From Deltaproteobacteria bacterium (GTDB lineage: Bacteria > Myxococcota > Myxococcia > SLRQ01): a stretch of 64,000 bases of DNA. Below the pieces are notes generated by a model, which saw only the letters and a list, made by a program, of their open reading frames with translations, did not search any database and was not told the origin of the DNA. Within the stretch, counting starts at the first letter, position 1. Every line of letters begins with the position of its first letter. A program made the translations under genes and the position numbers. Of this stretch, positions 1 to 64,000 are shown one piece after another. The DNA lies in contig JARGFU010000006.1 of assembly GCA_029210625.1 (NCBI GenBank), positions 186,001-250,000 of the forward strand, read 5' to 3'.

Positions 1-2
1 AC

Positions 3-1019
3 CACGTCCGTCCAGCCCAGCGCGGGGAGATGATCTCCCTGGCCACCGAGGGCGATCGGACGATCTTCTTCGACTTCCTGCCCCTCTCCTTCGAGCGGGT
101 CCGGGGGATGTCGGTGAGGCTCCAGCTCTACACGGTGCCCGGCCAGGTCTACTACGCGGCCACCCGGAAGCTGGTCCTCAACGGCGCCGACGGCGTGGCC
201 TTCGTCGCCGACAGTCAGCCCGCGGCCATCGAGCGCAACCGGGAGTCCCTCCAGGACCTCTCCGAGAACCTCGCCGAGCTGGGCTACGACCTGGCCAGCT
301 TCCCCTTCGTCATCCAGTACAACAAGCGCGACCTGCCCACCGTGATGTCGGTCGAGGAGCTCGACGCCGAGCTGAACACCGGGGCGCACAAGGTCCCCAC
401 CTACGAGACCTGCGCCACCGTGGGCACCGGGGTCTTCCCGGCGCTCAAGGAGATCGTCCGCCTCACGATCCGCGACCTGAAGGAGCGGCGGGAGGCCGCC
501 GCCCGGGCGCCGCGCGAGGCGACCTTCGACGAGGTCGAGCCGGGCGAGGGCATGCTCTCGGCCGGCCTGGCCCTGGCGGCGCAGGCGATGGAGGCCGAGG
601 CGGCCAACGAGGCCGAGGCCGCGCGGCCCGCGCCGCCGCTGCCGCCGGAGGGTGTGGCCGAGCCCGAGGCCGCCACCGAGGACCGGGGCAGCATGACCCC
701 GGGGGTGAGCTTCGCCTCCTGCTTCGAGGGGCCGACGCGCGACGTGGTGCAGGTCCTCGAGGCCCACATCATCGAGAAGCGCTGGGCGCCCGCCGTCCGG
801 CTGGCGGCCCAGCTGGTCCACGAGATCCTCGAGGGGCTGCCCGGGGCCACCGAGGCCGACGGTCCGACCGCCCGGGCGGTGGCCCTCGGCCTCGACGGGC
901 GGGAGTTCCTCCGGCTCTCCCGCCTCGCCAGCACCCCCGACGAGGCGGTGCAGCAGGCCGACGCGCTCTTCGCCCTCCACCAGGTGGTCGCGGCGCGGCT
1001 GAAGGTCCGCTCGCTCTGA
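3..1019 (+). CDS. mglA: MglA-family Ras-like GTPase, 5' end outside window
   Basis: The open frame enters from the left edge, so the N terminus with the P-loop is missing. The visible part carries MglA hallmarks: the stretch around FFDFLPL, YTVPGQV (the G3-equivalent segment, with TVPG in place of the usual DxxG), VFVADSQ-like FVADSQP and QYNKRDLP (the NKxD guanine-specificity motif, codons near 321). MglA is the polarity switch for myxobacterial motility and works with its GAP MglB; that role is family knowledge. MglA proteins are usually close to 195 residues, but this one continues about 170 residues past the GTPase fold, first through an Ala/Glu/Pro-rich linker and then a predicted helical segment. 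The extension is unusual and of unknown function. No mglB is visible downstream. Confidence 0.88.
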   Translation, partial: HVRPAQRGEMISLATEGDRTIFFDFLPLSFERVRGMSVRLQLYTVPGQVYYAATRKLVLNGADGVAFVADSQPAAIERNRESLQDLSENLAELGYDLASFPFVIQYNKRDLPTVMSVEELDAELNTGAHKVPTYETCATVGTGVFPALKEIVRLTIRDLKERREAAARAPREATFDEVEPGEGMLSAGLALAAQAMEAEAANEAEAARPAPPLPPEGVAEPEAATEDRGSMTPGVSFASCFEGPTRDVVQVLEAHIIEKRWAPAVRLAAQLVHEILEGLPGATEADGPTARAVALGLDGREFLRLSRLASTPDEAVQQADALFALHQVVAARLKVRSL

Positions 1020-1044
1020 AGCGACGCTCGGTCCGAAGCGACGA

Positions 1045-3150
1045 TCAGGGTAGGGGGCTCGGCTCGGCGAGGAGGGTCGCGAGGACCTCCGGATCCGAGG
1101 TCGGCAGCTCGCAGGTCCGACCCCGGCAGACGTAGGCGGTCGCCCGGCCCTCGAGGGCGTTCCTCCCGGCGAGGAGGGGCAGGCGTCGGGCCAGGGCCTC
1201 GACCCGCTCCTCGGCGACGACGAGGAGGCTGCGGTTCGGCAGGTAGGTGCGGCGCAGCCGGGCGAGCAGCGCCTCGCCGGGATCGCCCTCGGGGAGGACC
1301 ACCACGACCTCCGTCACCCGGTCCAGGCGGCGCTCGAGCGCGGCGCCCAGGAGGGGGACCGCCGGGCCGGCCTCGCGCAGCAGGCTCGCCTGGCCGCAGA
1401 GGATCCCCTCGGCCCGCGCGAGGTGCGACGGGTCCTGGAGCAGGTCCGCCAGGCGCAGGTGCAGGAGGGCGGCGACCGAGTTCCCCGAGGGCAGGGCGCC
1501 GTCGTAGTCGGGCTTCTCGCGGGTGATCAGCGCCTCGTGCCGCGCGCCGGTCTGGAAGTAGCCGCCGGCCTCGTCGTCGCCGAAGCCCGCCTCGAGGCCG
1601 CCGAGGATCGCCTCCGCCTCCTCCAGCCACGCGGGCTCGCCGCTGGCCTCGAAGAGATCGAGGAGCCCCTGGGCGAGGAGAGCGTGGTCGTCGAGGAAGG
1701 CCGGGCCGCTCCGGCGCTCGCCGGTGAGCGAGTGCAGGAGCTCTCCCTCGACCCGCGCCTCGTCGAGGAGGCGGCGGGCGCAGCGGCGTCCGGCCTCGAG
1801 GTAGTCCTCCCGCGCGAGGGCGAAGCCCGCCCGGGAGAGCGCCGAGAGGACGAGCCCGTTCCAGGCCACCAGGATCTTCTCGTCCCGCCGCGGCGCCGGG
1901 CGGCCCGCCCGGGCCTCCAGCAGCTTCAGGCGCAGCGGCTCGAGGCGCCGGTGGAGCGCCTCCGGCTCCAGCCCCAGCTCCCGGGCCAGGGCCTCCCGGG
2001 GCCGGGGCCGGTGCAGCACCGAGCGGCCGTCGAGGTCGCCCCCCTCGCGCACGCCGAAGGCGCGGGCCACCAGCGCGGCGTCCTTGGCCGGCAGGAGGGC
2101 CTCGAGCTCGGCCGGGGTCCAGGTGAAGAAGGCGCCCTCCTCGAGCGCCCCGTGCGGGTCGAGGCTGTCGGCGTCCGTGGCCGCGTAGAAGGCCCCTTCC
2201 GGGGCCTGCATCTCGCGCAGCAGGTAGTCGAGGGTGTGCTCCACCACCTCCCGGAAGCGGGGCTCGCCGGTGAGCTGCCAGGCCTCCAGGTAGGTCAGGG
2301 CCAGCTGCCCGTTGTCGTAGAGCATCTTCTCGAAGTGAGGGACGCGCCAGCGCTCGTCGACGCTGTAGCGGTGGAAGCCTCCGCCGAGCTGATCGTTCAG
2401 GCCGCCGTCGGCCATCGCCCGCAGGGTGTGGACCACCTGCTCGAGCAGCCGCGGGTCACCGGTCCGCCGGTGGAAGCGCATCAGGAGGTCGAGGGTCACC
2501 GGCCGGGGGAACTTCGGCGCCCGGCCGTGGCCTCCGTGGATCGCGTCGTAGGAGAGGGCGATCCGCGCCACGGCCTCGCGCAGGGCGCCGGCGTCGGGCA
2601 GGGCCTCGGGCGGGCGGGGCGCGGCCCGGGCGACGAGGTGGGCGGTGAGCTCGCCGGCGGCCCGGGCGATCTCCTCGCGCTGCTCGCGGTAGTCGCGGGC
2701 CAGGTGCTCGAGGAGCTCCTCCAGCCCCATCCGCACCCCGCGGACGCCGGCCCGGGGCGGGAGGTAGGTGGCGGCGAAGAAGGGCTGCCCCTCGGGGGTG
2801 AGCACCACCGTCATCGGCCAGCCCCCCTGGCCGCGCAGGGCCATGACCGCGGCCATGTAGGTGGCGTCCACGTCGGGGCGCTCCTCCCGGTCGACCTTCA
2901 CCGCCACGTACTCGCGCGCCAGGAGGGCGGCGATGGCCTCGTCCTCGAAGCTCTCGTGCTCCATCACGTGGCACCAGTGGCAGGTGGCGTAGCCCACCGA
3001 GAGGAAGATCGGGCGGTCCAGGCTCCGGGCCCGCTCGAAGGCCTCCTCCCCCCAGGGGTACCAGTCCACCGGGTTGTGGGCGTGCTGGAGGAGGTAGGGG
3101 CTCGACTCGTGGATCAGGCGGTTGGAATGCGCGGGCTCGTGAGAGGCCAT
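1045..3150 (-). CDS. DUF255 thioredoxin-fold protein (YyaL/SSP411 family)
   Basis: A 701-residue protein, the usual length of the YyaL/spermatogenesis-associated protein 20 family. The N-terminal thioredoxin-like domain (about residues 8-170) begins with the family signature HNPVDWYPW and contains the CHWC active-site-like motif (Cys57, Cys60). The rest is an alpha/alpha-barrel of the six-hairpin glycosidase type with the segments [10 protein letters not shown] and [12 protein letters not shown]. The biochemical role of the family is not settled. The start at 3150 was chosen because the family begins immediately before this point and the upstream open extension is proline-rich shadow sequence. 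The gene lies 11 nt downstream of the radical SAM gene on the same strand, so the two are probably co-transcribed. Confidence 0.9.
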
Positions 3151-3161
3151 GCGGGGCAGAT

Positions 3162-4379
3162 CTAGGCCCCCCGTCGACCTCGGACCAGCAGGCGCCGCAG
3201 CAGACCCCAGAGGCCGCGGGGCGCCGGCCGGGGTTCGCACCCGGGGGGGTGCCGGATCTCCCGCGGGGTCTGGCCACCGCCCTCGAGGTGGGGCGGCTTG
3301 GCCAGGCCGGGGTGTTCGGCCGCCGCCAGGCACTCGGCCACGACCCCCACCGGGTAGCCGAAGAAGGGCGAGGTGGGATCGGCGGCGAGCTTCGCCGGAT
3401 CGTCCTCGTACCTCGGCTCGGGGAGGGGCCTCCCGAAGATCTTGGCCAGCGAGCGGCGGGGGTCGTCGGCGGGCTCCCGGAGCACCTCGGTGAGGCGCTC
3501 GAGCTCCAGCGGGGCGTCATGGGGGATCAGCGAGGGATCGAGGTGGTCCCGGTGGATCGCGTCGTAGCCCACCGGGAGCCCGGCGCAGGCCTCGCCGCCG
3601 GGGCAGCTCTCGCAGGGCGCCCGCGGCAGGTCCCCGGGGATCAGGCTCAAGCGCAGGTTCTCGGGCGGGGCGGGCTGATCGCGGCGCAGGCACTCGGGGA
3701 GGTTCGCGAGGAAGAACATCCGCCCGGGGTGCTTCCGGGCGGTCTCGCAGGCCACCCGGTAGACTCCCGAGAGGGGGGGCTGGAAGGCCTCGGCGAGGCC
3801 GATCTGGGTGGTGGCGTTGGGCAGGAGGGTGAGGGGCTCATCCGGCCCGAGGGCCTCCGCGTAGAGATCGACGATCTCGCTCAAGCGCAGGTAGTTCGCC
3901 CGCATCAACAGCACGTTCGGCATCAGGGTCAGGCCGAGCCGGCGGCACTGCTCGATGAGGCGGCGCTTGGCGTCCGCCACGCCCTCCCCGTCGCAGAAGA
4001 GGTCGGCGGAGGCGCGGTCCCAGGCGAAGAGGGAGAGCCGGACCTCGTCGAGGCCGGCGTCGACCAGGGCCTGGAGCAGGGCCGGATCGCTGATCCGCAC
4101 GCCGTTGGTCACGATCGCCTGGTGCTCGATGCCCCGGCTGCGGGCGTAGGCGAGGGCCTCGGGGAGGGGCGCGAAGGTGCCCGGCTCGTGGTCCCCGGCC
4201 CCCCAGACCACCTCGGTCACGCCCTCCTCGACGGCGCGGTCGATCTGCTCGCGGAGGGAGGCCAGCGCCTCGGCGTCCACGGGGGGCACCTGCTCCCGGA
4301 AGTAGGAGACGCAGAAGACGCAGCGCAGGTCACAGGGACCGGGGGCGGTGAGGAATGCGACCTTCGGGGCTGCGGGCAT
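3162..4379 (-). CDS. Radical SAM protein, unassigned subfamily
   Basis: A 405-residue protein with the radical SAM cluster motif CxxxCxxC (CDLRCVFC) about 15 residues from the start, followed by a complete partial-TIM-barrel core. After the core there is a short Cys-rich segment, [10 protein letters not shown], that could bind an auxiliary Fe-S cluster but is shorter than a SPASM domain. Residues after about 300 are not recognisable and end in a basic tail. The substrate is unknown. It is the first gene of a two-gene unit with the DUF255 protein. The start codon has no Shine-Dalgarno, but a TATTCT box ends 6 nt before it on the minus strand, so the mRNA may be leaderless. Confidence 0.85.
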
Positions 4380-4385
4380 GGCAGG

Positions 4386-4391
4386 AGAATA
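4386..4391 (-). promoter_or_regulatory. Possible -10 box of a leaderless transcript
   Basis: On the minus strand the hexamer reads TATTCT and is followed by six bases (CCTGCC) and then the ATG of the radical SAM gene. There is no Shine-Dalgarno-like purine run in between. The geometry fits transcription beginning at or next to the start codon. No convincing -35 was seen. Confidence 0.35.
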
Positions 4392-4452
4392 GTATCCTCC
4401 CGCCGCCCGGCACGAGGGGTGCCGTGGGTGTCCTCGAACGAAGGAAGGCACG

Positions 4453-5592
4453 ATGCGCCAGCGATGGTTCCTGCTCCTGCCCGTGGCTCTCGGGCTCGCC
4501 GCCTGCGAGCCCTGGTCCGACGTCCTGAAGGAAGAGCTGGTCGATGCGCCGATCTTCAGGGCGCTGAGCGTCGACGAGCCCACCAGCGTGCCCGGCCACC
4601 TGCGGGTGATGACCTGGAACGTGAAGTACGGCGGCGGCCGCCTCGACTTCTTCTTCGACGGCTGGGGGGACCGCACCGAGATGAGCCTGGACGAGGTCCG
4701 GGCCAACCTCGAGGCGAACTACCAGCTCATCGAGGAGGTGAAGCCCGACATCCTGATGGTCCAGGAGATCGAGGTGAACTCGCGCCGCTCGGCCTACGTG
4801 GACATGGTGCAGGACCTCCTCGACAACACCTCGATGAACTACGGCGCCTACTACCCGGTCTGGGACACCCGCTACGCGCCGGACGAGGCCTTCGGTCGGG
4901 TCGAGATGGGCAACGCCATCTTCTCGCGCTTCCCGATCACCGAGGCCCAGCGCCACCGCTCCGCCGACCGCACCGATCAGGCCTTCTACGAGGACTACTT
5001 CCTCCTCCACCGGGGCATCGGCCGCGCCGTCCTCGACGTGGGCGGCCGGGAGCTGGCCGCGTGGGTGGTGCACGCCGAGGCCTACGACGACGACGGCACG
5101 AAGAAGAAGCACGTCGACCAGGCCCTGGAGCTCTTCACGGCCGAGACCCTGCCGGCGGTGATCGGCGGCGACTTCAACAACCTGCCCCCGGGCACCGTGA
5201 AGACCGAGGCCTTCAACGACGACCCGCCCGACCTGGTGGGGACCCGCTACGAGACCCCGCCCTACGAGCTCGACGCGATGGACGGCTTCTTCACCCCGGA
5301 CTTCCTTCCGGCGATCGACACCGCCCGCTACGGCACCGCCGTGGCCTCCCAGGAGCGCTACTACACCCACACCGTCATCGGCCCGGCCCACACCGGCACC
5401 GACGGCGAGCCCGCCTTCTGGAACCGCAAGCTCGACTACCTCTTCATCAAGAACGCCGATCGCTGGATCCCGGCGACGACCGACGTCATCCAGGCCGCCG
5501 GTCGCGGGCCGGTGGACATCGCCGTGACCGTCGATCCGATGGAGCTCTCCGACCACTGCCCGGTCGTCGGCAACTGGGAGCCCGCGCCATGA
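4453..5592 (+). CDS. Exported endonuclease/exonuclease/phosphatase-family lipoprotein
   Basis: A 379-residue protein with a lipoprotein signal peptide (lipobox LAAC near residue 18). The EEP (DNase I-like) fold is supported by MTWNVKYGG (first metal-site strand), VQEIE (catalytic Glu region), VVHAEAY, GGDFNNLP and the terminal SDHCPV, in the order expected for the superfamily. Members hydrolyse phosphodiesters in nucleic acids, phosphoinositides or sphingomyelin; which applies here cannot be told. The Shine-Dalgarno AAGGAAGG lies 5 nt before the ATG. The last 4 nt overlap the start of the barrel gene (ATGA), so they are translationally coupled and probably serve one envelope process. Confidence 0.87.
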   Translation: MRQRWFLLLPVALGLAACEPWSDVLKEELVDAPIFRALSVDEPTSVPGHLRVMTWNVKYGGGRLDFFFDGWGDRTEMSLDEVRANLEANYQLIEEVKPDILMVQEIEVNSRRSAYVDMVQDLLDNTSMNYGAYYPVWDTRYAPDEAFGRVEMGNAIFSRFPITEAQRHRSADRTDQAFYEDYFLLHRGIGRAVLDVGGRELAAWVVHAEAYDDDGTKKKHVDQALELFTAETLPAVIGGDFNNLPPGTVKTEAFNDDPPDLVGTRYETPPYELDAMDGFFTPDFLPAIDTARYGTAVASQERYYTHTVIGPAHTGTDGEPAFWNRKLDYLFIKNADRWIPATTDVIQAAGRGPVDIAVTVDPMELSDHCPVVGNWEPAP

Positions 5593-6440
5593 AGAAGCTC
5601 GCAACCGCTCTGGCGCTCGCCGGCGCCCTCGTCCTCCCCGCCGCGGCCCTCGCCGAGGCCCTGCCGGCCCGGGAGACCGCCCACCCCCTGGGGAAGAACC
5701 ACGGTGAGGTCGGTATCTTCAACGAGCTGCAGTGGGGGCTCACCGACGAGCTGTCGATCGAGGCGCACCCGATCCTCTTCCTCGCGGGCGACTTCCACGC
5801 CACCCTGCGCTTGCGCCACGCCGAGGTCGCCGGCTGGACCCTCTCGGGCGAGTACGGGCTGGCCGTGCCGACCCTGGGGATGCGCCTGACCCAGAACCTG
5901 GGCTTCGCCAGCCCCTTCTTCCCGACCTGGGAGGACTCCGACAACAAGGTCGGCCTCTTCGTCGTGCCCCACGTGGGCCTGCTGGCCTCCTCGGGGAAGC
6001 CCACCGGCGCGGTGATCACCGCCCGGGCGGACCTCACCGTCGGGGTGCCCCTGGGGCAGAACGATGCCCTGCCGGTCGACTCGGTCTTCGCGCCCCTCGA
6101 GCTGGTGATGGCCCCGATGCTCACCGGCTTCCGGCTGCGGATCGGCGGCGGCTACGACCACCCCCTGATGGACTGGCTGCGCCTGCGCGGGCAGGTGAAC
6201 CTCTTCGTCACCGGCAAGCACCCGGAAGGCTACGCCCAGCTCTCGACCTTCTTCCTCGAGCTCTACGCCGGGGTGGATCTCCGGGTGACGACCAACACCC
6301 GCTTCACCCTCGGGGTGAAGATGTTCAACTGGGATCAGCACGCGACGAAGGTGAAGGTCGGCGCCGACGGCTACGCCACGCGGGAGCACGTCCGCTCCAC
6401 CGACTTCTGGCCCACGATCGACTTCATCTGGCGCTGGTAG
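5589..6440 (+). CDS. Predicted outer-membrane beta-barrel protein
   Basis: A 283-residue protein with a clear Sec signal peptide (cleavage near ALAEA, residue 23) and a body of alternating hydrophobic/polar strands rich in Gly and aromatic residues, ending in WRW. The terminal aromatic residue is typical of barrels inserted by BAM. No family name could be assigned. The start ATG overlaps the stop of the preceding EEP lipoprotein gene (ATGA) and has GGGAG upstream. The overlap suggests the barrel and the phosphohydrolase are made together. Confidence 0.75.
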   Translation: MKKLATALALAGALVLPAAALAEALPARETAHPLGKNHGEVGIFNELQWGLTDELSIEAHPILFLAGDFHATLRLRHAEVAGWTLSGEYGLAVPTLGMRLTQNLGFASPFFPTWEDSDNKVGLFVVPHVGLLASSGKPTGAVITARADLTVGVPLGQNDALPVDSVFAPLELVMAPMLTGFRLRIGGGYDHPLMDWLRLRGQVNLFVTGKHPEGYAQLSTFFLELYAGVDLRVTTNTRFTLGVKMFNWDQHATKVKVGADGYATREHVRSTDFWPTIDFIWRW

Positions 6441-6448
6441 CTTTGCGT

Positions 6449-6454
6449 TACAAT
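6449..6454 (+). promoter_or_regulatory. -10-like TACAAT box, possible leaderless start
   Basis: TACAAT (4-5 matches to the sigma70 -10 consensus) ends 8 nt before the ATG of the metzincin-like gene, and no Shine-Dalgarno is present in the gap. This spacing places the transcription start at about the A of the ATG. The preceding gene ends at 6440, so the box sits in a 22-nt intergenic gap. Confidence 0.4.
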
Positions 6455-6462
6455 CGGTCCCG

Positions 6463-7596
6463 ATGATCCGGACCGGCCCGCTCTCGATCGCCCTCGCCGC
6501 GCTCCTCCTGCTCCCCGCCTGCGGGCCGGAGGGAGGGGGCGACGATGGGGGCTCGGGGATGGACAACCCCTGGGTGCGGGACGGCGGCGCCCCCGACGGC
6601 AGCAGCGACGGGGGGCTGCCGGATGGCAGCAGCGACGGCGGTGGGCTCACCCCCGGCGTGGACAGCGACGGCGACGGCCTCGACGACGTCTGGGAGGACG
6701 CCGCCGGGATGCCCGGGGTCCTCGACTGGGACCTGGCGGACACGGACGGCGACGGCACCCCCGACGGAGACGAGGATCCGGACGGCGACGGGCTGACCAA
6801 CCTGGAGGAGTTCGCCCTCTCGCGCCTGACCTCCTCGCCGGCCGGCCACGCGCCGGACCCCACCCGGATCGATCTCGTGGTCGAGCTCGACGCGATGGAC
6901 GCCCGGGCGCTCTCCGACGCGATCCTCGCGGAGGCGGTGGCGGCCTACGACGCCGCGCCGCTGGTGAACCAGCTGGGCGTCGAGGGGATCGGCCTCACGA
7001 TCTACCGGGACCAGGAGTCGATCCCGGTGCGGGCCTTCGATGGCGCCTTCGCCCCGCGCCACGCCCTCCTGGCGGACAACGGTCCGCGCTTCGGAGATCA
7101 GGCCGATCCGCCCATCCCCTACGGCAAGCTGATCCACGTCGTCGTCGCGACCCAGCGCACCGACCTCCCCACCCGGGGAGGCGAGGTGGTGACCGACGGG
7201 AACGACGTGCTGACGAACACCGGGGTGATCCTCTACCCGGACGCCCTCGCCCCCCTCCACCCGGCCTGCGACGGCCTGGGCGATCCGCCGATCACCCTGG
7301 ACGAGGCCATCACTGCCACCTTCGTCCACGAACTGGGGCACACCCTCATGCTCGGCCACGAGACCGACCTGAACGGCGGGGTGAACGACTACAACATCAT
7401 GGCCGTGCCCGGCTCGTGCGGAGAGGCCCAGCGGCGCTTCCACGGCCTGGGCAACACCGACCCCGACCTCGGCAACACCGAGGCCGTCGCCGCGCCGCGC
7501 TTCTCGGTGGAGGCGGCCGCCCTGATGGACTTCACCCAGATCCTCTCGGTGCACCGGGCCACGATGGGCGGAGGCGGCGACGGCTTCGAGATGTAG
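6463..7596 (+). CDS. Metzincin-like zinc metalloprotease lipoprotein with TSP3-type Asp repeats
   Basis: A 377-residue lipoprotein (lipobox LPAC). Residues about 25-120 are a Gly/Asp linker followed by calcium-binding thrombospondin type 3-like repeats (DSDGDGLDD, DTDGDGTPDGDED). The catalytic domain has HELGHTLMLGH at residues 289-299: His289, Glu290, His293 and His299 keep the metzincin spacing HExxHxxGxxH, but the usual Gly at the eighth position is Met296. A NIMAVPG segment about 20 residues later could be the Met-turn. It is probably anchored at the outer membrane and calcium-dependent. Whether it is active with the Gly-to-Met change is open. Confidence 0.78.
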   Translation: MIRTGPLSIALAALLLLPACGPEGGGDDGGSGMDNPWVRDGGAPDGSSDGGLPDGSSDGGGLTPGVDSDGDGLDDVWEDAAGMPGVLDWDLADTDGDGTPDGDEDPDGDGLTNLEEFALSRLTSSPAGHAPDPTRIDLVVELDAMDARALSDAILAEAVAAYDAAPLVNQLGVEGIGLTIYRDQESIPVRAFDGAFAPRHALLADNGPRFGDQADPPIPYGKLIHVVVATQRTDLPTRGGEVVTDGNDVLTNTGVILYPDALAPLHPACDGLGDPPITLDEAITATFVHELGHTLMLGHETDLNGGVNDYNIMAVPGSCGEAQRRFHGLGNTDPDLGNTEAVAAPRFSVEAAALMDFTQILSVHRATMGGGGDGFEM

Positions 7597-7604
7597 CGGC
7601 GGTC

Positions 7605-8474
7605 CTAGAAGTGAGCCATGACGCCGAGGGAGGCGCCCTGGCCGAGCCCGAGGCCGAGGTTCAGCCACCGGGTGGTGATGGCCTCGGTCTCGCTGCGGGT
7701 CGTGGTCGGCGTGCCGCCGGCGCTGTTCTCGATGGTGGTCTCACCGCGCACGGAGGTCCACCGGAAGACCGTCAAGCCCAGCGTGTACTCGGCGTAGAGC
7801 GAGAAGCTCTCGTGGACGCGCCAGCTGATCCCGGCGAGGCCCTCGAGGCCGACCCCCCAGGAGCTGGTGCGGTCGTTCACCTGGGTCACCTGGTCGGTCA
7901 CGCTCACGTCGTCGGTGTAGCGCAGGGCCGAGTGGCTCATGTCGACGAAGAGGCCGACGCCGGCGAAGGGCGCCACCTTCCGGCGGGAGAGCCGCCGCAC
8001 GAGGTCGGCGCCCACCGAGGCCCCGAAGTAGTCCGTCGGGCCGCTGATGGTCAGCTGGTAGTCGGTGACCGTGGTGTTGCCGGTGATGGTGGTCACCCGC
8101 TCGACCCGCACCGGGTTGGTGATGCGGGTGACGTCCAGGCCCAGGCGCAGCCCCCAGACCTCGCCGAGGTCCAGCAGGTAGCCGAAGCCGTAGCCCCGGT
8201 GCTCGTCGAGGATCGCCCCGCTGGTGAAGACGTTGTTGAGGTTGAAGAGGAGGGCGGCCCCGACCATCTCGTCGGCCGGCGCCTCCTCGCTCTTCTTCGC
8301 CACGACGGCCGCCGCCGGCTCGGGCTCGGAGGCCGGCGCCTCCTTCGGGGCCTTCGGGGGAGGGGCGTCAGCGGTCGCCTCGACCGTCTGCACCGTCACC
8401 GGGTTCTGTTCGGCCAGCGCCGGGAGGGCCACGAGCAGGCAGCCCACCATCAACACCCTGGAAAAGGATCGCAT
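7605..8474 (-). CDS. Exported OmpA-barrel-like outer-membrane protein
   Basis: A 289-residue protein with a Sec signal peptide ending near ALAEQ, then an Ala/Pro/Glu-rich low-complexity linker (about residues 25-65), then a beta-strand-rich region with periodic aromatic residues and a terminal Phe. This looks like an eight- to twelve-stranded outer-membrane barrel, without a recognisable family. The start at 8474 has a strong Shine-Dalgarno (AAGGAGG). The gene follows the lipoprotein gene at 8501-9646 by 26 nt on the same strand. Confidence 0.7.
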   Translation of the reverse strand: MRSFSRVLMVGCLLVALPALAEQNPVTVQTVEATADAPPPKAPKEAPASEPEPAAAVVAKKSEEAPADEMVGAALLFNLNNVFTSGAILDEHRGYGFGYLLDLGEVWGLRLGLDVTRITNPVRVERVTTITGNTTVTDYQLTISGPTDYFGASVGADLVRRLSRRKVAPFAGVGLFVDMSHSALRYTDDVSVTDQVTQVNDRTSSWGVGLEGLAGISWRVHESFSLYAEYTLGLTVFRWTSVRGETTIENSAGGTPTTTRSETEAITTRWLNLGLGLGQGASLGVMAHF

Positions 8475-8500
8475 CACTCGCCTCCTTGGCAGGGTTCCGG

Positions 8501-9646
8501 TCAGGGCGCCGCCCGGACGTGGATCTCGGTGTCGACCACCGGCCAGCCGCCGGTGTTCCGCAGGGGGACGTTGTCGAGGTCGGTGCAGCTCCCGGCCGAG
8601 GCACCCCTCGGTCGCAGGCTCACGCCCCAGAACTCGACGTAGAGGGCGTCGCCCGCGTCGTCGTTCTCGGTGTCGAAGGCGAGGGTGAGCTCCGTGTTCC
8701 CGGCGCCCAGGGTGGCGGTGACCGGCGTCACGGGGTGGGGAGAGGTCACGGTGCCGTCGAAGTCGGTGTCGACGTTGGTGTGGCGCCCGGTGGTGTTGCT
8801 CCACCCGTGGTCGGCGTCGGTGCTGCAGAGCTCGACCGCGAAGGGGAAGGTCACGACCAGCTCGGCGTCGAAGCCCTCGTCCTCGTTGTTCACGGTCAGC
8901 GCCACCGGCGTCAGGGTCGGCCGGGAGAGGAAGACCACGATCTCCTGGACCTGCTGCCCGACCGTCACCGTGCGGTTGGAGACCGGGACCAGGTAGACGC
9001 CGTCGGCGTCGAGGGCGCCGAAGACGTCGATCTCGTAGCGCCCGTTCATGATGAGGGTGTCGAAGCCGAAGGTCGCCTTGCCGTCGACGCCGCTGGTCGC
9101 GCCGAGGGTGGGGGGCAGGATGCCCATGTTCGGCGCCAGCGGGCTGTCGATGTCGATGACCGCGCTGACCGACTCCAGGGAGACCATCACCGTGGCGTCG
9201 GGCACCGGGGCCCCGTTGGTGCCGTCGTAGACCGACACGACGAGGTCGGCCGGCACGGTGCCCACGGGGTACATCAGGACGTTGTTGAACTCGTAGTCGA
9301 GCGCGTCGCCGCGGGTCAGCGAGCCGTTGCGGGTGAAGGTCCGCATCGCCCGGAAGTCCGTGTAGCCCTCGGCGCTGACCAGCACCCGGAAGGAGCCCGC
9401 CGGGATGCCGTAGACCGTGTAGAAGCCGTTGTCGTTGTTGGCGTCCAGATAGTGACGGCCCACCTGGATCCGCATCGTGGCGTCCGTGATCAGCGTCCCG
9501 GTCAGGCCGTCGACCACCTGCGCCTCGAAGACGTTCACCCCGTTGTCGAACAAGGGACGATCGGTGAGATCGATCTGAGTTCCGGTGTTGCAGCCGGAGA
9601 CCGCCAGCAACAGCGCCAGGACGAGTCCTCTACCCCTCCCCATCAT
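8501..9646 (-). CDS. Lipoprotein with carboxypeptidase-regulatory/Ig-like domains
   Basis: A 381-residue lipoprotein (lipobox VSGC after a short Arg-containing N region). The first part (about residues 40-115) resembles a carboxypeptidase regulatory-like domain: GVNVFEAQVVDG, YTVYGIPAGSFRV, VSAEGY. The rest is beta-rich, with a second Ig-like unit. Function is unknown; a surface binding or assembly role is likely. The first of two consecutive ATG codons was chosen because AAAGGAG lies 7 nt before it. It is the first gene of a two-gene unit with the barrel gene at 7605-8474. Confidence 0.7.
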   Translation of the reverse strand: MMGRGRGLVLALLLAVSGCNTGTQIDLTDRPLFDNGVNVFEAQVVDGLTGTLITDATMRIQVGRHYLDANNDNGFYTVYGIPAGSFRVLVSAEGYTDFRAMRTFTRNGSLTRGDALDYEFNNVLMYPVGTVPADLVVSVYDGTNGAPVPDATVMVSLESVSAVIDIDSPLAPNMGILPPTLGATSGVDGKATFGFDTLIMNGRYEIDVFGALDADGVYLVPVSNRTVTVGQQVQEIVVFLSRPTLTPVALTVNNEDEGFDAELVVTFPFAVELCSTDADHGWSNTTGRHTNVDTDFDGTVTSPHPVTPVTATLGAGNTELTLAFDTENDDAGDALYVEFWGVSLRPRGASAGSCTDLDNVPLRNTGGWPVVDTEIHVRAAP

Positions 9647-9660
9647 CTCGGCACTCCTTT

Positions 9661-9678
9661 GCCCGGGTGTTCCCGGGC
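9661..9678 (-). promoter_or_regulatory. Perfect hairpin just upstream of the lipoprotein ribosome binding site
   Basis: GCCCGGG, a 4-nt loop and CCCGGGC form a perfect 7-bp inverted repeat immediately upstream of the AAAGGAG Shine-Dalgarno of the lipoprotein gene. In the minus-strand mRNA the stem would end within a base or two of the ribosome binding site. It could limit translation or be a DNA operator. No T-run follows on either strand, so it is not a classical terminator. Confidence 0.4.
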
Positions 9679-9811
9679 GTGCTATCTGTGGAATCAACAC
9701 GTTCAGGGAAGCACCAATAGTAGCCGAATGCAAGCTCCCGGCTGCCTCCCGCGGGCCGGAGCATCACCAATTGAGGGGCGACGCGCCGGCAGGTGCGTCG
9801 GGGGTCTCGTG

Positions 9812-12800
9812 ATGAGCCAGTCGATCCGTTTCGGAGTCGCGTTTCTCTTCCTGTCGTCGCTGCTGGTGGGCTGCCCCGGTGAGCCGACCCCGGACTGCGT
9901 CGACGCCGACGGTGATGGCCGGGGGGCGAACTGCGACGAGGGCCCCGACTGCAACGATGCCGACCCGCTCCACTTCAGTGACTGCTTCACCTGCGCCGAC
10001 CCCGACGGCGACGGCTTCGGGGCCGGCTGTGACCCCGGCGCGGACTGCGACGAGACGGACGGCAACCACTGGGCCGACTGCGGGGCCTGCACGGACGCCG
10101 ATGGCGACGGCCGGGGCGGTGGCTGTGACCGCGGCGCGGACTGCGACGACGACGCGCCGAGCGCCTGGGAGGCCTGCGGCACCTGCACCGACGCCGACCT
10201 CGACGGCAGCTGGGCGGGCTGCGACGCCTACGTGGGGATCGCCGGCCCCGACTGCGACGACGCCGACCCCGACAACTGGTTCGGCTGCGCCACCTGCGTG
10301 GACGCGGACGGTGACGGCGAGTATGCGGGCTGCGATCACTACGGCAGCGTCGCCGGGCCCGACTGCGACGACGGCAACCCGGACGCCTGGGACAGCTGCG
10401 CCACCTGCACCGACGCCGATCGGGATGGCTGGTGGGCGGGCTGTGATGCCTACGGGAGCGTCAGCGGTCCGGACTGCAACGACCGTGATGCCCTGCACTG
10501 GCAGGACTGCGGGACCTGCTCCGACCTCGACTTCGACGGCTATGGCGCCGGCTGCGACCTGGGCGCCGACTGCGACGACACCAACCCCAACAACTTCTCG
10601 AGCTGCGGGAGCTGCGTCGACGTCGACGGGGACGGCCGGTACATCGGCTGCGACGCCTACGCGACGGTGGCGGGCCCCGACTGCGACGACGCGCGCCCCG
10701 AGACCTGGAGCACCTGCGAGGTCTGCGTCGACCAGGACGCCGACGGCGCCTACGGCGCCTGCGATGCCTACGTCGGCGGCATCTTGGCCGACTGCAACGA
10801 TCGCAACCCCAACGCCTGGGGCTCCTGCACCACCTGCCGGGACGACGACCACGACGGCCAGTACGCGGGCTGCGACGCCTACGTCACCGTGGCGGGGCCG
10901 GACTGCTCCGACGCCGACCCCAACGTCTTCTCGTCCTGCGGCGCCTGCCTCGACGCGGACGGCGACGGCTGGTTCGTGGGCTGCGACGCCTACGTGACCG
11001 TCGACGGTCCCGACTGCGACGATCAGGCCAGCGACCACTGGCAGGACTGCGGCCTCTGTCAGGACGCGGACGGCGACGGCTACGGGGCCGCCTGCGACAT
11101 CGGCGCGGACTGCGACGAGGGCGATCCCGCCCACTGGGCCGACTGTGGCCTCTGCCAGGACGGCGATGGTGACGACCGCGGCCCCGGCTGCGACCTGGGC
11201 GTCGACTGTGACACCCTCGACCCCAACGTCTGGGCGGCCTGCGGGACGTGCCGCGACCTCGACGGCGACGGCGCCTACGGGGGCTGCGACGCCTACGTGA
11301 CGGTCGCCGGCCCGGACTGCGACGACACCGATCTGAACGCCTGGACCACCTGCGCCACCTGCCAGGACACCGATGGCGACGGCTGGTGGGGGGCCTGTGA
11401 CGCCTACACCACCGTCACCGGCCCGGACTGCGACGAGACCAGCGTCGCCCACTGGGACGACTGCCTCGTCTGCACCGACGCGGATCAGGACGGCTACGGC
11501 GACCAGTGCAACCTCGGCGGAGACTGCGACGACGGCGCCCCCGCGCACTGGAGCGACTGCGGGGTCTGCGTGGACCTCGACCTCGACGGCTACGGCACGG
11601 GCTGCGACCTGGGGGTCGACTGCGACGACGGTGATCCGCAGCGCAACGCCGGTGCGGTGGACGACACCTGGGACGGGATCGACCAGGACTGCAGCGGCTT
11701 CGACGGCCCCGGGCTCTACGACGACTTCGACACGGGCGCCACCAACGCCGCGGTGTGGTCCTCCCTCACCGGCGACGGCGCCATCAACGCGACCTACTCC
11801 TACTCCTCGAGCTACTCGCTGAACATGGGGGGCGGGAGCGCGACCCTCACCAGCAACACCCTGGACACCAGCACCTGCGCCACGCTGGTCTGGTCCTACC
11901 GGGTCAAGCGCGGCCCGGAGTCGCCCGACAGCGGAGACTACCTGATGCTCCAGTACTTCGATGGCGTCACCTGGGTGCAGGCGGACTACCTCGCCGGCAA
12001 CAGCGGCACCGACGCCAGCTTCAGCCTCCGGAGCGGCACCCTGAGCGGCGCCAGCGTCTCCCACCCGGCCTTCCAGGTGCGCTTCACCACCCGGGGCTCC
12101 GGCACCGGCACCGACGACTTCTACATCGACGACTTCTTCGTCGGCTGCGCGGTCGACACCGACGGCGACGGAACCTACGACGGCCTGGACTGCGCGCCCC
12201 TGGACGGCGCCCACTGGAACGACTGCGCCACCTGCCTCGACCCGGACGGTGACGACCGGGGCGCGGGCTGCAACCTCGGCGCCGACTGCGCCCCCGACGA
12301 TGGCCTGCACTGGGCCGACTGCGGGCTGTGCACGACGGACACCGACGGCGACGGGCGAGGCGGGCCCACCTGCGACCTGGGGCCGGACTGCGACGAGAGC
12401 AGCCCGCTGCACTGGGCCGACTGCGGGCAGTGCACCACGGACACCGACGGCGACGGGCGCGGGGGCCCCACCTGCGACCTGGGGCCGGACTGCGACGAGT
12501 CCTCCGCCAGCCACTGGGCCGACTGCACGACCTGCCTCACCGACACCGACCTCGACGGCTACGGGCTCGGCTGCGACCTGGGCCCCGACTGTCTGGAGGG
12601 GGACGCCAGCTACAACCCGGAGGCCAGCGACACCTTCGGTGACGGCAACGATCAGAACTGCGACGGCGTGGACGGGGTGCTCACGGTGACCACCCACTCC
12701 CTCTCCCCGGCCCTCGCGATCCCCTACACCGGCGCGGCCATCGGCTGCGGCGCCGCGAACGCGGTCTCGAGCAGCCTGGTGACGACCGATCTCGGGTCGA

Positions 12801-13147
12801 TCCTCGACGTCGACGTCACCCTGGACATCACCCACACCTACGACTCCGACCTCGACATCTTCCTCGAGTACGACGACGGGGTGAACCCCCCCATCTGCGT
12901 GGAGCTCTCCACCGACAACGGCGGCTCCCTCGACAACTACTCGGGGACGATCTTCGACGACGAGGCCAGCACGCCCATCTTCTCGGGGACCCCGCCCTTC
13001 ACCGGCCGCTACCGGCCCGAGGGCCTGCTCTCGAGCCTCGACGGGCAGAGCGAGGCGGCCACCTGGACCCTCTGGGTGAGCGACGATCTCTCGGGCTTCA
13101 CCGGGACCCTCTGGAGCTGGGGCCTGACCATCGAGGCCGGGCGCTAG
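9812..13147 (+). CDS. Giant Cys/Asp-repeat lipoprotein with C-terminal P-domain
   Basis: A 1111-residue lipoprotein (lipobox LVGC, near residue 21). About 24 units of roughly 27-40 residues alternate between two forms: a short one centred on DADGDGxGxxCDxGxDCD and a longer one with CDAYVTVAGPDCDD. Each has paired Cys and several Asp, as in calcium-binding TSP3/MopE-type metal-binding repeats. Two units end with the MopE-like forms WDGIDQDCSG and GDGNDQNCDG. A jelly-roll/MAM-like insert lies at about residues 640-770, and a proprotein convertase P-type domain ends the protein (LSPALAIPY through WSWGLTIEAG). The start at 9812 was chosen because it gives a standard lipoprotein signal; longer upstream starts do not. 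The likely role is a surface adhesin or metal-binding coat. Confidence 0.85.
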   Translation: MSQSIRFGVAFLFLSSLLVGCPGEPTPDCVDADGDGRGANCDEGPDCNDADPLHFSDCFTCADPDGDGFGAGCDPGADCDETDGNHWADCGACTDADGDGRGGGCDRGADCDDDAPSAWEACGTCTDADLDGSWAGCDAYVGIAGPDCDDADPDNWFGCATCVDADGDGEYAGCDHYGSVAGPDCDDGNPDAWDSCATCTDADRDGWWAGCDAYGSVSGPDCNDRDALHWQDCGTCSDLDFDGYGAGCDLGADCDDTNPNNFSSCGSCVDVDGDGRYIGCDAYATVAGPDCDDARPETWSTCEVCVDQDADGAYGACDAYVGGILADCNDRNPNAWGSCTTCRDDDHDGQYAGCDAYVTVAGPDCSDADPNVFSSCGACLDADGDGWFVGCDAYVTVDGPDCDDQASDHWQDCGLCQDADGDGYGAACDIGADCDEGDPAHWADCGLCQDGDGDDRGPGCDLGVDCDTLDPNVWAACGTCRDLDGDGAYGGCDAYVTVAGPDCDDTDLNAWTTCATCQDTDGDGWWGACDAYTTVTGPDCDETSVAHWDDCLVCTDADQDGYGDQCNLGGDCDDGAPAHWSDCGVCVDLDLDGYGTGCDLGVDCDDGDPQRNAGAVDDTWDGIDQDCSGFDGPGLYDDFDTGATNAAVWSSLTGDGAINATYSYSSSYSLNMGGGSATLTSNTLDTSTCATLVWSYRVKRGPESPDSGDYLMLQYFDGVTWVQADYLAGNSGTDASFSLRSGTLSGASVSHPAFQVRFTTRGSGTGTDDFYIDDFFVGCAVDTDGDGTYDGLDCAPLDGAHWNDCATCLDPDGDDRGAGCNLGADCAPDDGLHWADCGLCTTDTDGDGRGGPTCDLGPDCDESSPLHWADCGQCTTDTDGDGRGGPTCDLGPDCDESSASHWADCTTCLTDTDLDGYGLGCDLGPDCLEGDASYNPEASDTFGDGNDQNCDGVDGVLTVTTHSLSPALAIPYTGAAIGCGAANAVSSSLVTTDLGSILDVDVTLDITHTYDSDLDIFLEYDDGVNPPICVELSTDNGGSLDNYSGTIFDDEASTPIFSGTPPFTGRYRPEGLLSSLDGQSEAATWTLWVSDDLSGFTGTLWSWGLTIEAGR
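9890..12670 (+). repeat. Tandem coding repeats of the Cys/Asp lipoprotein
   Basis: Direct repeats of roughly 80-120 bp share near-identical words such as those encoding CDAYVTVAGPDCDD and CTTDTDGDGRGGPTCDLGPD. The last pair (about 12313-12500) is nearly identical over more than 25 codons, indicating recent duplication. The repeats keep frame and are interrupted by a non-repeat insert at about 11720-12150. Confidence 0.8.
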
Positions 13148-13239
13148 CCCCGCGTTCCGGGTCAACAGGATCTGGGCTCCAGGGGCCCTTCTTGCTAGGG
13201 TCGCCGGCTTCCAACGCGCCCTTCGAGAAGGAGAGTCCC

Positions 13240-14208
13240 ATGTCCGATTTCATCAAGCACCTGCTGGTCTTGGCCCTGCCCGCCTCCGGAAAGTCCGAGG
13301 CGCGGAAGTACATGGCCTCGCTCTCCCCGGAGCAGTGCCGGGAGACCTTCCACATCGGGCCCACCGTGCAGCTCGACGACTACCCCTACGTCGAGTTCAT
13401 GCGGGAGGTCGACGAGGTCACCGACAAGATCCTCCACCTCGGCTGCATCTTCTTCGAGGATCACGATCGCTCCTTCGCCGACGAGCACGAGTGGGGCACC
13501 CTGGTCGAGCTGCTCAACGAGGACTACGCCGACCTGGTGGCCCAGAAGGACACCACCTCGGACCACCCGGCCCTCGACCTCTTCGCGCGGATCGACGCCG
13601 CCCAGCAGCGCGCCGGCGCCAAGATCAAGCTCGGCCGCCTGCCCCAGGACGTGCTCGACGTGATGGACGTGCAGCTGGACAAGGCGGCCCGCAAGGTGAA
13701 CGACCACAAGGTCGCCCTCTGCAAGGCCGGCCTGAAGGCGGACGAGACCCTGGTCATCGAGTTCGCCCGGGGCGGCCCCGAGGGCCCGATGCCGCTGGAT
13801 CCCCCCTTCGGCTACGCCTACTGCGTCAGCCGCCTCTCCCCCCAGATCCTGCGGGAGGCCGCGGTGCTCAACGTCTGGGTCGATCCCGAGGAGTCCCGCC
13901 GCAAGAACTTCGCGCGCGCCGTGCCACCCCCGGGGGTCGATGACACCTCGATCTACCACGGGGTCCCGCTCTGCGTGATGCTCGACGACTACGGCTGCGA
14001 CGACATGGAGTGGCTGCTGGAGACCTCCGGCAAGCCCGACCACATCCGCATCGACGCCCACGGCGAGACCTTCATGCTGCGCACCGCCCGCTTCGACAAC
14101 CGGGACGACAAGACGACCTTCGTGCGCGAAGAGCCCTGGGACGACGCCGACGTGAAGACGATCCACGACGAGCTGAAGCGCGCCATGGACCTCCTGATCG
14201 GGGAGTAG
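13240..14208 (+). CDS. P-loop NTPase/kinase-like protein, unrecognised family
   Basis: A 322-residue cytoplasmic protein. Near the N terminus the segment LVLALPASGKSEARKYM is a Walker A-like P-loop of the small-molecule kinase type, with the first Gly replaced by Ala. Asp-rich stretches (QLDDYPYVEF, FFEDHDRS) follow and could hold a Walker B. No transmembrane or signal segment is present. I do not recognise the family. The start has a strong Shine-Dalgarno (GAGAAGGAGAG). The next gene starts 63 nt downstream on the same strand. Confidence 0.7.
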   Translation: MSDFIKHLLVLALPASGKSEARKYMASLSPEQCRETFHIGPTVQLDDYPYVEFMREVDEVTDKILHLGCIFFEDHDRSFADEHEWGTLVELLNEDYADLVAQKDTTSDHPALDLFARIDAAQQRAGAKIKLGRLPQDVLDVMDVQLDKAARKVNDHKVALCKAGLKADETLVIEFARGGPEGPMPLDPPFGYAYCVSRLSPQILREAAVLNVWVDPEESRRKNFARAVPPPGVDDTSIYHGVPLCVMLDDYGCDDMEWLLETSGKPDHIRIDAHGETFMLRTARFDNRDDKTTFVREEPWDDADVKTIHDELKRAMDLLIGE

Positions 14209-14271
14209 GCTGCCCGCGAGGTGTTCTCGGGGACAGCAAGGACGAATAGCCAGAGGAGAGAGGGAGGCGCC

Positions 14272-15702
14272 GTGGCGGACCTGAAGGCACTCATCAAGGA
14301 CATCAACGACGGGCTCCGCAAGGGGCAGAACCAGTTCTTCGGCGGCAAGTTCGACGAGGCCTACGCCCTGCTCGACGGGGTCGAGGCTGCCCTGGCGCAG
14401 GCCGCGCAGGTCGATCCGGACGACTTCCAGGTCAAGCAGGGCACCAACAAGGCCGCCAAGCTGCGCAAGGACCTGGACAAGCGCACGGGGAAGGCGACCT
14501 CCGGGCCGCTCTCCACCCAGGCGCTGCCCACGCCTCCTCCGGCCGCGGGGCCCGCGAAGTCCACCCAGGCTCCGCCTCCCCCGGTGAAGGCGGCCGCCGC
14601 TCCGGCCGGTGAGGCCGCCACCCCGTCGGCGGCCGCCGCCGCGCCGGCGAGGCTCCCCGGGGGGGTGAGCAAGCGCATCCAGGACACCCGCGACTTCCTG
14701 GCGCGCGGCAAGCTCGACTACGCCCGCAACACCCTCGAGGAGATCGAGCGGATGTATGCCGGGCAGTTCGACGACCAGGACCCCGACTATCAGGACGTCC
14801 GGCGAGCCTACGACGAGGCCCTCGCCGCCGCCGAGCAGGCCGGGGCCGAGGCTGCGGCCGCTGCCGAGGCCAGCGCCGAGGCCGAGGCTGGCCGCAGAGC
14901 GCTCGAGGAGGAGTGGGGAAGCCGCTTCCAGGCGTTGACGACCTTCGGGCACCGCACCGGGAACGCCTCGGAGCTGATGGAACAGCTGCAGCGCTTCGAG
15001 GCCGCCCTGCCGGTGGTCGAGGCCTACCGGGCGGCCGAGGCCTTCGAGGCCGCCCCCCACATCCAGGCGAAGATCGACGAGGTCTCGGCGGCCGTCGATG
15101 CCTGGCCGGCCTTCTTCGAGGAGAGCAAGCAGCGCTTCCTGAAGGCCTGCCTGGACGAGATCGAGAGCCGCTCGACGCAGCTGGACCGGCCGGTGGAGGG
15201 CAAGCCCTCCTTCATCAGCGAGAAGAACCTCGAGATCCTCGCGGCCTTCCCCGATCAGTATGCGCCCGCCTTCGCCGAGGATGGGCCCGAGCGGCAGGCC
15301 ATCGCGGCCGCGATGGAGGCCCTCCGGGAGAAGAACCTCGCCAACCGGCGGGAGCGGGCCAAGCTCATCACGCTGCGCGAGGACGTCTACCCCGGCGAGG
15401 ACGCCGGCGAGATCAAGGGCTGGTGCACGCAGCTGGCCATGAAGCACGCGGGCACCGAGGAGGTGCTGCGGGTGAACCTGGTCAAGGACGACTGGGCGGA
15501 GAAGACCGGCTGGGAGGATGGCTCGGGGGAGCGCCTCTGGGTCACCCGGCGGGAGCTCTACGCCGAGGTGGCGGCGCGGGTGAAGGGGCAGGCGGTCCTG
15601 CACGCCCTCTACGTGACCAAGACCCTGCGCTCGGATGAGACCTGGTCCTCGCTCGATGGCAACATCATGTGGAGCGAGGAGATGCTGGCCGAGAACGCCT
15701 AG
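14272..15702 (+). CDS. Helical/coiled-coil cytoplasmic protein, unknown function
   Basis: A 476-residue protein from a GTG start with a long purine Shine-Dalgarno (GAGGAGAGAGGGAGG) 5-7 nt upstream. Residues about 1-75 and 135-235 are helical, each followed by Ala/Pro- or Ala/Glu-rich low complexity; each helical segment contains a repeated theme (GKFDEAYALLDGVEAA; GKLDYARNTLEEIER) resembling TPR-like hairpins. The C-terminal 120 residues are more globular (KLITLREDVYPGEDAG, LYVTKTLRSDETW). No known domain was recognised. It follows the P-loop protein gene, and its stop codon shares CTAG with the convergent OPT transporter gene. Confidence 0.68.
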   Translation: MADLKALIKDINDGLRKGQNQFFGGKFDEAYALLDGVEAALAQAAQVDPDDFQVKQGTNKAAKLRKDLDKRTGKATSGPLSTQALPTPPPAAGPAKSTQAPPPPVKAAAAPAGEAATPSAAAAAPARLPGGVSKRIQDTRDFLARGKLDYARNTLEEIERMYAGQFDDQDPDYQDVRRAYDEALAAAEQAGAEAAAAAEASAEAEAGRRALEEEWGSRFQALTTFGHRTGNASELMEQLQRFEAALPVVEAYRAAEAFEAAPHIQAKIDEVSAAVDAWPAFFEESKQRFLKACLDEIESRSTQLDRPVEGKPSFISEKNLEILAAFPDQYAPAFAEDGPERQAIAAAMEALREKNLANRRERAKLITLREDVYPGEDAGEIKGWCTQLAMKHAGTEEVLRVNLVKDDWAEKTGWEDGSGERLWVTRRELYAEVAARVKGQAVLHALYVTKTLRSDETWSSLDGNIMWSEEMLAENA

Positions 15703-17705
15703 CCGACCAGGACCAGGTTGTTCAGGGCGGCGACCAGCACGCCGATGATCGAGACGCCGGCGATCACGCCGGCCGCCACGGGCACGAGGTAGTTCTCGGC
15801 GCCCTCGGCGTCGCGCTTCGTCCAGATCGCGGCGCCCACGGCGCCGATCAGCATCGAGAGCGGGTACTGGAAGGGCAGGATCAGCCCGAGGCCGATGCCG
15901 GTGGCCGAGGGCAGCCAGTCCCGGTACTTCGGCAGGAGCTGCTCGAGGGCGACCATGGCGGCGCCGAGGACGAGGCCCCAGATGATCGCCTGCTGGTGCA
16001 TGGGGTGCATGTTCTCCAGGCCCATGCGGAAGACCTCGGCCACGGCCTTCCAGGCCTGGGCGGCCGGGGCCGGGAACTTCGGCGCGGCGCCATCGACGCC
16101 GGTGAGCACCGTGGCGTCGGGCACCAGCAGGTACCAGCCCGCCACGGTGGCGATGGTGCCGGCGAAGATGCCCATGAACTGCGCCAGGAACTGCCGGCGG
16201 GGGTTGGCGCCCAGGAGGTAGCCGCTCTTCAGGTCGTTGAGCAGATCCGCCGAGGAGCCGGCGGCCGAGGCGGTGATGCTCGCGGTCATCAGGTTGGCGG
16301 TGGTCGACTGGGGGATCAGGACGCCGTAGGTCAGCTGCATGATCTTGCCCATCGGCCCCACCGGGGTGATGTCCGACTCGCCGGTGGCCCGGCAGGCGAC
16401 CAGGGAGAGGACGAAGGTGAGCGCCACGGCGAGCACGCCGTAGTACCAGGGGATGTTGAAGAAGGCGGCCGAGACCGTGACCACCGCGGCGCCGGAGAGG
16501 GCGGTCCCCCAGCCGAACCAGGAGAAGGGGACCTCGGTCCTCGCCACCAGGTCCGACTCCTTGCCGCCACCCAGCAGGCCCGTGAAGGCCCGGGCGATGG
16601 TCCGCCACTGCAGGGCGAAGGAGAGGAGGCCCGACGAGACCATGATCGGCACCCCCAGCCAGATGCCGATCTCCTTCCAGGCGCGCCAGGGCTGGGTCGT
16701 CGCCCGCACCATCTCGCCCGCGGCGGGAGAGAGCCACTCGGACTCGTAGCCCAGGGGCCCGACGACGTAGACCAGCAGGAGCGCGCCGATCGTCATGTAG
16801 ATGGCGACCCGCAGCCCGACCAGGGCGCCGGCGGCGATCATCACCGGGTTGTGGTCGAAGACCATCGTCCAGTCCGAGGGCTTGTTGGCCACCGCGGCGC
16901 CGTCGGCGAGGTGGGTGCCCGGTACCGGGAGGTGGAGCAGATCGAAGAGGTGGGACTCGGCGGGGAGCAGCGCCCGGCGGGTGGCCTCGACGGCGCCGGC
17001 GGCCTTCTCCTTGATGACCTGCAGCTCGATGAGGAGGGGGAAGGCGCCGCCGAAGATGGCCGACCACATCAGGGCCCGGGCCTTCTTGAGCGCCTCCGAG
17101 CCCCGGGAGAAGAGCGACTGCAGGGTCACCGCGGCGGCGGTCCCCGAGGGGAACTTCAGCTTCTCGCGGTTGATCATGTTGCGCTTCATCGGGATGGCCA
17201 TCACCGTCCCGAGGGCGCCGAGGAAGAGGGTCCAGGCCGCCAGCACCGGCCAGGAGAGGTGGGCCCCGCCCGGGTTCTCGGGCGTCGCCGAGAGCATCAG
17301 CAGCGCCGCGATCGCCGAGACCATGGTGCCGCCGGTGGCGTAGCCCGCCGAGGAGGCGGTGGACTGCATGCAGTTGGTCTCGAGGATGGTCATCGGCGAG
17401 CGCGCGATGCCGGCCTTCATCAGCACGTTCCAGAAGGCGTAGGCCAGGATCGACGCGGTGATCGCCACGCCCAGGCCCCAGCCCGTCTTCAGACCGATGT
17501 AGAGGTTGGTGAAGGCCAGGAGGAAGCCGAGCAGCGAGCCCATGGCCACCGCCCGCAGGGTGAGCTGCGGGACGTCGTCGCCCCGGTAGACCTCGGCGTA
17601 CCACTGCTCCTCGTCGTACTCGAGGACCTTGCCGGGAGGCAGGTCGAGGGGGCGGGCGAGCTCGTGCTCCTCGGGCGTGGAGGGCGGCTTCTGGAAGAGG
17701 GCCAT
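15699..17705 (-). CDS. OPT-family oligopeptide/metal-chelate transporter
   Basis: A 668-residue integral membrane protein with about 14-16 hydrophobic segments. OPT-family marks include the early LRAVAMGSLLGFLLAFTNLYIGLKTGW segment (residues about 50-76, quoted in part) and the paired GKIMQLTYG and ANLMTASI regions. OPT proteins couple proton entry to uptake of small peptides or metal chelates through the inner membrane; substrate cannot be told. The start at 17705 follows the family N terminus; longer starts add low-complexity shadow sequence. It is convergent with the helical-protein gene and divergent from the patatin gene. Confidence 0.9.
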   Translation of the reverse strand: MALFQKPPSTPEEHELARPLDLPPGKVLEYDEEQWYAEVYRGDDVPQLTLRAVAMGSLLGFLLAFTNLYIGLKTGWGLGVAITASILAYAFWNVLMKAGIARSPMTILETNCMQSTASSAGYATGGTMVSAIAALLMLSATPENPGGAHLSWPVLAAWTLFLGALGTVMAIPMKRNMINREKLKFPSGTAAAVTLQSLFSRGSEALKKARALMWSAIFGGAFPLLIELQVIKEKAAGAVEATRRALLPAESHLFDLLHLPVPGTHLADGAAVANKPSDWTMVFDHNPVMIAAGALVGLRVAIYMTIGALLLVYVVGPLGYESEWLSPAAGEMVRATTQPWRAWKEIGIWLGVPIMVSSGLLSFALQWRTIARAFTGLLGGGKESDLVARTEVPFSWFGWGTALSGAAVVTVSAAFFNIPWYYGVLAVALTFVLSLVACRATGESDITPVGPMGKIMQLTYGVLIPQSTTANLMTASITASAAGSSADLLNDLKSGYLLGANPRRQFLAQFMGIFAGTIATVAGWYLLVPDATVLTGVDGAAPKFPAPAAQAWKAVAEVFRMGLENMHPMHQQAIIWGLVLGAAMVALEQLLPKYRDWLPSATGIGLGLILPFQYPLSMLIGAVGAAIWTKRDAEGAENYLVPVAAGVIAGVSIIGVLVAALNNLVLVG

Positions 17706-17832
17706 AGGGGTGGGTCTCCGGCGGTCGGTGGAGGTGCGCCGCGCATCATGCCGACCTCTGGCCCGAGGGCAAGGGCGAAAGGGAGGGCCACCGGGGATGG
17801 TTCCGGGGGCGGCTCCGTCGCATGATTGAGCG

Positions 17833-20733
17833 GTGAAGCGCGCCCGCCTCCCGCTGCTCCTCGCTCTCCTCCTCGTCACGCCGGCCTCCTCGCCGGCCCA
17901 GACCCCGGAGCCCGCCGCGATCGGCGGGGAGCCGGAGCGCCCGGCGGAGCCCGGGCCGCTGCCCGAGGCGGCGGCGGAAGCTGAGGCGGAGGCGGAGGCG
18001 GAGGCTGGGTTGGTGCCGGGACCTGAACCCGCGCTGCGCTTCGCCCTCGCGATCAGCGGGGGCGCGAGCAAGGGGGCCTACGAGGCCGGGCTGACCTGGG
18101 GGTTGCTCGAGCTCCTGGCACGGACCTCGGGGGAGGCCGGCGTGGACGGCGGCCGCCTGCGCACCTTCCGGCCCGCGAGCTTCTCGGGGGCCTCGGCGGG
18201 GGCGATCAACACCCTGCTCGCCGGGCTCTCCTGGTGCTCCCTCCCGGAGGAGGAGGGCGGCCTGCCCGATCGGCTCACCGACAACGTCTTCCGCGACGCC
18301 TGGATCCCGCCGGACCTCAACCGGATGCTGCCCTCGCGGGCCGACTCCGACCTCTACGCCGCCGACGACGCGCTCTTCGCCCGCCACGATCTGCTGGTCG
18401 GGGCCCGGGCCCTCAAGCGGGCCTGGCGGCAGCCGCGCTTCCGGCCGGGCTGCGAGATCTCCCTCGGCGTCACCCTCACCCGGGTCGAGCCCGAGGTCGT
18501 CAGCCTCGGCAACGTCGAGGTCGAGAACCAGAAGTTCTTCGTGCCCTTCGTGATGCGGGTGGGGGAGGACCGCCGGGTGCGCTTCGTCTTCGAGCCGGAC
18601 GCCTTCCCGGGCCTCGCCGACCCCGACATGCTCCTCCTGCCGCGCCACGAGCACGCGCGCCCCTTCCTCCTGGACGACGAGCGGGTGCTGGACGCGATCT
18701 TCACCAGCAGCGCCTTCCCCGTGGCCTTCGGTCGCCGCCGCCTCCTCCACTGCCGCCCCGGGGCGGTGCTCGGCGACGCCCAGCGCCGGCGGCTGCCGCC
18801 CGAGGCCGATCAGCTGGTCTGCCCGGCGGGCTACGTGCTGGCGGAGGCCGACTTCGCCGACGGCGGCCTCTTCGACAACCTGCCCATCGGGCTGGCCCGC
18901 CGCCTCGCCGAGTCCGGGCGGGGGGACGCCGAGGAGGCGCTGCCCGCGACCTACCTCTACGTGGATCCCCACCGGGTGCGCTCGACGCCCGAGCCGAAGC
19001 GGGTGCAGCCGCAGTGCGAGCGGATGCCCCACCTGCCGGTCTGCCGCGAGCGGGAGTTCAGCGTCGGCACCGAGAGCTCCATGCTCCTGGGCGCGGTGGG
19101 GACGGCCCGGACGATCCAGCTCTACCAGGAGCTCGCCGGGGAGAGCTGGCGCAACCAGCTGCCCGGCCTGGCCCGGGAGACCGCCGACGCCCTGGAGCGG
19201 GAGATGCGCCTCTCCCGCTGCGACGCCCTCGCGGCCTTCTTCGAGGAGGTGCCGGACTGCCCGGCGGCGCTGCGCCGGGGCGCGGCCCTCCTCGGCCTGC
19301 TCCAGGAGCACCAGCGGGTGCCGGTCGACGGCACCCTCGCGCGCGAGGCCCTGGAGGCCGAGGGCATCCTGAGCGACTGCCTCCCCGAGGAGGGGAGGGA
19401 GAGCCGGGTGGAGTGCCGCGGGCATCCCACGCTCTTCCGGGAGCGCCTGGCCTGGGGCATCGCCGAGGGGCTGCAGGCCCTCGGGGACAAGGCCGGCGAT
19501 CTGGCCCGGCGCCTCTCCCTGGGTCGGGCCTCGGTCCACGCCGACCGCCACATCCTGGTCACGAGCCGCGGGGCGCCCATCACCGGCGCGCTCCTGGGTG
19601 ACTTCGCCGCCCTCCTGGAGCGGGAGTTCCGGGAGTACGACTACCAGGTCGGCGTCTACGACGCGGTGGTGCTCACCGCCTCCTACCTCTGCGAGCGTCG
19701 GTGGGAGGCCAACCCGCACCCCACCGGCGGCCCCTCCCGGGGCTGCCTCTCCCGCACCGCCGAGCGCCTGCACGACGCCCTCGGCCTCGACCGGAGCCCG
19801 CGCGGCCGCTACCTCTTCGCCCTCCTGGCCCGCCGGGAGTTCGGCCCCTCGGGTCAGCTGGCCTTCGCCTACGCGAAGATGCCCGTGCCCGACCGGACCT
19901 TCCAGACGATCTACGAGGGGCTCGAGAAGGCCCGCTCCGCGCCGCCCCCCGAGGCGCCCGTGCGCACCTTCCGGATCGAGTACGAGTTCTTCCAGCACCT
20001 GAAGGCGGAGGGCTTCGAGCCGACGCCCCTCGACGATGGAGGCCAACCCCTGCTGGCCCAGATCATGGCCGACCCCGGCCGCTGGGCGCACGAGATCACC
20101 CGGCGGATGACGACCCGCCTGGTGCTCCTGGAGAAGCGGGCGCAGAAGCTCTACCGGAAGCGGGAGCCCGATCGGCGACTGCGCCAGCGCGCCTCCCCCG
20201 GCGGGGTCGGGGCCGCCGCCCACGCCCTGCAGTCGGCCACCTACATCTACCCGCGCTTCAGCTTCGCTCCCTCCACCGCGCCCGAGCAGTGGTACTGGCG
20301 CTACGTGATCCCCTACGAGGTCGCCCTCGACCTGCACGAGGGAGACATCCTGCTCTCCTGGCAGCCGACCTGGTCGGCCTCGGCCCGCACCAAGGTCGGC
20401 CTGCGCGCCAGCTTCGGCATCGCCGGCGGCCTCTTCCCGCCCGCCTACGCCGAGGGCCTCGAGAACTACTTCGTCCTGGGCCTCGACCTCACGGGGCTCT
20501 TCGACCTGGGGCCGATCTCCAGCCTGGGGGCCACCCCCATGTACCACCGCACCATCTTCCGGCCCGACAACGGCCTGCGCGACGGCGCCGGCATCGGGGT
20601 CCACACCTGCTGGCTGGGCAACCGCCTCCGGGTCGGCGTCGGCTTCCGCAACGTGAAGGCCGTCACCGACACCTGGTTCATCCTCGTCGGGGTCACCGAC
20701 ATCCCCGGCTTCGTCTACTGGCTCTCCCGCTGA
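17833..20733 (+). CDS. Patatin-like phospholipase, exported, with C-terminal beta-strand region
   Basis: A 966-residue protein with a Sec signal peptide and an Ala/Glu-rich linker before the patatin domain. The oxyanion loop SGGASKGAYEAG is at residues 75-86, the nucleophile elbow GASAG at about 119-123 (Ser121) and the catalytic Asp in DGG at 343, so both catalytic residues are present. Patatins cleave acyl chains from phospholipids. The unusually long middle and the beta-rich last 180 residues ending at WLSR suggest an outer-membrane barrel or autotransporter-like end, as in type V-related lipases; this is inference. The GTG start is used, with CATGAT 6 nt before it. Confidence 0.85.
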   Translation: MKRARLPLLLALLLVTPASSPAQTPEPAAIGGEPERPAEPGPLPEAAAEAEAEAEAEAGLVPGPEPALRFALAISGGASKGAYEAGLTWGLLELLARTSGEAGVDGGRLRTFRPASFSGASAGAINTLLAGLSWCSLPEEEGGLPDRLTDNVFRDAWIPPDLNRMLPSRADSDLYAADDALFARHDLLVGARALKRAWRQPRFRPGCEISLGVTLTRVEPEVVSLGNVEVENQKFFVPFVMRVGEDRRVRFVFEPDAFPGLADPDMLLLPRHEHARPFLLDDERVLDAIFTSSAFPVAFGRRRLLHCRPGAVLGDAQRRRLPPEADQLVCPAGYVLAEADFADGGLFDNLPIGLARRLAESGRGDAEEALPATYLYVDPHRVRSTPEPKRVQPQCERMPHLPVCREREFSVGTESSMLLGAVGTARTIQLYQELAGESWRNQLPGLARETADALEREMRLSRCDALAAFFEEVPDCPAALRRGAALLGLLQEHQRVPVDGTLAREALEAEGILSDCLPEEGRESRVECRGHPTLFRERLAWGIAEGLQALGDKAGDLARRLSLGRASVHADRHILVTSRGAPITGALLGDFAALLEREFREYDYQVGVYDAVVLTASYLCERRWEANPHPTGGPSRGCLSRTAERLHDALGLDRSPRGRYLFALLARREFGPSGQLAFAYAKMPVPDRTFQTIYEGLEKARSAPPPEAPVRTFRIEYEFFQHLKAEGFEPTPLDDGGQPLLAQIMADPGRWAHEITRRMTTRLVLLEKRAQKLYRKREPDRRLRQRASPGGVGAAAHALQSATYIYPRFSFAPSTAPEQWYWRYVIPYEVALDLHEGDILLSWQPTWSASARTKVGLRASFGIAGGLFPPAYAEGLENYFVLGLDLTGLFDLGPISSLGATPMYHRTIFRPDNGLRDGAGIGVHTCWLGNRLRVGVGFRNVKAVTDTWFILVGVTDIPGFVYWLSR

Positions 20734-20740
20734 CCCCGGG

Positions 20741-22306
20741 TCAGCGCCGGCGCCGCCGGAGGAGGAGCCCGCCGAGCAGGGCGGCGAGCAAGGCTGCGGG
20801 GGCCTCGCCGCCGGGCGTGCCGCACTCGGCGCCGCCGCCACGGCCGGTGATCACGAGGTCGACCTGGGGCGAGACGACCTCGTAGGCCTCGCTGCTGCCC
20901 TCCAGGCCGAAGCCCACCACCACGAGGCTGGAGGCGGAGAGGCGGCCGAGCTCGGGCATGGCCTCGATCTCGAAGGTCCGCTGGTCGCCGGCCTGCATGG
21001 CTCCGACCACCACGCTTCCGTCGAGCCCGCTCACCGGCACGCCGTCGATGGCGAGGGTCTGCAAGCCCACGTGAGCCGGCTGGATCACGACCTCCTCGAG
21101 GGGCAGCTCCGAGGGGACCGTGACCGAGAGCTGCAGCCGCACGGCCTGGCCGGCGACGGCCTTCCGGGAGAGCTGCACGTAGTCCAGCGTGACGTAGGTG
21201 CCGCCCTCCTCCGGGGCCTCGACGATGAGCTGGGTCTGGCGGGCGCTGATCAGCTCGGGCGCCGTGACCTCCACGGTCCTCCGCCCCGGGTGCGGGTAGT
21301 CCACGTAGAAGGTGGCCAGGTTGGAGCTCGCCTCGAGCACGGCGAAGTCGGTGTCCCGGGCGCAGAGGGGGTCGGGGCGCGTGTAGAGGCTCGAGCGGAT
21401 CAGGGTGATCTTGGTGTCCTCCGGCGGGGGGCGCGGGTTGCCCTCCAGGTCCTGGGCCTGCACCCGGATCGGCGGCGAGCACTCGGAGGGGCCGAGCACC
21501 CGGGGCGGGGTCACGAAGACCAGGCGGCCGCTGGGGTTACGCACCTGGAAGGGGGCGGTGAAGGCGTTGTTCGTCTCGTCCAGCTCGGGGATGCGGTCGT
21601 CGAGGTCGGCCAGGAGGCCGAGCTGGTAGGTGCCCAGGGGCAGCTCCTCGGGCAGGCTGAAGGCGACGGTGATCTGGTCTCCCTCGCCCGGGAGGAGGTT
21701 GCCGATCCAGCGGGTGTGGATCCGGGTGTCGTTGTTGGTGACCTGCTCGTTGTCGGAGAGGAAGACGCCGAGGTCGAAGCAGCAGACGGTGCCCGTCCCC
21801 TCGTTGGCCAGGGTCACCTGTAGCTTGACGAGCGCCCCCGCCGCGGCGCTCGAGGGGATGCTGGCCGAGCGGATCGTGATGTCGGCGGACACCTCGAAGG
21901 TCATCGTGTCCTGCTCCAGCCAGTTGTTGTCCTCGTCGGTCTCGTCGACGTCGCCCTCGGCGTCGACCTTCGCGGCCAGGTAGTAGACGTCGTCGCGGTA
22001 GTCGCCCGGGCTCTGGATCTCGAAGGTCACCGGGAGGGAGGCCCCGGCGGGCAGGCTCGCGACCACCGTGCGGCCGAGGTAGTCGCAGGAGGTGGTCACC
22101 ACCGGGTGGTCGTCGCTCCAGATCCGGATGGCGAAGGCGCCGGCGTCCACCGTGCCCTGGTTCTCGACCGTGACCGTGACCTCGAAGGGGGTGCCGGCGG
22201 GGGCCGAGGGCGGCGCGGCGAGCTCGGTGACGATCAGATCCTGGGCCAGGGCGGGAGCCCCCACCCCGAGTGCGGCCAGACAGACAACGATCCGCTTCCA
22301 GCTCAT
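20741..22306 (-). CDS. CARDB-repeat exported protein with sorting-tag-like C terminus
   Basis: A 521-residue protein with a Sec signal peptide (cleavage near ALAQD). Two CARDB-type Ig-fold repeats (about residues 24-130 and 135-240) carry the hallmark DVDETDEDNNW and RIPELDETNNAF motifs. The C-terminal third is beta-rich. The last 30 residues have a Cys-containing Gly stretch (GGGAECGTPGG), a hydrophobic helix and a terminal run of five Arg. This tripartite form resembles MYXO-CTERM and related exosortase/rhombosortase-type sorting tags. The Shine-Dalgarno GGGAGGGG precedes the ATG. It is convergent with the patatin gene. Confidence 0.8.
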   Translation of the reverse strand: MSWKRIVVCLAALGVGAPALAQDLIVTELAAPPSAPAGTPFEVTVTVENQGTVDAGAFAIRIWSDDHPVVTTSCDYLGRTVVASLPAGASLPVTFEIQSPGDYRDDVYYLAAKVDAEGDVDETDEDNNWLEQDTMTFEVSADITIRSASIPSSAAAGALVKLQVTLANEGTGTVCCFDLGVFLSDNEQVTNNDTRIHTRWIGNLLPGEGDQITVAFSLPEELPLGTYQLGLLADLDDRIPELDETNNAFTAPFQVRNPSGRLVFVTPPRVLGPSECSPPIRVQAQDLEGNPRPPPEDTKITLIRSSLYTRPDPLCARDTDFAVLEASSNLATFYVDYPHPGRRTVEVTAPELISARQTQLIVEAPEEGGTYVTLDYVQLSRKAVAGQAVRLQLSVTVPSELPLEEVVIQPAHVGLQTLAIDGVPVSGLDGSVVVGAMQAGDQRTFEIEAMPELGRLSASSLVVVGFGLEGSSEAYEVVSPQVDLVITGRGGGAECGTPGGEAPAALLAALLGGLLLRRRRR

Positions 22307-22428
22307 CCGCCCCTCCCGTGCCCCGCACGAAGTCACGCCGATCCAGGGTAGTCGATGCGCCGCACTAGGAGCCACCCACCTTCGGCCGTAGAATCCCCGC
22401 GCTCTCGCGAAACGAAGAAGGAGAGGCC

Positions 22429-24474
22429 ATGCGATCCGCGCTCCTGCCCGTCCTCCCGCTCCTGCTGGTCCTGCTCGGCTCGGTGCCCACCGCCGCCGGG
22501 GCGCAGCCCGTGACCCTCCTCGAGCAGGACACCCAGGCCTTCGTCCAGGACGACGGGGGGATGGACGTCATCTATGCCCTCACCTTCCGGGACAACGAGG
22601 GGCGCAGCTTCATCCGCCAGGCTGGGCCCTTCTACTCGCCGGTCCACTTCACCCGCGCCCTGCTGCGCGAGGGTGAGGCCACCCACGAGGCGAGCGTCTC
22701 GGCGGTGGGCGGGGACTACTACCGGATCGACTTCGGCGGCTTCTCCACCCGCGCGGGCGGAACCTACACGATCGAGCTGCACCACCGCTACGACAAGCTC
22801 TTCGTCGAGCCCGCCGGTGCGGTCGAGGGCGTGGAGACGGTCGCGGTCTGGTTCAACCCCATCCGCTGGGTCCTGCCGATCGGGAAGTCGGTGATCCACC
22901 TGGTGCTGCCCCTGGCCCTCGATCCCGCGGTCGTCGCGGAGCACGAGGACATCACCCCCGCCATGGTCGACGGCTTCGGGCTGAAGACCGATCCGGCGAC
23001 CTTCGGGCAGCAGGATCACCAGGCCTGGGTCTACACCGACTACCGCGAGGAGCGCCGGCTCACCGTCTACGCCGAGCAGAAGGGGATGGCCGCCGAGGAC
23101 GTGCACCTGCTTCGGCTCTACCTCCCCCGGGAGGCCTTCCCCGAGCTGCGCCTCACCGAGACCGTCGAGCACCAGCCGGACGGCGTCCCCGACCTCGCGC
23201 AGGGCTACCCGGGCGAGGACTCCTCTGCGGAGTACGACGAGTCCCTCACCCTCGAGGAGGTCATCGGCGGCCTCGTCCTCTGGACGATCTTCGCCTTCGT
23301 CTTCAACGCCCTCCTCCTGGGGATCGCCTTCCTGATCCTGGGGCTGCCGCTCTGGATCATCGACCGTCTCGCCGGGACCCGCCTGCTCCGGAGGGTCTTC
23401 CTGCCGGCGGGCAAGTTCAAGGTCATCGGCCTCTTCTCGGGGACGATCTTCGGCCTGACCGGGACCCTGGTCCCCCTGCGGCTGCTCTGGATGCTGATCG
23501 CGGGGATCTTCGCGGGCGTCGTCTCGCTGCTGCGCCTGCATCCCGTGATCGGCCGGTGGCTGGAGAAGGAGGGCCCCGAGTACCTGGCGCCGGAGATCAC
23601 GGTCGCCACCTTCCAGAAGCCCGGGCACGTCGTGGACCTGGAGGCCGAGGAGGCCGCGCTCCTCGGGCACCGGCCGATCAAGGCCGTCAACCTCCTGGTG
23701 CTCCAGCTCCAGGAGGCGGGGGCGGTGCGCATCGTCCGGCGCAACCCCCTGCAGCTGGAGATCGTCGACGCCGGGGAGGCGGCCACCGAGGCCCAGCGCA
23801 CGCTCCTCCAGCACATCGACGAGCGTGGCCTGCTCTCCCGCAAGGGGGTGCAGGAGGTGCTGGCGCAGCTGGCGACTCAGACCCGGGCGAAGACCTGGCG
23901 GGCCGACACCGAGGCGACCCTGGCCCGGGCGCAGGGCCGCTCGGAGGAGGCCTGGCGGGTCCTCGAGGCCACGCCCGAGGTCCGGCGCGGCGAGACCTTC
24001 CAGCACCACTACGCCTGGCTCTACCTCCACGACGGCTTCTTCGATCGCAGCAGCGACACCCTCGGCACGGTGGCCCCGAGCGCGCCCGCGGACTCGGCCC
24101 TCGCCGCCCTCACCTCGGCGCGCACCGAGCCGACCCTGGGCGGGGTTCCCGCGCAGGTGCAGGGCTTCGCCGAGGGGCTGGTCACCAGCATCGAGTCGGG
24201 GGCGGCGGCGACGGTCGAGGGCCTGGAGCGCTTCTTCAACTTCGACAACGACGCCGTCGCCAGAGCCGAGGCGACCGAGGCCGCCCGGGCGGCGGGCGCG
24301 AACATCGCGCTGCCGGCCATCGCCACCCAGGGCTACGACGCCTGCCACTCCGCCTGCCACTCGGCGTGTCACTCGGCCTGCCACTCGGCGTGTCACTCGG
24401 CCTGCCACTCCGCCTGCGCCTGCCACTCGGCCTGCCACTCCGCCTGCGTCTCCTCCTGCGCCGGGAGCTTCTAG
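22429..24474 (+). CDS. Membrane protein with C-terminal Cys-His-Ser-Ala repeat tail
   Basis: A 681-residue protein. It has a signal peptide (to about residue 25), a beta-rich extracytoplasmic domain like DUF2207 (about 26-270), hydrophobic segments at about 277-307 and 330-367, then a soluble part with a winged-helix-like section (PIKAVNLLVLQLQEAGAV). Residues 639-681 are eight CHSA units in blocks of six and two, ending CVSSCAGSF, with 11 Cys and 8 His in total. The Shine-Dalgarno GAAGGAG precedes the ATG. The stop TAG is directly followed by the ATG of a radical SAM/SPASM gene. By analogy to CXXX-repeat and His-Xaa-Ser radical SAM targets, the tail is probably the substrate of that enzyme; a metal-binding tail is the alternative. 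Confidence 0.8.
   Translation: MRSALLPVLPLLLVLLGSVPTAAGAQPVTLLEQDTQAFVQDDGGMDVIYALTFRDNEGRSFIRQAGPFYSPVHFTRALLREGEATHEASVSAVGGDYYRIDFGGFSTRAGGTYTIELHHRYDKLFVEPAGAVEGVETVAVWFNPIRWVLPIGKSVIHLVLPLALDPAVVAEHEDITPAMVDGFGLKTDPATFGQQDHQAWVYTDYREERRLTVYAEQKGMAAEDVHLLRLYLPREAFPELRLTETVEHQPDGVPDLAQGYPGEDSSAEYDESLTLEEVIGGLVLWTIFAFVFNALLLGIAFLILGLPLWIIDRLAGTRLLRRVFLPAGKFKVIGLFSGTIFGLTGTLVPLRLLWMLIAGIFAGVVSLLRLHPVIGRWLEKEGPEYLAPEITVATFQKPGHVVDLEAEEAALLGHRPIKAVNLLVLQLQEAGAVRIVRRNPLQLEIVDAGEAATEAQRTLLQHIDERGLLSRKGVQEVLAQLATQTRAKTWRADTEATLARAQGRSEEAWRVLEATPEVRRGETFQHHYAWLYLHDGFFDRSSDTLGTVAPSAPADSALAALTSARTEPTLGGVPAQVQGFAEGLVTSIESGAAATVEGLERFFNFDNDAVARAEATEAARAAGANIALPAIATQGYDACHSACHSACHSACHSACHSACHSACACHSACHSACVSSCAGSF
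24343..24444 (+). repeat. 12-bp tandem repeat encoding CHSA units
   Basis: Eight copies of a 12-bp unit encode Cys-His-Ser-Ala, six in a row, a CysAla spacer, then two more. The copies differ at third positions (TGC/TGT, TCC/TCG, GCC/GCG), so selection has kept the protein repeat rather than the DNA repeat. Confidence 0.9.
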
Positions 24475-25905
24475 ATGGAAACGGCACTCCACCAGCGCAT
24501 CGACGACTTCGTGGCCTCCACCCGGGAGGTGCTCTTCGTCCGGGAGGCCGACGGGGTCCTGATGATCCGGCCGGACAAGACCCTGGGGCTCAACGAGAGC
24601 GCCGCCACGATCCTGCGGGCGCTCTACCGGCCGGGGAGCGAGGGCGCCGCCCGCGAGCTGCCGCGCCTGGCGAAGAGCTTCCGGATCCCCGTCGAGCGCC
24701 TGGAGTCCGACGCCTCCGATCTCATGGGCGCCGTGCGGGCGCTGCTGAACGAGGACTACAGCCCCCGCCCGGGGCTGCGCTTCGACGTCTTCGATCCCGG
24801 CACGGTCCGCTATCCGACCCTGGCCGAGATCGCCCTGACCTATGGCTGCCAGAACCGCTGCCTCTTCTGCTACGCCTCCAGCCCGCACCGGGAGAAGTCC
24901 CAGCGGACGATGAGCACCGAGGAGGTGAAGCGGGTGATGGAGATCATCTACCGCGAAACCCACGTCCCCTCGCTCTCGTTCACCGGGGGCGAGGCGACCC
25001 TGCGCAAGGACCTGCCGGAGCTGATCGCCCACGGCAAGGCGCTGGGGCTGCGGATCAACCTCATCTCCAACGGCGTGCGGCTGGGCGACGAGGCCTACGC
25101 CGCCTCGCTGGCCCAGGCCGGCCTGGACTCGGCGCAGCTCTCCCTCGAGGCCGCCGAGGCCGGGCTCCACGATCGGATCGTCGGCAAGCCCGGGGCCTTC
25201 GCGAAGACGGCGGCGGCGGTCGGGCACCTGCAGCGGCACGGCGTGCACGTCCACACCAACACCACCCTCAACCGGCTCAACCTGGAGCACGCCGAGGCCC
25301 TGGTGCGCTTCGCCGCCCGCGAGCTGAAGACCTCGGTCTTCTCCATGAACCTGGTCATCCCCACCGGCGAAGCCCTGCGCGACGAGGAGGAGATCGGCGT
25401 GCGCTACGACGCGGTCGCCGGGCGCCTGCCGGCGATCCTCGCCACCTCGAAGGAGGAGGGGATCCGCTTCGTCTGGTACTCGCCCATCCCCTACTGCCTC
25501 TTCAACCCGGTCCTCCACGAGCTGGGCGCCAAGTCCTGCGCCTGCGTCTCGGGGATCCTCTCGGTCGATCCGGCCGGGCGGGTGCTGCCCTGCTCGAGCT
25601 TCGAGGCGAGCGAGGGGATGGGCTCGCTCCTGGAGGAGGGCTACGAGGCGATCCGGGAGAAGGAGGCGGCGCGCTACTGGAGCGAGCGGCGCTACGTGCC
25701 CGAGGCCTGCAAGGCCTGCCCGGACCTGGACGTCTGCGCCGGCGCCTGTCCGCTCTACTGGGACGCCGCCGGCAGCTTCGAGCAGATCCCCGGCGCCGCC
25801 GGGCGGGGCGACCGTGAGGGCTACGCTCGCTGGAAGGCCGGCCGTGAGGCGAGCGCCACCTTCGGGGTCCGCCCGGTCGAAGAGGACGAGAGGAGGGTTT
25901 CCTGA
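24475..25905 (+). CDS. Radical SAM/SPASM peptide-modifying enzyme with PqqD-like N terminus
   Basis: A 476-residue protein. Residues about 1-95 look like a PqqD/RRE peptide-recognition domain. The radical SAM motif is Cys125-Cys129-Cys132 (CQNRCLFC), with FTGGEATL as the GGE motif. The SPASM-type C terminus has Cys355, Cys357, Cys373, Cys412, Cys415, Cys421 and Cys425, enough for two auxiliary Fe-S clusters. Such enzymes form thioether or C-C crosslinks in RiPP precursors. The gene starts right after the TAG of the CHSA-repeat protein and its stop overlaps the next start (TGATG), so the order is strictly coupled. No separate small precursor peptide is seen nearby. The enzyme call is firm; the substrate is inference. 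Confidence 0.88.
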   Translation: METALHQRIDDFVASTREVLFVREADGVLMIRPDKTLGLNESAATILRALYRPGSEGAARELPRLAKSFRIPVERLESDASDLMGAVRALLNEDYSPRPGLRFDVFDPGTVRYPTLAEIALTYGCQNRCLFCYASSPHREKSQRTMSTEEVKRVMEIIYRETHVPSLSFTGGEATLRKDLPELIAHGKALGLRINLISNGVRLGDEAYAASLAQAGLDSAQLSLEAAEAGLHDRIVGKPGAFAKTAAAVGHLQRHGVHVHTNTTLNRLNLEHAEALVRFAARELKTSVFSMNLVIPTGEALRDEEEIGVRYDAVAGRLPAILATSKEEGIRFVWYSPIPYCLFNPVLHELGAKSCACVSGILSVDPAGRVLPCSSFEASEGMGSLLEEGYEAIREKEAARYWSERRYVPEACKACPDLDVCAGACPLYWDAAGSFEQIPGAAGRGDREGYARWKAGREASATFGVRPVEEDERRVS

Positions 25906-27152
25906 TGGGTGACCTGCAAGGCTTCGGATCGCAGCTCGAGGGCTGGAAGCGCGTGCTGGCGCGCACCGAGAAGCGGCTCTGCGAGGTGCAGGAGAAGTAC
26001 GAGAGCTTCTTCGCCGAGATCGAGAAGGCCCGGGAGGGAGAGCTGGCGCAGCTGGGCGCGCACCTCCTGGAGAAGCGCGGCAGCCTGCCCGAGGGGCTCG
26101 ACGCGAAGCTCGACGCGGCCTGGAAGGAGGCGGAGGCGGCCCTGGAGAAGGAGCTCGCCGCCCTGCGCGAGCGCCAGGCGCTGCTCGACCTCCAGGCTGA
26201 GGAGGCCCGCCGACGCTCCGAGGAGGAGGAGCAGAAGGTGCACGCGAAGAACGTGGACCTCGACCTGAAGGAGGAGGCCCTGAAGGTGAGGGCCGCCGAG
26301 CTCCTCTCGCGGATCGAGGGCTACCAGCAGCAGCTCCGCGAGCTCGGCTCCGGCTTCGGCTTCTTCTCGAACCTCTTCGCCCTGCGCGACCTGAAGCGGG
26401 AGCGGGACGTGCTCCGGGAGGAGCAGGAGGACGTCCTCGGCCGGATCGAGGGCCTGCGGAACTCCTGGCAGAAGGCGGACGGCAAGTGGGCCGAGCTCGA
26501 GGTCCAGCTGCGGGAGATGTGGATCGAGCGCACGACCCAGGCCCAGGCGGTGCAGGCCAAGATCGACCACATCGAGCAGGTCCGGCCGCAGCTCCTGGAG
26601 CGCAGCGCCCTGGAGAAGGTGCTCTTCGAGCGCGAGCCGGTGCTCCCGGCGGTCCCGACCACCGGGGCCCGACCCTGCGAGCGCTGCCAGACCCCCAACC
26701 ATCCCGAGCAGCACTTCTGCGCGATCTGCGGCAAGCGCCTGCTGGAGGACCGGCCGGACCTCCTCGGCTCCCTCCTCGAGGTCGCCGAGCTCAACCTGCA
26801 CCACCGGCGCTTCTCCACCGGCGTGAAGGCCTGCCAGGAGATCATCGGCCTGGTGCGGGGCCTCATCTCCGGGCTCTCGAACTTCAAGGAGAGCGTCGAG
26901 GGGATGATCGACACCGAGAACCGCTACCCGGTGGGCAAGCTCGACATCGACGTGCCGGGCGCCGCCGTGCAGTACGCGAAGCATTTCGGGCAGCTGGAGT
27001 CCGCCGCCAACGTGGAGAAGGGCTTGCACCCCCGGGACTTCGCGGCGCAGATCGAGGCGGTGATGGAGAAGACCTACACCGAGGAGAAGATCCAGAGCTT
27101 CTTCGAGACCATGGGCGAGGAGCTCTCGCGCCAGGCGGACAGCCAGTGGTGA
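25905..27152 (+). CDS. Coiled-coil protein with central zinc ribbon
   Basis: A 415-residue soluble protein. Residues about 1-230 are long coiled coils rich in Glu, Lys and Ala. A zinc ribbon follows with paired CxxC motifs (CERC at 258-261 and CAIC about 12 residues later). The remainder is helical. No catalytic motif was seen. The Shine-Dalgarno AGGAGGG precedes the ATG, which overlaps the radical SAM stop. The position third in the CHSA operon suggests a scaffold or partner of the maturation machinery; function is unknown. Confidence 0.72.
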   Translation: MGDLQGFGSQLEGWKRVLARTEKRLCEVQEKYESFFAEIEKAREGELAQLGAHLLEKRGSLPEGLDAKLDAAWKEAEAALEKELAALRERQALLDLQAEEARRRSEEEEQKVHAKNVDLDLKEEALKVRAAELLSRIEGYQQQLRELGSGFGFFSNLFALRDLKRERDVLREEQEDVLGRIEGLRNSWQKADGKWAELEVQLREMWIERTTQAQAVQAKIDHIEQVRPQLLERSALEKVLFEREPVLPAVPTTGARPCERCQTPNHPEQHFCAICGKRLLEDRPDLLGSLLEVAELNLHHRRFSTGVKACQEIIGLVRGLISGLSNFKESVEGMIDTENRYPVGKLDIDVPGAAVQYAKHFGQLESAANVEKGLHPRDFAAQIEAVMEKTYTEEKIQSFFETMGEELSRQADSQW

Positions 27153-27162
27153 AGGGGACGAG

Positions 27163-27693
27163 ATGAAGCGGCTCTCCGGATCCCTCCTGACCCTCTGCGG
27201 CGTCCTCGGTGTCCTCCTCGGGCTGCTCTTCCTGGTCGGCGCCGACGGCCAGCTGCGCCGCCTGGCCATCGCCGCGGTGGGCCTCTTCGGGGGCGCCGCT
27301 GCCACCGGCCTGGGTCTGAAGCTCCTGCGGGTGGCGCGCTCGGAGGAGCCGGAGGTCCTGGCCTCGCGGATCCTCACCCTGGCGCGCACCTCGGAGGGTG
27401 AGCTCTCCCGGGGTGAGCTGCTGGCCGAGCTCGGAGCCCTCGGCGGCAAGATCGACGCGGCGATGCTCCTCCTCGAGGCGCGGGGGGTCTGCCAGCGGAC
27501 CGAGGCGGGCGCGAACCCCACCTGGATCTTCCCGGCCTTCCAGACCGAGGTGCTGGTGCGCCGCTGCGAGTTCTGCGGCGCCGAGCTGCCCCTCCACGAG
27601 CAGCTGGCCAGCTGCCCGAAGTGCGGCGGCACCATCGCCACCGGGGTGGAGCGCTTCGCCGCCGGCGGCGACAGCTACTCGATGGACGAGTAG
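27163..27693 (+). CDS. Small membrane protein with winged-helix and zinc-ribbon segments
   Basis: A 176-residue protein. Two hydrophobic helices (about residues 5-27 and 33-52) are followed by a helical winged-helix-like region containing RGELLAELGALGG and a zinc ribbon (CEFC and CPKC, 14 residues between pairs). The last 20 residues are flexible. The Shine-Dalgarno GAAGGGG lies 5 nt before the ATG, 10 nt after the previous stop. It is the last gene of the CHSA operon. The winged-helix plus ribbon pattern echoes the soluble part of the CHSA-repeat protein. Its 3' end overlaps the convergent kinase gene by 19 nt. Confidence 0.7.
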   Translation: MKRLSGSLLTLCGVLGVLLGLLFLVGADGQLRRLAIAAVGLFGGAAATGLGLKLLRVARSEEPEVLASRILTLARTSEGELSRGELLAELGALGGKIDAAMLLLEARGVCQRTEAGANPTWIFPAFQTEVLVRRCEFCGAELPLHEQLASCPKCGGTIATGVERFAAGGDSYSMDE

Positions 27694-29948
27694 CGCTCTC
27701 CGCCCGACTCGCCGTCGAGGATCTCCCGGACGAGCCGCGCCAGGGTGAGGACCGAGAAGGGCTTCTCCAGCAGGGCCGCCAGGGCTCCCCGCTCACGCTG
27801 GTGGGACTCGAGGCCGGCGCCGTAGCCGGTGGCGAGGATGCAGGGGAGCTCGGGCCGGCGGGTGTGGAGCTCGTGGCAGAGCTCCAGGCCGGTCATCCCG
27901 GGCATCCCCTGATCGGTGACGATCAGGTCGATGGCCTCGGGCGAGGCGTCGAAGAGCTCCAGCGCCGCGGCGCCGTTCGTGGCGCTGAGCACCTTGTAGC
28001 CCAGGCCCTCGAGGTACTGCCGGCTCATGGCGAGGATCACCGGCTCGTCGTCCACCAGCAGGAGGGTCTCCTGGCCCGTGGGCAGCAGCGCGGCCGCCCG
28101 GGCGCTCGCGGTCACCTGCTCGCCCCCCTCCACGAGCGGCAGCATCACCGAGAAGGTGGTCCCCACCTCGGGCCGGCTGTCGACCAGGATCCGTCCGCCG
28201 AGCCCCTGGACGATCCCGTGCACCACCGAGAGCCCGAGCCCCGTCCCCTGGCTCCCCTCCTTGGTGGTGAAGAAGGGGTCGAAGATGCGGTCCAGGACCG
28301 AGGGGTCCATCCCGCAGCCGTCGTCGCGGACCTGGAGCCGGACGCTGTGGCGGATCGGCGCGGGCTCCGCGCCACCTTGCTCGAGGGGATCCTCGATCCG
28401 GTCCAGCCACACCTCGATGGTGCCCTGATCGGCGCCGATGGCGTGGGCCGCGTTGGTGCAGAGGTTCAGGATGATCTGGTGCACCTCGGTCGGCTCGGCC
28501 GCCACCACCAGGGGCTCCTGGGGGAAGTGCCGCTCGAGCTCGATGTTCGCCGGGAGGGAGGCGCGCAGGAAGCTCAGGCTCTCGCCGACGAGGGGCGCCA
28601 GGGTCAGGGGGGAGCGGCACTTCTGCTCGCCGCGGCTGAAGGTGAGCATCTGGCGCACCAGATCCCCGGCCTGCTCCGCCGCCACCACCACCTGCCGGAG
28701 CTTGTCGCGCATCGGGCTGTTCTCGGGCAGCTCGTGCATCGTCATCTCGGAGAGCCCCAGGATGGGCGTGAGCAGGTTGTTGAAGTCGTGGGCGATCCCC
28801 CCGGCGAGGACGCCCAGGCTCTCGATGCGTTGAGTGCGGCGGCGGTGAGCCTCGAGGCTCTCGCGCTCCTCGGCGATCCGGCGCTCGGCGGTGAGGTCGA
28901 TGATGATGCCCCGCAGCTCCACCGGCTCGCTCTCTCTCGCCAACACCGAGACGATGTCCCGGACGAAGAGGATGGTGCCGTCGGGCTTGACCATCCGGTA
29001 CTCGAGCGCGTGATCCTCGAGGCGGCGGGTGGCGCCCAGGCAGGTGTCGATCGCCTCCTGCCGGTCCTCCGGGTGGATCATCCCGGCCCAGGCGTCGAGG
29101 TCGGTCCAGGCGGCGGCCGGGTACCCGGAGATCGCCCCGGCCTGGGGTCCCACGTAGGTGAAGCGGCGGCTCTCGAGGTCCAGCTCCCAGGTGATCACCT
29201 GGGTCGACTCGACCAGGAGCTGGTAGCGCTGGGCGGACGCCAGGAGCGCCTCCTGGTCGGCGTCGTGCTGGCGCATCGCCCGCCACCGCCTCCGGCCCCA
29301 GAGGGCCAGCCCCAGCAGGCCGATCCCCCAGACGGCGCCGTGCCAGCCCAGCATCAGCCGGGTGTGGGTGTCGGCGATCGCCTGGTGCCGGACCATCGGC
29401 AGCTCCGTGAGGATCACGCCGAGGAGCTCGCCCTCGCGCTTGTCGGAGTGACAGCGGATGCAGCCGGGCCCGGCCCGCAGGGCGGCCAGGCTGTGGACCA
29501 TCGGCTTCCCCTCGTGGTCGAACACGGCCGAGGAGGTGTTCGCGCCCGCCAGGATCGGGGCGAGGGTCCCCGCCAGATCGGTGTGGCCGGTGAGGGCCAG
29601 ACCGTCGATCCGGTGTAACTCCAGGGAGGCATCCGCGTGATCTCCCGGGGGCGCCGCGCCGGAGGGGTGGGGGTGGAGCTGCTGCAGCAGGGTGGTGGCC
29701 GTGACCCGCTCCCAGCCTTCGGGGATGGGGGTGTCCTCGGTGGGCGGCGTGAAGATCCCCGGAGGCTGCATGATCCGCCGCAGCACCCGCGCGAAGCCGC
29801 GCAGCTCACCCTCGGCCTCCTCGATGGAGTGCTCCCGCGCGTTCTTCTGCTCCTGCGTGATCTGCGTCCCGAGCGAGATCCCGAGGATCAGGGTCCAGGC
29901 GAGGGCCAGCACCACGGGGGGCTGGAAGGGTCCCTTGTCAGCGGCCAT
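27675..29948 (-). CDS. Hybrid sensor histidine kinase with heme-c-type sensor domain
   Basis: A 757-residue protein. An N-terminal membrane helix (about 11-29) is followed by a periplasmic domain (to about 195) with a covalent heme motif CIRCH (Cys163, Cys166, His167), as in DUF3365/Tll0287-like sensors. A second helix (about 198-217) leads to a PAS domain (240-360), a HisKA domain with phosphoacceptor His387 in GGIAHDFNN, an HATPase with DDGCGMD and GTGLGLS, and a C-terminal receiver with Asp679 in VTDQGMPG. It probably senses redox or a ligand gas. No separate response regulator lies next to it. The Shine-Dalgarno GGTGGTGAGAG supports the start. Confidence 0.9.
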   Translation of the reverse strand: MAADKGPFQPPVVLALAWTLILGISLGTQITQEQKNAREHSIEEAEGELRGFARVLRRIMQPPGIFTPPTEDTPIPEGWERVTATTLLQQLHPHPSGAAPPGDHADASLELHRIDGLALTGHTDLAGTLAPILAGANTSSAVFDHEGKPMVHSLAALRAGPGCIRCHSDKREGELLGVILTELPMVRHQAIADTHTRLMLGWHGAVWGIGLLGLALWGRRRWRAMRQHDADQEALLASAQRYQLLVESTQVITWELDLESRRFTYVGPQAGAISGYPAAAWTDLDAWAGMIHPEDRQEAIDTCLGATRRLEDHALEYRMVKPDGTILFVRDIVSVLARESEPVELRGIIIDLTAERRIAEERESLEAHRRRTQRIESLGVLAGGIAHDFNNLLTPILGLSEMTMHELPENSPMRDKLRQVVVAAEQAGDLVRQMLTFSRGEQKCRSPLTLAPLVGESLSFLRASLPANIELERHFPQEPLVVAAEPTEVHQIILNLCTNAAHAIGADQGTIEVWLDRIEDPLEQGGAEPAPIRHSVRLQVRDDGCGMDPSVLDRIFDPFFTTKEGSQGTGLGLSVVHGIVQGLGGRILVDSRPEVGTTFSVMLPLVEGGEQVTASARAAALLPTGQETLLLVDDEPVILAMSRQYLEGLGYKVLSATNGAAALELFDASPEAIDLIVTDQGMPGMTGLELCHELHTRRPELPCILATGYGAGLESHQRERGALAALLEKPFSVLTLARLVREILDGESGGERYSSIE

Positions 29949-30038
29949 CTCTCACCACCTGCGCCTCGCTCGTCCGCCCGGCCCCGCTCCAAGCTGTCTT
30001 CGAGGATACCCGATCCAGCCCGGAGCGTGCCGGCGCGG

Positions 30039-30069
30039 GTGACACCCCCCCCGGGGTGATGGATATGCT
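30039..30069 (+). promoter_or_regulatory. Predicted sigma70-type promoter with internal inverted repeat, leaderless start
   Basis: GTGACA (30039-30044, 5 of 6 matches to the -35) and TATGCT (30064-30069, -10) are separated by 19 nt. The spacer contains CACCCC, four C and GGGGTG (30043-30058), a 6-bp inverted repeat well placed for an operator. The GTG start of the following gene begins 6 nt after the -10, with no Shine-Dalgarno. Confidence 0.45.
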
Positions 30070-30075
30070 GCCCGG

Positions 30076-32742
30076 GTGAGAGCCGCGCCCTGCCATCCCA
30101 CCGCCCTGCTCCCGCTCCTGCTCCTGCTGCTGGCCGGCCTGCCGGGCTGCCGCTGCGGGGATGCCGAGGCGGGGGAGAACACCGACCCGACGGCGGCCAT
30201 CATCTCCCACCGCGATCGGGATCCGGTGCGGGAGGGGGTCGTGGTGGACGTGGTGGGCAGCGTCAGCGACGCCGAGGACGAGGCCCTGGCTCTGACGGTT
30301 CGCTGGCTCCTCGACGACGCGGAGGTCTGCGGCCCGGCGCCGCCGGAGACGACCGGCATCACCAGCTGCACCCTCTCCCTCCCGGCCCCCGGGGACGCCC
30401 GGGTGGTGCTGGAGGTGACCGATCGCGACGGCGCCTTCGCCCGGGCGGCGGTCTGGCTCTACGGGGTCGCCACCGCCGCGCCGCAGGTGACCATCCAGCG
30501 GCCGGCCGAAGACCAGGTCTTCGCGCCCACCGAACCGGTGGACCTCGTGGCCCTCGTGAGCGACGCCGAGGACGCCCCCGCCGATCTCACCGTCACCTGG
30601 CGCAGCGACCTGGCCGGGGCGCTGCCGGCCCTGGCCGGCCCCGACGCCGGGGGAGAGGTCACCGGGCGGGTCACCCTGGCCCCGGGAGCCCACCGGCTGA
30701 CCGTGGAGGTCGCGGACACCACCGGCAAGACCGGCAGCGCAGTGGTCGACGTCGAGGTGCTGGCGGCGAACCTCCCGCCCACCTGCAGCCTGGGCTCGCC
30801 GGCCAGCGGCGGCGCGGGGCCGGCCGAGGACGGGGTGCTGCTGGTCGGGACGGCCACCGACGCCGACGACGGCGCCGACAGCCTCCAGGTGACCTTCTCC
30901 TCCGATCTCTCCGGCGTGCTCGGGACGCTCACCCCCACGAGCGCCGGGGACGTCTCCCTCTCGGTGGCCAGCCTGGCCGGGGGCACCCACGCCCTGCGCC
31001 TCGAGGCGCGGGACCCCGACGGCGCCACCTGCTCGGACCAGGTGCTCTACACCGCGACCCTCCCGCCCCAGGTGCAGATCCTGGCGCCGAGCGCCGGGAC
31101 CCACCTGGAGGGCACGGCCCTCGACCTCGACGCGCAGGTGAGCGACGACCGCGACGCCCCGGGCCTCCTCACCCTCAGCTGGAGCAGCGACCTCCAGGGG
31201 GCCCTCGGCAGCCCGAGCGCCGACGCCACGGGCTTCGCCCGCCTGCCGGGGGTGGTCCTCCCGCTGGGCACCCACCGCCTCACGCTCCTGGCCGTCGACA
31301 CCGATGGCCAGCAGAGCGCGGCCACCCGCGACCTGACCATTGCCCAGGTGGTGGACGACCCACCGAGCGCGCCGACGATCCACCTCGAGCCCCTCCCCAC
31401 CCACGAGAGCGACACCCTCTCGGTGGTGCTCGACGCCCCGGGGGTCGATCCCGAGGGGGCCGGCGTGACCCACCGCTACGCCTGGACCGTGGACGGGAGC
31501 CCCACCGGTGAGACCGGCACCTCGATCGCGCCGGCCCTCACCGGCGTCGGGGAGGTCTGGGAGGTCAGCGTCTGGGCCTCCGACGGCGGCCAGGAGGGCG
31601 CCCCCGCGACGGCCGCCACCACCATCGTCGAGGATCCGGTCGGGCCGGCGGGCTGCGCCCTGCCCGTGTCCTTCAGCCGCGTCACCCACACCCAGGGCGC
31701 GGTGGACTTCCAGCGGGTGAGCTGGGCTCCCGACGGCAGCCACGCCCTGCTCCTGGGCTACCCCCGGGGGCTCTACCGCTACGATCCCGCCACCGGCGCG
31801 ATCGATCTCGTCGCCGCGGGCAGCGGCGCCGAGCGCTGGCACGCCCTCTTCCACGAGGAGGGCGGGGGCTTCGCGCTGGTGGGCGGGGACGACGGCGCCT
31901 CGACCTTCGCGCCGGTCCTCTACCGCTACGACGACGGCGTGGGGCTCACGGCGATCACCGATCTGACCGGCGTGGCGCAGGGCAAGCTGCTGGCGAGCTC
32001 GCGGCTGGTGGATCTGGTGCAGCGGCCGGGCACCGACACCTTCACCCTCCTCTCCGACAACGGGGCGATCACGCCGGGCATCGCCTACCTCAACGAGGTG
32101 GTCTTCGACTGGGCCGGCGGCGCCCACGCCTGGACCTACGAGGGCGGGCTGAACATCTCCCAGGGGGCCTCGAGCGTCGACTGGGGGAGCAAGCTCGGGC
32201 AGCCCCTGGCGCTGGCGGTCTCCCGCTACCTGGAGGTGATGCAGTACGAGCCCCTCCTGGCCTCGGGCAACTTCCACCTCGAGACCGGCACCCCGAACCA
32301 CGGCAACCTCAAGCGGGTCATCTTCGATCCGGTGGGCCGGGCGCAGGCCTGGGTGCTGCAGTGGAGCGGGCAGGGGAGGGTCTACCCCTGGGAGGGGCAG
32401 CTGCGGTCGAGCACCGAGAGCTTCGGCTTCACCGGCTGGAGCATGTACGACTTCGCCGTGCGCGAGGACGGAAGCTGGAAGGTCTTCGTCGGGCGCAACG
32501 GCAACGTCTGGTTCTCGGACTCACCCTTCCTGCCGATCGACCCGAGCCGCTTCACCAACACGCCGCTGGCGAGCTTCGACGCCGAGCCCGGGGCCACCTT
32601 CGATCAGGCGCCCTGGTACGGCACCAGCAGCGACTACCTCCAGGGAGCGGCCTTCCGGCCGGGCACCTGCGAGGGGCTCATCGTCGGGGACGCGACGGCC
32701 TCGATGGGGCTCGTCGCGCACTTCGCGCTCGTCGAGAACTAG
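30076..32742 (+). CDS. Lipoprotein with Ig/PKD-like repeats and C-terminal beta-rich domain
   Basis: An 888-residue lipoprotein (lipobox LPGC, then CRC). From about residue 35 to 520 there are five Ig-like repeats of about 95 residues, each holding a motif like VSDAEDxxxxLTVxWxSDL (VSDAEDAPADLTVTWRSDL in one copy), close to PKD/cadherin-like domains. Residues about 530-888 are beta-rich with YRYDP and HALLLGYPRGLYRYD segments that resemble beta-propeller blades. A surface binding role is likely. It starts at a GTG without a Shine-Dalgarno. Its stop shares CTAG with the convergent transglycosylase gene. Confidence 0.75.
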   Translation: MRAAPCHPTALLPLLLLLLAGLPGCRCGDAEAGENTDPTAAIISHRDRDPVREGVVVDVVGSVSDAEDEALALTVRWLLDDAEVCGPAPPETTGITSCTLSLPAPGDARVVLEVTDRDGAFARAAVWLYGVATAAPQVTIQRPAEDQVFAPTEPVDLVALVSDAEDAPADLTVTWRSDLAGALPALAGPDAGGEVTGRVTLAPGAHRLTVEVADTTGKTGSAVVDVEVLAANLPPTCSLGSPASGGAGPAEDGVLLVGTATDADDGADSLQVTFSSDLSGVLGTLTPTSAGDVSLSVASLAGGTHALRLEARDPDGATCSDQVLYTATLPPQVQILAPSAGTHLEGTALDLDAQVSDDRDAPGLLTLSWSSDLQGALGSPSADATGFARLPGVVLPLGTHRLTLLAVDTDGQQSAATRDLTIAQVVDDPPSAPTIHLEPLPTHESDTLSVVLDAPGVDPEGAGVTHRYAWTVDGSPTGETGTSIAPALTGVGEVWEVSVWASDGGQEGAPATAATTIVEDPVGPAGCALPVSFSRVTHTQGAVDFQRVSWAPDGSHALLLGYPRGLYRYDPATGAIDLVAAGSGAERWHALFHEEGGGFALVGGDDGASTFAPVLYRYDDGVGLTAITDLTGVAQGKLLASSRLVDLVQRPGTDTFTLLSDNGAITPGIAYLNEVVFDWAGGAHAWTYEGGLNISQGASSVDWGSKLGQPLALAVSRYLEVMQYEPLLASGNFHLETGTPNHGNLKRVIFDPVGRAQAWVLQWSGQGRVYPWEGQLRSSTESFGFTGWSMYDFAVREDGSWKVFVGRNGNVWFSDSPFLPIDPSRFTNTPLASFDAEPGATFDQAPWYGTSSDYLQGAAFRPGTCEGLIVGDATASMGLVAHFALVEN

Positions 32743-33890
32743 CCCTCGTCGATCTCGGCTGCCATCGCCAGCTTCGGGCCCTTGCGCGGCGGCAGGGCGA
32801 GGACGTAGCCCCGCGGCACCAGCTGCTTGCCCCGGAGGATGGCGCCCTGCAGGGCGGGGTTCGCCTGGGCCAGCCGGGTGGGGTGGCGGCCGACGCAGCG
32901 GGCGAGGTGCTTCAGGCCCACCGGCCTGGCGAGGCGGAGGTGCCGGGGCGGGCGCCGCGCCGGCCGCAGGCTCCAGTCCCGGGAGACCCGGGCGACCGCC
33001 ACGATCTGGGCGTAGTAGTTCTGGGCGTCGAAGCCGAAGGCGGGATCCGAGGGGCTCGCGACCAGCGGGGCGAGGCCCCGCACCTGCTGGTGCCGCAGCA
33101 TCCGCGCCACCCGGGTGGGTCCGGCGTTGTAGGCGGTGACCGCCACGTCCCAGCGGTCGAAGCGATCGCCGAGGCGGCGCAGGTAGCGGGCGGCCGCCCA
33201 GCCGGCGCGGATCGGATCGGTGCGCTCGTCGATGGCGCCTTCGACCGAGAGGTGCTCGCGGGCGGTGGCGCGCACGAACTGGTAGGCCCCCACCGCCCCG
33301 GCGCGGCTGCGGCTGTCCGGGCGGAAGAGGGACTCGACCACGGCCAGCCGCGCGAGGGAGGCCGGAACGCCCTCGTGGGCGAAGATGCCCTCGAGCTCGG
33401 CGAGGTGCGCCTCCCCGCGCTCGTAGGCCCGGTCGAGGGCGTCGGCGCGGCCGCGCACGAGGCGCAGGTTCCAGCTGGCGGAGCGGGCCAGGGCGTGGCT
33501 CCCGAGGCGCTGGACGAGGCGCCCGGGGTTCTTGCGCCAGGTCTTCTCCAGGCCACGCCGGACCGCGGCGAGGCGCTCACGGGTGCGAGCGGTGCAGGCC
33601 TCCTCGGCGACGTCGCTGCAGTCGACCCAGGCGTGGACCACCCAGGGGCGCCGCTGATCGACGATGGCGACGTCGTCGTCCCCGCGCTCGCCCCAGACCT
33701 CTTCCCAGAAGGCGACCCGCCGGGCCAGGCCCTTGCTCACCGGCAGGCTCCCGCTCTTCACCGGGGCGCGCCGGGCCCAGGGGGGCACGGTGGGCTGCAG
33801 GTCCGGGCAGCTCGCCTCGGCCCACAGGGGCGTGGGCGGGAGGAGACCGCAGAGGGCCAGGGTGACCAGGAAGGGGACGGTAGACCGCAT
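32739..33890 (-). CDS. MltD-like lytic transglycosylase
   Basis: A 383-residue exported protein (signal peptide to about Ala24). The SLT fold spans about residues 165-300: catalytic Glu186 in VVESLF, the SRAGAVGAYQF segment and AYNAGPTRV. It would cleave the glycan strands of murein with 1,6-anhydro product formation. After the domain, the C terminus (LKHLARCVGRHPTRLAQANP, then GKQLVPRGYVLALP) resembles a LysM cell-wall-binding motif. The upstream 140 residues are helical, as in MltD. The gene is convergent with the Ig-repeat lipoprotein gene. Confidence 0.88.
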   Translation of the reverse strand: MRSTVPFLVTLALCGLLPPTPLWAEASCPDLQPTVPPWARRAPVKSGSLPVSKGLARRVAFWEEVWGERGDDDVAIVDQRRPWVVHAWVDCSDVAEEACTARTRERLAAVRRGLEKTWRKNPGRLVQRLGSHALARSASWNLRLVRGRADALDRAYERGEAHLAELEGIFAHEGVPASLARLAVVESLFRPDSRSRAGAVGAYQFVRATAREHLSVEGAIDERTDPIRAGWAAARYLRRLGDRFDRWDVAVTAYNAGPTRVARMLRHQQVRGLAPLVASPSDPAFGFDAQNYYAQIVAVARVSRDWSLRPARRPPRHLRLARPVGLKHLARCVGRHPTRLAQANPALQGAILRGKQLVPRGYVLALPPRKGPKLAMAAEIDEG

Positions 33891-33960
33891 CGTCCCAGCG
33901 GCTCTGCAGGAACGGTGCCGCAGCCCCGCGCCCGGCCCAAGCCCCCGGGATCAGGTGGCC

Positions 33961-33996
33961 CCAGCGCCCGGCGACCTGTCGTCGCCTGGACGCTGG
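33961..33996 (-). terminator. Hairpin downstream of the Cys-rich lipoprotein gene
   Basis: CCAGCG, a short bulged section, GGCGAC, a 5-nt loop and GTCGCC with CGCTGG form an imperfect stem of about 14 bp, 37 nt past the stop at 34034 on the minus strand. No U-tract follows, as is common in G+C-rich genomes. It probably ends or stabilises that transcript before the next gene on the same strand (start 33890). Confidence 0.45.
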
Positions 33997-34033
33997 AGCA
34001 CCGATGCACCAGCTGGCCTGGGGGTGGAGACCC

Positions 34034-36787
34034 CTACTGGCAGAGACCCGCGGTGCAGGTCAGGTGGGTCCAGGGGGTGGCCGCCGACGAGTCGTAGGGC
34101 GAGATCGGGCACTGCTCGCTGCTGGTGCAGGCCAGCTCGCACAGGTTCTCGGTGTTGACCCCGTAGCTGGTCGTGCAGACCTGGCCGCCGGTGCACTGGC
34201 CGGCGCCGGAGCAGGAGCTGGTGCAGAAGGCCCGGGTGTCGGCGTTGGCCACGTAGATGGCGTCGTACTCGTAGGTCGAGCTGTCGGTGTCGTAGGCGCC
34301 GTAGGTGCAGTAGCCCGAGGCGCAGTCACCGGCCGAGTCGCAGGTGGTGCCGTCGGCGAGCTGACCGGCGCCCTCGATCGAGATGCAGGCGCCGCTGGCG
34401 TCGCAGTTGCCCCGGAAGATCTGGGTCGCGTACACGGCGGCGCAGTCGGCGACCGAGGTGCAGGCGTTCCCGGTGGTCATCGAGAGGTTCACGGTGTAGG
34501 CGGTCGCCGCGGCGGCCGGGGTGGCCACGGCGTACTTGGAGACCTGGATGTAGACCGGGCCGGCCGGGAGGTAGGAGAGGGTGACGACCTCCGGGTAGGC
34601 CCACCAGGTGTGGCCGAGGAGGCGGCCGCTGGCGTCCACCACCGAGAGGTCGTAGTCGAGGGCGCTGTTCGTCCAGTTCACGGTGATCGTGGCGTGGTCG
34701 CCGGCGGCGGCGGTGAAGACGAACCAGTCGGACTCCCCGGCCATGTCGCAGAGCATGGCGTTGGTCGTGGAGGTGGTGGCCGGCGAGACCGGGGTGATGT
34801 CCACGGCGCCCGCGGGGCCGTCGTTGCCGTTCTCGGAGGCGTCGTCGCCGGTGCAGTCCGAGTAGGCCACGCAGGAGGAGGCGCCGGTGGTGCGATCGAG
34901 GTTGCAGGAGGGGGCGGCCGGATCGGTGCAGTCGAAGGAGTTCGCGCAGGTGGTGCAGACCTGCCGGGCGTAGCAGTTCGGGCCGGCGGCGTTGCCGGCG
35001 CAGTGGCTGTCCTCGGTGCACTGCACGCAGCCGAAGGCCTCGTGGCAGGCCGGGGCGGCCGCGTCGCTGCAGTGGGCGTCGGTGAGGCACTCGACGCAGG
35101 AGTAGGTGCTGGTGTCGCAGGCCGGGGTCGCGGCGTTGGTGCAGTGGGTGTCGTCGGTGCACGCGACGCAGGAGCCGGAGACGGTCTCGCAGATGGCGGT
35201 GCCGGCGGGGCACTGGCCGGCGCCGGTGCAGGGGCCGCAGGTGGCGTCGGGGCGGCAGACGTCGCCGGTGTTCACGCAGTCGCCGAGGGTGAGGCAGGCC
35301 ACGCACTGCCCGGTGCCGGCCGCGTCGCAGCGGGGCAGGGCCGGGTCGGTGCAGTCGGTGTCGTTCGAGCAGGCCACGCAGGCGTTGCCCGAGCAGACGC
35401 CGGAGGCGCAGTCGGCGGTGGTCAGGCACTCGACGCAGGTGCCGGCGCCGCCGGCGAGGTTGCAGAAGGTGGCGGCGGGATCGGTGCAGTCGCCGCTCTC
35501 GAGGCAGGCGCCGCAGTCACCGGTGCTGGCCCGGCAGACCTCGCCGGCGGTGCTGCAGTCGGCGGTGGTGGCGCAGGCCACGCACTGGCCGAGGACGGTG
35601 CTGCAGCGGGTGAGGCCCGGGGTGGTGCAGTCGGCGTCCGAGCCGCAGGCGCTGCAGATGCCGAGGCCGACGCAGTAGGGCTCGGAGCCGCCGGTGCAGT
35701 CGGTGCCGGAGAGGCACTCGACGCAGGTCCCGGTGGTCAGCTCGCAGCGCGGGGTGGCGCCGCCGCAGTTGCCGTCGCCGAGGCACTCGACGCACTCGCC
35801 GGTGGTGAGCTTGCACTCGGCGGTGGGGGCCAGGCACTGGCCGGGGGCGGTGCAGGGGCCGCAGGCGCCCTGGACGCAGACGTCGCCGCCGCTGCAGTGG
35901 GTGGCGTCGCGGCACTCCTGGCAGAGGCCGGTGGTGGTGTTGCAGTAGGGCGCCGCCGCGTCGCCGCAGTCGGTGTCCGCGGTGCAGGGCGAGCAGATGC
36001 CCGAGCCCAGGTCACACAGGCCGGTGGTGCAGTCGCCGGCCGAGAGGCACTCGACGCAGAGGCCGGTGGTGGTGTTGCAGAGGTCGGCGGTGGGGCCGTC
36101 GCAGTCCGCGGCGGCCAGGCAGACGCCGCAGGTGGCGTCCTGGCGGCAGACCTGGCCCGGGGTCGTGCACTCGGTGTCGGCCGAGCAGGAGAAGCAGGTG
36201 CCGGTGGCGGTGTCGCAGGTGCCGGTGTCGCAGTCGGCGGTCGACTGGCAGCCGCCGCAGGTGTTGTCGGCGCGGCAGACGGCGCTCATGCCGCAGTCGG
36301 CGTCGACCACGCAGTCCACGCAGATCCCGTTGGCGCGCCAGCACAGGCCGCTGTCGCAGTCGGGGGTGGTCTGGCAGGTGCCGCAGCTGCCGTCCTCGCG
36401 GCAGATGCCGTTGGCGCACTCGCCGTCGTTGCTGCAGATGACGCAGTTGCCGGTGGTGGTGTTGCAGACCGGGAAGGCCGGGTCGCCACAGTCGGCGCTG
36501 GTGTTGCAGCGGGTGATGGTCTGGCAGGTCTGGGTCGCCAGCTCGCAGAAGCCGTCGGTGCAGTGGGCGTTGTTCAGGCACTCGACGCAGTCGCCGGTGG
36601 TGGTGTCGCAGGCGGGCAGCGCCGGATCGGTGCAGCTGTCGTCCGAGAGGCAGGCGGTCGAGCCGCCGTCGTTGCCGCCGCCGCCGCCGTCGGGTGTGTC
36701 GTCGTCGGTGCCGTCGGGGCAGCCGAGGCTCCCGGTGAGGAGGAGGAGGGAGAGGGCGACGAAAAGGACCTTCTGGAGCTGGCGCAT
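34034..36787 (-). CDS. Cys-rich repeat lipoprotein with PPC-like C-terminal domain
   Basis: A 917-residue lipoprotein (lipobox LGC, then a Gly/Asp linker). About 30 Cys-rich units of 20-30 residues follow patterns such as CxxDxDCxxxxxPxCxxxxGxCxxC, e.g. CVECLSAGDCTTGLC. They resemble the Cys-rich repeat lipoproteins common in Myxococcota. At about residues 645-770 a pre-peptidase C-terminal-like (PPC) beta domain appears (GESDWFVFTAAAGDH, YDLSVVDASGRLLG). The last 110 residues return to Cys-rich units. It starts 37 nt after the glnS stop. Function is unknown; a disulfide-stapled surface fibre is likely. Confidence 0.82.
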   Translation of the reverse strand: MRQLQKVLFVALSLLLLTGSLGCPDGTDDDTPDGGGGGNDGGSTACLSDDSCTDPALPACDTTTGDCVECLNNAHCTDGFCELATQTCQTITRCNTSADCGDPAFPVCNTTTGNCVICSNDGECANGICREDGSCGTCQTTPDCDSGLCWRANGICVDCVVDADCGMSAVCRADNTCGGCQSTADCDTGTCDTATGTCFSCSADTECTTPGQVCRQDATCGVCLAAADCDGPTADLCNTTTGLCVECLSAGDCTTGLCDLGSGICSPCTADTDCGDAAAPYCNTTTGLCQECRDATHCSGGDVCVQGACGPCTAPGQCLAPTAECKLTTGECVECLGDGNCGGATPRCELTTGTCVECLSGTDCTGGSEPYCVGLGICSACGSDADCTTPGLTRCSTVLGQCVACATTADCSTAGEVCRASTGDCGACLESGDCTDPAATFCNLAGGAGTCVECLTTADCASGVCSGNACVACSNDTDCTDPALPRCDAAGTGQCVACLTLGDCVNTGDVCRPDATCGPCTGAGQCPAGTAICETVSGSCVACTDDTHCTNAATPACDTSTYSCVECLTDAHCSDAAAPACHEAFGCVQCTEDSHCAGNAAGPNCYARQVCTTCANSFDCTDPAAPSCNLDRTTGASSCVAYSDCTGDDASENGNDGPAGAVDITPVSPATTSTTNAMLCDMAGESDWFVFTAAAGDHATITVNWTNSALDYDLSVVDASGRLLGHTWWAYPEVVTLSYLPAGPVYIQVSKYAVATPAAAATAYTVNLSMTTGNACTSVADCAAVYATQIFRGNCDASGACISIEGAGQLADGTTCDSAGDCASGYCTYGAYDTDSSTYEYDAIYVANADTRAFCTSSCSGAGQCTGGQVCTTSYGVNTENLCELACTSSEQCPISPYDSSAATPWTHLTCTAGLCQ

Positions 36788-36824
36788 GGGCCGCAGCTAG
36801 CAGCCGCGGCAGAGGAGCACAAGA

Positions 36825-39134
36825 CTACGAGTCGAGCGCCTCCTGGAGGGCCGCCCGGAGGGCGCCGGGATCGGCCGCGCCGCCGCTCTTCTTCATCGCC
36901 ATCCCCAGGAAGAAGCCCAGGAGGTTCTTCTTGCCGGCGCGGTAGCGCTCGAGCTCGTCGGGGTGCTCCGCGAGCACCTCGCTCACCAGGGAGGCCAGGG
37001 CGTCGCCGTCGGCCACCCGGGCGAGGCCCCGGGCCTCGACGATCGCCTCGGGCCGGCCGCCGCCCCCGACCATCTCGAGGAGGACCTCCTTGCCGGCGGT
37101 GGCGGTGATCGTGCCGGCGTCCAGGAGGGCGCAGAGCTCGGCGAAGGCCGCGCCGTCGAAGGGCAGGGCCTCGGCGCCGGCCTCGTCCATCTGGGCGACC
37201 AGCACGTTGGCGATCCACTTGCCCGCGGTCTCCCGCGACGCGCCGGCCTCGAGGGCGGCCCGGTAGAGGGCGAGGCGGCCCTCGGTGGCGCAGAGGGCCT
37301 CGGCCACCGCCTCGTCGAGGCCGTCGGCCGCGGCGAGCTCCCGGGCGGCCTCGGAGACCTTCCGGAGGGCGGGCGCGGCGGCCTCGGCGGCCGGGCGCCG
37401 GGGGGCCGGCTTCCCGGCCGGCGCGTCCTTCCGGCCCCAGGAGTCCTTGAGGGTGACCGTGCGGTTGAGGACCGGCCGCCCCGCCGCGCTGTCGGCGGGA
37501 TCGGCGAAGAAGTAGCCCTGCCGCTCCAGCTGCACGTGGCCCCCGGGGGGGAGGTCCTTCAGGGAGGGCTCGGCCAGGGCGGTGAGGGTCTTCAGGGAGT
37601 CGGGGTCGAGGTGGTCCTCGAACTCCCCCTCGGCGGCGTCGGGGCGCTCCGGGAGGAAGAGCCGGTCGTAGAGGCGGGCCTCCAGGGAGAGGGCGTCCCG
37701 GGCCGAGACCCAGTGGATGGTCCCCATCACCTTGCGGCCGTCGGGGGCCTTGCCCCCCCGGCTCGCCGGGTCGTGGGTGCAGCGCAGCTCGGCGATCTCC
37801 CCGTCCTCCCCGCGCACCACCTCCTGGCAGGTGACGAGGTAGGCGTGGCGCAGGCGGACCTCCCGCCCGGGGGCCAGGCGCTTGTAGCCCTTCTCCGGGG
37901 TCTCCTGGAAGTCGTCCCGCTCGATGTAGAGCTCCCGGCCGAAGGGCACCTCCCGGGAGGTGCTCGTCGCGCCCTCCTCGAGGGCGTCCGGGGGGAAGTC
38001 CGGGCAGTCGAAGCGCTCGGTCTTCTCCTCCGGGTAGTCGGTCAACACCACCTTGAGGGGGCGCAGGACCGCCATCCGCCGGGGGGCGGCCCGGTTGAGG
38101 TCGTCCCGGATGCAGTACTCGAGCTTCTCGAGGTCGACCATGCTGTTGGCCTTGGCGACCCCGATCATGTCGGCGAAGGCCCGGATGGCGCTCGGCCGCA
38201 CCCCGCGGCGCCGCAGGCCGGCGATGGTGGGCATGCGGGGGTCGTCCCAGCCCGCCACCAGCTCCTCCTCGACCAGGCGCAGGAGCTTGCGCTTGCTCAT
38301 CACCGTGTGGGTGAGGTTCAGCCGGGCGAACTCGTACTGGTGGGGCCGGGGCAGCGGGATCTCGACGTTGTCGAGGATCCAGTCGTAGAGCTCGCGGTTG
38401 TTCTCGAACTCCAGGGTGCAGATGGAGTGGGTGATGCCCTCGATCGAGTCCGAGAGGCAGTGAGCGAAGTCGTACATCGGGTAGATGCACCAGGCGTCGC
38501 CGGCCCGGTGGTGGGCGGCGTGCCGGATCCGGTAGAGGGCCGGATCGCGCATCTTCATGTTGGCGTTCGCCATGTCGATCTTCGCCCGCAGGGTCAGGGC
38601 CCCGTCGGGGAACTCGCCGGCCCGCATCCGCCGGAAGAGGTCGAGGCTCTCCTCGACGGGCCGGTCCCGGTCCGGGCTGGGCCGCCCGGCCTCGGTGACG
38701 GTTCCGCGGGCCTCCCGCATCTCCTCCAGGGTCTGGGAGCAGACGTAGGCCAGCCCCTTCTCGACCAGCTCCACCGCGTAGTCGTGCAGGCGCTCGAAGT
38801 AGTCCGAGGCGTGGTAGCGGTGCTCGCCCCAGTCGAAGCCCAGCCAGGCGATGTCCTCGGCGATGGAGCGCTCGTAGAGGACGTCCTCCTTGGTGGGGTT
38901 CGTGTCGTCGAAGCGCAGGTGGCAGCGCCCCCCGTACTCGGCCGCCAGCCCGAAGTTCAGGCAGATGGACTTGGCGTGGCCGATGTGGAGGAAGCCGTTG
39001 GGCTCCGGCGGGAAGCGGGTGACCACCTGGGTGTGGCGGCCGGCCTGCAGGTCGGCGTCGATGATCTCCCGGATGAAGTCCCGGCCCCGGGGGGCGCCCT
39101 CGGTGCTCTTCTCGTCCAGATCTGCCTTGCCCAC
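36825..39134 (-). CDS. glnS: Glutaminyl-tRNA synthetase with C-terminal GatB/YqeY domain
   Basis: A 769-residue protein. The class I synthetase core carries HIGH (residues 50-53) with [10 protein letters not shown] before it, and MSKR in place of KMSKS at about 277. The anticodon-binding beta-barrels run to about 555. An Ala/Pro linker leads to about 170 residues of GatB/YqeY type ending in [18 protein letters not shown]. Bacterial GlnRS is usually 550-580 residues; an attached YqeY-like domain is known from Deinococcus GlnRS, where it assists tRNA binding. The start is GTG at 39134, with TAGGAG upstream; longer frames add unrelated sequence. Confidence 0.93.
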
Positions 39135-39236
39135 GGCTCTCTCGCTCCTACCGGAAGATGGATTCGTCGAAGTTCGAGTCCATAGCGTACTTCCGCCCGT
39201 TGCAGGGAGTGGAGAATGACCACCCTCCCTCGGCTG

Positions 39237-39265
39237 TTGACCACCGGTCAGGGCTGGCGTTATAG
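39237..39265 (+). promoter_or_regulatory. Predicted sigma70 promoter of the pal-cpoB operon
   Basis: TTGACC (39237-39242) and TTATAG (39260-39265) are separated by 17 nt. This gives a leader of about 75 nt before the pal ATG. The leader holds an imperfect hairpin (GGCACCCC/GGGGCGCC, 39312-39331) that ends right at the AAGGA Shine-Dalgarno. Confidence 0.55.
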
Positions 39266-39346
39266 CCATTGCGCGCCAGAACCTGGCCAAATCGCAAGAT
39301 TTCAACCCATTGGCACCCCGGGAGGGGCGCCGAAGGAACTCCCGCC

Positions 39347-40120
39347 ATGAACGCGTCTCGCCTCGTCGGCATCGGAAGCCTGATCCTCGCAGTCTTCGTC
39401 CTCTCCGGCTGCCCTCCCAAGTGGCCCCAGTGCAAGAAGGATGACCACTGCAAGAAGAACGCGGACGGTGAGGAGGTGAGCTTCGTCTGCATCGCCGGCC
39501 AGTGCGTGGAGTGCGGCACCGACGCCGACTGCTCCGAGGGCTTCATCTGCCGCGAGAACGCCTGCGTGCCCAAGCCCGAGTGCCTCTCCAGCGCCGACTG
39601 CAGCGGCGGGATGCTGTGCAAGAACGAGAAGTGCGTGCCCGAGTGCACCTCCGCCTCCGACTGCGCCTCCGGGATGAAGTGCGAGGGCAGCCGCTGCGTC
39701 CCCGACGTCGAGTGCTCGAGCAACTCCGACTGCGCCGAGGGTGAGGAGTGCGACGCCGACGGCAAGTGCGTCGCCGCCGCCGTCCCCGAGTGCAGCGTGC
39801 AGACCGTCTACTTCGACTTCGACTCCTCCGAGCTCACCAGCTCCACCCGCAGCACCCTCGAGGCCAACGCCGACTGCCTCAAGCAGAAGGGCGTGCGCGT
39901 CACCCTGCAGGGGCACGCGGACGAGCGCGGCACCGAGGAGTACAACCTCGCCCTCGGCGAGAAGCGCGCCGACGCCGCCCGCAAGTACCTCTCCAACCTC
40001 GGCGTGAGCGACGGCCTGATGAAGGTCGTGAGCTTCGGCGAGGAGCGGCCCGCCAACCCGGGCAGCGACGAGGGCGCCTGGGCCGAGAACCGCCGCGTCG
40101 AGCTCGACCTCGACGAGTAG
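39347..40120 (+). CDS. pal: Pal-like OmpA-domain lipoprotein with Cys-rich N-terminal part
   Basis: A 257-residue lipoprotein (lipobox LSGC near residue 21). Residues about 25-150 hold five short Cys-rich repeats ([16 protein letters not shown] type), which is unlike enterobacterial Pal. Residues about 150-257 are an OmpA/Pal peptidoglycan-binding domain: [45 protein letters not shown]. Pal anchors the outer membrane to murein as part of Tol-Pal. Next comes cpoB, 13 nt downstream, which supports the identity. tolB and tolQRA are not in the window. Confidence 0.87.
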
Positions 40121-40133
40121 GCGCACCCCGACC

Positions 40134-41018
40134 ATGTCGTACCGTCGTCGTCTCCTCCCTGCGCTCCTCGTCCTGCTCGGGACGGGCTGCATCACGACCG
40201 CCGAGCAGGGCCGCCGGATGCAGCAGCGGATCGAGGTCCTCGAGCGCCGCCAGGCCGAGCAGGTCGAGGCCCAGGCGGCCGCCGAGGCCCGGCAGAAGGC
40301 CGCGCTCGACGAGGCCCTCGGCCGGATCGACGCCAAGCTCGCCGAGGTCACCCGCGCCATGGATGCCCTCGGCCTCTCGGCCCGGAAGACCGACGCCAAC
40401 TTCGGCGCCACCCTCGACGGGATGCTCACCGACATCCAGAAGTTCCGCGGGGAGCTCGAGGAGCTGAAGTACCGCACCGGCCAGGTCGAGCAGGGCCTGA
40501 CCGACACCAAGAGCGAGGTCGCGACCCGCCTGGAGAACACCCTCACCGAGGCCCAGCAGCAGATCGAGGCCCTCAAGGGCGACGAGGCGGTGGCGAAGCT
40601 CCAGGCCAAGCAGAAGGCCCAGCGCCTGGCCGAGTCCGGGGATCGCCCCAAGCTCCTGAACATGGCGGAGGGGCGCCTCAAGGAGGGCGAGTACGTGCTC
40701 GCCCGCGAGATCCTGCAGGACTACCTCAAGCGCTGGCCCGACGACCCCCAGGCCGGGGGCGCCCAGCTGCTGCTGGCCGAGACCTACTTCCGGGCGAAGG
40801 ACTACCGGGGCGCCATCGTCGCCTACGGCGACCTGCGCAAGAAGTATCCCGACCACCCCCTGATGCCGGGGGTCCTCCTGAACCTCGGCGAGTGCTTCGT
40901 CGCGCTCGACCTCAAGCAGGAGGCCGGCCAGTTCTACGACGCGGTCATCGCCCGCTACCCGAAGACGGACACCGCCGGGAAGGCCCGCAAGCGCAAGCAG
41001 GAGCTGGGGATCAAGTGA
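40134..41018 (+). CDS. cpoB: CpoB/YbgF-type Tol-Pal system protein
   Basis: A 294-residue exported protein with a lipoprotein-type signal (LGTGC). An N-terminal coiled coil (about 25-165) is followed by TPR repeats (about 170-290) with LAEGRLKEGEYVLAREILQ-like helices, YFRAKDYRGAIVAYGDLRKK and LGECFVALD. This matches CpoB, which coordinates Tol-Pal with cell-wall synthesis at division. The stop overlaps the start of the selenoprotein gene (GTGA). Confidence 0.85.
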   Translation: MSYRRRLLPALLVLLGTGCITTAEQGRRMQQRIEVLERRQAEQVEAQAAAEARQKAALDEALGRIDAKLAEVTRAMDALGLSARKTDANFGATLDGMLTDIQKFRGELEELKYRTGQVEQGLTDTKSEVATRLENTLTEAQQQIEALKGDEAVAKLQAKQKAQRLAESGDRPKLLNMAEGRLKEGEYVLAREILQDYLKRWPDDPQAGGAQLLLAETYFRAKDYRGAIVAYGDLRKKYPDHPLMPGVLLNLGECFVALDLKQEAGQFYDAVIARYPKTDTAGKARKRKQELGIK

Positions 41019-42076
41019 CGGCCTCCGTCTCCCGCGCGGCCCTCGTCGCCCTGGCCCTCGGCGCGCTGGCCGTGGCGGCGCCCGCGAGCGCGGCGGGGAA
41101 GGGGAAGAAGAAGGCCCCCCCGGGCGAGCCGAAGACCCTCTCGATCTTCTTCGAGGTCTCGAACCGAGGCGAGCTCGACCCCTGCGGGTGAGCGGCCAAG
41201 CCGCTGGGCGGTCTGGCCCGGCGCGGGACGGTCCTCGCGGGAGCCCGTGAGGAGGGCGCCGCCCTCCTCGTCCTCGACGGCGGCGACGCCCTCTACCGGC
41301 GCCTGGGTGAGGAGGAGACCACCGAGGAGGAGCGGGCCCGGGCGAAGGTGATCCTCGAGGTCATGGGCCGCCTGGGCACCGACGCCATGGCCGTCGGGCC
41401 CCGGGACGTGGCCGGCGGGGTGAAGCTCCTCCAGAAGGGCGCCGCCGAGGCCGGGATCGCCCTGCTCTCGGCGAACCTCGAGACCGCCAAGGGGCGGGCC
41501 GTCTTCCCCGCGAGCGTCGTCCTCGAGCGGGGCGGCCTGCGGGTGGGCGTGATCGGCGTCTCCACCGCGGACCTCCGGGTGGCCGAGGCCCGCGCCTACC
41601 TGGGGGCGAAGCTCACCGCGGCGGCCCCGGCCCCCGCGGTGCAGAAGGCCGCGGCCGCCCTGAAGGGGAAGGCCGACGTGATCGTCCTCCTCGGCCGCCT
41701 GACCACCCGCGAGCAGCGGGAGGTGGTGGCGGCGGTGGACCTGCCCCTGGCCCTCATCGGCAGCAGCGGCCAGGCCCCCTCGGCGCCCGGGCGGATCGGC
41801 CGGGCCCTCGCCTACGAGGGGGGCTTCCGGGGCCAGGTGCTGCAGCGGGTCGATCTGCGGGTGAGCGAGCCCGGGGGAGGCTTCCGGGACGGCGCCGAGC
41901 GCGAGATCGTGCCCGCGCCTCCCGGCCTGAAGACCCCCAACGACGCCAGCGCCCGGGCGATCTATCTGGACGCCTTCAAGGCCATCGATCCGGCCCTGGA
42001 CGCCCTCCTGGAGCCGGTCCGCTCCGAGGAGGAGCTCGAGGCCCGCAAGAAGGGCCGGGAGAAGGCCGCCGAGTAG
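41015..42076 (+). CDS. UshA-like selenoprotein with in-frame TGA (selenocysteine 59)
   Basis: A 353-residue exported protein read through an in-frame TGA at 41189-41191. The signal peptide (cleavage near ASAAG, residue 27) precedes NRGELDPCG, then TGA, then AAKPLGGLAR: the frame, reading and family context continue on both sides. UshA-like metallophosphatase relatives have Cys at this position (GELxPCGC), so TGA reads as Sec59 next to Cys57. A stem-loop directly follows. Conserved downstream segments include VLDGGDALYRR, DAMAVGPRDVAGG and VGVIGVSTADLR, typical of the calcineurin-like 5'-nucleotidase fold. The GTG start overlaps the cpoB stop. A frameshift is not needed. Ordinary gene prediction would split the gene. 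Confidence 0.85.
41194..41218 (+). promoter_or_regulatory. Candidate bacterial SECIS stem-loop
   Basis: Directly after the TGA, GGCCA and TGGCC pair (5 bp). Then comes one mismatch and one G-T wobble, followed by CCGC with GCGG (4 bp) and a UGG apical loop. The loop starts 16 nt from the T of TGA, at the short end of the spacing known for bacterial SECIS elements, and has G in its first two positions. The fold was judged by eye. Confidence 0.55.
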
Positions 42077-42126
42077 GGCCCCCTTCTTGCCCCTCCTTAT
42101 ATGCCGCCCGGGGGTGGGGCTCTGCG

Positions 42127-42156
42127 TTGACCACCCGGAAATCGGGGTGGTATTCC
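42127..42156 (+). promoter_or_regulatory. Predicted promoter with inverted repeat in the spacer
   Basis: TTGACC (42127-42132) and TATTCC (42151-42156) are 18 nt apart. A 6-bp inverted repeat, CCACCC and GGGTGG (42131-42136 and 42145-42150), fills the space between them, as expected for an operator. The following gene starts at TTG 42192. Confidence 0.45.
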
Positions 42157-42191
42157 TTCGCCTCTTACGATCCTGGGAGGGAAGTGCCGTT

Positions 42192-43541
42192 TTGAGCCTC
42201 TTGCGAAGTAGCTGGAAGAATGCCCTCGCCCTCGCCCTCGGGCTCCTGATCGGTGCCGGGGCCGGCGCCTGCACCAACCCCTCGGTCGACCCCCCGGATG
42301 GTGGGGACACCATCTTCGAGAGCTGCTCGGTGGACAGCGAGTGCAACCCGAGCGGCGGGTCGGCCTTCCGCTGCCACCGTGAGCTGCGGCGCTGCGTCTG
42401 CATCTCGGACGCCTCCTGCCCGGCGAACCTCTTCTGCAACGCCTTCACCGGCGCCTGCGTGGCCGAGGTCCCCGGCTGCACCTCGGACGGCCAGTGCGCG
42501 CCGAGCCAGTACTGCGACGTGGGCAACCGCACCTGCCGCGATCGCCGCAGCTACTGCGAGCAGTGCACCCAGGACGCGCAGTGCGGCTCCAGCGCCGATC
42601 GCTGCATCCGGGACGACCAGCTCGGCCGCTCCTTCTGCGGCAAGGCCTGCACCACCGACGCCGACTGCGACGACCAGTCGACCTGCCAGGACAAGGCCGG
42701 CGGCAAGAGCTGCTGGCCCACCAACGCCAACTGCGACTCCCTGGCGGGCTGCAACCCCGACTCCGGCCAGGCCTGCGCCGCCGACGCCGACTGCACCGAC
42801 GGCACGGACCAGGTCTGCGACCAGGTACAGCAGCTCTGTGTGGCCCGCGTGCCCACCTGCCCCTTCGGCCAGGTCTGCGATCGCGACAGCGTCACCTGCA
42901 CCGCCGCCTGCACCACCGACGACGAGTGCAACCTCGACCCCGACTGCGAGGGCACCCTCTGCCGCTGCACCAACAACCAGTGCACCCCGATCGCCCTGTG
43001 CCGGGACAACAGCGACTGCGAGGCCGGGAAGGTCTGCGTCATCGAGCCGGCTCAGTCCGACGGTGAGTGCGGCACCGCCTGCGAGATCGACACCGACTGT
43101 CCCCAGGGCTCGGTCTGCACCGACCTGGGCAGCCGCAAGGCCTGCATGACGGGCTGCACCAGCAGCGCCGACTGCACCCTCGCCCAGAACTGCTCCGCCG
43201 GCCGCTGCGTCACGGGCTGCCAGGTGGACGACGTCTGCGACCTCTGTCAGCGCTGCGCCCCGATCAACCCGCAGGTGAACGAGTGCCGGGGCGTCGGCTC
43301 GGTCTACTGCCAGACCTGCGCGGCCCCCGCCGACGGCTGCCAGCCCGCCACCGGCACCCAGTACTGCTGTGACATGGACTCGAGCGCGGGCATCGCCGGC
43401 TACCTGGGGCAGGATTGCTCGACCACCGCCTGCCCGCGGGGCTTCGAGTGTTACGCCATCTCTGACATCTTCGGCACGGTCCTGGCGCAGAACTGCTTCC
43501 CCTTCGATCCCAGCGTCTGCTCGCAGCCCACCTGCAACTAG
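42192..43541 (+). CDS. Cys-rich repeat lipoprotein
   Basis: A 449-residue lipoprotein (lipobox GAGAC, near residue 24) with about 50 Cys. Repeats of 20-40 residues carry motifs such as CTTDADCDDQSTC, CRDNSDCEAGKVC and CTSSADCTLAQNC. The C terminus has a tight run of Cys (CDLCQRCAP, CQTCAAP, YCCDMDSS). The TTG start at 42192 was chosen because GGGAGGGAAG lies about 7 nt before it and it gives a normal signal peptide; the longer open frame begins in unrelated sequence. It has its own promoter and leads a group of three genes. Confidence 0.78.
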   Translation: MSLLRSSWKNALALALGLLIGAGAGACTNPSVDPPDGGDTIFESCSVDSECNPSGGSAFRCHRELRRCVCISDASCPANLFCNAFTGACVAEVPGCTSDGQCAPSQYCDVGNRTCRDRRSYCEQCTQDAQCGSSADRCIRDDQLGRSFCGKACTTDADCDDQSTCQDKAGGKSCWPTNANCDSLAGCNPDSGQACAADADCTDGTDQVCDQVQQLCVARVPTCPFGQVCDRDSVTCTAACTTDDECNLDPDCEGTLCRCTNNQCTPIALCRDNSDCEAGKVCVIEPAQSDGECGTACEIDTDCPQGSVCTDLGSRKACMTGCTSSADCTLAQNCSAGRCVTGCQVDDVCDLCQRCAPINPQVNECRGVGSVYCQTCAAPADGCQPATGTQYCCDMDSSAGIAGYLGQDCSTTACPRGFECYAISDIFGTVLAQNCFPFDPSVCSQPTCN

Positions 43542-43556
43542 AGACACCCTCCCACG

Positions 43557-44246
43557 ATGCTGCGCACCCTCTCCCTCGGCGGTCTGCTCCTCCTCGCTCT
43601 CCTGACCGCCTGCCCCGGGGGTGGTGACGAGCCCTTCGACGGAGGCACCCTCGGCGCCGGCGGCGAGTGCACGGTGCAGGACGACTGCTTCGGCTGCGGG
43701 GTCTGCCGGCTGCCCTACGACGAGGTCTGCCTCGAGGGGCAGTGCTGGCTCTCGGGTCCTCCGGACCGGCACGGCGACCCCATGGTGGGCAGCTACCTGG
43801 TCATCGCCACCTTCCCCGACGAGCTGGACCGCAACCGCATCCTGAGCGGCGCGATCCGGATCCTCGACAAGCGCAAGGCGAACGGAGAGACGCTCACCTG
43901 CGCCGAGCTGATGGCCGATCCCATCGCCACCGACGCCGATCCCCTGATCAACCGAGTCCGCACCCTCGAGCCCCGGCTGCAGATCCCGGCCACCGCCGAC
44001 CAGTCGGCCATGGGCGTGACCGCCGGCCTCGGCGAGGATCGCCTGATCTTCGTGCGCATCCACGAGGAGACGAACGGCGTCGGCACCCTCCTCTCCCTGG
44101 GCTGCGTCGAGGGCGTGGACATCGTGCTGGGCGCCGAGTGCACCGACAACGCCGGCTGCGAGCGGCCGAGGATCTGCGAGCTGGCCGGGGCCGACACGGG
44201 CTACTGCGGCCCCATCTCGGTGGAAGTGCCGCTCTCGATGCCGTAG
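43557..44246 (+). CDS. Small Cys-containing lipoprotein, unknown function
   Basis: A 229-residue lipoprotein (lipobox LTAC). It has a short Cys cluster (CTVQDDCFGCGVC), then a compact domain with YLVIATFPDELDRNR and RLIFVRIHEETNGVG strands, then a final pair CERPRICEL. No family was recognised. It starts 15 nt after the preceding Cys-rich lipoprotein gene and is probably co-transcribed with it. The pairing suggests a common surface structure. Confidence 0.72.
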   Translation: MLRTLSLGGLLLLALLTACPGGGDEPFDGGTLGAGGECTVQDDCFGCGVCRLPYDEVCLEGQCWLSGPPDRHGDPMVGSYLVIATFPDELDRNRILSGAIRILDKRKANGETLTCAELMADPIATDADPLINRVRTLEPRLQIPATADQSAMGVTAGLGEDRLIFVRIHEETNGVGTLLSLGCVEGVDIVLGAECTDNAGCERPRICELAGADTGYCGPISVEVPLSMP

Positions 44247-44257
44247 GCTCACGGGCA

Positions 44258-45757
44258 GTGGTTCTCGCTCGCTTCCTGCTGCCGATCTTCCTGGGCGGGG
44301 CGCTGGCTCTGCCCGCGCTCCCGGCCCGAGCCGGTGATCCGCTGGACGACCGCGACGGCACCGAGAGCTGGGACACCTTCGCTGGCGCCGCCCGGCGCCG
44401 GGAGGCCGCCGAGCGCCGCCGCAAGGCCATCCTCGAGCGGGTGCTGCAGGAGTGGGAGTCGCGGCGGGACGCCTGGCAGGCCGAGCGGATGGACCTGCGC
44501 AACGAGCAGTACCTCCAGTCGGAGATCCGCTCGATGCAGTCCCTCGGGATGCGGGTGAACGGCATCGACATCATCCAGGAGCGCCCCCGGCCGCGGCCGG
44601 AGCGGGCGGCGAGGCCCCCGGCTCCCCGGGAGGCCGCGCCGGACGCCTCGGGCGGTGAGGAGGCGATCCCCGCCTGGATGCAGGAGGAGGCGGCCCGCCT
44701 CGAGGCGGACACCCTCGCCGGCGCCGCCCGGGAGGAGGAGCGGCGCGCCGCCGGGGCGCGGGAGAGCGACGCGCGCCGCCGGGCCGAGGCCGAGCGGGAT
44801 CGGCGCGAGCGGGAGGCCGCCGAGCGCGCTCGCCAGGAGCAGGACGCCGCGGAGCGCGCCCGCCGGGAGCGCGAGAGCGCCGAGCAGGAGGCCGCCGAGC
44901 GCCAGCGCCGCGAGAACGAGCGCCGGGTGCGCCAGAAGGTCGAGACGGACCGGGCGGTCTGGGACTCGATCGACGAGGAGCGCGCAGGCCGCAGGGATCC
45001 GGCCGAGGTGGAGAGGGAGCGCCGGCGGGCCGAGAAGGAGGCTCGCAAGGAGGCGCGCCGCCGCGCGAAGGAGGAGAAGGCGCGCCAGCGCGAGGAGGAG
45101 CGCGCCGCGAAGCAGGCGGCGAAGGAGCGCGAGCGCCGGGAGCGCGAGGAGCTCGAGCGCCGGATGGAGGCCGAGAAGGAGGCCCGCAAGCTCGCCGAGC
45201 GGGAGGCCGAGGCCGAGCGCGAGCGGCTCGAGGCCGAGGCGAAGGCCCGGGAGCAGGCCGAGTTCGAGGAGCGCCGGCAGGCCGAGGCGGCCGAGGCGCG
45301 CCGCAAGGAGCGTGAGAAGGCCCGGGCGAAGGAAGACGCCGAGCGGGAGGCCCGCCTCGAGGCCGAGCGCCAGGCCGAGGAAGACGCCGCGCGGCGCGCC
45401 GCCGAGGCGAAGGTCGAGAAGAAGAGCGCCCGGGAGCTGGCGATCGAGGAGGCCCAGCGCGAGGCCGAGCGCGCAGCCGAGGCCTCCCGGCGGGCCCGCG
45501 AGGAGCGCCGCGCCCGCGAGGAGGAGGAGGAGCGCTCCGCCGCGGCCAAGGCCCTGGCCGCCGAGCGGGAGCGCCTGCGGGAGATGGTGCGCAGCACCGA
45601 CGGCCTCGACGACGCCGAGAAGGTCGAGGAGTTCCAGCCCAGTGACGAGGACGAGGACAAGAAGCGCAAGAAGAAGAAGAAGGAGAAGAAGCGCGAGGCC
45701 TACGTCGATCCGGATCTGGCGAAGGAGTTCGAGAGCCTCTCGGACGACGACTTCTAG
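44258..45757 (+). CDS. Exported highly charged coiled-coil protein
   Basis: A 499-residue protein from a GTG start, with a signal peptide (cleavage near ARAGD, about residue 24). From about residue 160 to 455 it is almost only Ala, Arg, Glu and Lys in heptad order, like TolA or IgA-binding coiled coils. The C terminus has Asp/Glu-rich (SDEDEDKK), Lys-rich (KKKKKKEKK) and acidic ends. Without function clues, a periplasm-spanning tether is plausible. No Shine-Dalgarno was seen; a TAGGCT box ends 8 nt before the GTG. The compositional extreme makes similarity searches unreliable. Confidence 0.72.
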   Translation: MVLARFLLPIFLGGALALPALPARAGDPLDDRDGTESWDTFAGAARRREAAERRRKAILERVLQEWESRRDAWQAERMDLRNEQYLQSEIRSMQSLGMRVNGIDIIQERPRPRPERAARPPAPREAAPDASGGEEAIPAWMQEEAARLEADTLAGAAREEERRAAGARESDARRRAEAERDRREREAAERARQEQDAAERARRERESAEQEAAERQRRENERRVRQKVETDRAVWDSIDEERAGRRDPAEVERERRRAEKEARKEARRRAKEEKARQREEERAAKQAAKERERREREELERRMEAEKEARKLAEREAEAERERLEAEAKAREQAEFEERRQAEAAEARRKEREKARAKEDAEREARLEAERQAEEDAARRAAEAKVEKKSARELAIEEAQREAERAAEASRRAREERRAREEEEERSAAAKALAAERERLREMVRSTDGLDDAEKVEEFQPSDEDEDKKRKKKKKEKKREAYVDPDLAKEFESLSDDDF

Positions 45758-45759
45758 GC

Positions 45760-45879
45760 GAGGGGACCCGATCACTTTTGGCGGAGATCGGGGCCGATCT
45801 GTCAAGGCGCCAGAAAGGCGTCATGTGGGGTCCCCTCCAAGAAAACTGAATGAATCCAGGTGATTGGATCTTTCTGGCG
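45760..45879 (+). ncRNA. Candidate structured RNA with pseudoknot-like interleaved stems
   Basis: Two perfect 10-bp complementary pairs interleave. Stem A is GAGGGGACCC (45760-45769) with GGGTCCCCTC (45828-45837). Stem B is CGCCAGAAAG (45808-45817) with CTTTCTGGCG (45870-45879). The order A5', B5', A3', B3' is that of an H-type pseudoknot. Two small hairpins sit inside: AGATCG/CGATCT (45785-45800) and ATCCA/TGGAT (45854-45869). It lies between a stop at 45757 and the next start at 45939, is less G+C-rich than its flanks, and is probably a leader or small RNA. A DNA element with paired inverted repeats is the alternative. I matched no known riboswitch. Confidence 0.4.
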
Positions 45880-45938
45880 GGACCTCGGGCGGAATGTCAG
45901 AGGAAGCTGCCATACTGTACGCACATTCAGGTGCATCC

Positions 45939-46979
45939 ATGAGCCATCCCGCCCGACACGATCACGAAGACGCCTACCGTCCCGGACTCATCCTGGCCCC
46001 CGGCCACGGCTGCCTCTCCAGCGAGGGCCGCTGGGTCCTCTCGCGCCCCGGGCCCATCTCCTGCGTGCGCAGCGATGCGCCGAGGGGCGCCGCGCCCCTG
46101 CCGATGGAGATGGCCGCCATGGTCGACGCCGCCCTCGACGCCGCGCCCCTGCCGCCGCGCTGGGTGGTGGTGGGCGCCGACGGCGATCCCCTCCTGACCG
46201 GAGGAGGCTGGGGCGAGGCCATGCTCGCGGCCGCGGTCCACGTGGTCGAGCGGGGCGTCGGCCTCTGGGTGGCCACCCGGGGGGCGCCGAGCCAGGGCGC
46301 CTGGGCGACCCTGCTGGAGCACGCCGCCGGGGCGGGGGGTGCGCGCCTCGAGCTCGGCCTCTTCTCCCTCGATCCCTCCCTGGCCTCGCTCTACGAGCCC
46401 GGCGCCCCCTCGCCGGCCGATCGCCTCGCCGCCGCGCGCCGCCTCGCCGGGGTGGGCGTGACCCTCTCCGCCCGGGTCAGCCCGCTCCTCCCCTGGATCT
46501 GCGACACCCCCGAGGTGCTCGAGGAGGTCACGGCCCACCTCGCGAAGATCGGGATCGATCAGGTCCACACCTCCTACCTCCACCTCGACGCCGGGGGTCA
46601 GGGCCGCCTCGGCCGGCTCCCGCCGGCCCACCGGGCGCTGCTGCGGGGCCTGCTGCGGGAGAGCCCGCACCGCGAGGGGGAGGCCTGGCTCCTGCCCGCC
46701 GGCCTTCGGGCCGAGGGGTACCGCCGTTTCCACCGGGCGGCTGCCCGCCACGGCGTCACCGTGCGGGTCTGCCGCAGCGCCAACCCCGATCTCGAGGGCG
46801 CCACCCGCTGCTTCGCCACCGAGCCCGAGCAGCGCGCCAGCGCCGCGCCGTCCTCCTTGCGCCCGAGCCGTCCCGCGCCGCGCCCGGCCTCCTCGCCGGT
46901 GGTCCGCGAGCGGCGCGCCCTGCGCCCCGACGAGGACGCCGAGGACGCCGCGCCGGGAACCCAGCTCAAGCTGCTCTGA
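45939..46979 (+). CDS. Radical SAM-fold (SPL-like) protein lacking cluster cysteines
   Basis: A 346-residue protein. The middle matches the second half of spore photolyase/DNA-repair-type radical SAM barrels: VVVGADGDPLL, LWVATRGAPSQ, LELGLFSLDPSL, EPGAPSPADRLAAARRLAG, RVSPLLPWICDTPEVL. But the N-terminal part, where CxxxCxxC should be, has only isolated Cys (GHGC, ISC), so no 4Fe-4S radical SAM cluster can form in the usual way. It may be a pseudoenzyme or bind something else. The C-terminal 60 residues are Arg/Pro-rich and disordered. Start choice is uncertain: ATG 45894 is also open, but 45939 is nearer to the first conserved residues. Confidence 0.6.
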   Translation: MSHPARHDHEDAYRPGLILAPGHGCLSSEGRWVLSRPGPISCVRSDAPRGAAPLPMEMAAMVDAALDAAPLPPRWVVVGADGDPLLTGGGWGEAMLAAAVHVVERGVGLWVATRGAPSQGAWATLLEHAAGAGGARLELGLFSLDPSLASLYEPGAPSPADRLAAARRLAGVGVTLSARVSPLLPWICDTPEVLEEVTAHLAKIGIDQVHTSYLHLDAGGQGRLGRLPPAHRALLRGLLRESPHREGEAWLLPAGLRAEGYRRFHRAAARHGVTVRVCRSANPDLEGATRCFATEPEQRASAAPSSLRPSRPAPRPASSPVVRERRALRPDEDAEDAAPGTQLKLL

Positions 46980-46988
46980 GCGACTCGA

Positions 46989-47007
46989 GGGGGCGCCGCG
47001 CGCCCCC
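46989..47007. terminator. G+C-rich hairpin between convergent genes
   Basis: GGGGGCGC, a 3-nt loop and GCGCCCCC form a perfect 8-bp stem in the 54-nt gap between the stop at 46979 and the stop at 47034. It is placed to end transcription from both sides, although no T-run is attached. Confidence 0.5.
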
Positions 47008-47033
47008 GCCCCGCCCGCTACTCGGCCGCGAGG

Positions 47034-50000
47034 CTAGAAGCCCAGGAGCTTCTTGGCCTTCTGGGCGGCCTCTTTCTTCTTCTTCTCGGCCTCTTCCTTC
47101 AGCTTCTTCTCGGCCTCGGCCTTGCGGGCCCGGGCCTCGGCCTCGAGCTTCGCGGCCTTCGCCTTGGCGTCGGCCTCCGCCTTCTCCCGGGCCTGCTGGG
47201 CGCGCTGGCGGGCGGCCTCGGCCTGTTGCCGGGCCTCCTCCTGGGCGGCCCGCTTGCGGGCGTCCAGCTCGGCCTTCGCGTCGCGCGCCTTGTCGTCGAG
47301 GCCCGGCGCGGCCGCCCCGAGGGCCGCGGCGCCAGCGCCGAGCGCCACCTTCTTCAGGAGCGGTCCGACCTCGACCCCGGTGATCTTCGGCCGGTCCCAG
47401 GTGCCGCCGATCTTCAGGGGCACCGGCACCGCCTCGGTGACGACCTGACGGCCGACCGCCCGGTTCACGATCTCGGGATCGATGAGCGCGGTCCCTCGCA
47501 GGTCGACCTCGTTCTTCAGACTCCCGCCTCCCTCCAGCTCCATCGCCCCGAAGCGGGTGGGGGAGCGCAGCTTCTTCTGCAGGGTGAACTTGCCGGCGTC
47601 GAAGGCCAGGGCCGTCTTCACCTCGCGCAGGATCGTCCCGCCCGAGCCGCCGGTGGAGAGGGCGAGGGGCTTCGCCTTGCCGAGGCCCGCCTTCGCCATC
47701 CCGGCCAGCAGTGGCGCCGAGACCGCCCCCAGCACGTCGAGGGAGGTGAGCTCCAGGCTGGTGGTCTCCAGCCCCACCAGGCCCGTCGCGCTGCGGCCGA
47801 GGTCGGCGGCCGAGAGCCCGCGGCCCTTCAGCTTCACGTCCTGGTCGGTGACGCCGCGGACGCTGCCGGCGAGCTTGCCGCGGCCGGCCAGGGCCTGCCC
47901 CAGGTCCACGTCGTCGACCTTCAGGGCCAGGGTGTAGCCGGTGTGCTCGGCGGGCAGATCGAAGGTGGTCCCGCCGGCCGAGATGCGGCCGCCCCAGAGC
48001 TCGAAGTCCAGCGCCTCGAAGGTGACCACGCCCCGGCGCACGCTCAGGCGGCCCACGAAGCGCTTCATCTCCATCCCCTGGAAGCGGGCCCGCTCGGCCG
48101 AGAGGGCGCACTGGCCGTTGACCGTCGAGAGCAGCCCCCGGGTCTCGGCGTCCAGGCCGTGGGGGTTCTCGCCGGCCGTCGCCGGGGTCGCCGCCTCGGC
48201 CGGGGCCTCCTCCTCCTCACCGAGGAGCTCGTCCACGTCGAGGTAGCTGCTCTTCAGGTCGCAGCGGAAGTCCGGAGCCTCGGGGTTGGTGAGGCCCAGG
48301 GTGCCCTGCATCCGGCTGTGCCCCCAGATCAGGCTCGCCAGCGTGAAGTCCAGCCGCATCGTCTTCGGGAGGTCCGGCTGGCCGTCGAGGCGCAGGCTGC
48401 CCTCCAGCCGTCCGCCCGGAGGCAGGGCCGCCGCGCCGGGCACCGAGCGGCGCAGGTCGTCGAAGGCGAGCGCCAGCTCCGAGAGCTGGATCTGGTAGGT
48501 GGGCGACGGCCCCGAGAGCCCGCTCACCTTGCCGCTGCCGCGGATCCGGGAGCGGCCGATGGTCGCGCTGAGCTTCTCCAGGTCGGCCTGCTCCTCCTGC
48601 TGCCGGGCCTGGAGGACGAGCTCCAGGGGCTGCCCGGCGGGCTTGTCGAGCAGCACCTCGCCCGCCTCGTCCCGGCTGCGCAGCGCGAGGCCGTCCAGGG
48701 AGGCGTTCAGGGAGAGGGCGGTGCTCGTCTCCCCCGGCGCGGCGTCGGCCACGATCCGGCCGCTGCCCTTCACGCCGAGCTCGGGCAGATCGAGATCCAG
48801 CTCCTTCAAGGTCAGCTCCACGTGGGCCTTCTGCCGGGCGCCCACCGCGTCGGCCTGCACCGTCAGCTCGAAGCCGCCGGCGACCTTGCGCCCGCCGGCG
48901 AGCCCCTCGGCCACCGGGGGCAGGAGCTCGCGCAGGGAGGCCAGGCTCACCGGGCCGGTGGAGAGGGCGGCGCTCATCGGCGCCCCGGGGGTGGTGCCCA
49001 GCTCGAGGCTCCCCTTCATCCGGGCCTCGTCCACGGCCAGGCGCAGATCGGGGATCTTCAGCCGCTCACCCTCGAGCTTGCCCGCGAGGGAGAGGTGGAG
49101 GGGGCGGCCCGCCCGCTTGTGGAAGACCTCGCCGTAGCCCACCGTGGCCGCGTCGAGGTCGACCCGCACGCCGACCGTCTTGCCGTCGGCCTCGATGGCG
49201 GCGGAGACCGGTCCGGCGAGCTCGAGCTCGGGGGGGAGCAGGCCGGCGCCCGCGGGCAGGACGGCCAGCAGGGGCTCCAGGGCGGCGAGCTTCAGGGAGA
49301 GGTCGGAGCGCTCCAGGGCGGCGGGGGAGAGCCCGTGGGCCACGAGCCCGCCGCGGGCCTCCAGGCCGCCGCCGGAGATCTCCAGCCGGCGGAGCTCGTA
49401 GCGCGGCGCCTCCAGATCGGCCGCGAGGTCGAAGCCCAGGGTCAGATCGAGGGGCGCGCCCCGGGCCGCGCCTTGCTTCAGCCGCAGCGCGGCGAGCTTC
49501 AGCTCGCCCTCCAGCGAGGCGCGCTTCAGCCCCGCGCTCGCCGCCACGCCCAGGCGCACCTCCAGGGTGCCCTCGGCCGGCGCCAGGCTGTCCGCCGGGA
49601 GGAGGCCGCCCCAGGGGCCGAGGGCCAGGGGCCCCGCCCGCAGATCCACCGAGAGCTCGGGGAGGGGATCGAAGGAGAGGTCCCGGCGCAGCTCGGAGAG
49701 GCGCAGGTCGACCGACACCGGCGCGCGGCTCTCGCCGTCCACCAGGGTGGCGCGCAGGGCCGCCTCGATGGGGGCGCCGAGCTGGATGTTGGAGAGCTCC
49801 AGCGAGGTCTGCTCGACGGCGAGGGGGCGGCCGAGCATCGCGTCGTCGATCCTCACCTCGAGGTTCCGCAGCGCGAGGTGGGTGAGCCGCGCCCCCTCCA
49901 GGAAGGAGAGGTCGGTGGGACCCTCCTCCCCGGCGGCGGACGGCGGCGCCTCGGCCTCGGCGGCGGCCAGACGATCGAGGATGTCCTGGAAGTCCCAGCG

Positions 50001-50378
50001 GCCCCCGGCGTCGCGGGCGGCCCGCAGGGTCACGTCGTCGATCTCGATCGCCTGCACCTCGAGCTCGGAGCCGAAGGAGGTCAGCGCCCGCCACAGCCCG
50101 ATGCGGACCACCACCTTGCCCACCGAGAGCTGGGGCTCGCTCGCGCCCTCCGGGCCGCCGAGGGTCACGCCGCGCACCTCGGCGGAGAGGGTGGGGAGGA
50201 CCGAGCCCACGATGGCGCCGACCTCGAGCTTGCGGCCGAGGGTCTCGGAGACCTCGCCGGCCAGCGCGTCCTTTCGCTCGGCGATGATCCGCTCGGGCTC
50301 GAGGAGGAAGAGCGCGGCCACGGCGGCGCCGGTCAGGAGGAGCAGGACCCCTCCGAGGATCACGAGGATCTTCTTCAT
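47034..50378 (-). CDS. AsmA-like giant envelope protein
   Basis: A 1114-residue protein. One N-terminal membrane anchor (about 2-24) is followed by a long beta-rich AsmA/TamB-type region: an AsmA-like N domain (EVSETLGRKLEVGAIVGS, LTLGGPEGA) and repeats with DLRLSELRRDL, LELAGPVSAAIEADGK and ADLGRSATGLVGLETTSL. These proteins bridge inner and outer membrane for lipid transport. The last 100 residues are a Lys/Ala/Glu coiled coil. Three ATGs stand in a row; the third (50378) was chosen because GGGAGGG sits 6 nt before it. It forms an operon with the two genes upstream. Confidence 0.82.
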   Translation of the reverse strand: MKKILVILGGVLLLLTGAAVAALFLLEPERIIAERKDALAGEVSETLGRKLEVGAIVGSVLPTLSAEVRGVTLGGPEGASEPQLSVGKVVVRIGLWRALTSFGSELEVQAIEIDDVTLRAARDAGGRWDFQDILDRLAAAEAEAPPSAAGEEGPTDLSFLEGARLTHLALRNLEVRIDDAMLGRPLAVEQTSLELSNIQLGAPIEAALRATLVDGESRAPVSVDLRLSELRRDLSFDPLPELSVDLRAGPLALGPWGGLLPADSLAPAEGTLEVRLGVAASAGLKRASLEGELKLAALRLKQGAARGAPLDLTLGFDLAADLEAPRYELRRLEISGGGLEARGGLVAHGLSPAALERSDLSLKLAALEPLLAVLPAGAGLLPPELELAGPVSAAIEADGKTVGVRVDLDAATVGYGEVFHKRAGRPLHLSLAGKLEGERLKIPDLRLAVDEARMKGSLELGTTPGAPMSAALSTGPVSLASLRELLPPVAEGLAGGRKVAGGFELTVQADAVGARQKAHVELTLKELDLDLPELGVKGSGRIVADAAPGETSTALSLNASLDGLALRSRDEAGEVLLDKPAGQPLELVLQARQQEEQADLEKLSATIGRSRIRGSGKVSGLSGPSPTYQIQLSELALAFDDLRRSVPGAAALPPGGRLEGSLRLDGQPDLPKTMRLDFTLASLIWGHSRMQGTLGLTNPEAPDFRCDLKSSYLDVDELLGEEEEAPAEAATPATAGENPHGLDAETRGLLSTVNGQCALSAERARFQGMEMKRFVGRLSVRRGVVTFEALDFELWGGRISAGGTTFDLPAEHTGYTLALKVDDVDLGQALAGRGKLAGSVRGVTDQDVKLKGRGLSAADLGRSATGLVGLETTSLELTSLDVLGAVSAPLLAGMAKAGLGKAKPLALSTGGSGGTILREVKTALAFDAGKFTLQKKLRSPTRFGAMELEGGGSLKNEVDLRGTALIDPEIVNRAVGRQVVTEAVPVPLKIGGTWDRPKITGVEVGPLLKKVALGAGAAALGAAAPGLDDKARDAKAELDARKRAAQEEARQQAEAARQRAQQAREKAEADAKAKAAKLEAEARARKAEAEKKLKEEAEKKKKEAAQKAKKLLGF

Positions 50379-50380
50379 CA

Positions 50381-50854
50381 TCATCCCTCCCGCGTTCGCA
50401 GGGGATCGGGGGCCAGCTTCGGCTCGAGCAGATCCACCACCCGCACCAGGTCCGAGCGGGTGATGGACTGCTGGCTGTGCTCGCGGACGGCGAGGAGCAG
50501 CTCGGTGAGCCACTGCCAGATCAGGAGGAGCGCCGCGTGGGCCTGCGCGTGGTCATCGTCCTCGCGCCAGCGCTCGTTGCGCATGGTCTCGTCGATGGCC
50601 TCGAACTCGCGCTCCATCTCCCAGCGCACCAGCTGGAGGGCGCGGCGCCAGAGGGCCGGCGTCGGTGGGCGGGGCTCCTCGTAGAGCGGCGCGAAGCGCT
50701 GGCCGGCCGCCTCGCTCTCCCAGTCGGTCACCGGCGGCGGCCAGGTCTTCAGCTCCTCGAGGATGTGGCGCACCACCTCCTCGAGCACCTTCTCCTTGAT
50801 GGGGATCGGCTTGAGCTCGTAGAGCCACTCGTAGGGCTTGATGACCCGGCCCAT
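50381..50854 (-). CDS. Small helical protein of unknown function
   Basis: A 157-residue soluble protein, mostly helical, with Trp-rich segments (WLYELKPIPIKEKVL, WEMEREFEAIDE, LLIWQWLTELL). No signal peptide or known motif was recognised. It lies between the TSP3/VWA lipoprotein and the AsmA-like gene with 9 nt and 2 nt gaps, so it is part of one operon. The region AQAHAALLLIWQWLTE could be an amphipathic or membrane-contact helix. Confidence 0.65.
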   Translation of the reverse strand: MGRVIKPYEWLYELKPIPIKEKVLEEVVRHILEELKTWPPPVTDWESEAAGQRFAPLYEEPRPPTPALWRRALQLVRWEMEREFEAIDETMRNERWREDDDHAQAHAALLLIWQWLTELLLAVREHSQQSITRSDLVRVVDLLEPKLAPDPLRTREG

Positions 50855-50863
50855 GGCGCGTCC

Positions 50864-53800
50864 CTAGGGGATCTCGTTGGGCACGCAGGCGCAGCGCGAG
50901 GCGTTGCAGGTCTCGTTGGCACCGCAGACGCCGTTGCAGTCCGCCGGGCAGACGCAGGCGCAGGCCGCCATGTCGAACTGATAGGTGCCGCCGCAGTCGA
51001 ACTGCAGGGGATCGCAGACGCAGTCGCAGGCCGCCGCGTCGAAGGTGGTCCCGGAGCCGCAGCTCATGTTGGGGCTGCACTCACAGCCGCAGGTGCCGAC
51101 GTTGCAGCTCTCGTTGCCCGAGCAGGTGCCGCCGCAGTCGCCCGGGCAGGTCCACTGGCAGGCGATGGGATCGCAGGTGAAGCCGGCGCCCGGGGAGGCC
51201 ACGCCGCAGTCGGGCGGGCACTCGCAGAGGTCGGTCACCGGGTTGCAGACCAGGGGCGAGACGCACTGGCCGCCGCAGGGCTGCTGGCCGTCGGGCAGGG
51301 GCGAGCGGTCGGACCAGTAGCGGTAGCTCACCGCCAGATCCAGATCGACGCCGTCGGGACGGTAGGCGCCATAGAGCTGCACCGAGCGCGAGTTGCCGTC
51401 GTAGTCGAAGCCGTCGATCCGCGAGCGGGGCACGGTGACCACGCTGCCGTTGGCCTTCTCCAGGGCGACCTTGAGGGTGGCGGAGATCGGCGCCTCGGAG
51501 AGGGTGTAGGGGCTGGTCGCGCCGCCGGCGGCGGTGATGATCGCCGAGACCGTCGGGCCGATGTTGGCCAGCTCCTGGATGTGGGAGAGCACCCCGCCCA
51601 GGGACGTGATCACGCGCTCGTAGGAGTCGCTCTGGTTGCCGCAGTTGGTCTGGCTGAAGCCCGGTCGGCAGAGCAGGCCGTTCACCAGGGTCGCCCGGCC
51701 CTGGAAGAAGCTGATGAAGTTGTTCTCGGCGGTGGTGGTCACGCCGGTGCTCTGCTCGTCCTCGTCCGAGAGGATCACGACGACCAGGCGCGCGTTCGAG
51801 CGGATCTGCGAGGCGTGGGTGCCGAGCATGAAGTCCTGGGCGCTCTCCAGGCCGCGCTCGTTCGCGTTGCCGCCGGTGCCCGGCGTGGTCCGGCTCTGGA
51901 AGGTGGCCAGGTTCGTGGTGAAGCCCGCGAAGGAGCTCGTCGTGTAGTAGTCGGTGTAGATGACGCCGATCCGCCAGTCGAGGGTGCTGTTCTGCAGCTG
52001 GTTGACGGTCGCCGCGGCGGCGTCGGAGAGGGCCGCCTGCTCCTGGCTCATCGAGCAGGAGTTGTCGATGACGTAGAGGAAGTCGACCGGCTGCGGTGGC
52101 ACGGTGAGGAAGGTGTCGCACTGCACGTCGATGACGTCGCCGATCTGCGCCACCGGCGAGCCGTTGGCCAGGTCGTCCCGCGCGATGCGGGTGGCCTCGG
52201 TGGCCGCGGCGGTGCGGGCGAAGGACATCACGTAGACCGACCGGTTGGCCGAGCGGCGCGCCAGCTCGAAGCTCACGTTGTAGGGGCCGGTGACGCCGGC
52301 GTTGGTGCCCCAGAGGCCGGAGAGGCCGCCGCGCACCGCCTGGGCCCAGCCGTCCATCGCTCCCCAGGCGTCGCCGCCGGCGCCCCAGGAGAGGGTGCCC
52401 CGGATGGCCGGGTAGCCATCCCAGGTGGTGAAGGGCTGGGAGATCACGTTGGACTCGCCGCCGGTGCCGGCGAAGGCCTGGCGGGCGGCGGTGAGATCGG
52501 CGTTCACGTCGGCGCCCGCGGGGGCGCGGGAGAGGACCACCGCGCCGATCTGCTGGGCGGGATCCCAGACCATCAGGCCGACGTCGTCGCCGCCGGCGGT
52601 GAGGGTGCGGGTGGAGGTGTAGGCGGTGAGGGTGGCGAGGTTCAGGTCACCGGTGACCGCGAAGTGCTGGAGCACCGGCACCAGGTTCTGGGTGGCGCAG
52701 GCCGCCGCGATCGTCGGGCTGACGTCGCCGCCGTTGTTGGGGTCGAGCTCGGCGGGCAGGCCGCCGGCGGCCGGATCCACGCGGCCGTTGCCGTTGCGGT
52801 CCTCGGCGCCGTCCATCACGCCGTCGCCGTCGGAGTCCGGGTTCAGGGGGTTGGTCGTCGTGCCGGGATCGGCGTCGGGCACGAAGTTGGTGCAGCGGGC
52901 CGGATCGGTGTTCACCGTCGCCCCCGACTCGAGGCCGTCGGAGAGGCCGTCACCGTCGGTGTCGAAGTTCGTCGGGTCGGTCTCGCCGGGGTCCACCTGT
53001 CCGTTGTGGTTGGCGTCCTCCTGGCCGTCGAGGAGGCCGTCGCAGTCGGTGTCGGCGTGGAGGGCGGAGGTCTCGCCCAGGTTCACCTGCCCGTTCTGGT
53101 TGAGGTCCTCCTGGCCGTCGAGGAGGCCGTCGCCGTCGGTGTCGGGGTTGCCCGGATCGGTGCCGGTGACGTTCAGCTCGGTGGTGTCGCTGATGCCGTC
53201 GCCGTCGGAGTCGGTGTCGGGGACGAGGGGGTTGCTCTCGCCGGGGTCGACCCGGCCGTTGGCGTTGCGGTCCTCCTGGCCATCGGTGAGGCCGTCCCCG
53301 TCGGTGTCGGCCACCGTCGGGTTCATCTCGCCGACATCGACGCTGCAGTTGCCGTTGGTGTCCTCGATGCCGTCGGGGACCCCGTCGCCGTCGGTGTCGC
53401 GCACCGTCGGGTCGGTCTCGCCGGGATCGACCACGCCGGTGCCGTTGCGGTCCTCGCAGCCGTCGGAGAGGGTGTCGCCGTCGCTGTCGGAGTTGCGCGG
53501 GTCGGTCTCGGTGGCGTCACGCCGGCCGTTCCAGTTGCGGTCCTCGAGGCCGTCGGAGAGGCCGTCGCCGTCCGAGTCGGGGTCGAGGGGATCGGTGGTG
53601 GTCGCCGGGTCCTCGTCCGGGGTGAAGTAGCCCGCGCACTCGGGGTCGGGGGTGCTGGTGCGGCCGAGCTCGACGCCGTCGGCGATCCCGTCGCCGTCGG
53701 TGTCCCAGTCGTTGGGATCGGTCTGGGCGCCGCCGCCGTAGGTGCGCGAGAACTCCTCGGCGTCGGTGAGGCCGTCGCAGTCGGTGTCCTTGGTGTCGTT

Positions 53801-54046
53801 CTGAGGATCGTTGATGTTCGGCGGCGGGCGCACCGGCCGGATCGGACCGCCGTCGCTGCCGCCGTCCCCGCCCCCGTCGCCGACGCCGCCGTCGCTGCCG
53901 CCGCCGTCGCTCGTGGCGTCGGCGCCGCCCCCGTCACCGGAGTCGGCGGTGTCGCAGCCCGAGCAGCCCGGCAGGAGGGCCAGGCAGAGCACGAGGGTCA
54001 CGGAGAGATCGATCAGGGACTTCAGCGGGCGATCCAGCGTACGCAT
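50864..54046 (-). CDS. TSP3-repeat and von Willebrand A lipoprotein with Cys-rich end
   Basis: A 1060-residue lipoprotein (lipobox LPGC). After a Gly/Asp-rich linker, about ten calcium-binding TSP3-type repeats occur (residues about 85-430; DTDGDGLSDG, DPDSDGDG). At about 655-880 a VWA domain has the MIDAS motif DNSCS and LSDEDEQS. The end (about 925-1060) is Cys-rich EGF-like repeats (CGGTCSGNESC, CACVCPADCNGVC). It is likely a surface adhesin. The ATG has no strong Shine-Dalgarno, and TAGCCT ends 6 nt before it. It is the first gene of the operon with the AsmA-like gene. Confidence 0.83.
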   Translation of the reverse strand: MRTLDRPLKSLIDLSVTLVLCLALLPGCSGCDTADSGDGGGADATSDGGGSDGGVGDGGGDGGSDGGPIRPVRPPPNINDPQNDTKDTDCDGLTDAEEFSRTYGGGAQTDPNDWDTDGDGIADGVELGRTSTPDPECAGYFTPDEDPATTTDPLDPDSDGDGLSDGLEDRNWNGRRDATETDPRNSDSDGDTLSDGCEDRNGTGVVDPGETDPTVRDTDGDGVPDGIEDTNGNCSVDVGEMNPTVADTDGDGLTDGQEDRNANGRVDPGESNPLVPDTDSDGDGISDTTELNVTGTDPGNPDTDGDGLLDGQEDLNQNGQVNLGETSALHADTDCDGLLDGQEDANHNGQVDPGETDPTNFDTDGDGLSDGLESGATVNTDPARCTNFVPDADPGTTTNPLNPDSDGDGVMDGAEDRNGNGRVDPAAGGLPAELDPNNGGDVSPTIAAACATQNLVPVLQHFAVTGDLNLATLTAYTSTRTLTAGGDDVGLMVWDPAQQIGAVVLSRAPAGADVNADLTAARQAFAGTGGESNVISQPFTTWDGYPAIRGTLSWGAGGDAWGAMDGWAQAVRGGLSGLWGTNAGVTGPYNVSFELARRSANRSVYVMSFARTAAATEATRIARDDLANGSPVAQIGDVIDVQCDTFLTVPPQPVDFLYVIDNSCSMSQEQAALSDAAAATVNQLQNSTLDWRIGVIYTDYYTTSSFAGFTTNLATFQSRTTPGTGGNANERGLESAQDFMLGTHASQIRSNARLVVVILSDEDEQSTGVTTTAENNFISFFQGRATLVNGLLCRPGFSQTNCGNQSDSYERVITSLGGVLSHIQELANIGPTVSAIITAAGGATSPYTLSEAPISATLKVALEKANGSVVTVPRSRIDGFDYDGNSRSVQLYGAYRPDGVDLDLAVSYRYWSDRSPLPDGQQPCGGQCVSPLVCNPVTDLCECPPDCGVASPGAGFTCDPIACQWTCPGDCGGTCSGNESCNVGTCGCECSPNMSCGSGTTFDAAACDCVCDPLQFDCGGTYQFDMAACACVCPADCNGVCGANETCNASRCACVPNEIP

Positions 54047-54055
54047 CCCGACAGG

Positions 54056-54083
54056 CTACCAGGCGGGGTGCCCGGCCCGGTAG
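54056..54083 (-). terminator. Imperfect hairpin after the glycosyltransferase gene
   Basis: CTACC with GGTAG, and GGC-GGG with CCC-GCC (one bulge), form about 11 pairs around a GTG loop, 12 nt past the stop at 54096. It also overlaps the possible -10 of the next gene on the same strand. Confidence 0.4.
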
Positions 54084-54095
54084 AGATCCGGGACC

Positions 54096-55793
54096 TTACC
54101 GTCTCTCGGCGCCGGGGCGCTGATAGACGACCAGGAGGGGCACCCCCGCCGTCTCCAGGCCGGCGACCGGGCGGGTCGTGCCGTACTCGGACCAGATCTC
54201 GAACTCGCGATCCCGGAACTCGGCGTGCACCTGGTAGATGGCCAGGTTCGAGCCGGCCACGTCGTGGGCGAAGCGCAGATCGCTGCGCAGGAGGCCCGCC
54301 TCCCGGTACCAGCGGTAGCTCTCGTGGCGGACCTCGTGGAAGTAGATCCGGGCCCCCGGCGGCGCGTGCTCGTTCACCCAGGGCAGGAGGCCGCGCACGG
54401 CGTGGCTCCAGAAGTGCCGCTGCATCCCCAGGCCGGCCGCGCCGGGCGCCCCTCCGGCGACCTCGTTGTAGGCCTGGGTGCCGACCGGGTGAAAGTGCGC
54501 GGTGGCCAGGGCCCCCGGGAGGAGGACCGCGCCGGCGACGAAGGCCAGGCGCAGGTAGCGGCGCAGGGGTGGGGCGCCGGCGGGCAGGGCGCCCTTCACG
54601 AGGGTCTCGATGGCCTCGCCGCCCAGGAGGAAGAGGAAGGGCATGGCGTGCATCCAGTGCTTCACCCCCCCGAAGATCGGCACCGAGGGCAGGCCGATGA
54701 GGACCATCGGGAAGAGCGCGAGGAGCAGGAGGAGCAGATCGCTCGAGCGCCGCCGCGACGCGGCCTCGCGCTCGGCCTCGTCCGCCTGCTGGGCCCCGGC
54801 GCCGCGGAGGCGCTGCACCACCGGCGTGATCCTGCGGGCGAGGAGCGCGGCCAGGCCGGCCCCCGAGGCGAGCAGCAGGGAGAGCGGCACGGTGAGCCCG
54901 GTGAGCACGAAGGGATAGAGGAGGGGGAAGGGGGGCTCGCGCAGCACCTCGCCCAGGTAGGCCCAGGGGTAGTGCTCGTGGTGGGCGTGGAAGCCGAGGT
55001 ACCAGCCGAAGCGCTCGAAGGGGTGGTGCCAGAGGAAGGGCCAGGAGAGGTAGAGGAAGAGCGGCCCGATCAGGGCGAAGCCGAAGAAGGACCTCGGCAG
55101 CCCCTGCCAGCGGGCCTGCCAGCCCCCCGAGCGCCACCAGGCCGGGCCCTGATCCCAGAGCCAGTGGAGCACCAGCAGGGGGGGCAGGAAGTAGGCGTTG
55201 TGCTTCACCGCGATGGCCAGGCCGAAGGCCAGGCCCGCGAGCACCCCCCTGCGCCAGGAGCGCGGCGCCTCCTGGGCCCAGCGGTAGACGAAGACCGTGA
55301 GCAGCCAGGTGGTGGTGGCCGGGGCGTCGAAGCAGGCGAGGTTGTAGTGGAAGAACTGGCGGGGGACGACCAGCATCGCCAGGGCGGCGAAGAGGCCGGC
55401 GAAGGTGCTGCGCTCGCGCCGGCCGAAGAGGAAGGTCAGGGCGACGAGCAGGCCGGCGAAGAAGAAGGCCGGGACGCGGAAGCCCGTCAGGTGATCCGCG
55501 ACGCCCAGCCCCTCGGTGAGCCAGCGGTGGGAGAGCCCGAAGAGGATCTTGGGCAGCGCCGGGTGCTCCCGGTTGATCTGGAAGTGGCGGACCAGCGCCT
55601 CGTCGCCGAAGGCCGAGAGGCCCTCGCGCCAGAGCGTGTCCAGCCAGTCGGCGTGACGCTTTCCGGCGTCGAAGTAGACGCTCTCGTCCCGGGGGATGCC
55701 GACCGTCTGGCTGCTCTGGAGCAGCACCCCCACCGTGCCCAGGAGGAGGGCGAGGGCCACGAGCTGGGGCCACCAGCGCTTCAGGAGGCTCAC
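54096..55793 (-). CDS. GT39/ArnT-like membrane glycosyltransferase
   Basis: A 565-residue integral membrane protein with about 10-12 hydrophobic helices. The N-terminal loop carries GIPRDESVYFDAG, with the acidic pair seen in dolichyl/undecaprenyl-phosphate-sugar transferases of the GT39/PMT/ArnT clan. It would transfer sugar from a lipid carrier at the outer face of the inner membrane; acceptor unknown. Its start overlaps the stop of the preceding gene (ATGA), so they are coupled. It is the fourth gene of an operon beginning with the CdnL-like gene. Confidence 0.8.
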   Translation of the reverse strand: MSLLKRWWPQLVALALLLGTVGVLLQSSQTVGIPRDESVYFDAGKRHADWLDTLWREGLSAFGDEALVRHFQINREHPALPKILFGLSHRWLTEGLGVADHLTGFRVPAFFFAGLLVALTFLFGRRERSTFAGLFAALAMLVVPRQFFHYNLACFDAPATTTWLLTVFVYRWAQEAPRSWRRGVLAGLAFGLAIAVKHNAYFLPPLLVLHWLWDQGPAWWRSGGWQARWQGLPRSFFGFALIGPLFLYLSWPFLWHHPFERFGWYLGFHAHHEHYPWAYLGEVLREPPFPLLYPFVLTGLTVPLSLLLASGAGLAALLARRITPVVQRLRGAGAQQADEAEREAASRRRSSDLLLLLLALFPMVLIGLPSVPIFGGVKHWMHAMPFLFLLGGEAIETLVKGALPAGAPPLRRYLRLAFVAGAVLLPGALATAHFHPVGTQAYNEVAGGAPGAAGLGMQRHFWSHAVRGLLPWVNEHAPPGARIYFHEVRHESYRWYREAGLLRSDLRFAHDVAGSNLAIYQVHAEFRDREFEIWSEYGTTRPVAGLETAGVPLLVVYQRPGAERR

Positions 55794-56740
55794 GGCGCGG
55801 CCTCCACCGCCGGGGCCGCCGCGGACGGGAAGGCCATCAGCTCCAGGCAGAGATGGCGGCCGCCGTCGTTGGGGGTGGTGATCTCGAGGACGGTCGGCGG
55901 GGGAGGATCGAGGGGGGGCGCGGCGCCGGCGGCGTCGGGGAAGCTCGCCCGCTGCCAGCCGGGCCGCGGCTCGACGGTGAGCTCACCGAGCCGGGTCTCT
56001 CCCCGCCGCAGCTCGAGCTGCACCGGCGCGGCGTCGCGCACCAGCCCCATCGAGCCGACGATCCCCGCCCGCAGCTCCAGGCGGTGATCCCGGGGCAGAT
56101 CGGAGATCTCGATCCGCAGGGGCCGGCCCGTGGCCGGGTGAGCCATCACGCAGCGCCTCGGCAGGTAGTCGATCTCCCGGGTCTGCGCCCCCACCCAGAG
56201 CCAGGCGGGCCCCGGGCACTTGAAGCGGGCGCTCTGGTTGGTCCGGGGCAGCCAGCGGCAGGCGTGCCCGCCGAGGGTCACCCGGGTCGAGGCGATCGCG
56301 TCGGTCAGTCGCCAGGCCGGCCGGGGGCCACGCGGGGTGAAGCGCAGCAGCCGGGTCCGGGCGAGGCTCTGATCGACGCTCGGCGGGCCGAAGCGGCGGG
56401 CGAGGGTCCCGAGGGCCTCGTCGACCTCACCCCCGGCGAGGGTGGGGAAGGCCAGCACCCAGAGGCGCCCGGGCAGCTCGAGGTCGAGGTCGTCGGCGGG
56501 CAGGGAGAGCACCGGCAGCTCCTCGGGCAGCGGGCGCCGGGCCGCCTCGGCCCAGGGGGGGACCAGGAGGAGGGCGTCCCCGGGCGCGAGCGCGTCCTTC
56601 ATCAGGGTGGCCGCGCTGCGAGCCTCGTCCTCGCTCGGGGCGGTGTGGGGCGAGAGCCACCAGAAGGCGGCGGCGGCCAGGGAGACGACGACGAGGAGGT
56701 TCAGCGAGAGCTTCGCCTGCAGCCTCGATCCGTCGCCCAT
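55790..56740 (-). CDS. Membrane-anchored protein of unknown function
   Basis: A 316-residue protein with one N-terminal membrane anchor (about residues 12-30) and a mostly soluble, Arg/Pro-rich part outside. Recognisable features are an alpha/beta section with DALLLVPPWAE and RLWVLAFPTLAGG (as in extracytoplasmic domains paired with GT39 enzymes) and a C-terminal beta section with three Cys (HACRWL, RFKCPGP, RRCVM). No known domain was recognised. It overlaps the glycosyltransferase gene by 4 nt, so it may be that enzyme's accessory. Confidence 0.68.
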   Translation of the reverse strand: MGDGSRLQAKLSLNLLVVVSLAAAAFWWLSPHTAPSEDEARSAATLMKDALAPGDALLLVPPWAEAARRPLPEELPVLSLPADDLDLELPGRLWVLAFPTLAGGEVDEALGTLARRFGPPSVDQSLARTRLLRFTPRGPRPAWRLTDAIASTRVTLGGHACRWLPRTNQSARFKCPGPAWLWVGAQTREIDYLPRRCVMAHPATGRPLRIEISDLPRDHRLELRAGIVGSMGLVRDAAPVQLELRRGETRLGELTVEPRPGWQRASFPDAAGAAPPLDPPPPTVLEITTPNDGGRHLCLELMAFPSAAAPAVEAAP

Positions 56741-56768
56741 CGTGGATCCGCCTCGCCCCGGGGCCGCG

Positions 56769-57317
56769 TCAGCTGCGCGCCTGCTGCAGGAGGACCTCGG
56801 ACTTCCCGCGGCAGAACTCGCAGAGGTTGGCGTCGGTGTCGGAGACCTCCTCGGCCCAGGGGATCGCCATGGCGCAGTGGTGGTCGAGGCAGCGCCGCAG
56901 GCCCCAGAGGAAGCCCATGTGCTGCACGGCGAGCCGGCCGAGGCGGTCGCCGTAGGAGAGCCAGGCCTCGTCGTCCTCGGAGGTGTTCTCGGGCGGGGCC
57001 GGTACGCCGGAGGCGGTGACCACCGCGCAGCCGCTGCGGGGGGTGGAGAAGCCACCCGAGGGGGCCGTCCCGAGGGGCCCCTCGGGGAGGAGCAGCTCGG
57101 CGCGGGTCAGGTAGAGCACCCGGTCATCGGTGTAGCTGTCGAAGGGGGTCGGCGCCACGAGCAGGGCGTGGGCGTCGAAGGCGCCCTTCTTCCGGGGCAC
57201 GGGATCCTTCAGCTGCCCGGCGTGCTCGCAGCCGACGCCGAAGGCCAGGTAGAGGCGGGAGCGGACCTGCGAGACGGTGGGCTCGACGAAGGGGTCGAGG
57301 GTGACGAGGTGGATCAT
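56769..57317 (-). CDS. Archaemetzincin-like protein without zinc ligands
   Basis: A 182-residue protein with the length and ending of archaemetzincins (M54). The zinc-site HExxHxxGxxHC is replaced by QHMGFLWGLRRC: the three His ligands become Gln132, Phe136 and Arg142, and the catalytic Glu is His133. The structural Cys143, Cys148, Cys166 and Cys169 (Cx4C and CxxC) and the Met at 150 are all kept, so the second (Cys4) zinc site is probably intact. It should be a catalytically dead binding or regulatory protein. It starts on the stop of the CdnL-like gene (ATGA overlap). Confidence 0.72.
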   Translation of the reverse strand: MIHLVTLDPFVEPTVSQVRSRLYLAFGVGCEHAGQLKDPVPRKKGAFDAHALLVAPTPFDSYTDDRVLYLTRAELLLPEGPLGTAPSGGFSTPRSGCAVVTASGVPAPPENTSEDDEAWLSYGDRLGRLAVQHMGFLWGLRRCLDHHCAMAIPWAEEVSDTDANLCEFCRGKSEVLLQQARS

Positions 57318-58150
57318 CGCTTCCCGCCCTTCTTGGCGGCCTTCTTGGTCGTCTTCTTGGCGGTCTTCTTCGTCGCCTTCTTGGTGGCCTTCTTCGCCGC
57401 GGTCTTCTTCGCCGTCTTCTTGGCGGTCTTCTTCGTCGCGGCCTTCTTCGTCGCCTTCTTCGCGGTCTTCTTGGACGCCGTCTTCGCGGCGGCCTTCTCG
57501 GGGGTCTTCTTCTTGCTCGCCTTCTTGGCGGCCTTCTTCGGGGTGGCGGCCACCGCGGCCAACAGCCGCTCGAGCTCGTCGAAGTCGTTGGCCACGAGGT
57601 CGTCGGGATCCCGGAAGGCGCGGCCTTCGGGGGGGAGGAGCGCGAGGTCGAGCTGATCCTCGACCGCCACCGGCGGCAGGGAGAGGACGTGGCCGAGCTC
57701 CTCGATGAGGAGGCGGCGCACCTGGTCGTAGCCGTCGCGCTCGCGGGCGGGGAGGGGGCGGATCTGCGAGACCCAGAAGAGCTCCCGGAGCATCTCGGCC
57801 AGCCCGAAGAGGCTGCCCTCGGCGAGCACCTGCTGGTGGCGGCGCTGCCGGGTCTTCCAGTTCATGTCGGGGTCGTCGTCCGAGTCCCGCAGGTGGTGGA
57901 GGGCGGCGATGGCCTGCTCCTCGGTGGCGATCGGCCGGATGCCGACCGCGCTGGCCCTGGCCTCGGGGACCCGCACCGTCGCCTGGTCGTAGATGCGCCG
58001 GAGGCGCACGAAGCTGGTGCGAATGCCGCCGATCTCGAGGGCCTCGATGCCCTCGACCTCGCAGATTCCCTGGCTCGGGTAGACGACCCTGGTGCCTTCT
58101 TTCAGTTCCAAAGGAAAACCCCCATCGACTGGACTCTCGCAGATGCCCAT
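57314..58150 (-). CDS. CdnL/CarD-like RNA-polymerase-binding protein with histone H1-like tail
   Basis: A 278-residue protein. Residues about 17-175 match CarD/CdnL: RVVYPSQGICEVEG (the beta-subunit-binding Tudor-like module) and the helical part with NWKTRQRRHQQVLAEG, GLAEMLRELFW and QVRRLLIEELGHVLSL. CdnL stabilises open promoter complexes. Residues about 203-278 are a KKxAKKxxKK-type tail, as in histone H1, which would bind DNA non-specifically. The ATG at 58150 was kept; a TTG at 58111 behind GGGGG would fit the family N terminus better (265 residues). It leads the operon with the archaemetzincin-like gene. Confidence 0.82.
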   Translation of the reverse strand: MGICESPVDGGFPLELKEGTRVVYPSQGICEVEGIEALEIGGIRTSFVRLRRIYDQATVRVPEARASAVGIRPIATEEQAIAALHHLRDSDDDPDMNWKTRQRRHQQVLAEGSLFGLAEMLRELFWVSQIRPLPARERDGYDQVRRLLIEELGHVLSLPPVAVEDQLDLALLPPEGRAFRDPDDLVANDFDELERLLAAVAATPKKAAKKASKKKTPEKAAAKTASKKTAKKATKKAATKKTAKKTAKKTAAKKATKKATKKTAKKTTKKAAKKGGKR

Positions 58151-58159
58151 AGCATCTGC
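58139..58159 (-). promoter_or_regulatory. Perfect inverted repeat over the CdnL-like start
   Basis: GCAGATGC, five bases and GCATCTGC make a perfect 8-bp palindrome whose centre includes the candidate ATG at 58150. In RNA the start codon would sit in the loop; in DNA it would be an operator. A TTGACC lies just upstream at 58165-58170 (minus strand). Confidence 0.45.
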
Positions 58160-58216
58160 CGGAGGGTCAAGTCAGTGGGGGTTGCCCGAAGTTCGGGGTT
58201 CGCGCAGGTCCGCGCT

Positions 58217-58408
58217 TCAGGCGTCCCGGGCCAGCAGGCCCTGCAGAATCGTGTGCAGCCTTGCGTCCACCTGGGCCTCGATGCGGGACTCGACCTCCTG
58301 GAGGGGAGGGGCCAGCTGCGGCTCGGCGCGGGCGTCGGGGGTGACGAAGAGGGCGGCGGCGATGGTGGCGGCCACGGTCAGGATGGAGACGGTGAGGGCG
58401 CGGGTCAT
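58217..58408 (-). CDS. Small exported protein
   Basis: A 63-residue protein with a Sec signal peptide (cleavage near ARAEP, about residue 28) and a mature part of about 35 residues forming one amphipathic helix (QEVESRIEAQVDARLHTILQ). The start at 58408 has AAGGGA 7 nt upstream. It has no known family. It lies 66 nt upstream of the CdnL-like gene on the same strand and is divergent from the small lipoprotein gene. Confidence 0.6.
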   Translation of the reverse strand: MTRALTVSILTVAATIAAALFVTPDARAEPQLAPPLQEVESRIEAQVDARLHTILQGLLARDA

Positions 58409-58504
58409 CGTGTTTTCCCTTGGGCTACGAGGTGGGGAGGTGTCGTCCGATGGGGGCGACTTACCCACACCGTGCCACAAGGTAGGCGGCCGTCAATTTT
58501 CTGG

Positions 58505-58510
58505 TACCGT
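58505..58510 (+). promoter_or_regulatory. Possible -10 box of a leaderless transcript
   Basis: TACCGT ends 7 nt before the ATG at 58518. The gap (CTTCCCC) has no Shine-Dalgarno. Confidence 0.3.
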
Positions 58511-58517
58511 CTTCCCC

Positions 58518-58838
58518 ATGAAGGCACGACGCGTCCTCCTCCCCGCCCTCCTCCTGCTCGGGATCGTCTCGAGCGCCACCTCCTGCCAGAAGGGCTGCAC
58601 CCCCCAGGCGGTGCAGGAGGACGTCGAGAAGACGACCACCGCGGCCTCCCGGACCGGGATCTCCGTGGAGCTCAAGCACATCCGCAGCCAGATCGAGATG
58701 CACCGGCGGATGAACGGGGGCGAGAACCCCCCCTCGCTCCAGGCCATCGAGACCCTCACCCGCCTGAAGTACGCGGACGAGTACAGCTACGACCCGACGA
58801 CCGGGGTCGTGACCTCGCAGAGCCACCCCGAGCTCTAG
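58518..58838 (+). CDS. Small lipoprotein, pseudopilin-like length
   Basis: A 106-residue lipoprotein (lipobox SATSC, Cys near residue 23). The mature part is helical followed by a short beta region (KYADEYSYDPTTGVV), which faintly resembles the end of a type II secretion pseudopilin, but the N-terminal pilin motif is absent. Function is unknown. Its start has no Shine-Dalgarno. Confidence 0.68.
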   Translation: MKARRVLLPALLLLGIVSSATSCQKGCTPQAVQEDVEKTTTAASRTGISVELKHIRSQIEMHRRMNGGENPPSLQAIETLTRLKYADEYSYDPTTGVVTSQSHPEL

Positions 58839-58855
58839 GCCCGGGGGGGGCGGGA

Positions 58856-60982
58856 CTACTTGCCGCGGAGACGGCCGAGGAGCCCGCCGCCCTTGCCCTT
58901 CTCCTGGCGGCGCGCGAGGACCCGCAGCTGCTGCTGGGCGCCGCCGTGGTTCGCCTCGATCGAGAGCACCCGCTTGAAGTGCGAGGTGGCCTCGTCGTCG
59001 TTGCCGGCCTTCAGGGCGATGAGCCCGAGGAAGAAGTAGCCCTCGGCCAGGCGGGGGAGCTCCTGGAGGGCCTTCTCGATCTGCGCCCGGGACTCGGCGG
59101 CGACGGCGTCGCCCTCGGTGAGGAAGCGGGCGTAGGCCCGGTAGACGTAGAACTCGGCCTGGGAGTGGTCGAGCTCGATGGCCTGCTGGAGGAGGGGCAG
59201 GGCCTTGGGGGCCTTCCCGGCCTTCACCAGGATCGCGGCCTTCTCGAAGAGCTCCTGGGCCTTGAGGATCTGCCCCACGTCGGTCGGCAGGCCGCGGGCC
59301 TTGCGATCGAGGTAGACGTCGTACTCGGCCCGGCGCTCCTTGTCGGCCAGGTTCTCCTTGGCCGCGCCAATGCGGGCGAAGATCTCCTCGAGCTTGGGCG
59401 CGGCGGCGCCGAGGTTGAAGCCGGCGAAGCGGTCGGTGTGCCACTGCCGGGCCAGCTCGAGGTAGGCCTGCTGGATGGTCTCGTCCCGGGCGTTGTGGGG
59501 GACGCCGAGCACCTCGTAGTGGGACTGCTCGGCCATCGCCTTGTGCATCCGGGCGATCTCGGCGCGGGCCTGCTGATCCTCCGGGGAGAAGACCTGTCCG
59601 GCGTCGAGGTCGACCTGGACCGGGGCGGCCGCGGCGGGAGGCGCCGCGGGCGCGGGCGCGGGGGTGGCGGGCCCCCCCATGGTCGGCGGCGTGATCGAGG
59701 GAGGCGGCGCGGCGGGCGGGGGCCGCTGCAGGGGCGGCGCGCCCGGCGCGCCGGGAGGCCGGACCCCGGGGGCACCCCGAGCCGGACCCGCCGGAGCCGA
59801 GGGGGGCGGCGCGGCCTCCGCGGGGGCGGCCGAGTCCTGAGCGGTCTTCGAGAGGCGCAGCAGCCCGGTGCCCACCAGCGCGAAGAGGAGGGGCAGGTCC
59901 TCGTCGGGGACCTGATCCATCAGGATGCCCAGGGTGATCGTGCCCGCGATCTGCGGGGTGACCCGCTCGCCGGGGGCGACCTGCCGCAGGGTGTAGGACT
60001 CGCGATCCAGCAGGGGCGTGCGCACGAGGTAGGCGGCCTGCCGCTGGCCCAGGAAGCTCTTCAGGGTCTCGGTCGGGTAGAAGCGCCGGACGCCCTCGAG
60101 GATCGCCTTGAGGGGGTGGATCCGGTGGTCGGGGGTCGCGGCCGCCCCGTGGGGATCGACCACGAAGCTGGCCTCGCCGTCGGCCCAGCCCATGGCGGCG
60201 GTCGCCACCTCCTCGACCTGCATGGCCAGGGCCCGGTCCAGCTCACCCTGGCCCAGGACCTTCTTCTTGAGCAGGGCGTCGGCCAGGGGCAGCTTCTTCT
60301 TCTGAGCGAGCTCCACCGCCTTGCGGAAGGCCTCCTCCTCGATGGTCCCGTTCGCCACCTGCATCATCCCCACGTTCTCCTTCGCGAGGTTGCTGGAGGC
60401 GTGGCGGATCTGGCCGTGGTGGAAAGTGATGCGCCGGCGGGCCTTGCCCCTCACCAGCTCGAGGTGACCCGAGGCCCGCTGCTCGTAGAGGCGCAGGTAG
60501 ATCCGGTAGGCAGGATCCTGGGCCAGCAGGGACTGGAAGTCGGTGGCCTCCGGCGTCTGCACCACGGCCCGGTGCGGCGCCCGCCGCTTCTGCTCGGCGG
60601 CCTGGCCGGGGACGGGGATGCCCAGGCGCTGGGCGACCTTGGTCTGGAAGGCCTTGTTGTCGAAGGGCTTCCCCAGGAAGTCGCACTGGAACTTCTGCCA
60701 GAGCTCGCGGCCGGTGCTCGCCTGCTTCAGGACGCCGCTGACCGCCAGCATCCCCAGCTTCGGGCCGGTGGAGGAGCGGATCTGGGCGGCCAGCTTCATG
60801 CCGTCGCTGCCCGGGAGGAAGAGGTCGAGGATCACCAGATCCGGCACGAACTCCTCCACCAGCTTCATGACCTGGGCGGCCTCGAGGCAGGTCTGCACCT
60901 CGAAGCCCATCTGCTGGCAGAGCTGGCTCATCGCCTCGGCGACGGGCTCCTCGTCGTCGATGACCAGGACCTTCTTCGACAT
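58856..60982 (-). CDS. Receiver protein with DUF4388-like, J-like and TPR regions
   Basis: A 708-residue protein. A receiver domain (1-125) has VIDDEEPVAEA and the phosphoacceptor LVILDLFLPGSDG. Then follows a DUF4388/PATAN-like region (about 140-340; LELVRGKARRRITFHHGQI), a Pro/Ala linker, a J-like domain with HTDRF where the HPD motif is expected (about 514), and TPR repeats to the end. DnaJ action on Hsp70 needs HPD, so this J domain is probably non-canonical. Such layouts are common in Myxococcota signalling. It lies 5 nt after the SppA gene. Confidence 0.82.
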   Translation of the reverse strand: MSKKVLVIDDEEPVAEAMSQLCQQMGFEVQTCLEAAQVMKLVEEFVPDLVILDLFLPGSDGMKLAAQIRSSTGPKLGMLAVSGVLKQASTGRELWQKFQCDFLGKPFDNKAFQTKVAQRLGIPVPGQAAEQKRRAPHRAVVQTPEATDFQSLLAQDPAYRIYLRLYEQRASGHLELVRGKARRRITFHHGQIRHASSNLAKENVGMMQVANGTIEEEAFRKAVELAQKKKLPLADALLKKKVLGQGELDRALAMQVEEVATAAMGWADGEASFVVDPHGAAATPDHRIHPLKAILEGVRRFYPTETLKSFLGQRQAAYLVRTPLLDRESYTLRQVAPGERVTPQIAGTITLGILMDQVPDEDLPLLFALVGTGLLRLSKTAQDSAAPAEAAPPPSAPAGPARGAPGVRPPGAPGAPPLQRPPPAAPPPSITPPTMGGPATPAPAPAAPPAAAAPVQVDLDAGQVFSPEDQQARAEIARMHKAMAEQSHYEVLGVPHNARDETIQQAYLELARQWHTDRFAGFNLGAAAPKLEEIFARIGAAKENLADKERRAEYDVYLDRKARGLPTDVGQILKAQELFEKAAILVKAGKAPKALPLLQQAIELDHSQAEFYVYRAYARFLTEGDAVAAESRAQIEKALQELPRLAEGYFFLGLIALKAGNDDEATSHFKRVLSIEANHGGAQQQLRVLARRQEKGKGGGLLGRLRGK

Positions 60983-60987
60983 GGTGA

Positions 60988-63480
60988 CTATCGGACCTCC
61001 ACCCAGACGGGAGAGAGCGCCAGCGCCCGGCCGCTCCCCAGCAGCTCGAGTACCGGCAAGAGAGCTTTCACCTTCGCGGAAAGGTTCTCGGGGAGCAAGG
61101 TGAGGGGCCCTCCCTCGCCCCCGAAGGGGCGCAGCTGCGGGCCGGCCAGGCCGCGGAAGTCCAGCTCCACCACCTCGCCGGGATCGATGCCCGCCCGCTC
61201 CTTCGCGAGGGCGACCGCGCGCTCGAAGCCGCCGAGCTCGTCGACCAGCCCCCGCTCGTGGGCCTGCGCGCCGGTCCAGACCCGACCCTGACCCAGGGCA
61301 TCGACCTCCTCCACCGAGAGGCGGCGGCCCTTGGCCACCCGGTCCAGGAAGAGGTCGTAGCCGGCCTTCACGAAGCGCTCCATCGAGGCCCGCTCGGACT
61401 CGCTCCAGCCGTGATCGAAGCCGAGGATCCGGGCGTTGGGGGCGCCGTCGAGGGAGGAGACCACCACCCCGAGCTCGGTGAAGAGCGCGGAGAGATCGAC
61501 GTGGCCGGCGAAGATGCCGATGCTGCCGGTGAGGGTGGAGGGATCGGCGACGATCAGATCGGCGCCGGCGGCGGCGTAGTAGCCACCGCTGGCCGCCACG
61601 CTCCCCATGGAGGCGACCACCGGCTTCTCCTTGGCGGCGAGCTTCACCGCCCGCCACATCAGGTCGGAGGCGTGGGCGTCCCCGCCGCCGCTGTCGATCC
61701 GCAGCACGATGGCGGCGACCTCGGGGTCCCGGCGGGCGTCCTCCATCTGCCGGGCGAAGGTCCGGGCGCCGGTGACGCTGGCGGCGTCGTCGAAGAGGGA
61801 GGAGGGGGTCTCTCCGGGCACGATGGTCCCGCGGATCTCCACCACGGCGATGGCCGTCCGCGGGCCCCAGGGGTGGCCGGCGTGGCGGCGGGCGCCGTAG
61901 CGGTGGATGAGCCGGGTCCGGGCGCCGGCGGGCGCGCCCTCCTGCCGGGCGAGGGCCTGCTCGTCCAGCTCGTCGGGGTAGACCAGGGCGTCGATCAGCC
62001 CGGCCTCGAGGGCCGCGCGGGCGCCGAGGATCCCTTCGGCCAGGAGCGCGTCGAGCCGCTCGGCGCCGAGGTCCCGGGCCGCGCCGACCGCCTGCCGGTA
62101 GCGCGGGGAGAGATCGCCCAGCAGCGAGGTGCGCACCTCGGCCTCGGCCTCCGAGATGTCCTCCTCGAGGAAGGTGTCGGGGGCGTTCTTGTAGCGGCCG
62201 ATGCGGGCGAACTCGGCCCGGATGCCCAGCTCGTCGAGGAGGCGCCGCAGGTAGATCGACGTCGAGGAGAGCCCGTTGACCAGGAAGACCGCCCCCGGCG
62301 CGGCGAGGATGCGGTCGGCGCCGGTTGCCAGGTAGTAGAGGGCGTCGTCGGCGGCCTCGAGGTAGAAGGTCGTCTTCTTGCCGCTCTGTCGCAGGCGGGC
62401 GAGCGCCGCGCGCAGCTCCTCCACCTCGGCCATCGAGAGGGAGGCGCCCCCGGCGGCGCGGATCAGCACCCCGGAGATCTCCCGATCGCGGCGGGCCTGA
62501 TCGAGGAGGGCGAGGAGCTCCAGGAGGCGGTCCCGCCGGCTGCGACCGAAGAGGAGGCTGCCGCCGTCGGCGAGGAGGTCGTCGAGATCGAGCACGGCCA
62601 TGCCGATCCCGCTGACGATCGAGGAGTGGCGGGCGGAGGAGATCCGGACGTCGAGGCTGCTGGTGAGGCCCTGCTCACCGGTGTCCAGGCGGCGGGAGAC
62701 CGGCGAGCCGGTGACGGCGACGCCGAGGTGCGAGAGGTCGATCCGCAGGCCGACCTCGATGCGGTGGGCGCCCTCGCTGCCGTCGAGGCGGTGACTGCCG
62801 CCCGCGAGGAGCTCGAGGCCGTGGAGCGCGCGCAGGCGGGCGGTCCAGCCCACCTCTCCGCTGCTGGCGAAGATGCGATCGGTGCCGGACCAACTCCAGG
62901 AGGTGCCCAGGGTGAGGCGCCCGCGGAGCAGGGAGGTGCCCAGCCCGAAGGCGTAGGCCGGATCGATCGCCCGGCTCGCGAGGTCACGCACCGAGAAGCC
63001 GTAGGAGAGGTGCTCGTGGGGGCGGCCGCCCACCGCGAAGTCGTAGGCGAAGAGCCGGGCGCGGGCCGGATCGCGGGTGGCCAGCCCCCGGGCCGAGAGC
63101 CCCACCGAGAAGGCGCGGCCGCCGAAGGCCAGCGAGCCGCCCAGCCAGCGCTCGTCACCCCGGGGGACCATCCGATCGTCGGTCCAGCTCCCGTGGAGGG
63201 CCATCGCCAGGTTCCGCCGCGAGAGGCCGTAGGCGACCCGGACCGCGTCGCGGCTCTCGGGCGTGCCCGCGCCGTCGGTCTGGTACTGGATGCGCAGCTC
63301 GTGCCCGGTCTGGAAGAGGAGCGCCGCCGGGTTGAGGCCGAGGTCGCTCGTGCCCTCGGCCAGGGCCACGTCGGTGGCCGGCGGGCGCAGGCCCGGCGCC
63401 AGCACCTGGGCGCGCGCCGGGAGGGCTCCGGCGAGGAGGGCGAGGGTCAGGAGGAGGGGCAGGCGAGGTCGAGGCTTCAT
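60988..63480 (-). CDS. sppA: SppA-type S49 peptidase with N-terminal beta-barrel-like domain
   Basis: An 830-residue exported protein (Sec signal peptide, cleavage near ARAQV). Residues about 30-290 are beta-strand-rich, like an outer-membrane barrel with SYGFSVRDLAS and WSWSGTDRIF. The S49 part follows as two tandem domains, as in long SppA: general base Lys in RYKNAPDTF (about 428) and nucleophile Ser in VAASGGYY (about 628). SppA degrades signal peptides and membrane proteins. The barrel fusion is unusual. The start may be the GTG at 63486, 6 nt earlier. It is followed by the receiver/J-domain gene. Confidence 0.85.
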   Translation of the reverse strand: MKPRPRLPLLLTLALLAGALPARAQVLAPGLRPPATDVALAEGTSDLGLNPAALLFQTGHELRIQYQTDGAGTPESRDAVRVAYGLSRRNLAMALHGSWTDDRMVPRGDERWLGGSLAFGGRAFSVGLSARGLATRDPARARLFAYDFAVGGRPHEHLSYGFSVRDLASRAIDPAYAFGLGTSLLRGRLTLGTSWSWSGTDRIFASSGEVGWTARLRALHGLELLAGGSHRLDGSEGAHRIEVGLRIDLSHLGVAVTGSPVSRRLDTGEQGLTSSLDVRISSARHSSIVSGIGMAVLDLDDLLADGGSLLFGRSRRDRLLELLALLDQARRDREISGVLIRAAGGASLSMAEVEELRAALARLRQSGKKTTFYLEAADDALYYLATGADRILAAPGAVFLVNGLSSTSIYLRRLLDELGIRAEFARIGRYKNAPDTFLEEDISEAEAEVRTSLLGDLSPRYRQAVGAARDLGAERLDALLAEGILGARAALEAGLIDALVYPDELDEQALARQEGAPAGARTRLIHRYGARRHAGHPWGPRTAIAVVEIRGTIVPGETPSSLFDDAASVTGARTFARQMEDARRDPEVAAIVLRIDSGGGDAHASDLMWRAVKLAAKEKPVVASMGSVAASGGYYAAAGADLIVADPSTLTGSIGIFAGHVDLSALFTELGVVVSSLDGAPNARILGFDHGWSESERASMERFVKAGYDLFLDRVAKGRRLSVEEVDALGQGRVWTGAQAHERGLVDELGGFERAVALAKERAGIDPGEVVELDFRGLAGPQLRPFGGEGGPLTLLPENLSAKVKALLPVLELLGSGRALALSPVWVEVR

Positions 63481-63529
63481 GTCCACCGTTCTTTATAGCC
63501 CTGGAGCGCCTGTAATAGGCTCCCCCGCC

Positions 63530-64000
63530 ATGAGCGATGCAAGCCTCGAACACCTCCCCGACTGGGCCCGCTCCCTCGGCCGCCACTACCTCGCCGGCGG
63601 GGTCTCGACCTTCGTCCTCCACGGCAACACCCGTGACCTGCAGCCGATCGGGAAGAGCGAGGGAGGGGTCGGACACGTCTCCCTGCGCGTGCTGCTCACC
63701 GATCACCTCTTCTCCGGCCGCGACCTCATCCTCCACTTCGATCGCTCGGCGGGGCTGCGCGCCGACACCAAGGGGCAGCAGCAGGCCCTCCTGCGATCGG
63801 TGGAGGCCTACGACGAGGTGCACGGCACGAACTACGGCGTGAGCCTGCCGCGCACCCCCGGCCGGGCCTTCCCCCTGATCGAGAGCCTCCTACGCCGGCG
63901 GGTGGCCGATCGGAAGCGGGTCACGGTGGTCCTCGACTTCGCCGAGACCCTCGCCCCGGCCCAGCCCGCGGCGGGGATGAGCGCCGACGACCGCTACGCC
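63530..64000 (+). CDS. Probable AAA-family ATPase, N-terminal part
   Basis: The first 157 residues of a protein that runs off the right edge. The segment STFVLHGNTRDLQP with a following FDRSAGLR resembles the N-terminal domain of a bacterial AAA ATPase family, but the Walker motifs are beyond the window, so the call is moderate. No signal peptide is present. It is divergent from the sppA-like gene with a 49-nt gap containing TATAAA on the minus strand. Confidence 0.5.
   Translation, partial: MSDASLEHLPDWARSLGRHYLAGGVSTFVLHGNTRDLQPIGKSEGGVGHVSLRVLLTDHLFSGRDLILHFDRSAGLRADTKGQQQALLRSVEAYDEVHGTNYGVSLPRTPGRAFPLIESLLRRRVADRKRVTVVLDFAETLAPAQPAAGMSADDRYA

Follow-up and report, generated by a model that had tools for sequence, protein, structure and literature searches.

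The window, a 64,000-nucleotide stretch of a Myxococcota genome (contig JARGFU010000006.1, positions 186,001–250,000), contains a four-gene operon on the + strand at positions 22429–27693. Its reading frames and their spacing are confirmed as given in a preliminary description of this DNA. The first gene (22429..24474) encodes a membrane protein of 681 residues with a divergent scaffold of the DUF2207/TIGR04222 type and a C-terminal tail of Cys-His-Ser-Ala (CHSA) units. Homologues of this protein are encoded by six further genomes among 195 of the window's phylum that were searched at the protein level. The stop codon TAG (24472–24474) is directly followed by the ATG (24475) of the second gene (24475..25905), which encodes a radical SAM (rSAM)/SPASM enzyme of 476 residues, a member of a family linked to the CHSA tail. 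The stop codon TGA of the rSAM gene (25903–25905) overlaps the ATG of the third gene (25905..27152) by one base. The third product, ZR1, is a coiled-coil protein of 415 residues with one zinc-ribbon-like motif. Its stop codon (ending at 27152) lies 10 nt from the ATG at 27163 of the fourth gene (27163..27693), and the product of this gene, ZR2 (176 residues), has hydrophobic N-terminal segments and a putative C-terminal zinc ribbon. Long ORFs on the − strand flank the operon (20741–22375 and 27675–29948). By eye, they appear unrelated to it; thus, the unit is considered to consist of the four genes.

According to the AlphaFold2 model and the hydropathy profile, the N-terminal signal peptide of the membrane protein is followed by a predicted extracytoplasmic beta-sandwich domain (residues 28–240; 22510..23148), in which the pLDDT values are mostly 91–98. 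In the Foldseek search, this domain matches the N-terminal beta domain of M1 aminopeptidases and OST1. The transmembrane region (23251..23541) comprises residues 275–315 and a second hydrophobic stretch, residues 343–371, and long helices are modeled here. The predicted cytoplasmic domain (residues 400–550; 23626..24078) is helical with a winged-helix-like start, and the model confidence of residues 400–540 is mostly 86–97. The family-invariant residues P388, W490 and D493 are located inside or adjoining this domain. The ectodomain is modeled with confidence, and the tail is disordered in the same model.

The 681-residue protein alone matches neither the DUF2207 nor the TIGR04222 HMM, for which it is too divergent. 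Among 55 members of the CHSA family, however, 23 match DUF2207 (best E = 7e-8) and 19 match TIGR04222 (best E = 7e-9). By these profile matches, the CHSA host protein belongs to the DUF2207/TIGR04222 superfamily through its family members. The close relatives in the phylum are 915–956 residues long, and the window's version lacks about 270 residues between residues 248 and 282. The absent part may be a second beta domain. In two other loci (L102:3870-5538 and L062:2986-4410), the membrane protein appears to be split across two reading frames, probably owing to assembly frameshifts or pseudogenes.

In most of the homologues checked, the hydropathy profile shows a signal peptide and a single strong membrane span with basic residues after it. 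This topology places the tail in the cytoplasm, on the same side as the enzyme, and the cytoplasmic side is the more likely one. The window's protein has the second hydrophobic stretch 343–371, unlike its one-span relatives, and the side of its tail is therefore less certain.

The last 43 residues of the protein (24343..24471), the presumed substrate of the rSAM enzyme, were correctly described as a repeat of eight CHSA units. The tail reads six CHSA units, CA, two further CHSA units and CVSSCAGSF, and contains 11 Cys and 8 His residues.

The rSAM enzyme shows solid Pfam matches to Radical_SAM (E = 1.4e-24) and SPASM (E = 8.3e-6). A PqqD-like front end had also been proposed. By sequence the match is weak (Pfam PqqD, E = 0.078, below the cut-off), but a front domain of that layout is present in the structure model (pLDDT 93). 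This RRE/PqqD-like domain (residues 2–91; 24478..24747) is modeled as three strands and then three helices, and the rSAM barrel and the SPASM region come after it. The best PDB matches of the enzyme, by sequence and structure, include SkfB, SuiB, CteB, anSME and PqqE, and the Foldseek alignments with SuiB and CteB are nearly full-length. The CX3CX2C motif corresponds to C125, C129 and C132, and the SPASM region (25495..25758) contains C341, C355, C373, C412, C415, C421 and C425. These ten Cys residues are invariant in 66 aligned members of the CHSA-linked family, for which a set of 92 sequences was collected. With the CX3CX2C motif, the SPASM Cys set and an RRE-like front domain, the last predicted mainly from the model, the enzyme has the features of RRE-containing rSAM/SPASM peptide maturases. 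None of the NCBIfam maturase models reaches its cut-off on the window's rSAM enzyme. Elsewhere in the genome of the window, four radical SAM genes are located within about 11 kb (G000 contig C14, ~54100–65200, L029).

Conservation and distribution of the tail

The window's protein was compared with 54 homologues, and the average identity is 23.6% in the body and 79.8% in the tail. The invariant columns of the family alignment fall mostly in the tail. Of 1007 tail cysteines scored, 969 (96%) are preceded by Ala, and 950 (94%) have His at position −3. The third position of the unit is freer (CHSA 765, CHDA 79, CHNA 18, CHGA 13). The tails vary in length and spacing among the homologues, and their ends carry constrained signatures (CVSGG[AS][HR], CACAGGGR, CVSGGFR and CVS[SNR]F).

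Selection on the CHSA amino-acid sequence had been deduced from third-position variation within the window's tail. This variation is only modest (TGC/TGT, TCC/TCG, GCC/GCG), but the codon mix across the family upholds the conclusion. The Ser residues of the tails are encoded by TCN in 682 cases and by AGY in 294 cases. The use of both codon families indicates that the peptide is conserved, not a DNA repeat.

Genome contigs were searched for codons of CHSACHSACH, and at least 116 stretches were matched. A handful of them (e.g. L057, L073, L097 and L144) were rejected as chance or non-tail matches; the others are C-terminal tails, mostly on proteins of about 500–950 residues. As lower bounds, the CHSA tail is present in more than 100 proteins of more than 30 bacterial and archaeal phyla, including Thorarchaeota, Heimdallarchaeota, Thermoproteota, Chloroflexota, Spirochaetota, Planctomycetota, Bacillota and Thermodesulfobacteriota. 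Most of the loci come from metagenome-assembled genomes, in which binning errors are possible. A viral origin was rejected: the pattern-matching viral contigs carry other short ORFs, and the fetched stretches contain no homologue of the four proteins. Near-identical short ORFs with CNSA/CHSA repeats are present on three viral contigs (L147:2895-3089, L148:6022-6303 and L150:6495-6689), with no rSAM homologue in the fetched stretch.

The co-occurrence of the tail and the enzyme, proposed as a check of the pairing, is essentially complete. Of the 195 genomes of the phylum, six contain the tail pattern, and the same six, with no others, encode the rSAM family (E ≤ 1e-90). In a Chloroflexota-centred set of 301 genomes, three encode the rSAM enzyme (scores of at least 597 bits), and CHSA tails are present in each of them. 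Among the matches listed, the rSAM gene is directly downstream on the same strand in 99 of 113 tails, a set that includes a few re-fetches of one contig. In Thor-type archaea, the rSAM gene is divergent and upstream of the tail gene, and one Thermoproteota contig has the rSAM gene before the tail gene. The operon linkage is not absolute, as a few tails are far from the rSAM gene. Tails with no rSAM gene nearby had been named as evidence against the pairing; such tails occur in a few loci, but each of the ten such genomes searched encodes the rSAM family elsewhere (434–650 bits). These distributions also bear on whether the tail, being a short tandem repeat, could be a functionless expansion at the DNA level linked to the rSAM gene by chance. 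The synonymous codons are mixed, with Ser drawn from both families, and the tail is retained across the phyla together with one enzyme family. Such an origin is refuted by these observations and deserves virtually no credence.

The order of membrane protein, rSAM and ZR1 genes is kept in five of the six further genomes of the phylum, ZR2 was detected in four, and the sixth locus ends at a contig edge. Two types of operon were distinguished by clustering the neighbours, for which loci with overlapping ORFs removed were used. Among the matches listed, tails of the CVSGG[AS][HR] type are accompanied by a third gene of about 340 residues with hydrophobic stretches in 67 of 80 cases and by ZR1/ZR2 in none. 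Tails ending in F are accompanied by ZR1 in 24 of 27 cases and by the ~340-residue gene in none. The rSAM tree separates the two types with full support, and the Thor-type sequences adjoin the clade with the ZR genes. The window belongs to this four-gene clade, in which ZR1 is kept directly after the rSAM gene and ZR2 is retained.

The two zinc-ribbon genes had been regarded as parts of the system. Their spacing is correct, but the Pfam zinc-ribbon calls are below threshold (DZR, E = 4.1e-4 in ZR1). ZR2 has four invariant Cys residues, and its C-x2-C...C-P-x-C pattern is kept in 18 of 18 homologues. As ZR1 and ZR2 are limited to one clade and most relatives have a different third gene, they are lineage partners and are ruled out as core parts. 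In WOR-3 and Aminicenantes loci (L087:7414-7830(-), also L030, L054, L079, L082 and L126), a conserved gene of about 135 residues is located just upstream of the CHSA gene. It matches no Pfam family above the cut-off, and its relatives are found near the CHSA gene in Thor-type archaeal loci.

Sister enzymes and CACA tails

The rSAM profile also detected ten Chloroflexota-centred enzymes at 305–330 bits, which form a sister subfamily. In ten of ten loci, the sister gene adjoins the gene of a protein with a CACACACAGGGR-type tail, in which alternating Cys and Ala are followed by GGGR. With the tail excluded, homology between these CACA hosts and the CHSA hosts extends over 469 columns (hhalign, E = 1.1e-41). 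The sister enzymes keep the same Cys set, C341 included. The CACA tails contain neither His nor Ser, and Ala-Cys is the sole element common to both types of tail. In most of the Chloroflexota-centred loci (L188–L197), a membrane zinc-ribbon gene is located upstream, and several have a second, shorter rSAM-like gene.

The genome of the window also has a CACA-type cluster, which is located on another contig (L028:6681-11549; G000 contig C3, ~145700–150550). It consists of a membrane zinc-ribbon gene, an rSAM gene, a second rSAM-like gene whose product has no CX3CX2C motif, and a gene for a membrane protein ending in CACAGCACACACAGGGR. The rSAM enzyme of this cluster is 34–37% identical to that of the operon. 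Another genome (G215) carries both types, and a pattern search detected CACA tails in three other genomes of the phylum.

Thus, the enzyme subfamily predicts the tail type. That the scaffold and the enzyme are shared and the tail type goes with the enzyme subfamily is the strongest argument from computation for the tail as the substrate. We infer that the CHSA tail is, with high probability, the substrate of the rSAM enzyme. The same evidence bears on a reading in which the tail stays unmodified and binds a metal or an iron-sulfur cluster, and the rSAM enzyme has another substrate, such as a partner protein or a small molecule used by the same membrane complex. Cys and His are metal ligands, the window's clade has two zinc-ribbon partners, and the tail is variable in length and spacing, as this reading would allow. 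However, the enzyme has the architecture of a peptide maturase, its subfamily switches along with the tail type, and the larger clade retains the tail and the rSAM enzyme without zinc-ribbon partners. An unmodified tail is accordingly improbable. Because enzyme subfamily and tail type are strictly paired, a direct test of the substrate question is feasible.

Proposed maturation of the tail

As a working model, which we hold to be somewhat better than an even bet, the operon would be a maturation system for a protein tail: the rSAM enzyme would modify the tail, most likely by forming thioethers, and the tail would stay on the protein as a built-in element. The newly made membrane protein would have its beta domain on the outer side, a membrane anchor and, in the cytoplasm, a half that ends in the CHSA repeat, and the rSAM/SPASM enzyme would recognise it via the RRE-like front domain. 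In the case of CteB, a peptidyl cysteine coordinates the auxiliary cluster (PMC8172795). By analogy, a tail Cys would be held at the auxiliary iron-sulfur cluster of the enzyme. Then the 5'-deoxyadenosyl radical would abstract hydrogen from a carbon close by, a C–S bond would form, and the reaction would be repeated along the tail. The likeliest product would be thioether links in series, each joining a Cys to a nearby carbon; many of the tail Cys residues are most likely modified, perhaps in this way. The finished Cys-rich tail would be a structural, metal-binding or redox element of the membrane protein beside the membrane; a membrane-tethered metal or redox element is our leading guess. In the window's clade, ZR1 and ZR2 would act as helpers or as partners of the finished complex, and in the other clade this part would fall to a different membrane protein.

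The same fold is found in enzymes that catalyse several other reactions, which counts against certainty on the thioethers. The rSAM enzyme could modify the tail by epimerisation, C–C or His cross-links, formylglycine-type oxidation of Cys, or methyl or cyclopropyl changes. The rSAM–SPASM architecture performs several reactions in the matched families (SkfB, SuiB, CteB, PqqE, anSME and TigE), and the His and Ala residues of the tail are kept as strictly as Cys, so that either could be the residue changed. On the other hand, CACA tails share only Cys and Ala with CHSA tails, and it is Cys that naturally supplies the sulfur in the reactions of SkfB/CteB-type enzymes. A modification other than thioethers is thus the less likely outcome, though one to be taken seriously.

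It is also conceivable that the modified tail is cleaved and released, the membrane protein being the carrier of a RiPP-like product. The constrained signatures at the tail ends would suit such processing. However, the neighbour clustering revealed no protease or exporter family common to the loci, and most of the protein is a conserved domain, not a leader. We consider release very improbable and prefer the reading in which the modified tail stays on the membrane protein.

Comparison with known systems

The preliminary description pointed to CXXX-repeat and His-Xaa-Ser systems as known cases in which repeat peptides are modified. Like the operon, the CXXX-repeat systems (maturase TIGR04115, Syntrophobacter target TIGR04117) combine Cys at every fourth residue with an rSAM enzyme. 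TIGR04117 is a short target model of 98 positions, whereas the CHSA repeat ends a membrane protein of about 500–950 residues. TIGR04117 is weakly matched by 13 of the 55 CHSA-family members (best E = 3e-4) and does not match the window's 681-residue protein. A TIGR04115 search of the window's genome (E ≤ 1e-3) gave three matches, none of which exceeds the cut-off or corresponds to the window's rSAM enzyme. In the His-Xaa-Ser systems (HxsB/HxsC), a repeat containing His and Ser likewise adjoins an rSAM enzyme, but two rSAM proteins and a small target are involved. The window's enzyme scores 92.6 bits against the HxsC cut-off of 267.9 bits, and no second rSAM gene is present in the operon. With scores below the cut-offs, membership in the CXXX, His-Xaa-Ser and other named rSAM families is ruled out.

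SkfB, SuiB and CteB (sactipeptide/ranthipeptide type) also have an RRE-like front domain, an rSAM barrel and auxiliary clusters. They differ in that their identity to the window's enzyme is about 15–21% in structural alignments and their substrates are short leader-containing peptides. Most known targets of rSAM modification are short peptides. Here, the apparent target is the tail of a membrane protein that is conserved in lineages as distant as Clostridia and Asgard archaea; this distribution points to a basic role in the cell, not to a natural product. Proteins rather than peptides are modified by the rSAM/SPASM enzymes QhpD, which introduces thioethers within the gamma subunit of QHNDH, and anSME (PMC8172795). 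Their targets are enzyme subunits or sulfatases, whereas here the long repetitive tail of a membrane protein would be modified.

The tail of a full membrane protein as substrate had been presented as a different architecture. A published precedent exists, since Cys-rich C-terminal tails of full TIGR04222 membrane proteins were proposed as substrates of adjacent MNIO (DUF692) oxidative enzymes (PMC12452194); the enzyme class differs. The TIGR04222/DUF2207 proteins belong to the same superfamily as the window's host family according to the HMM matches, and in both a full membrane protein ends in a Cys-rich tail. The published cases are linked to MNIO or to no enzyme, and their tails are rich in Ser and Gly with interspersed Cys, whereas an rSAM/SPASM enzyme and a strict CHSA repeat are found here. 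The MNIO (DUF692) model has no match among the four operon proteins. The published TIGR04222 ('near_uncomplex') tails are predicted to be periplasmic (PMC12452194), in contrast to the CHSA tail, for which the cytoplasmic side is more likely. In the part of the open-access literature that was searched, no paper was found to name either tail type or the DUF2207–rSAM pairing.

A broader proposal is tentative, and we give it slightly less than even weight. Across bacteria and archaea, Asgard archaea among them, a widespread class of membrane proteins may carry an enzymatically built Cys-rich polymer as a permanent cytoplasmic part for metal binding, redox or sensing. The CHSA and CACA chemistries would be performed on one scaffold, each by a separate rSAM subfamily, as a counterpart of the MNIO-linked TIGR04222 proteins.
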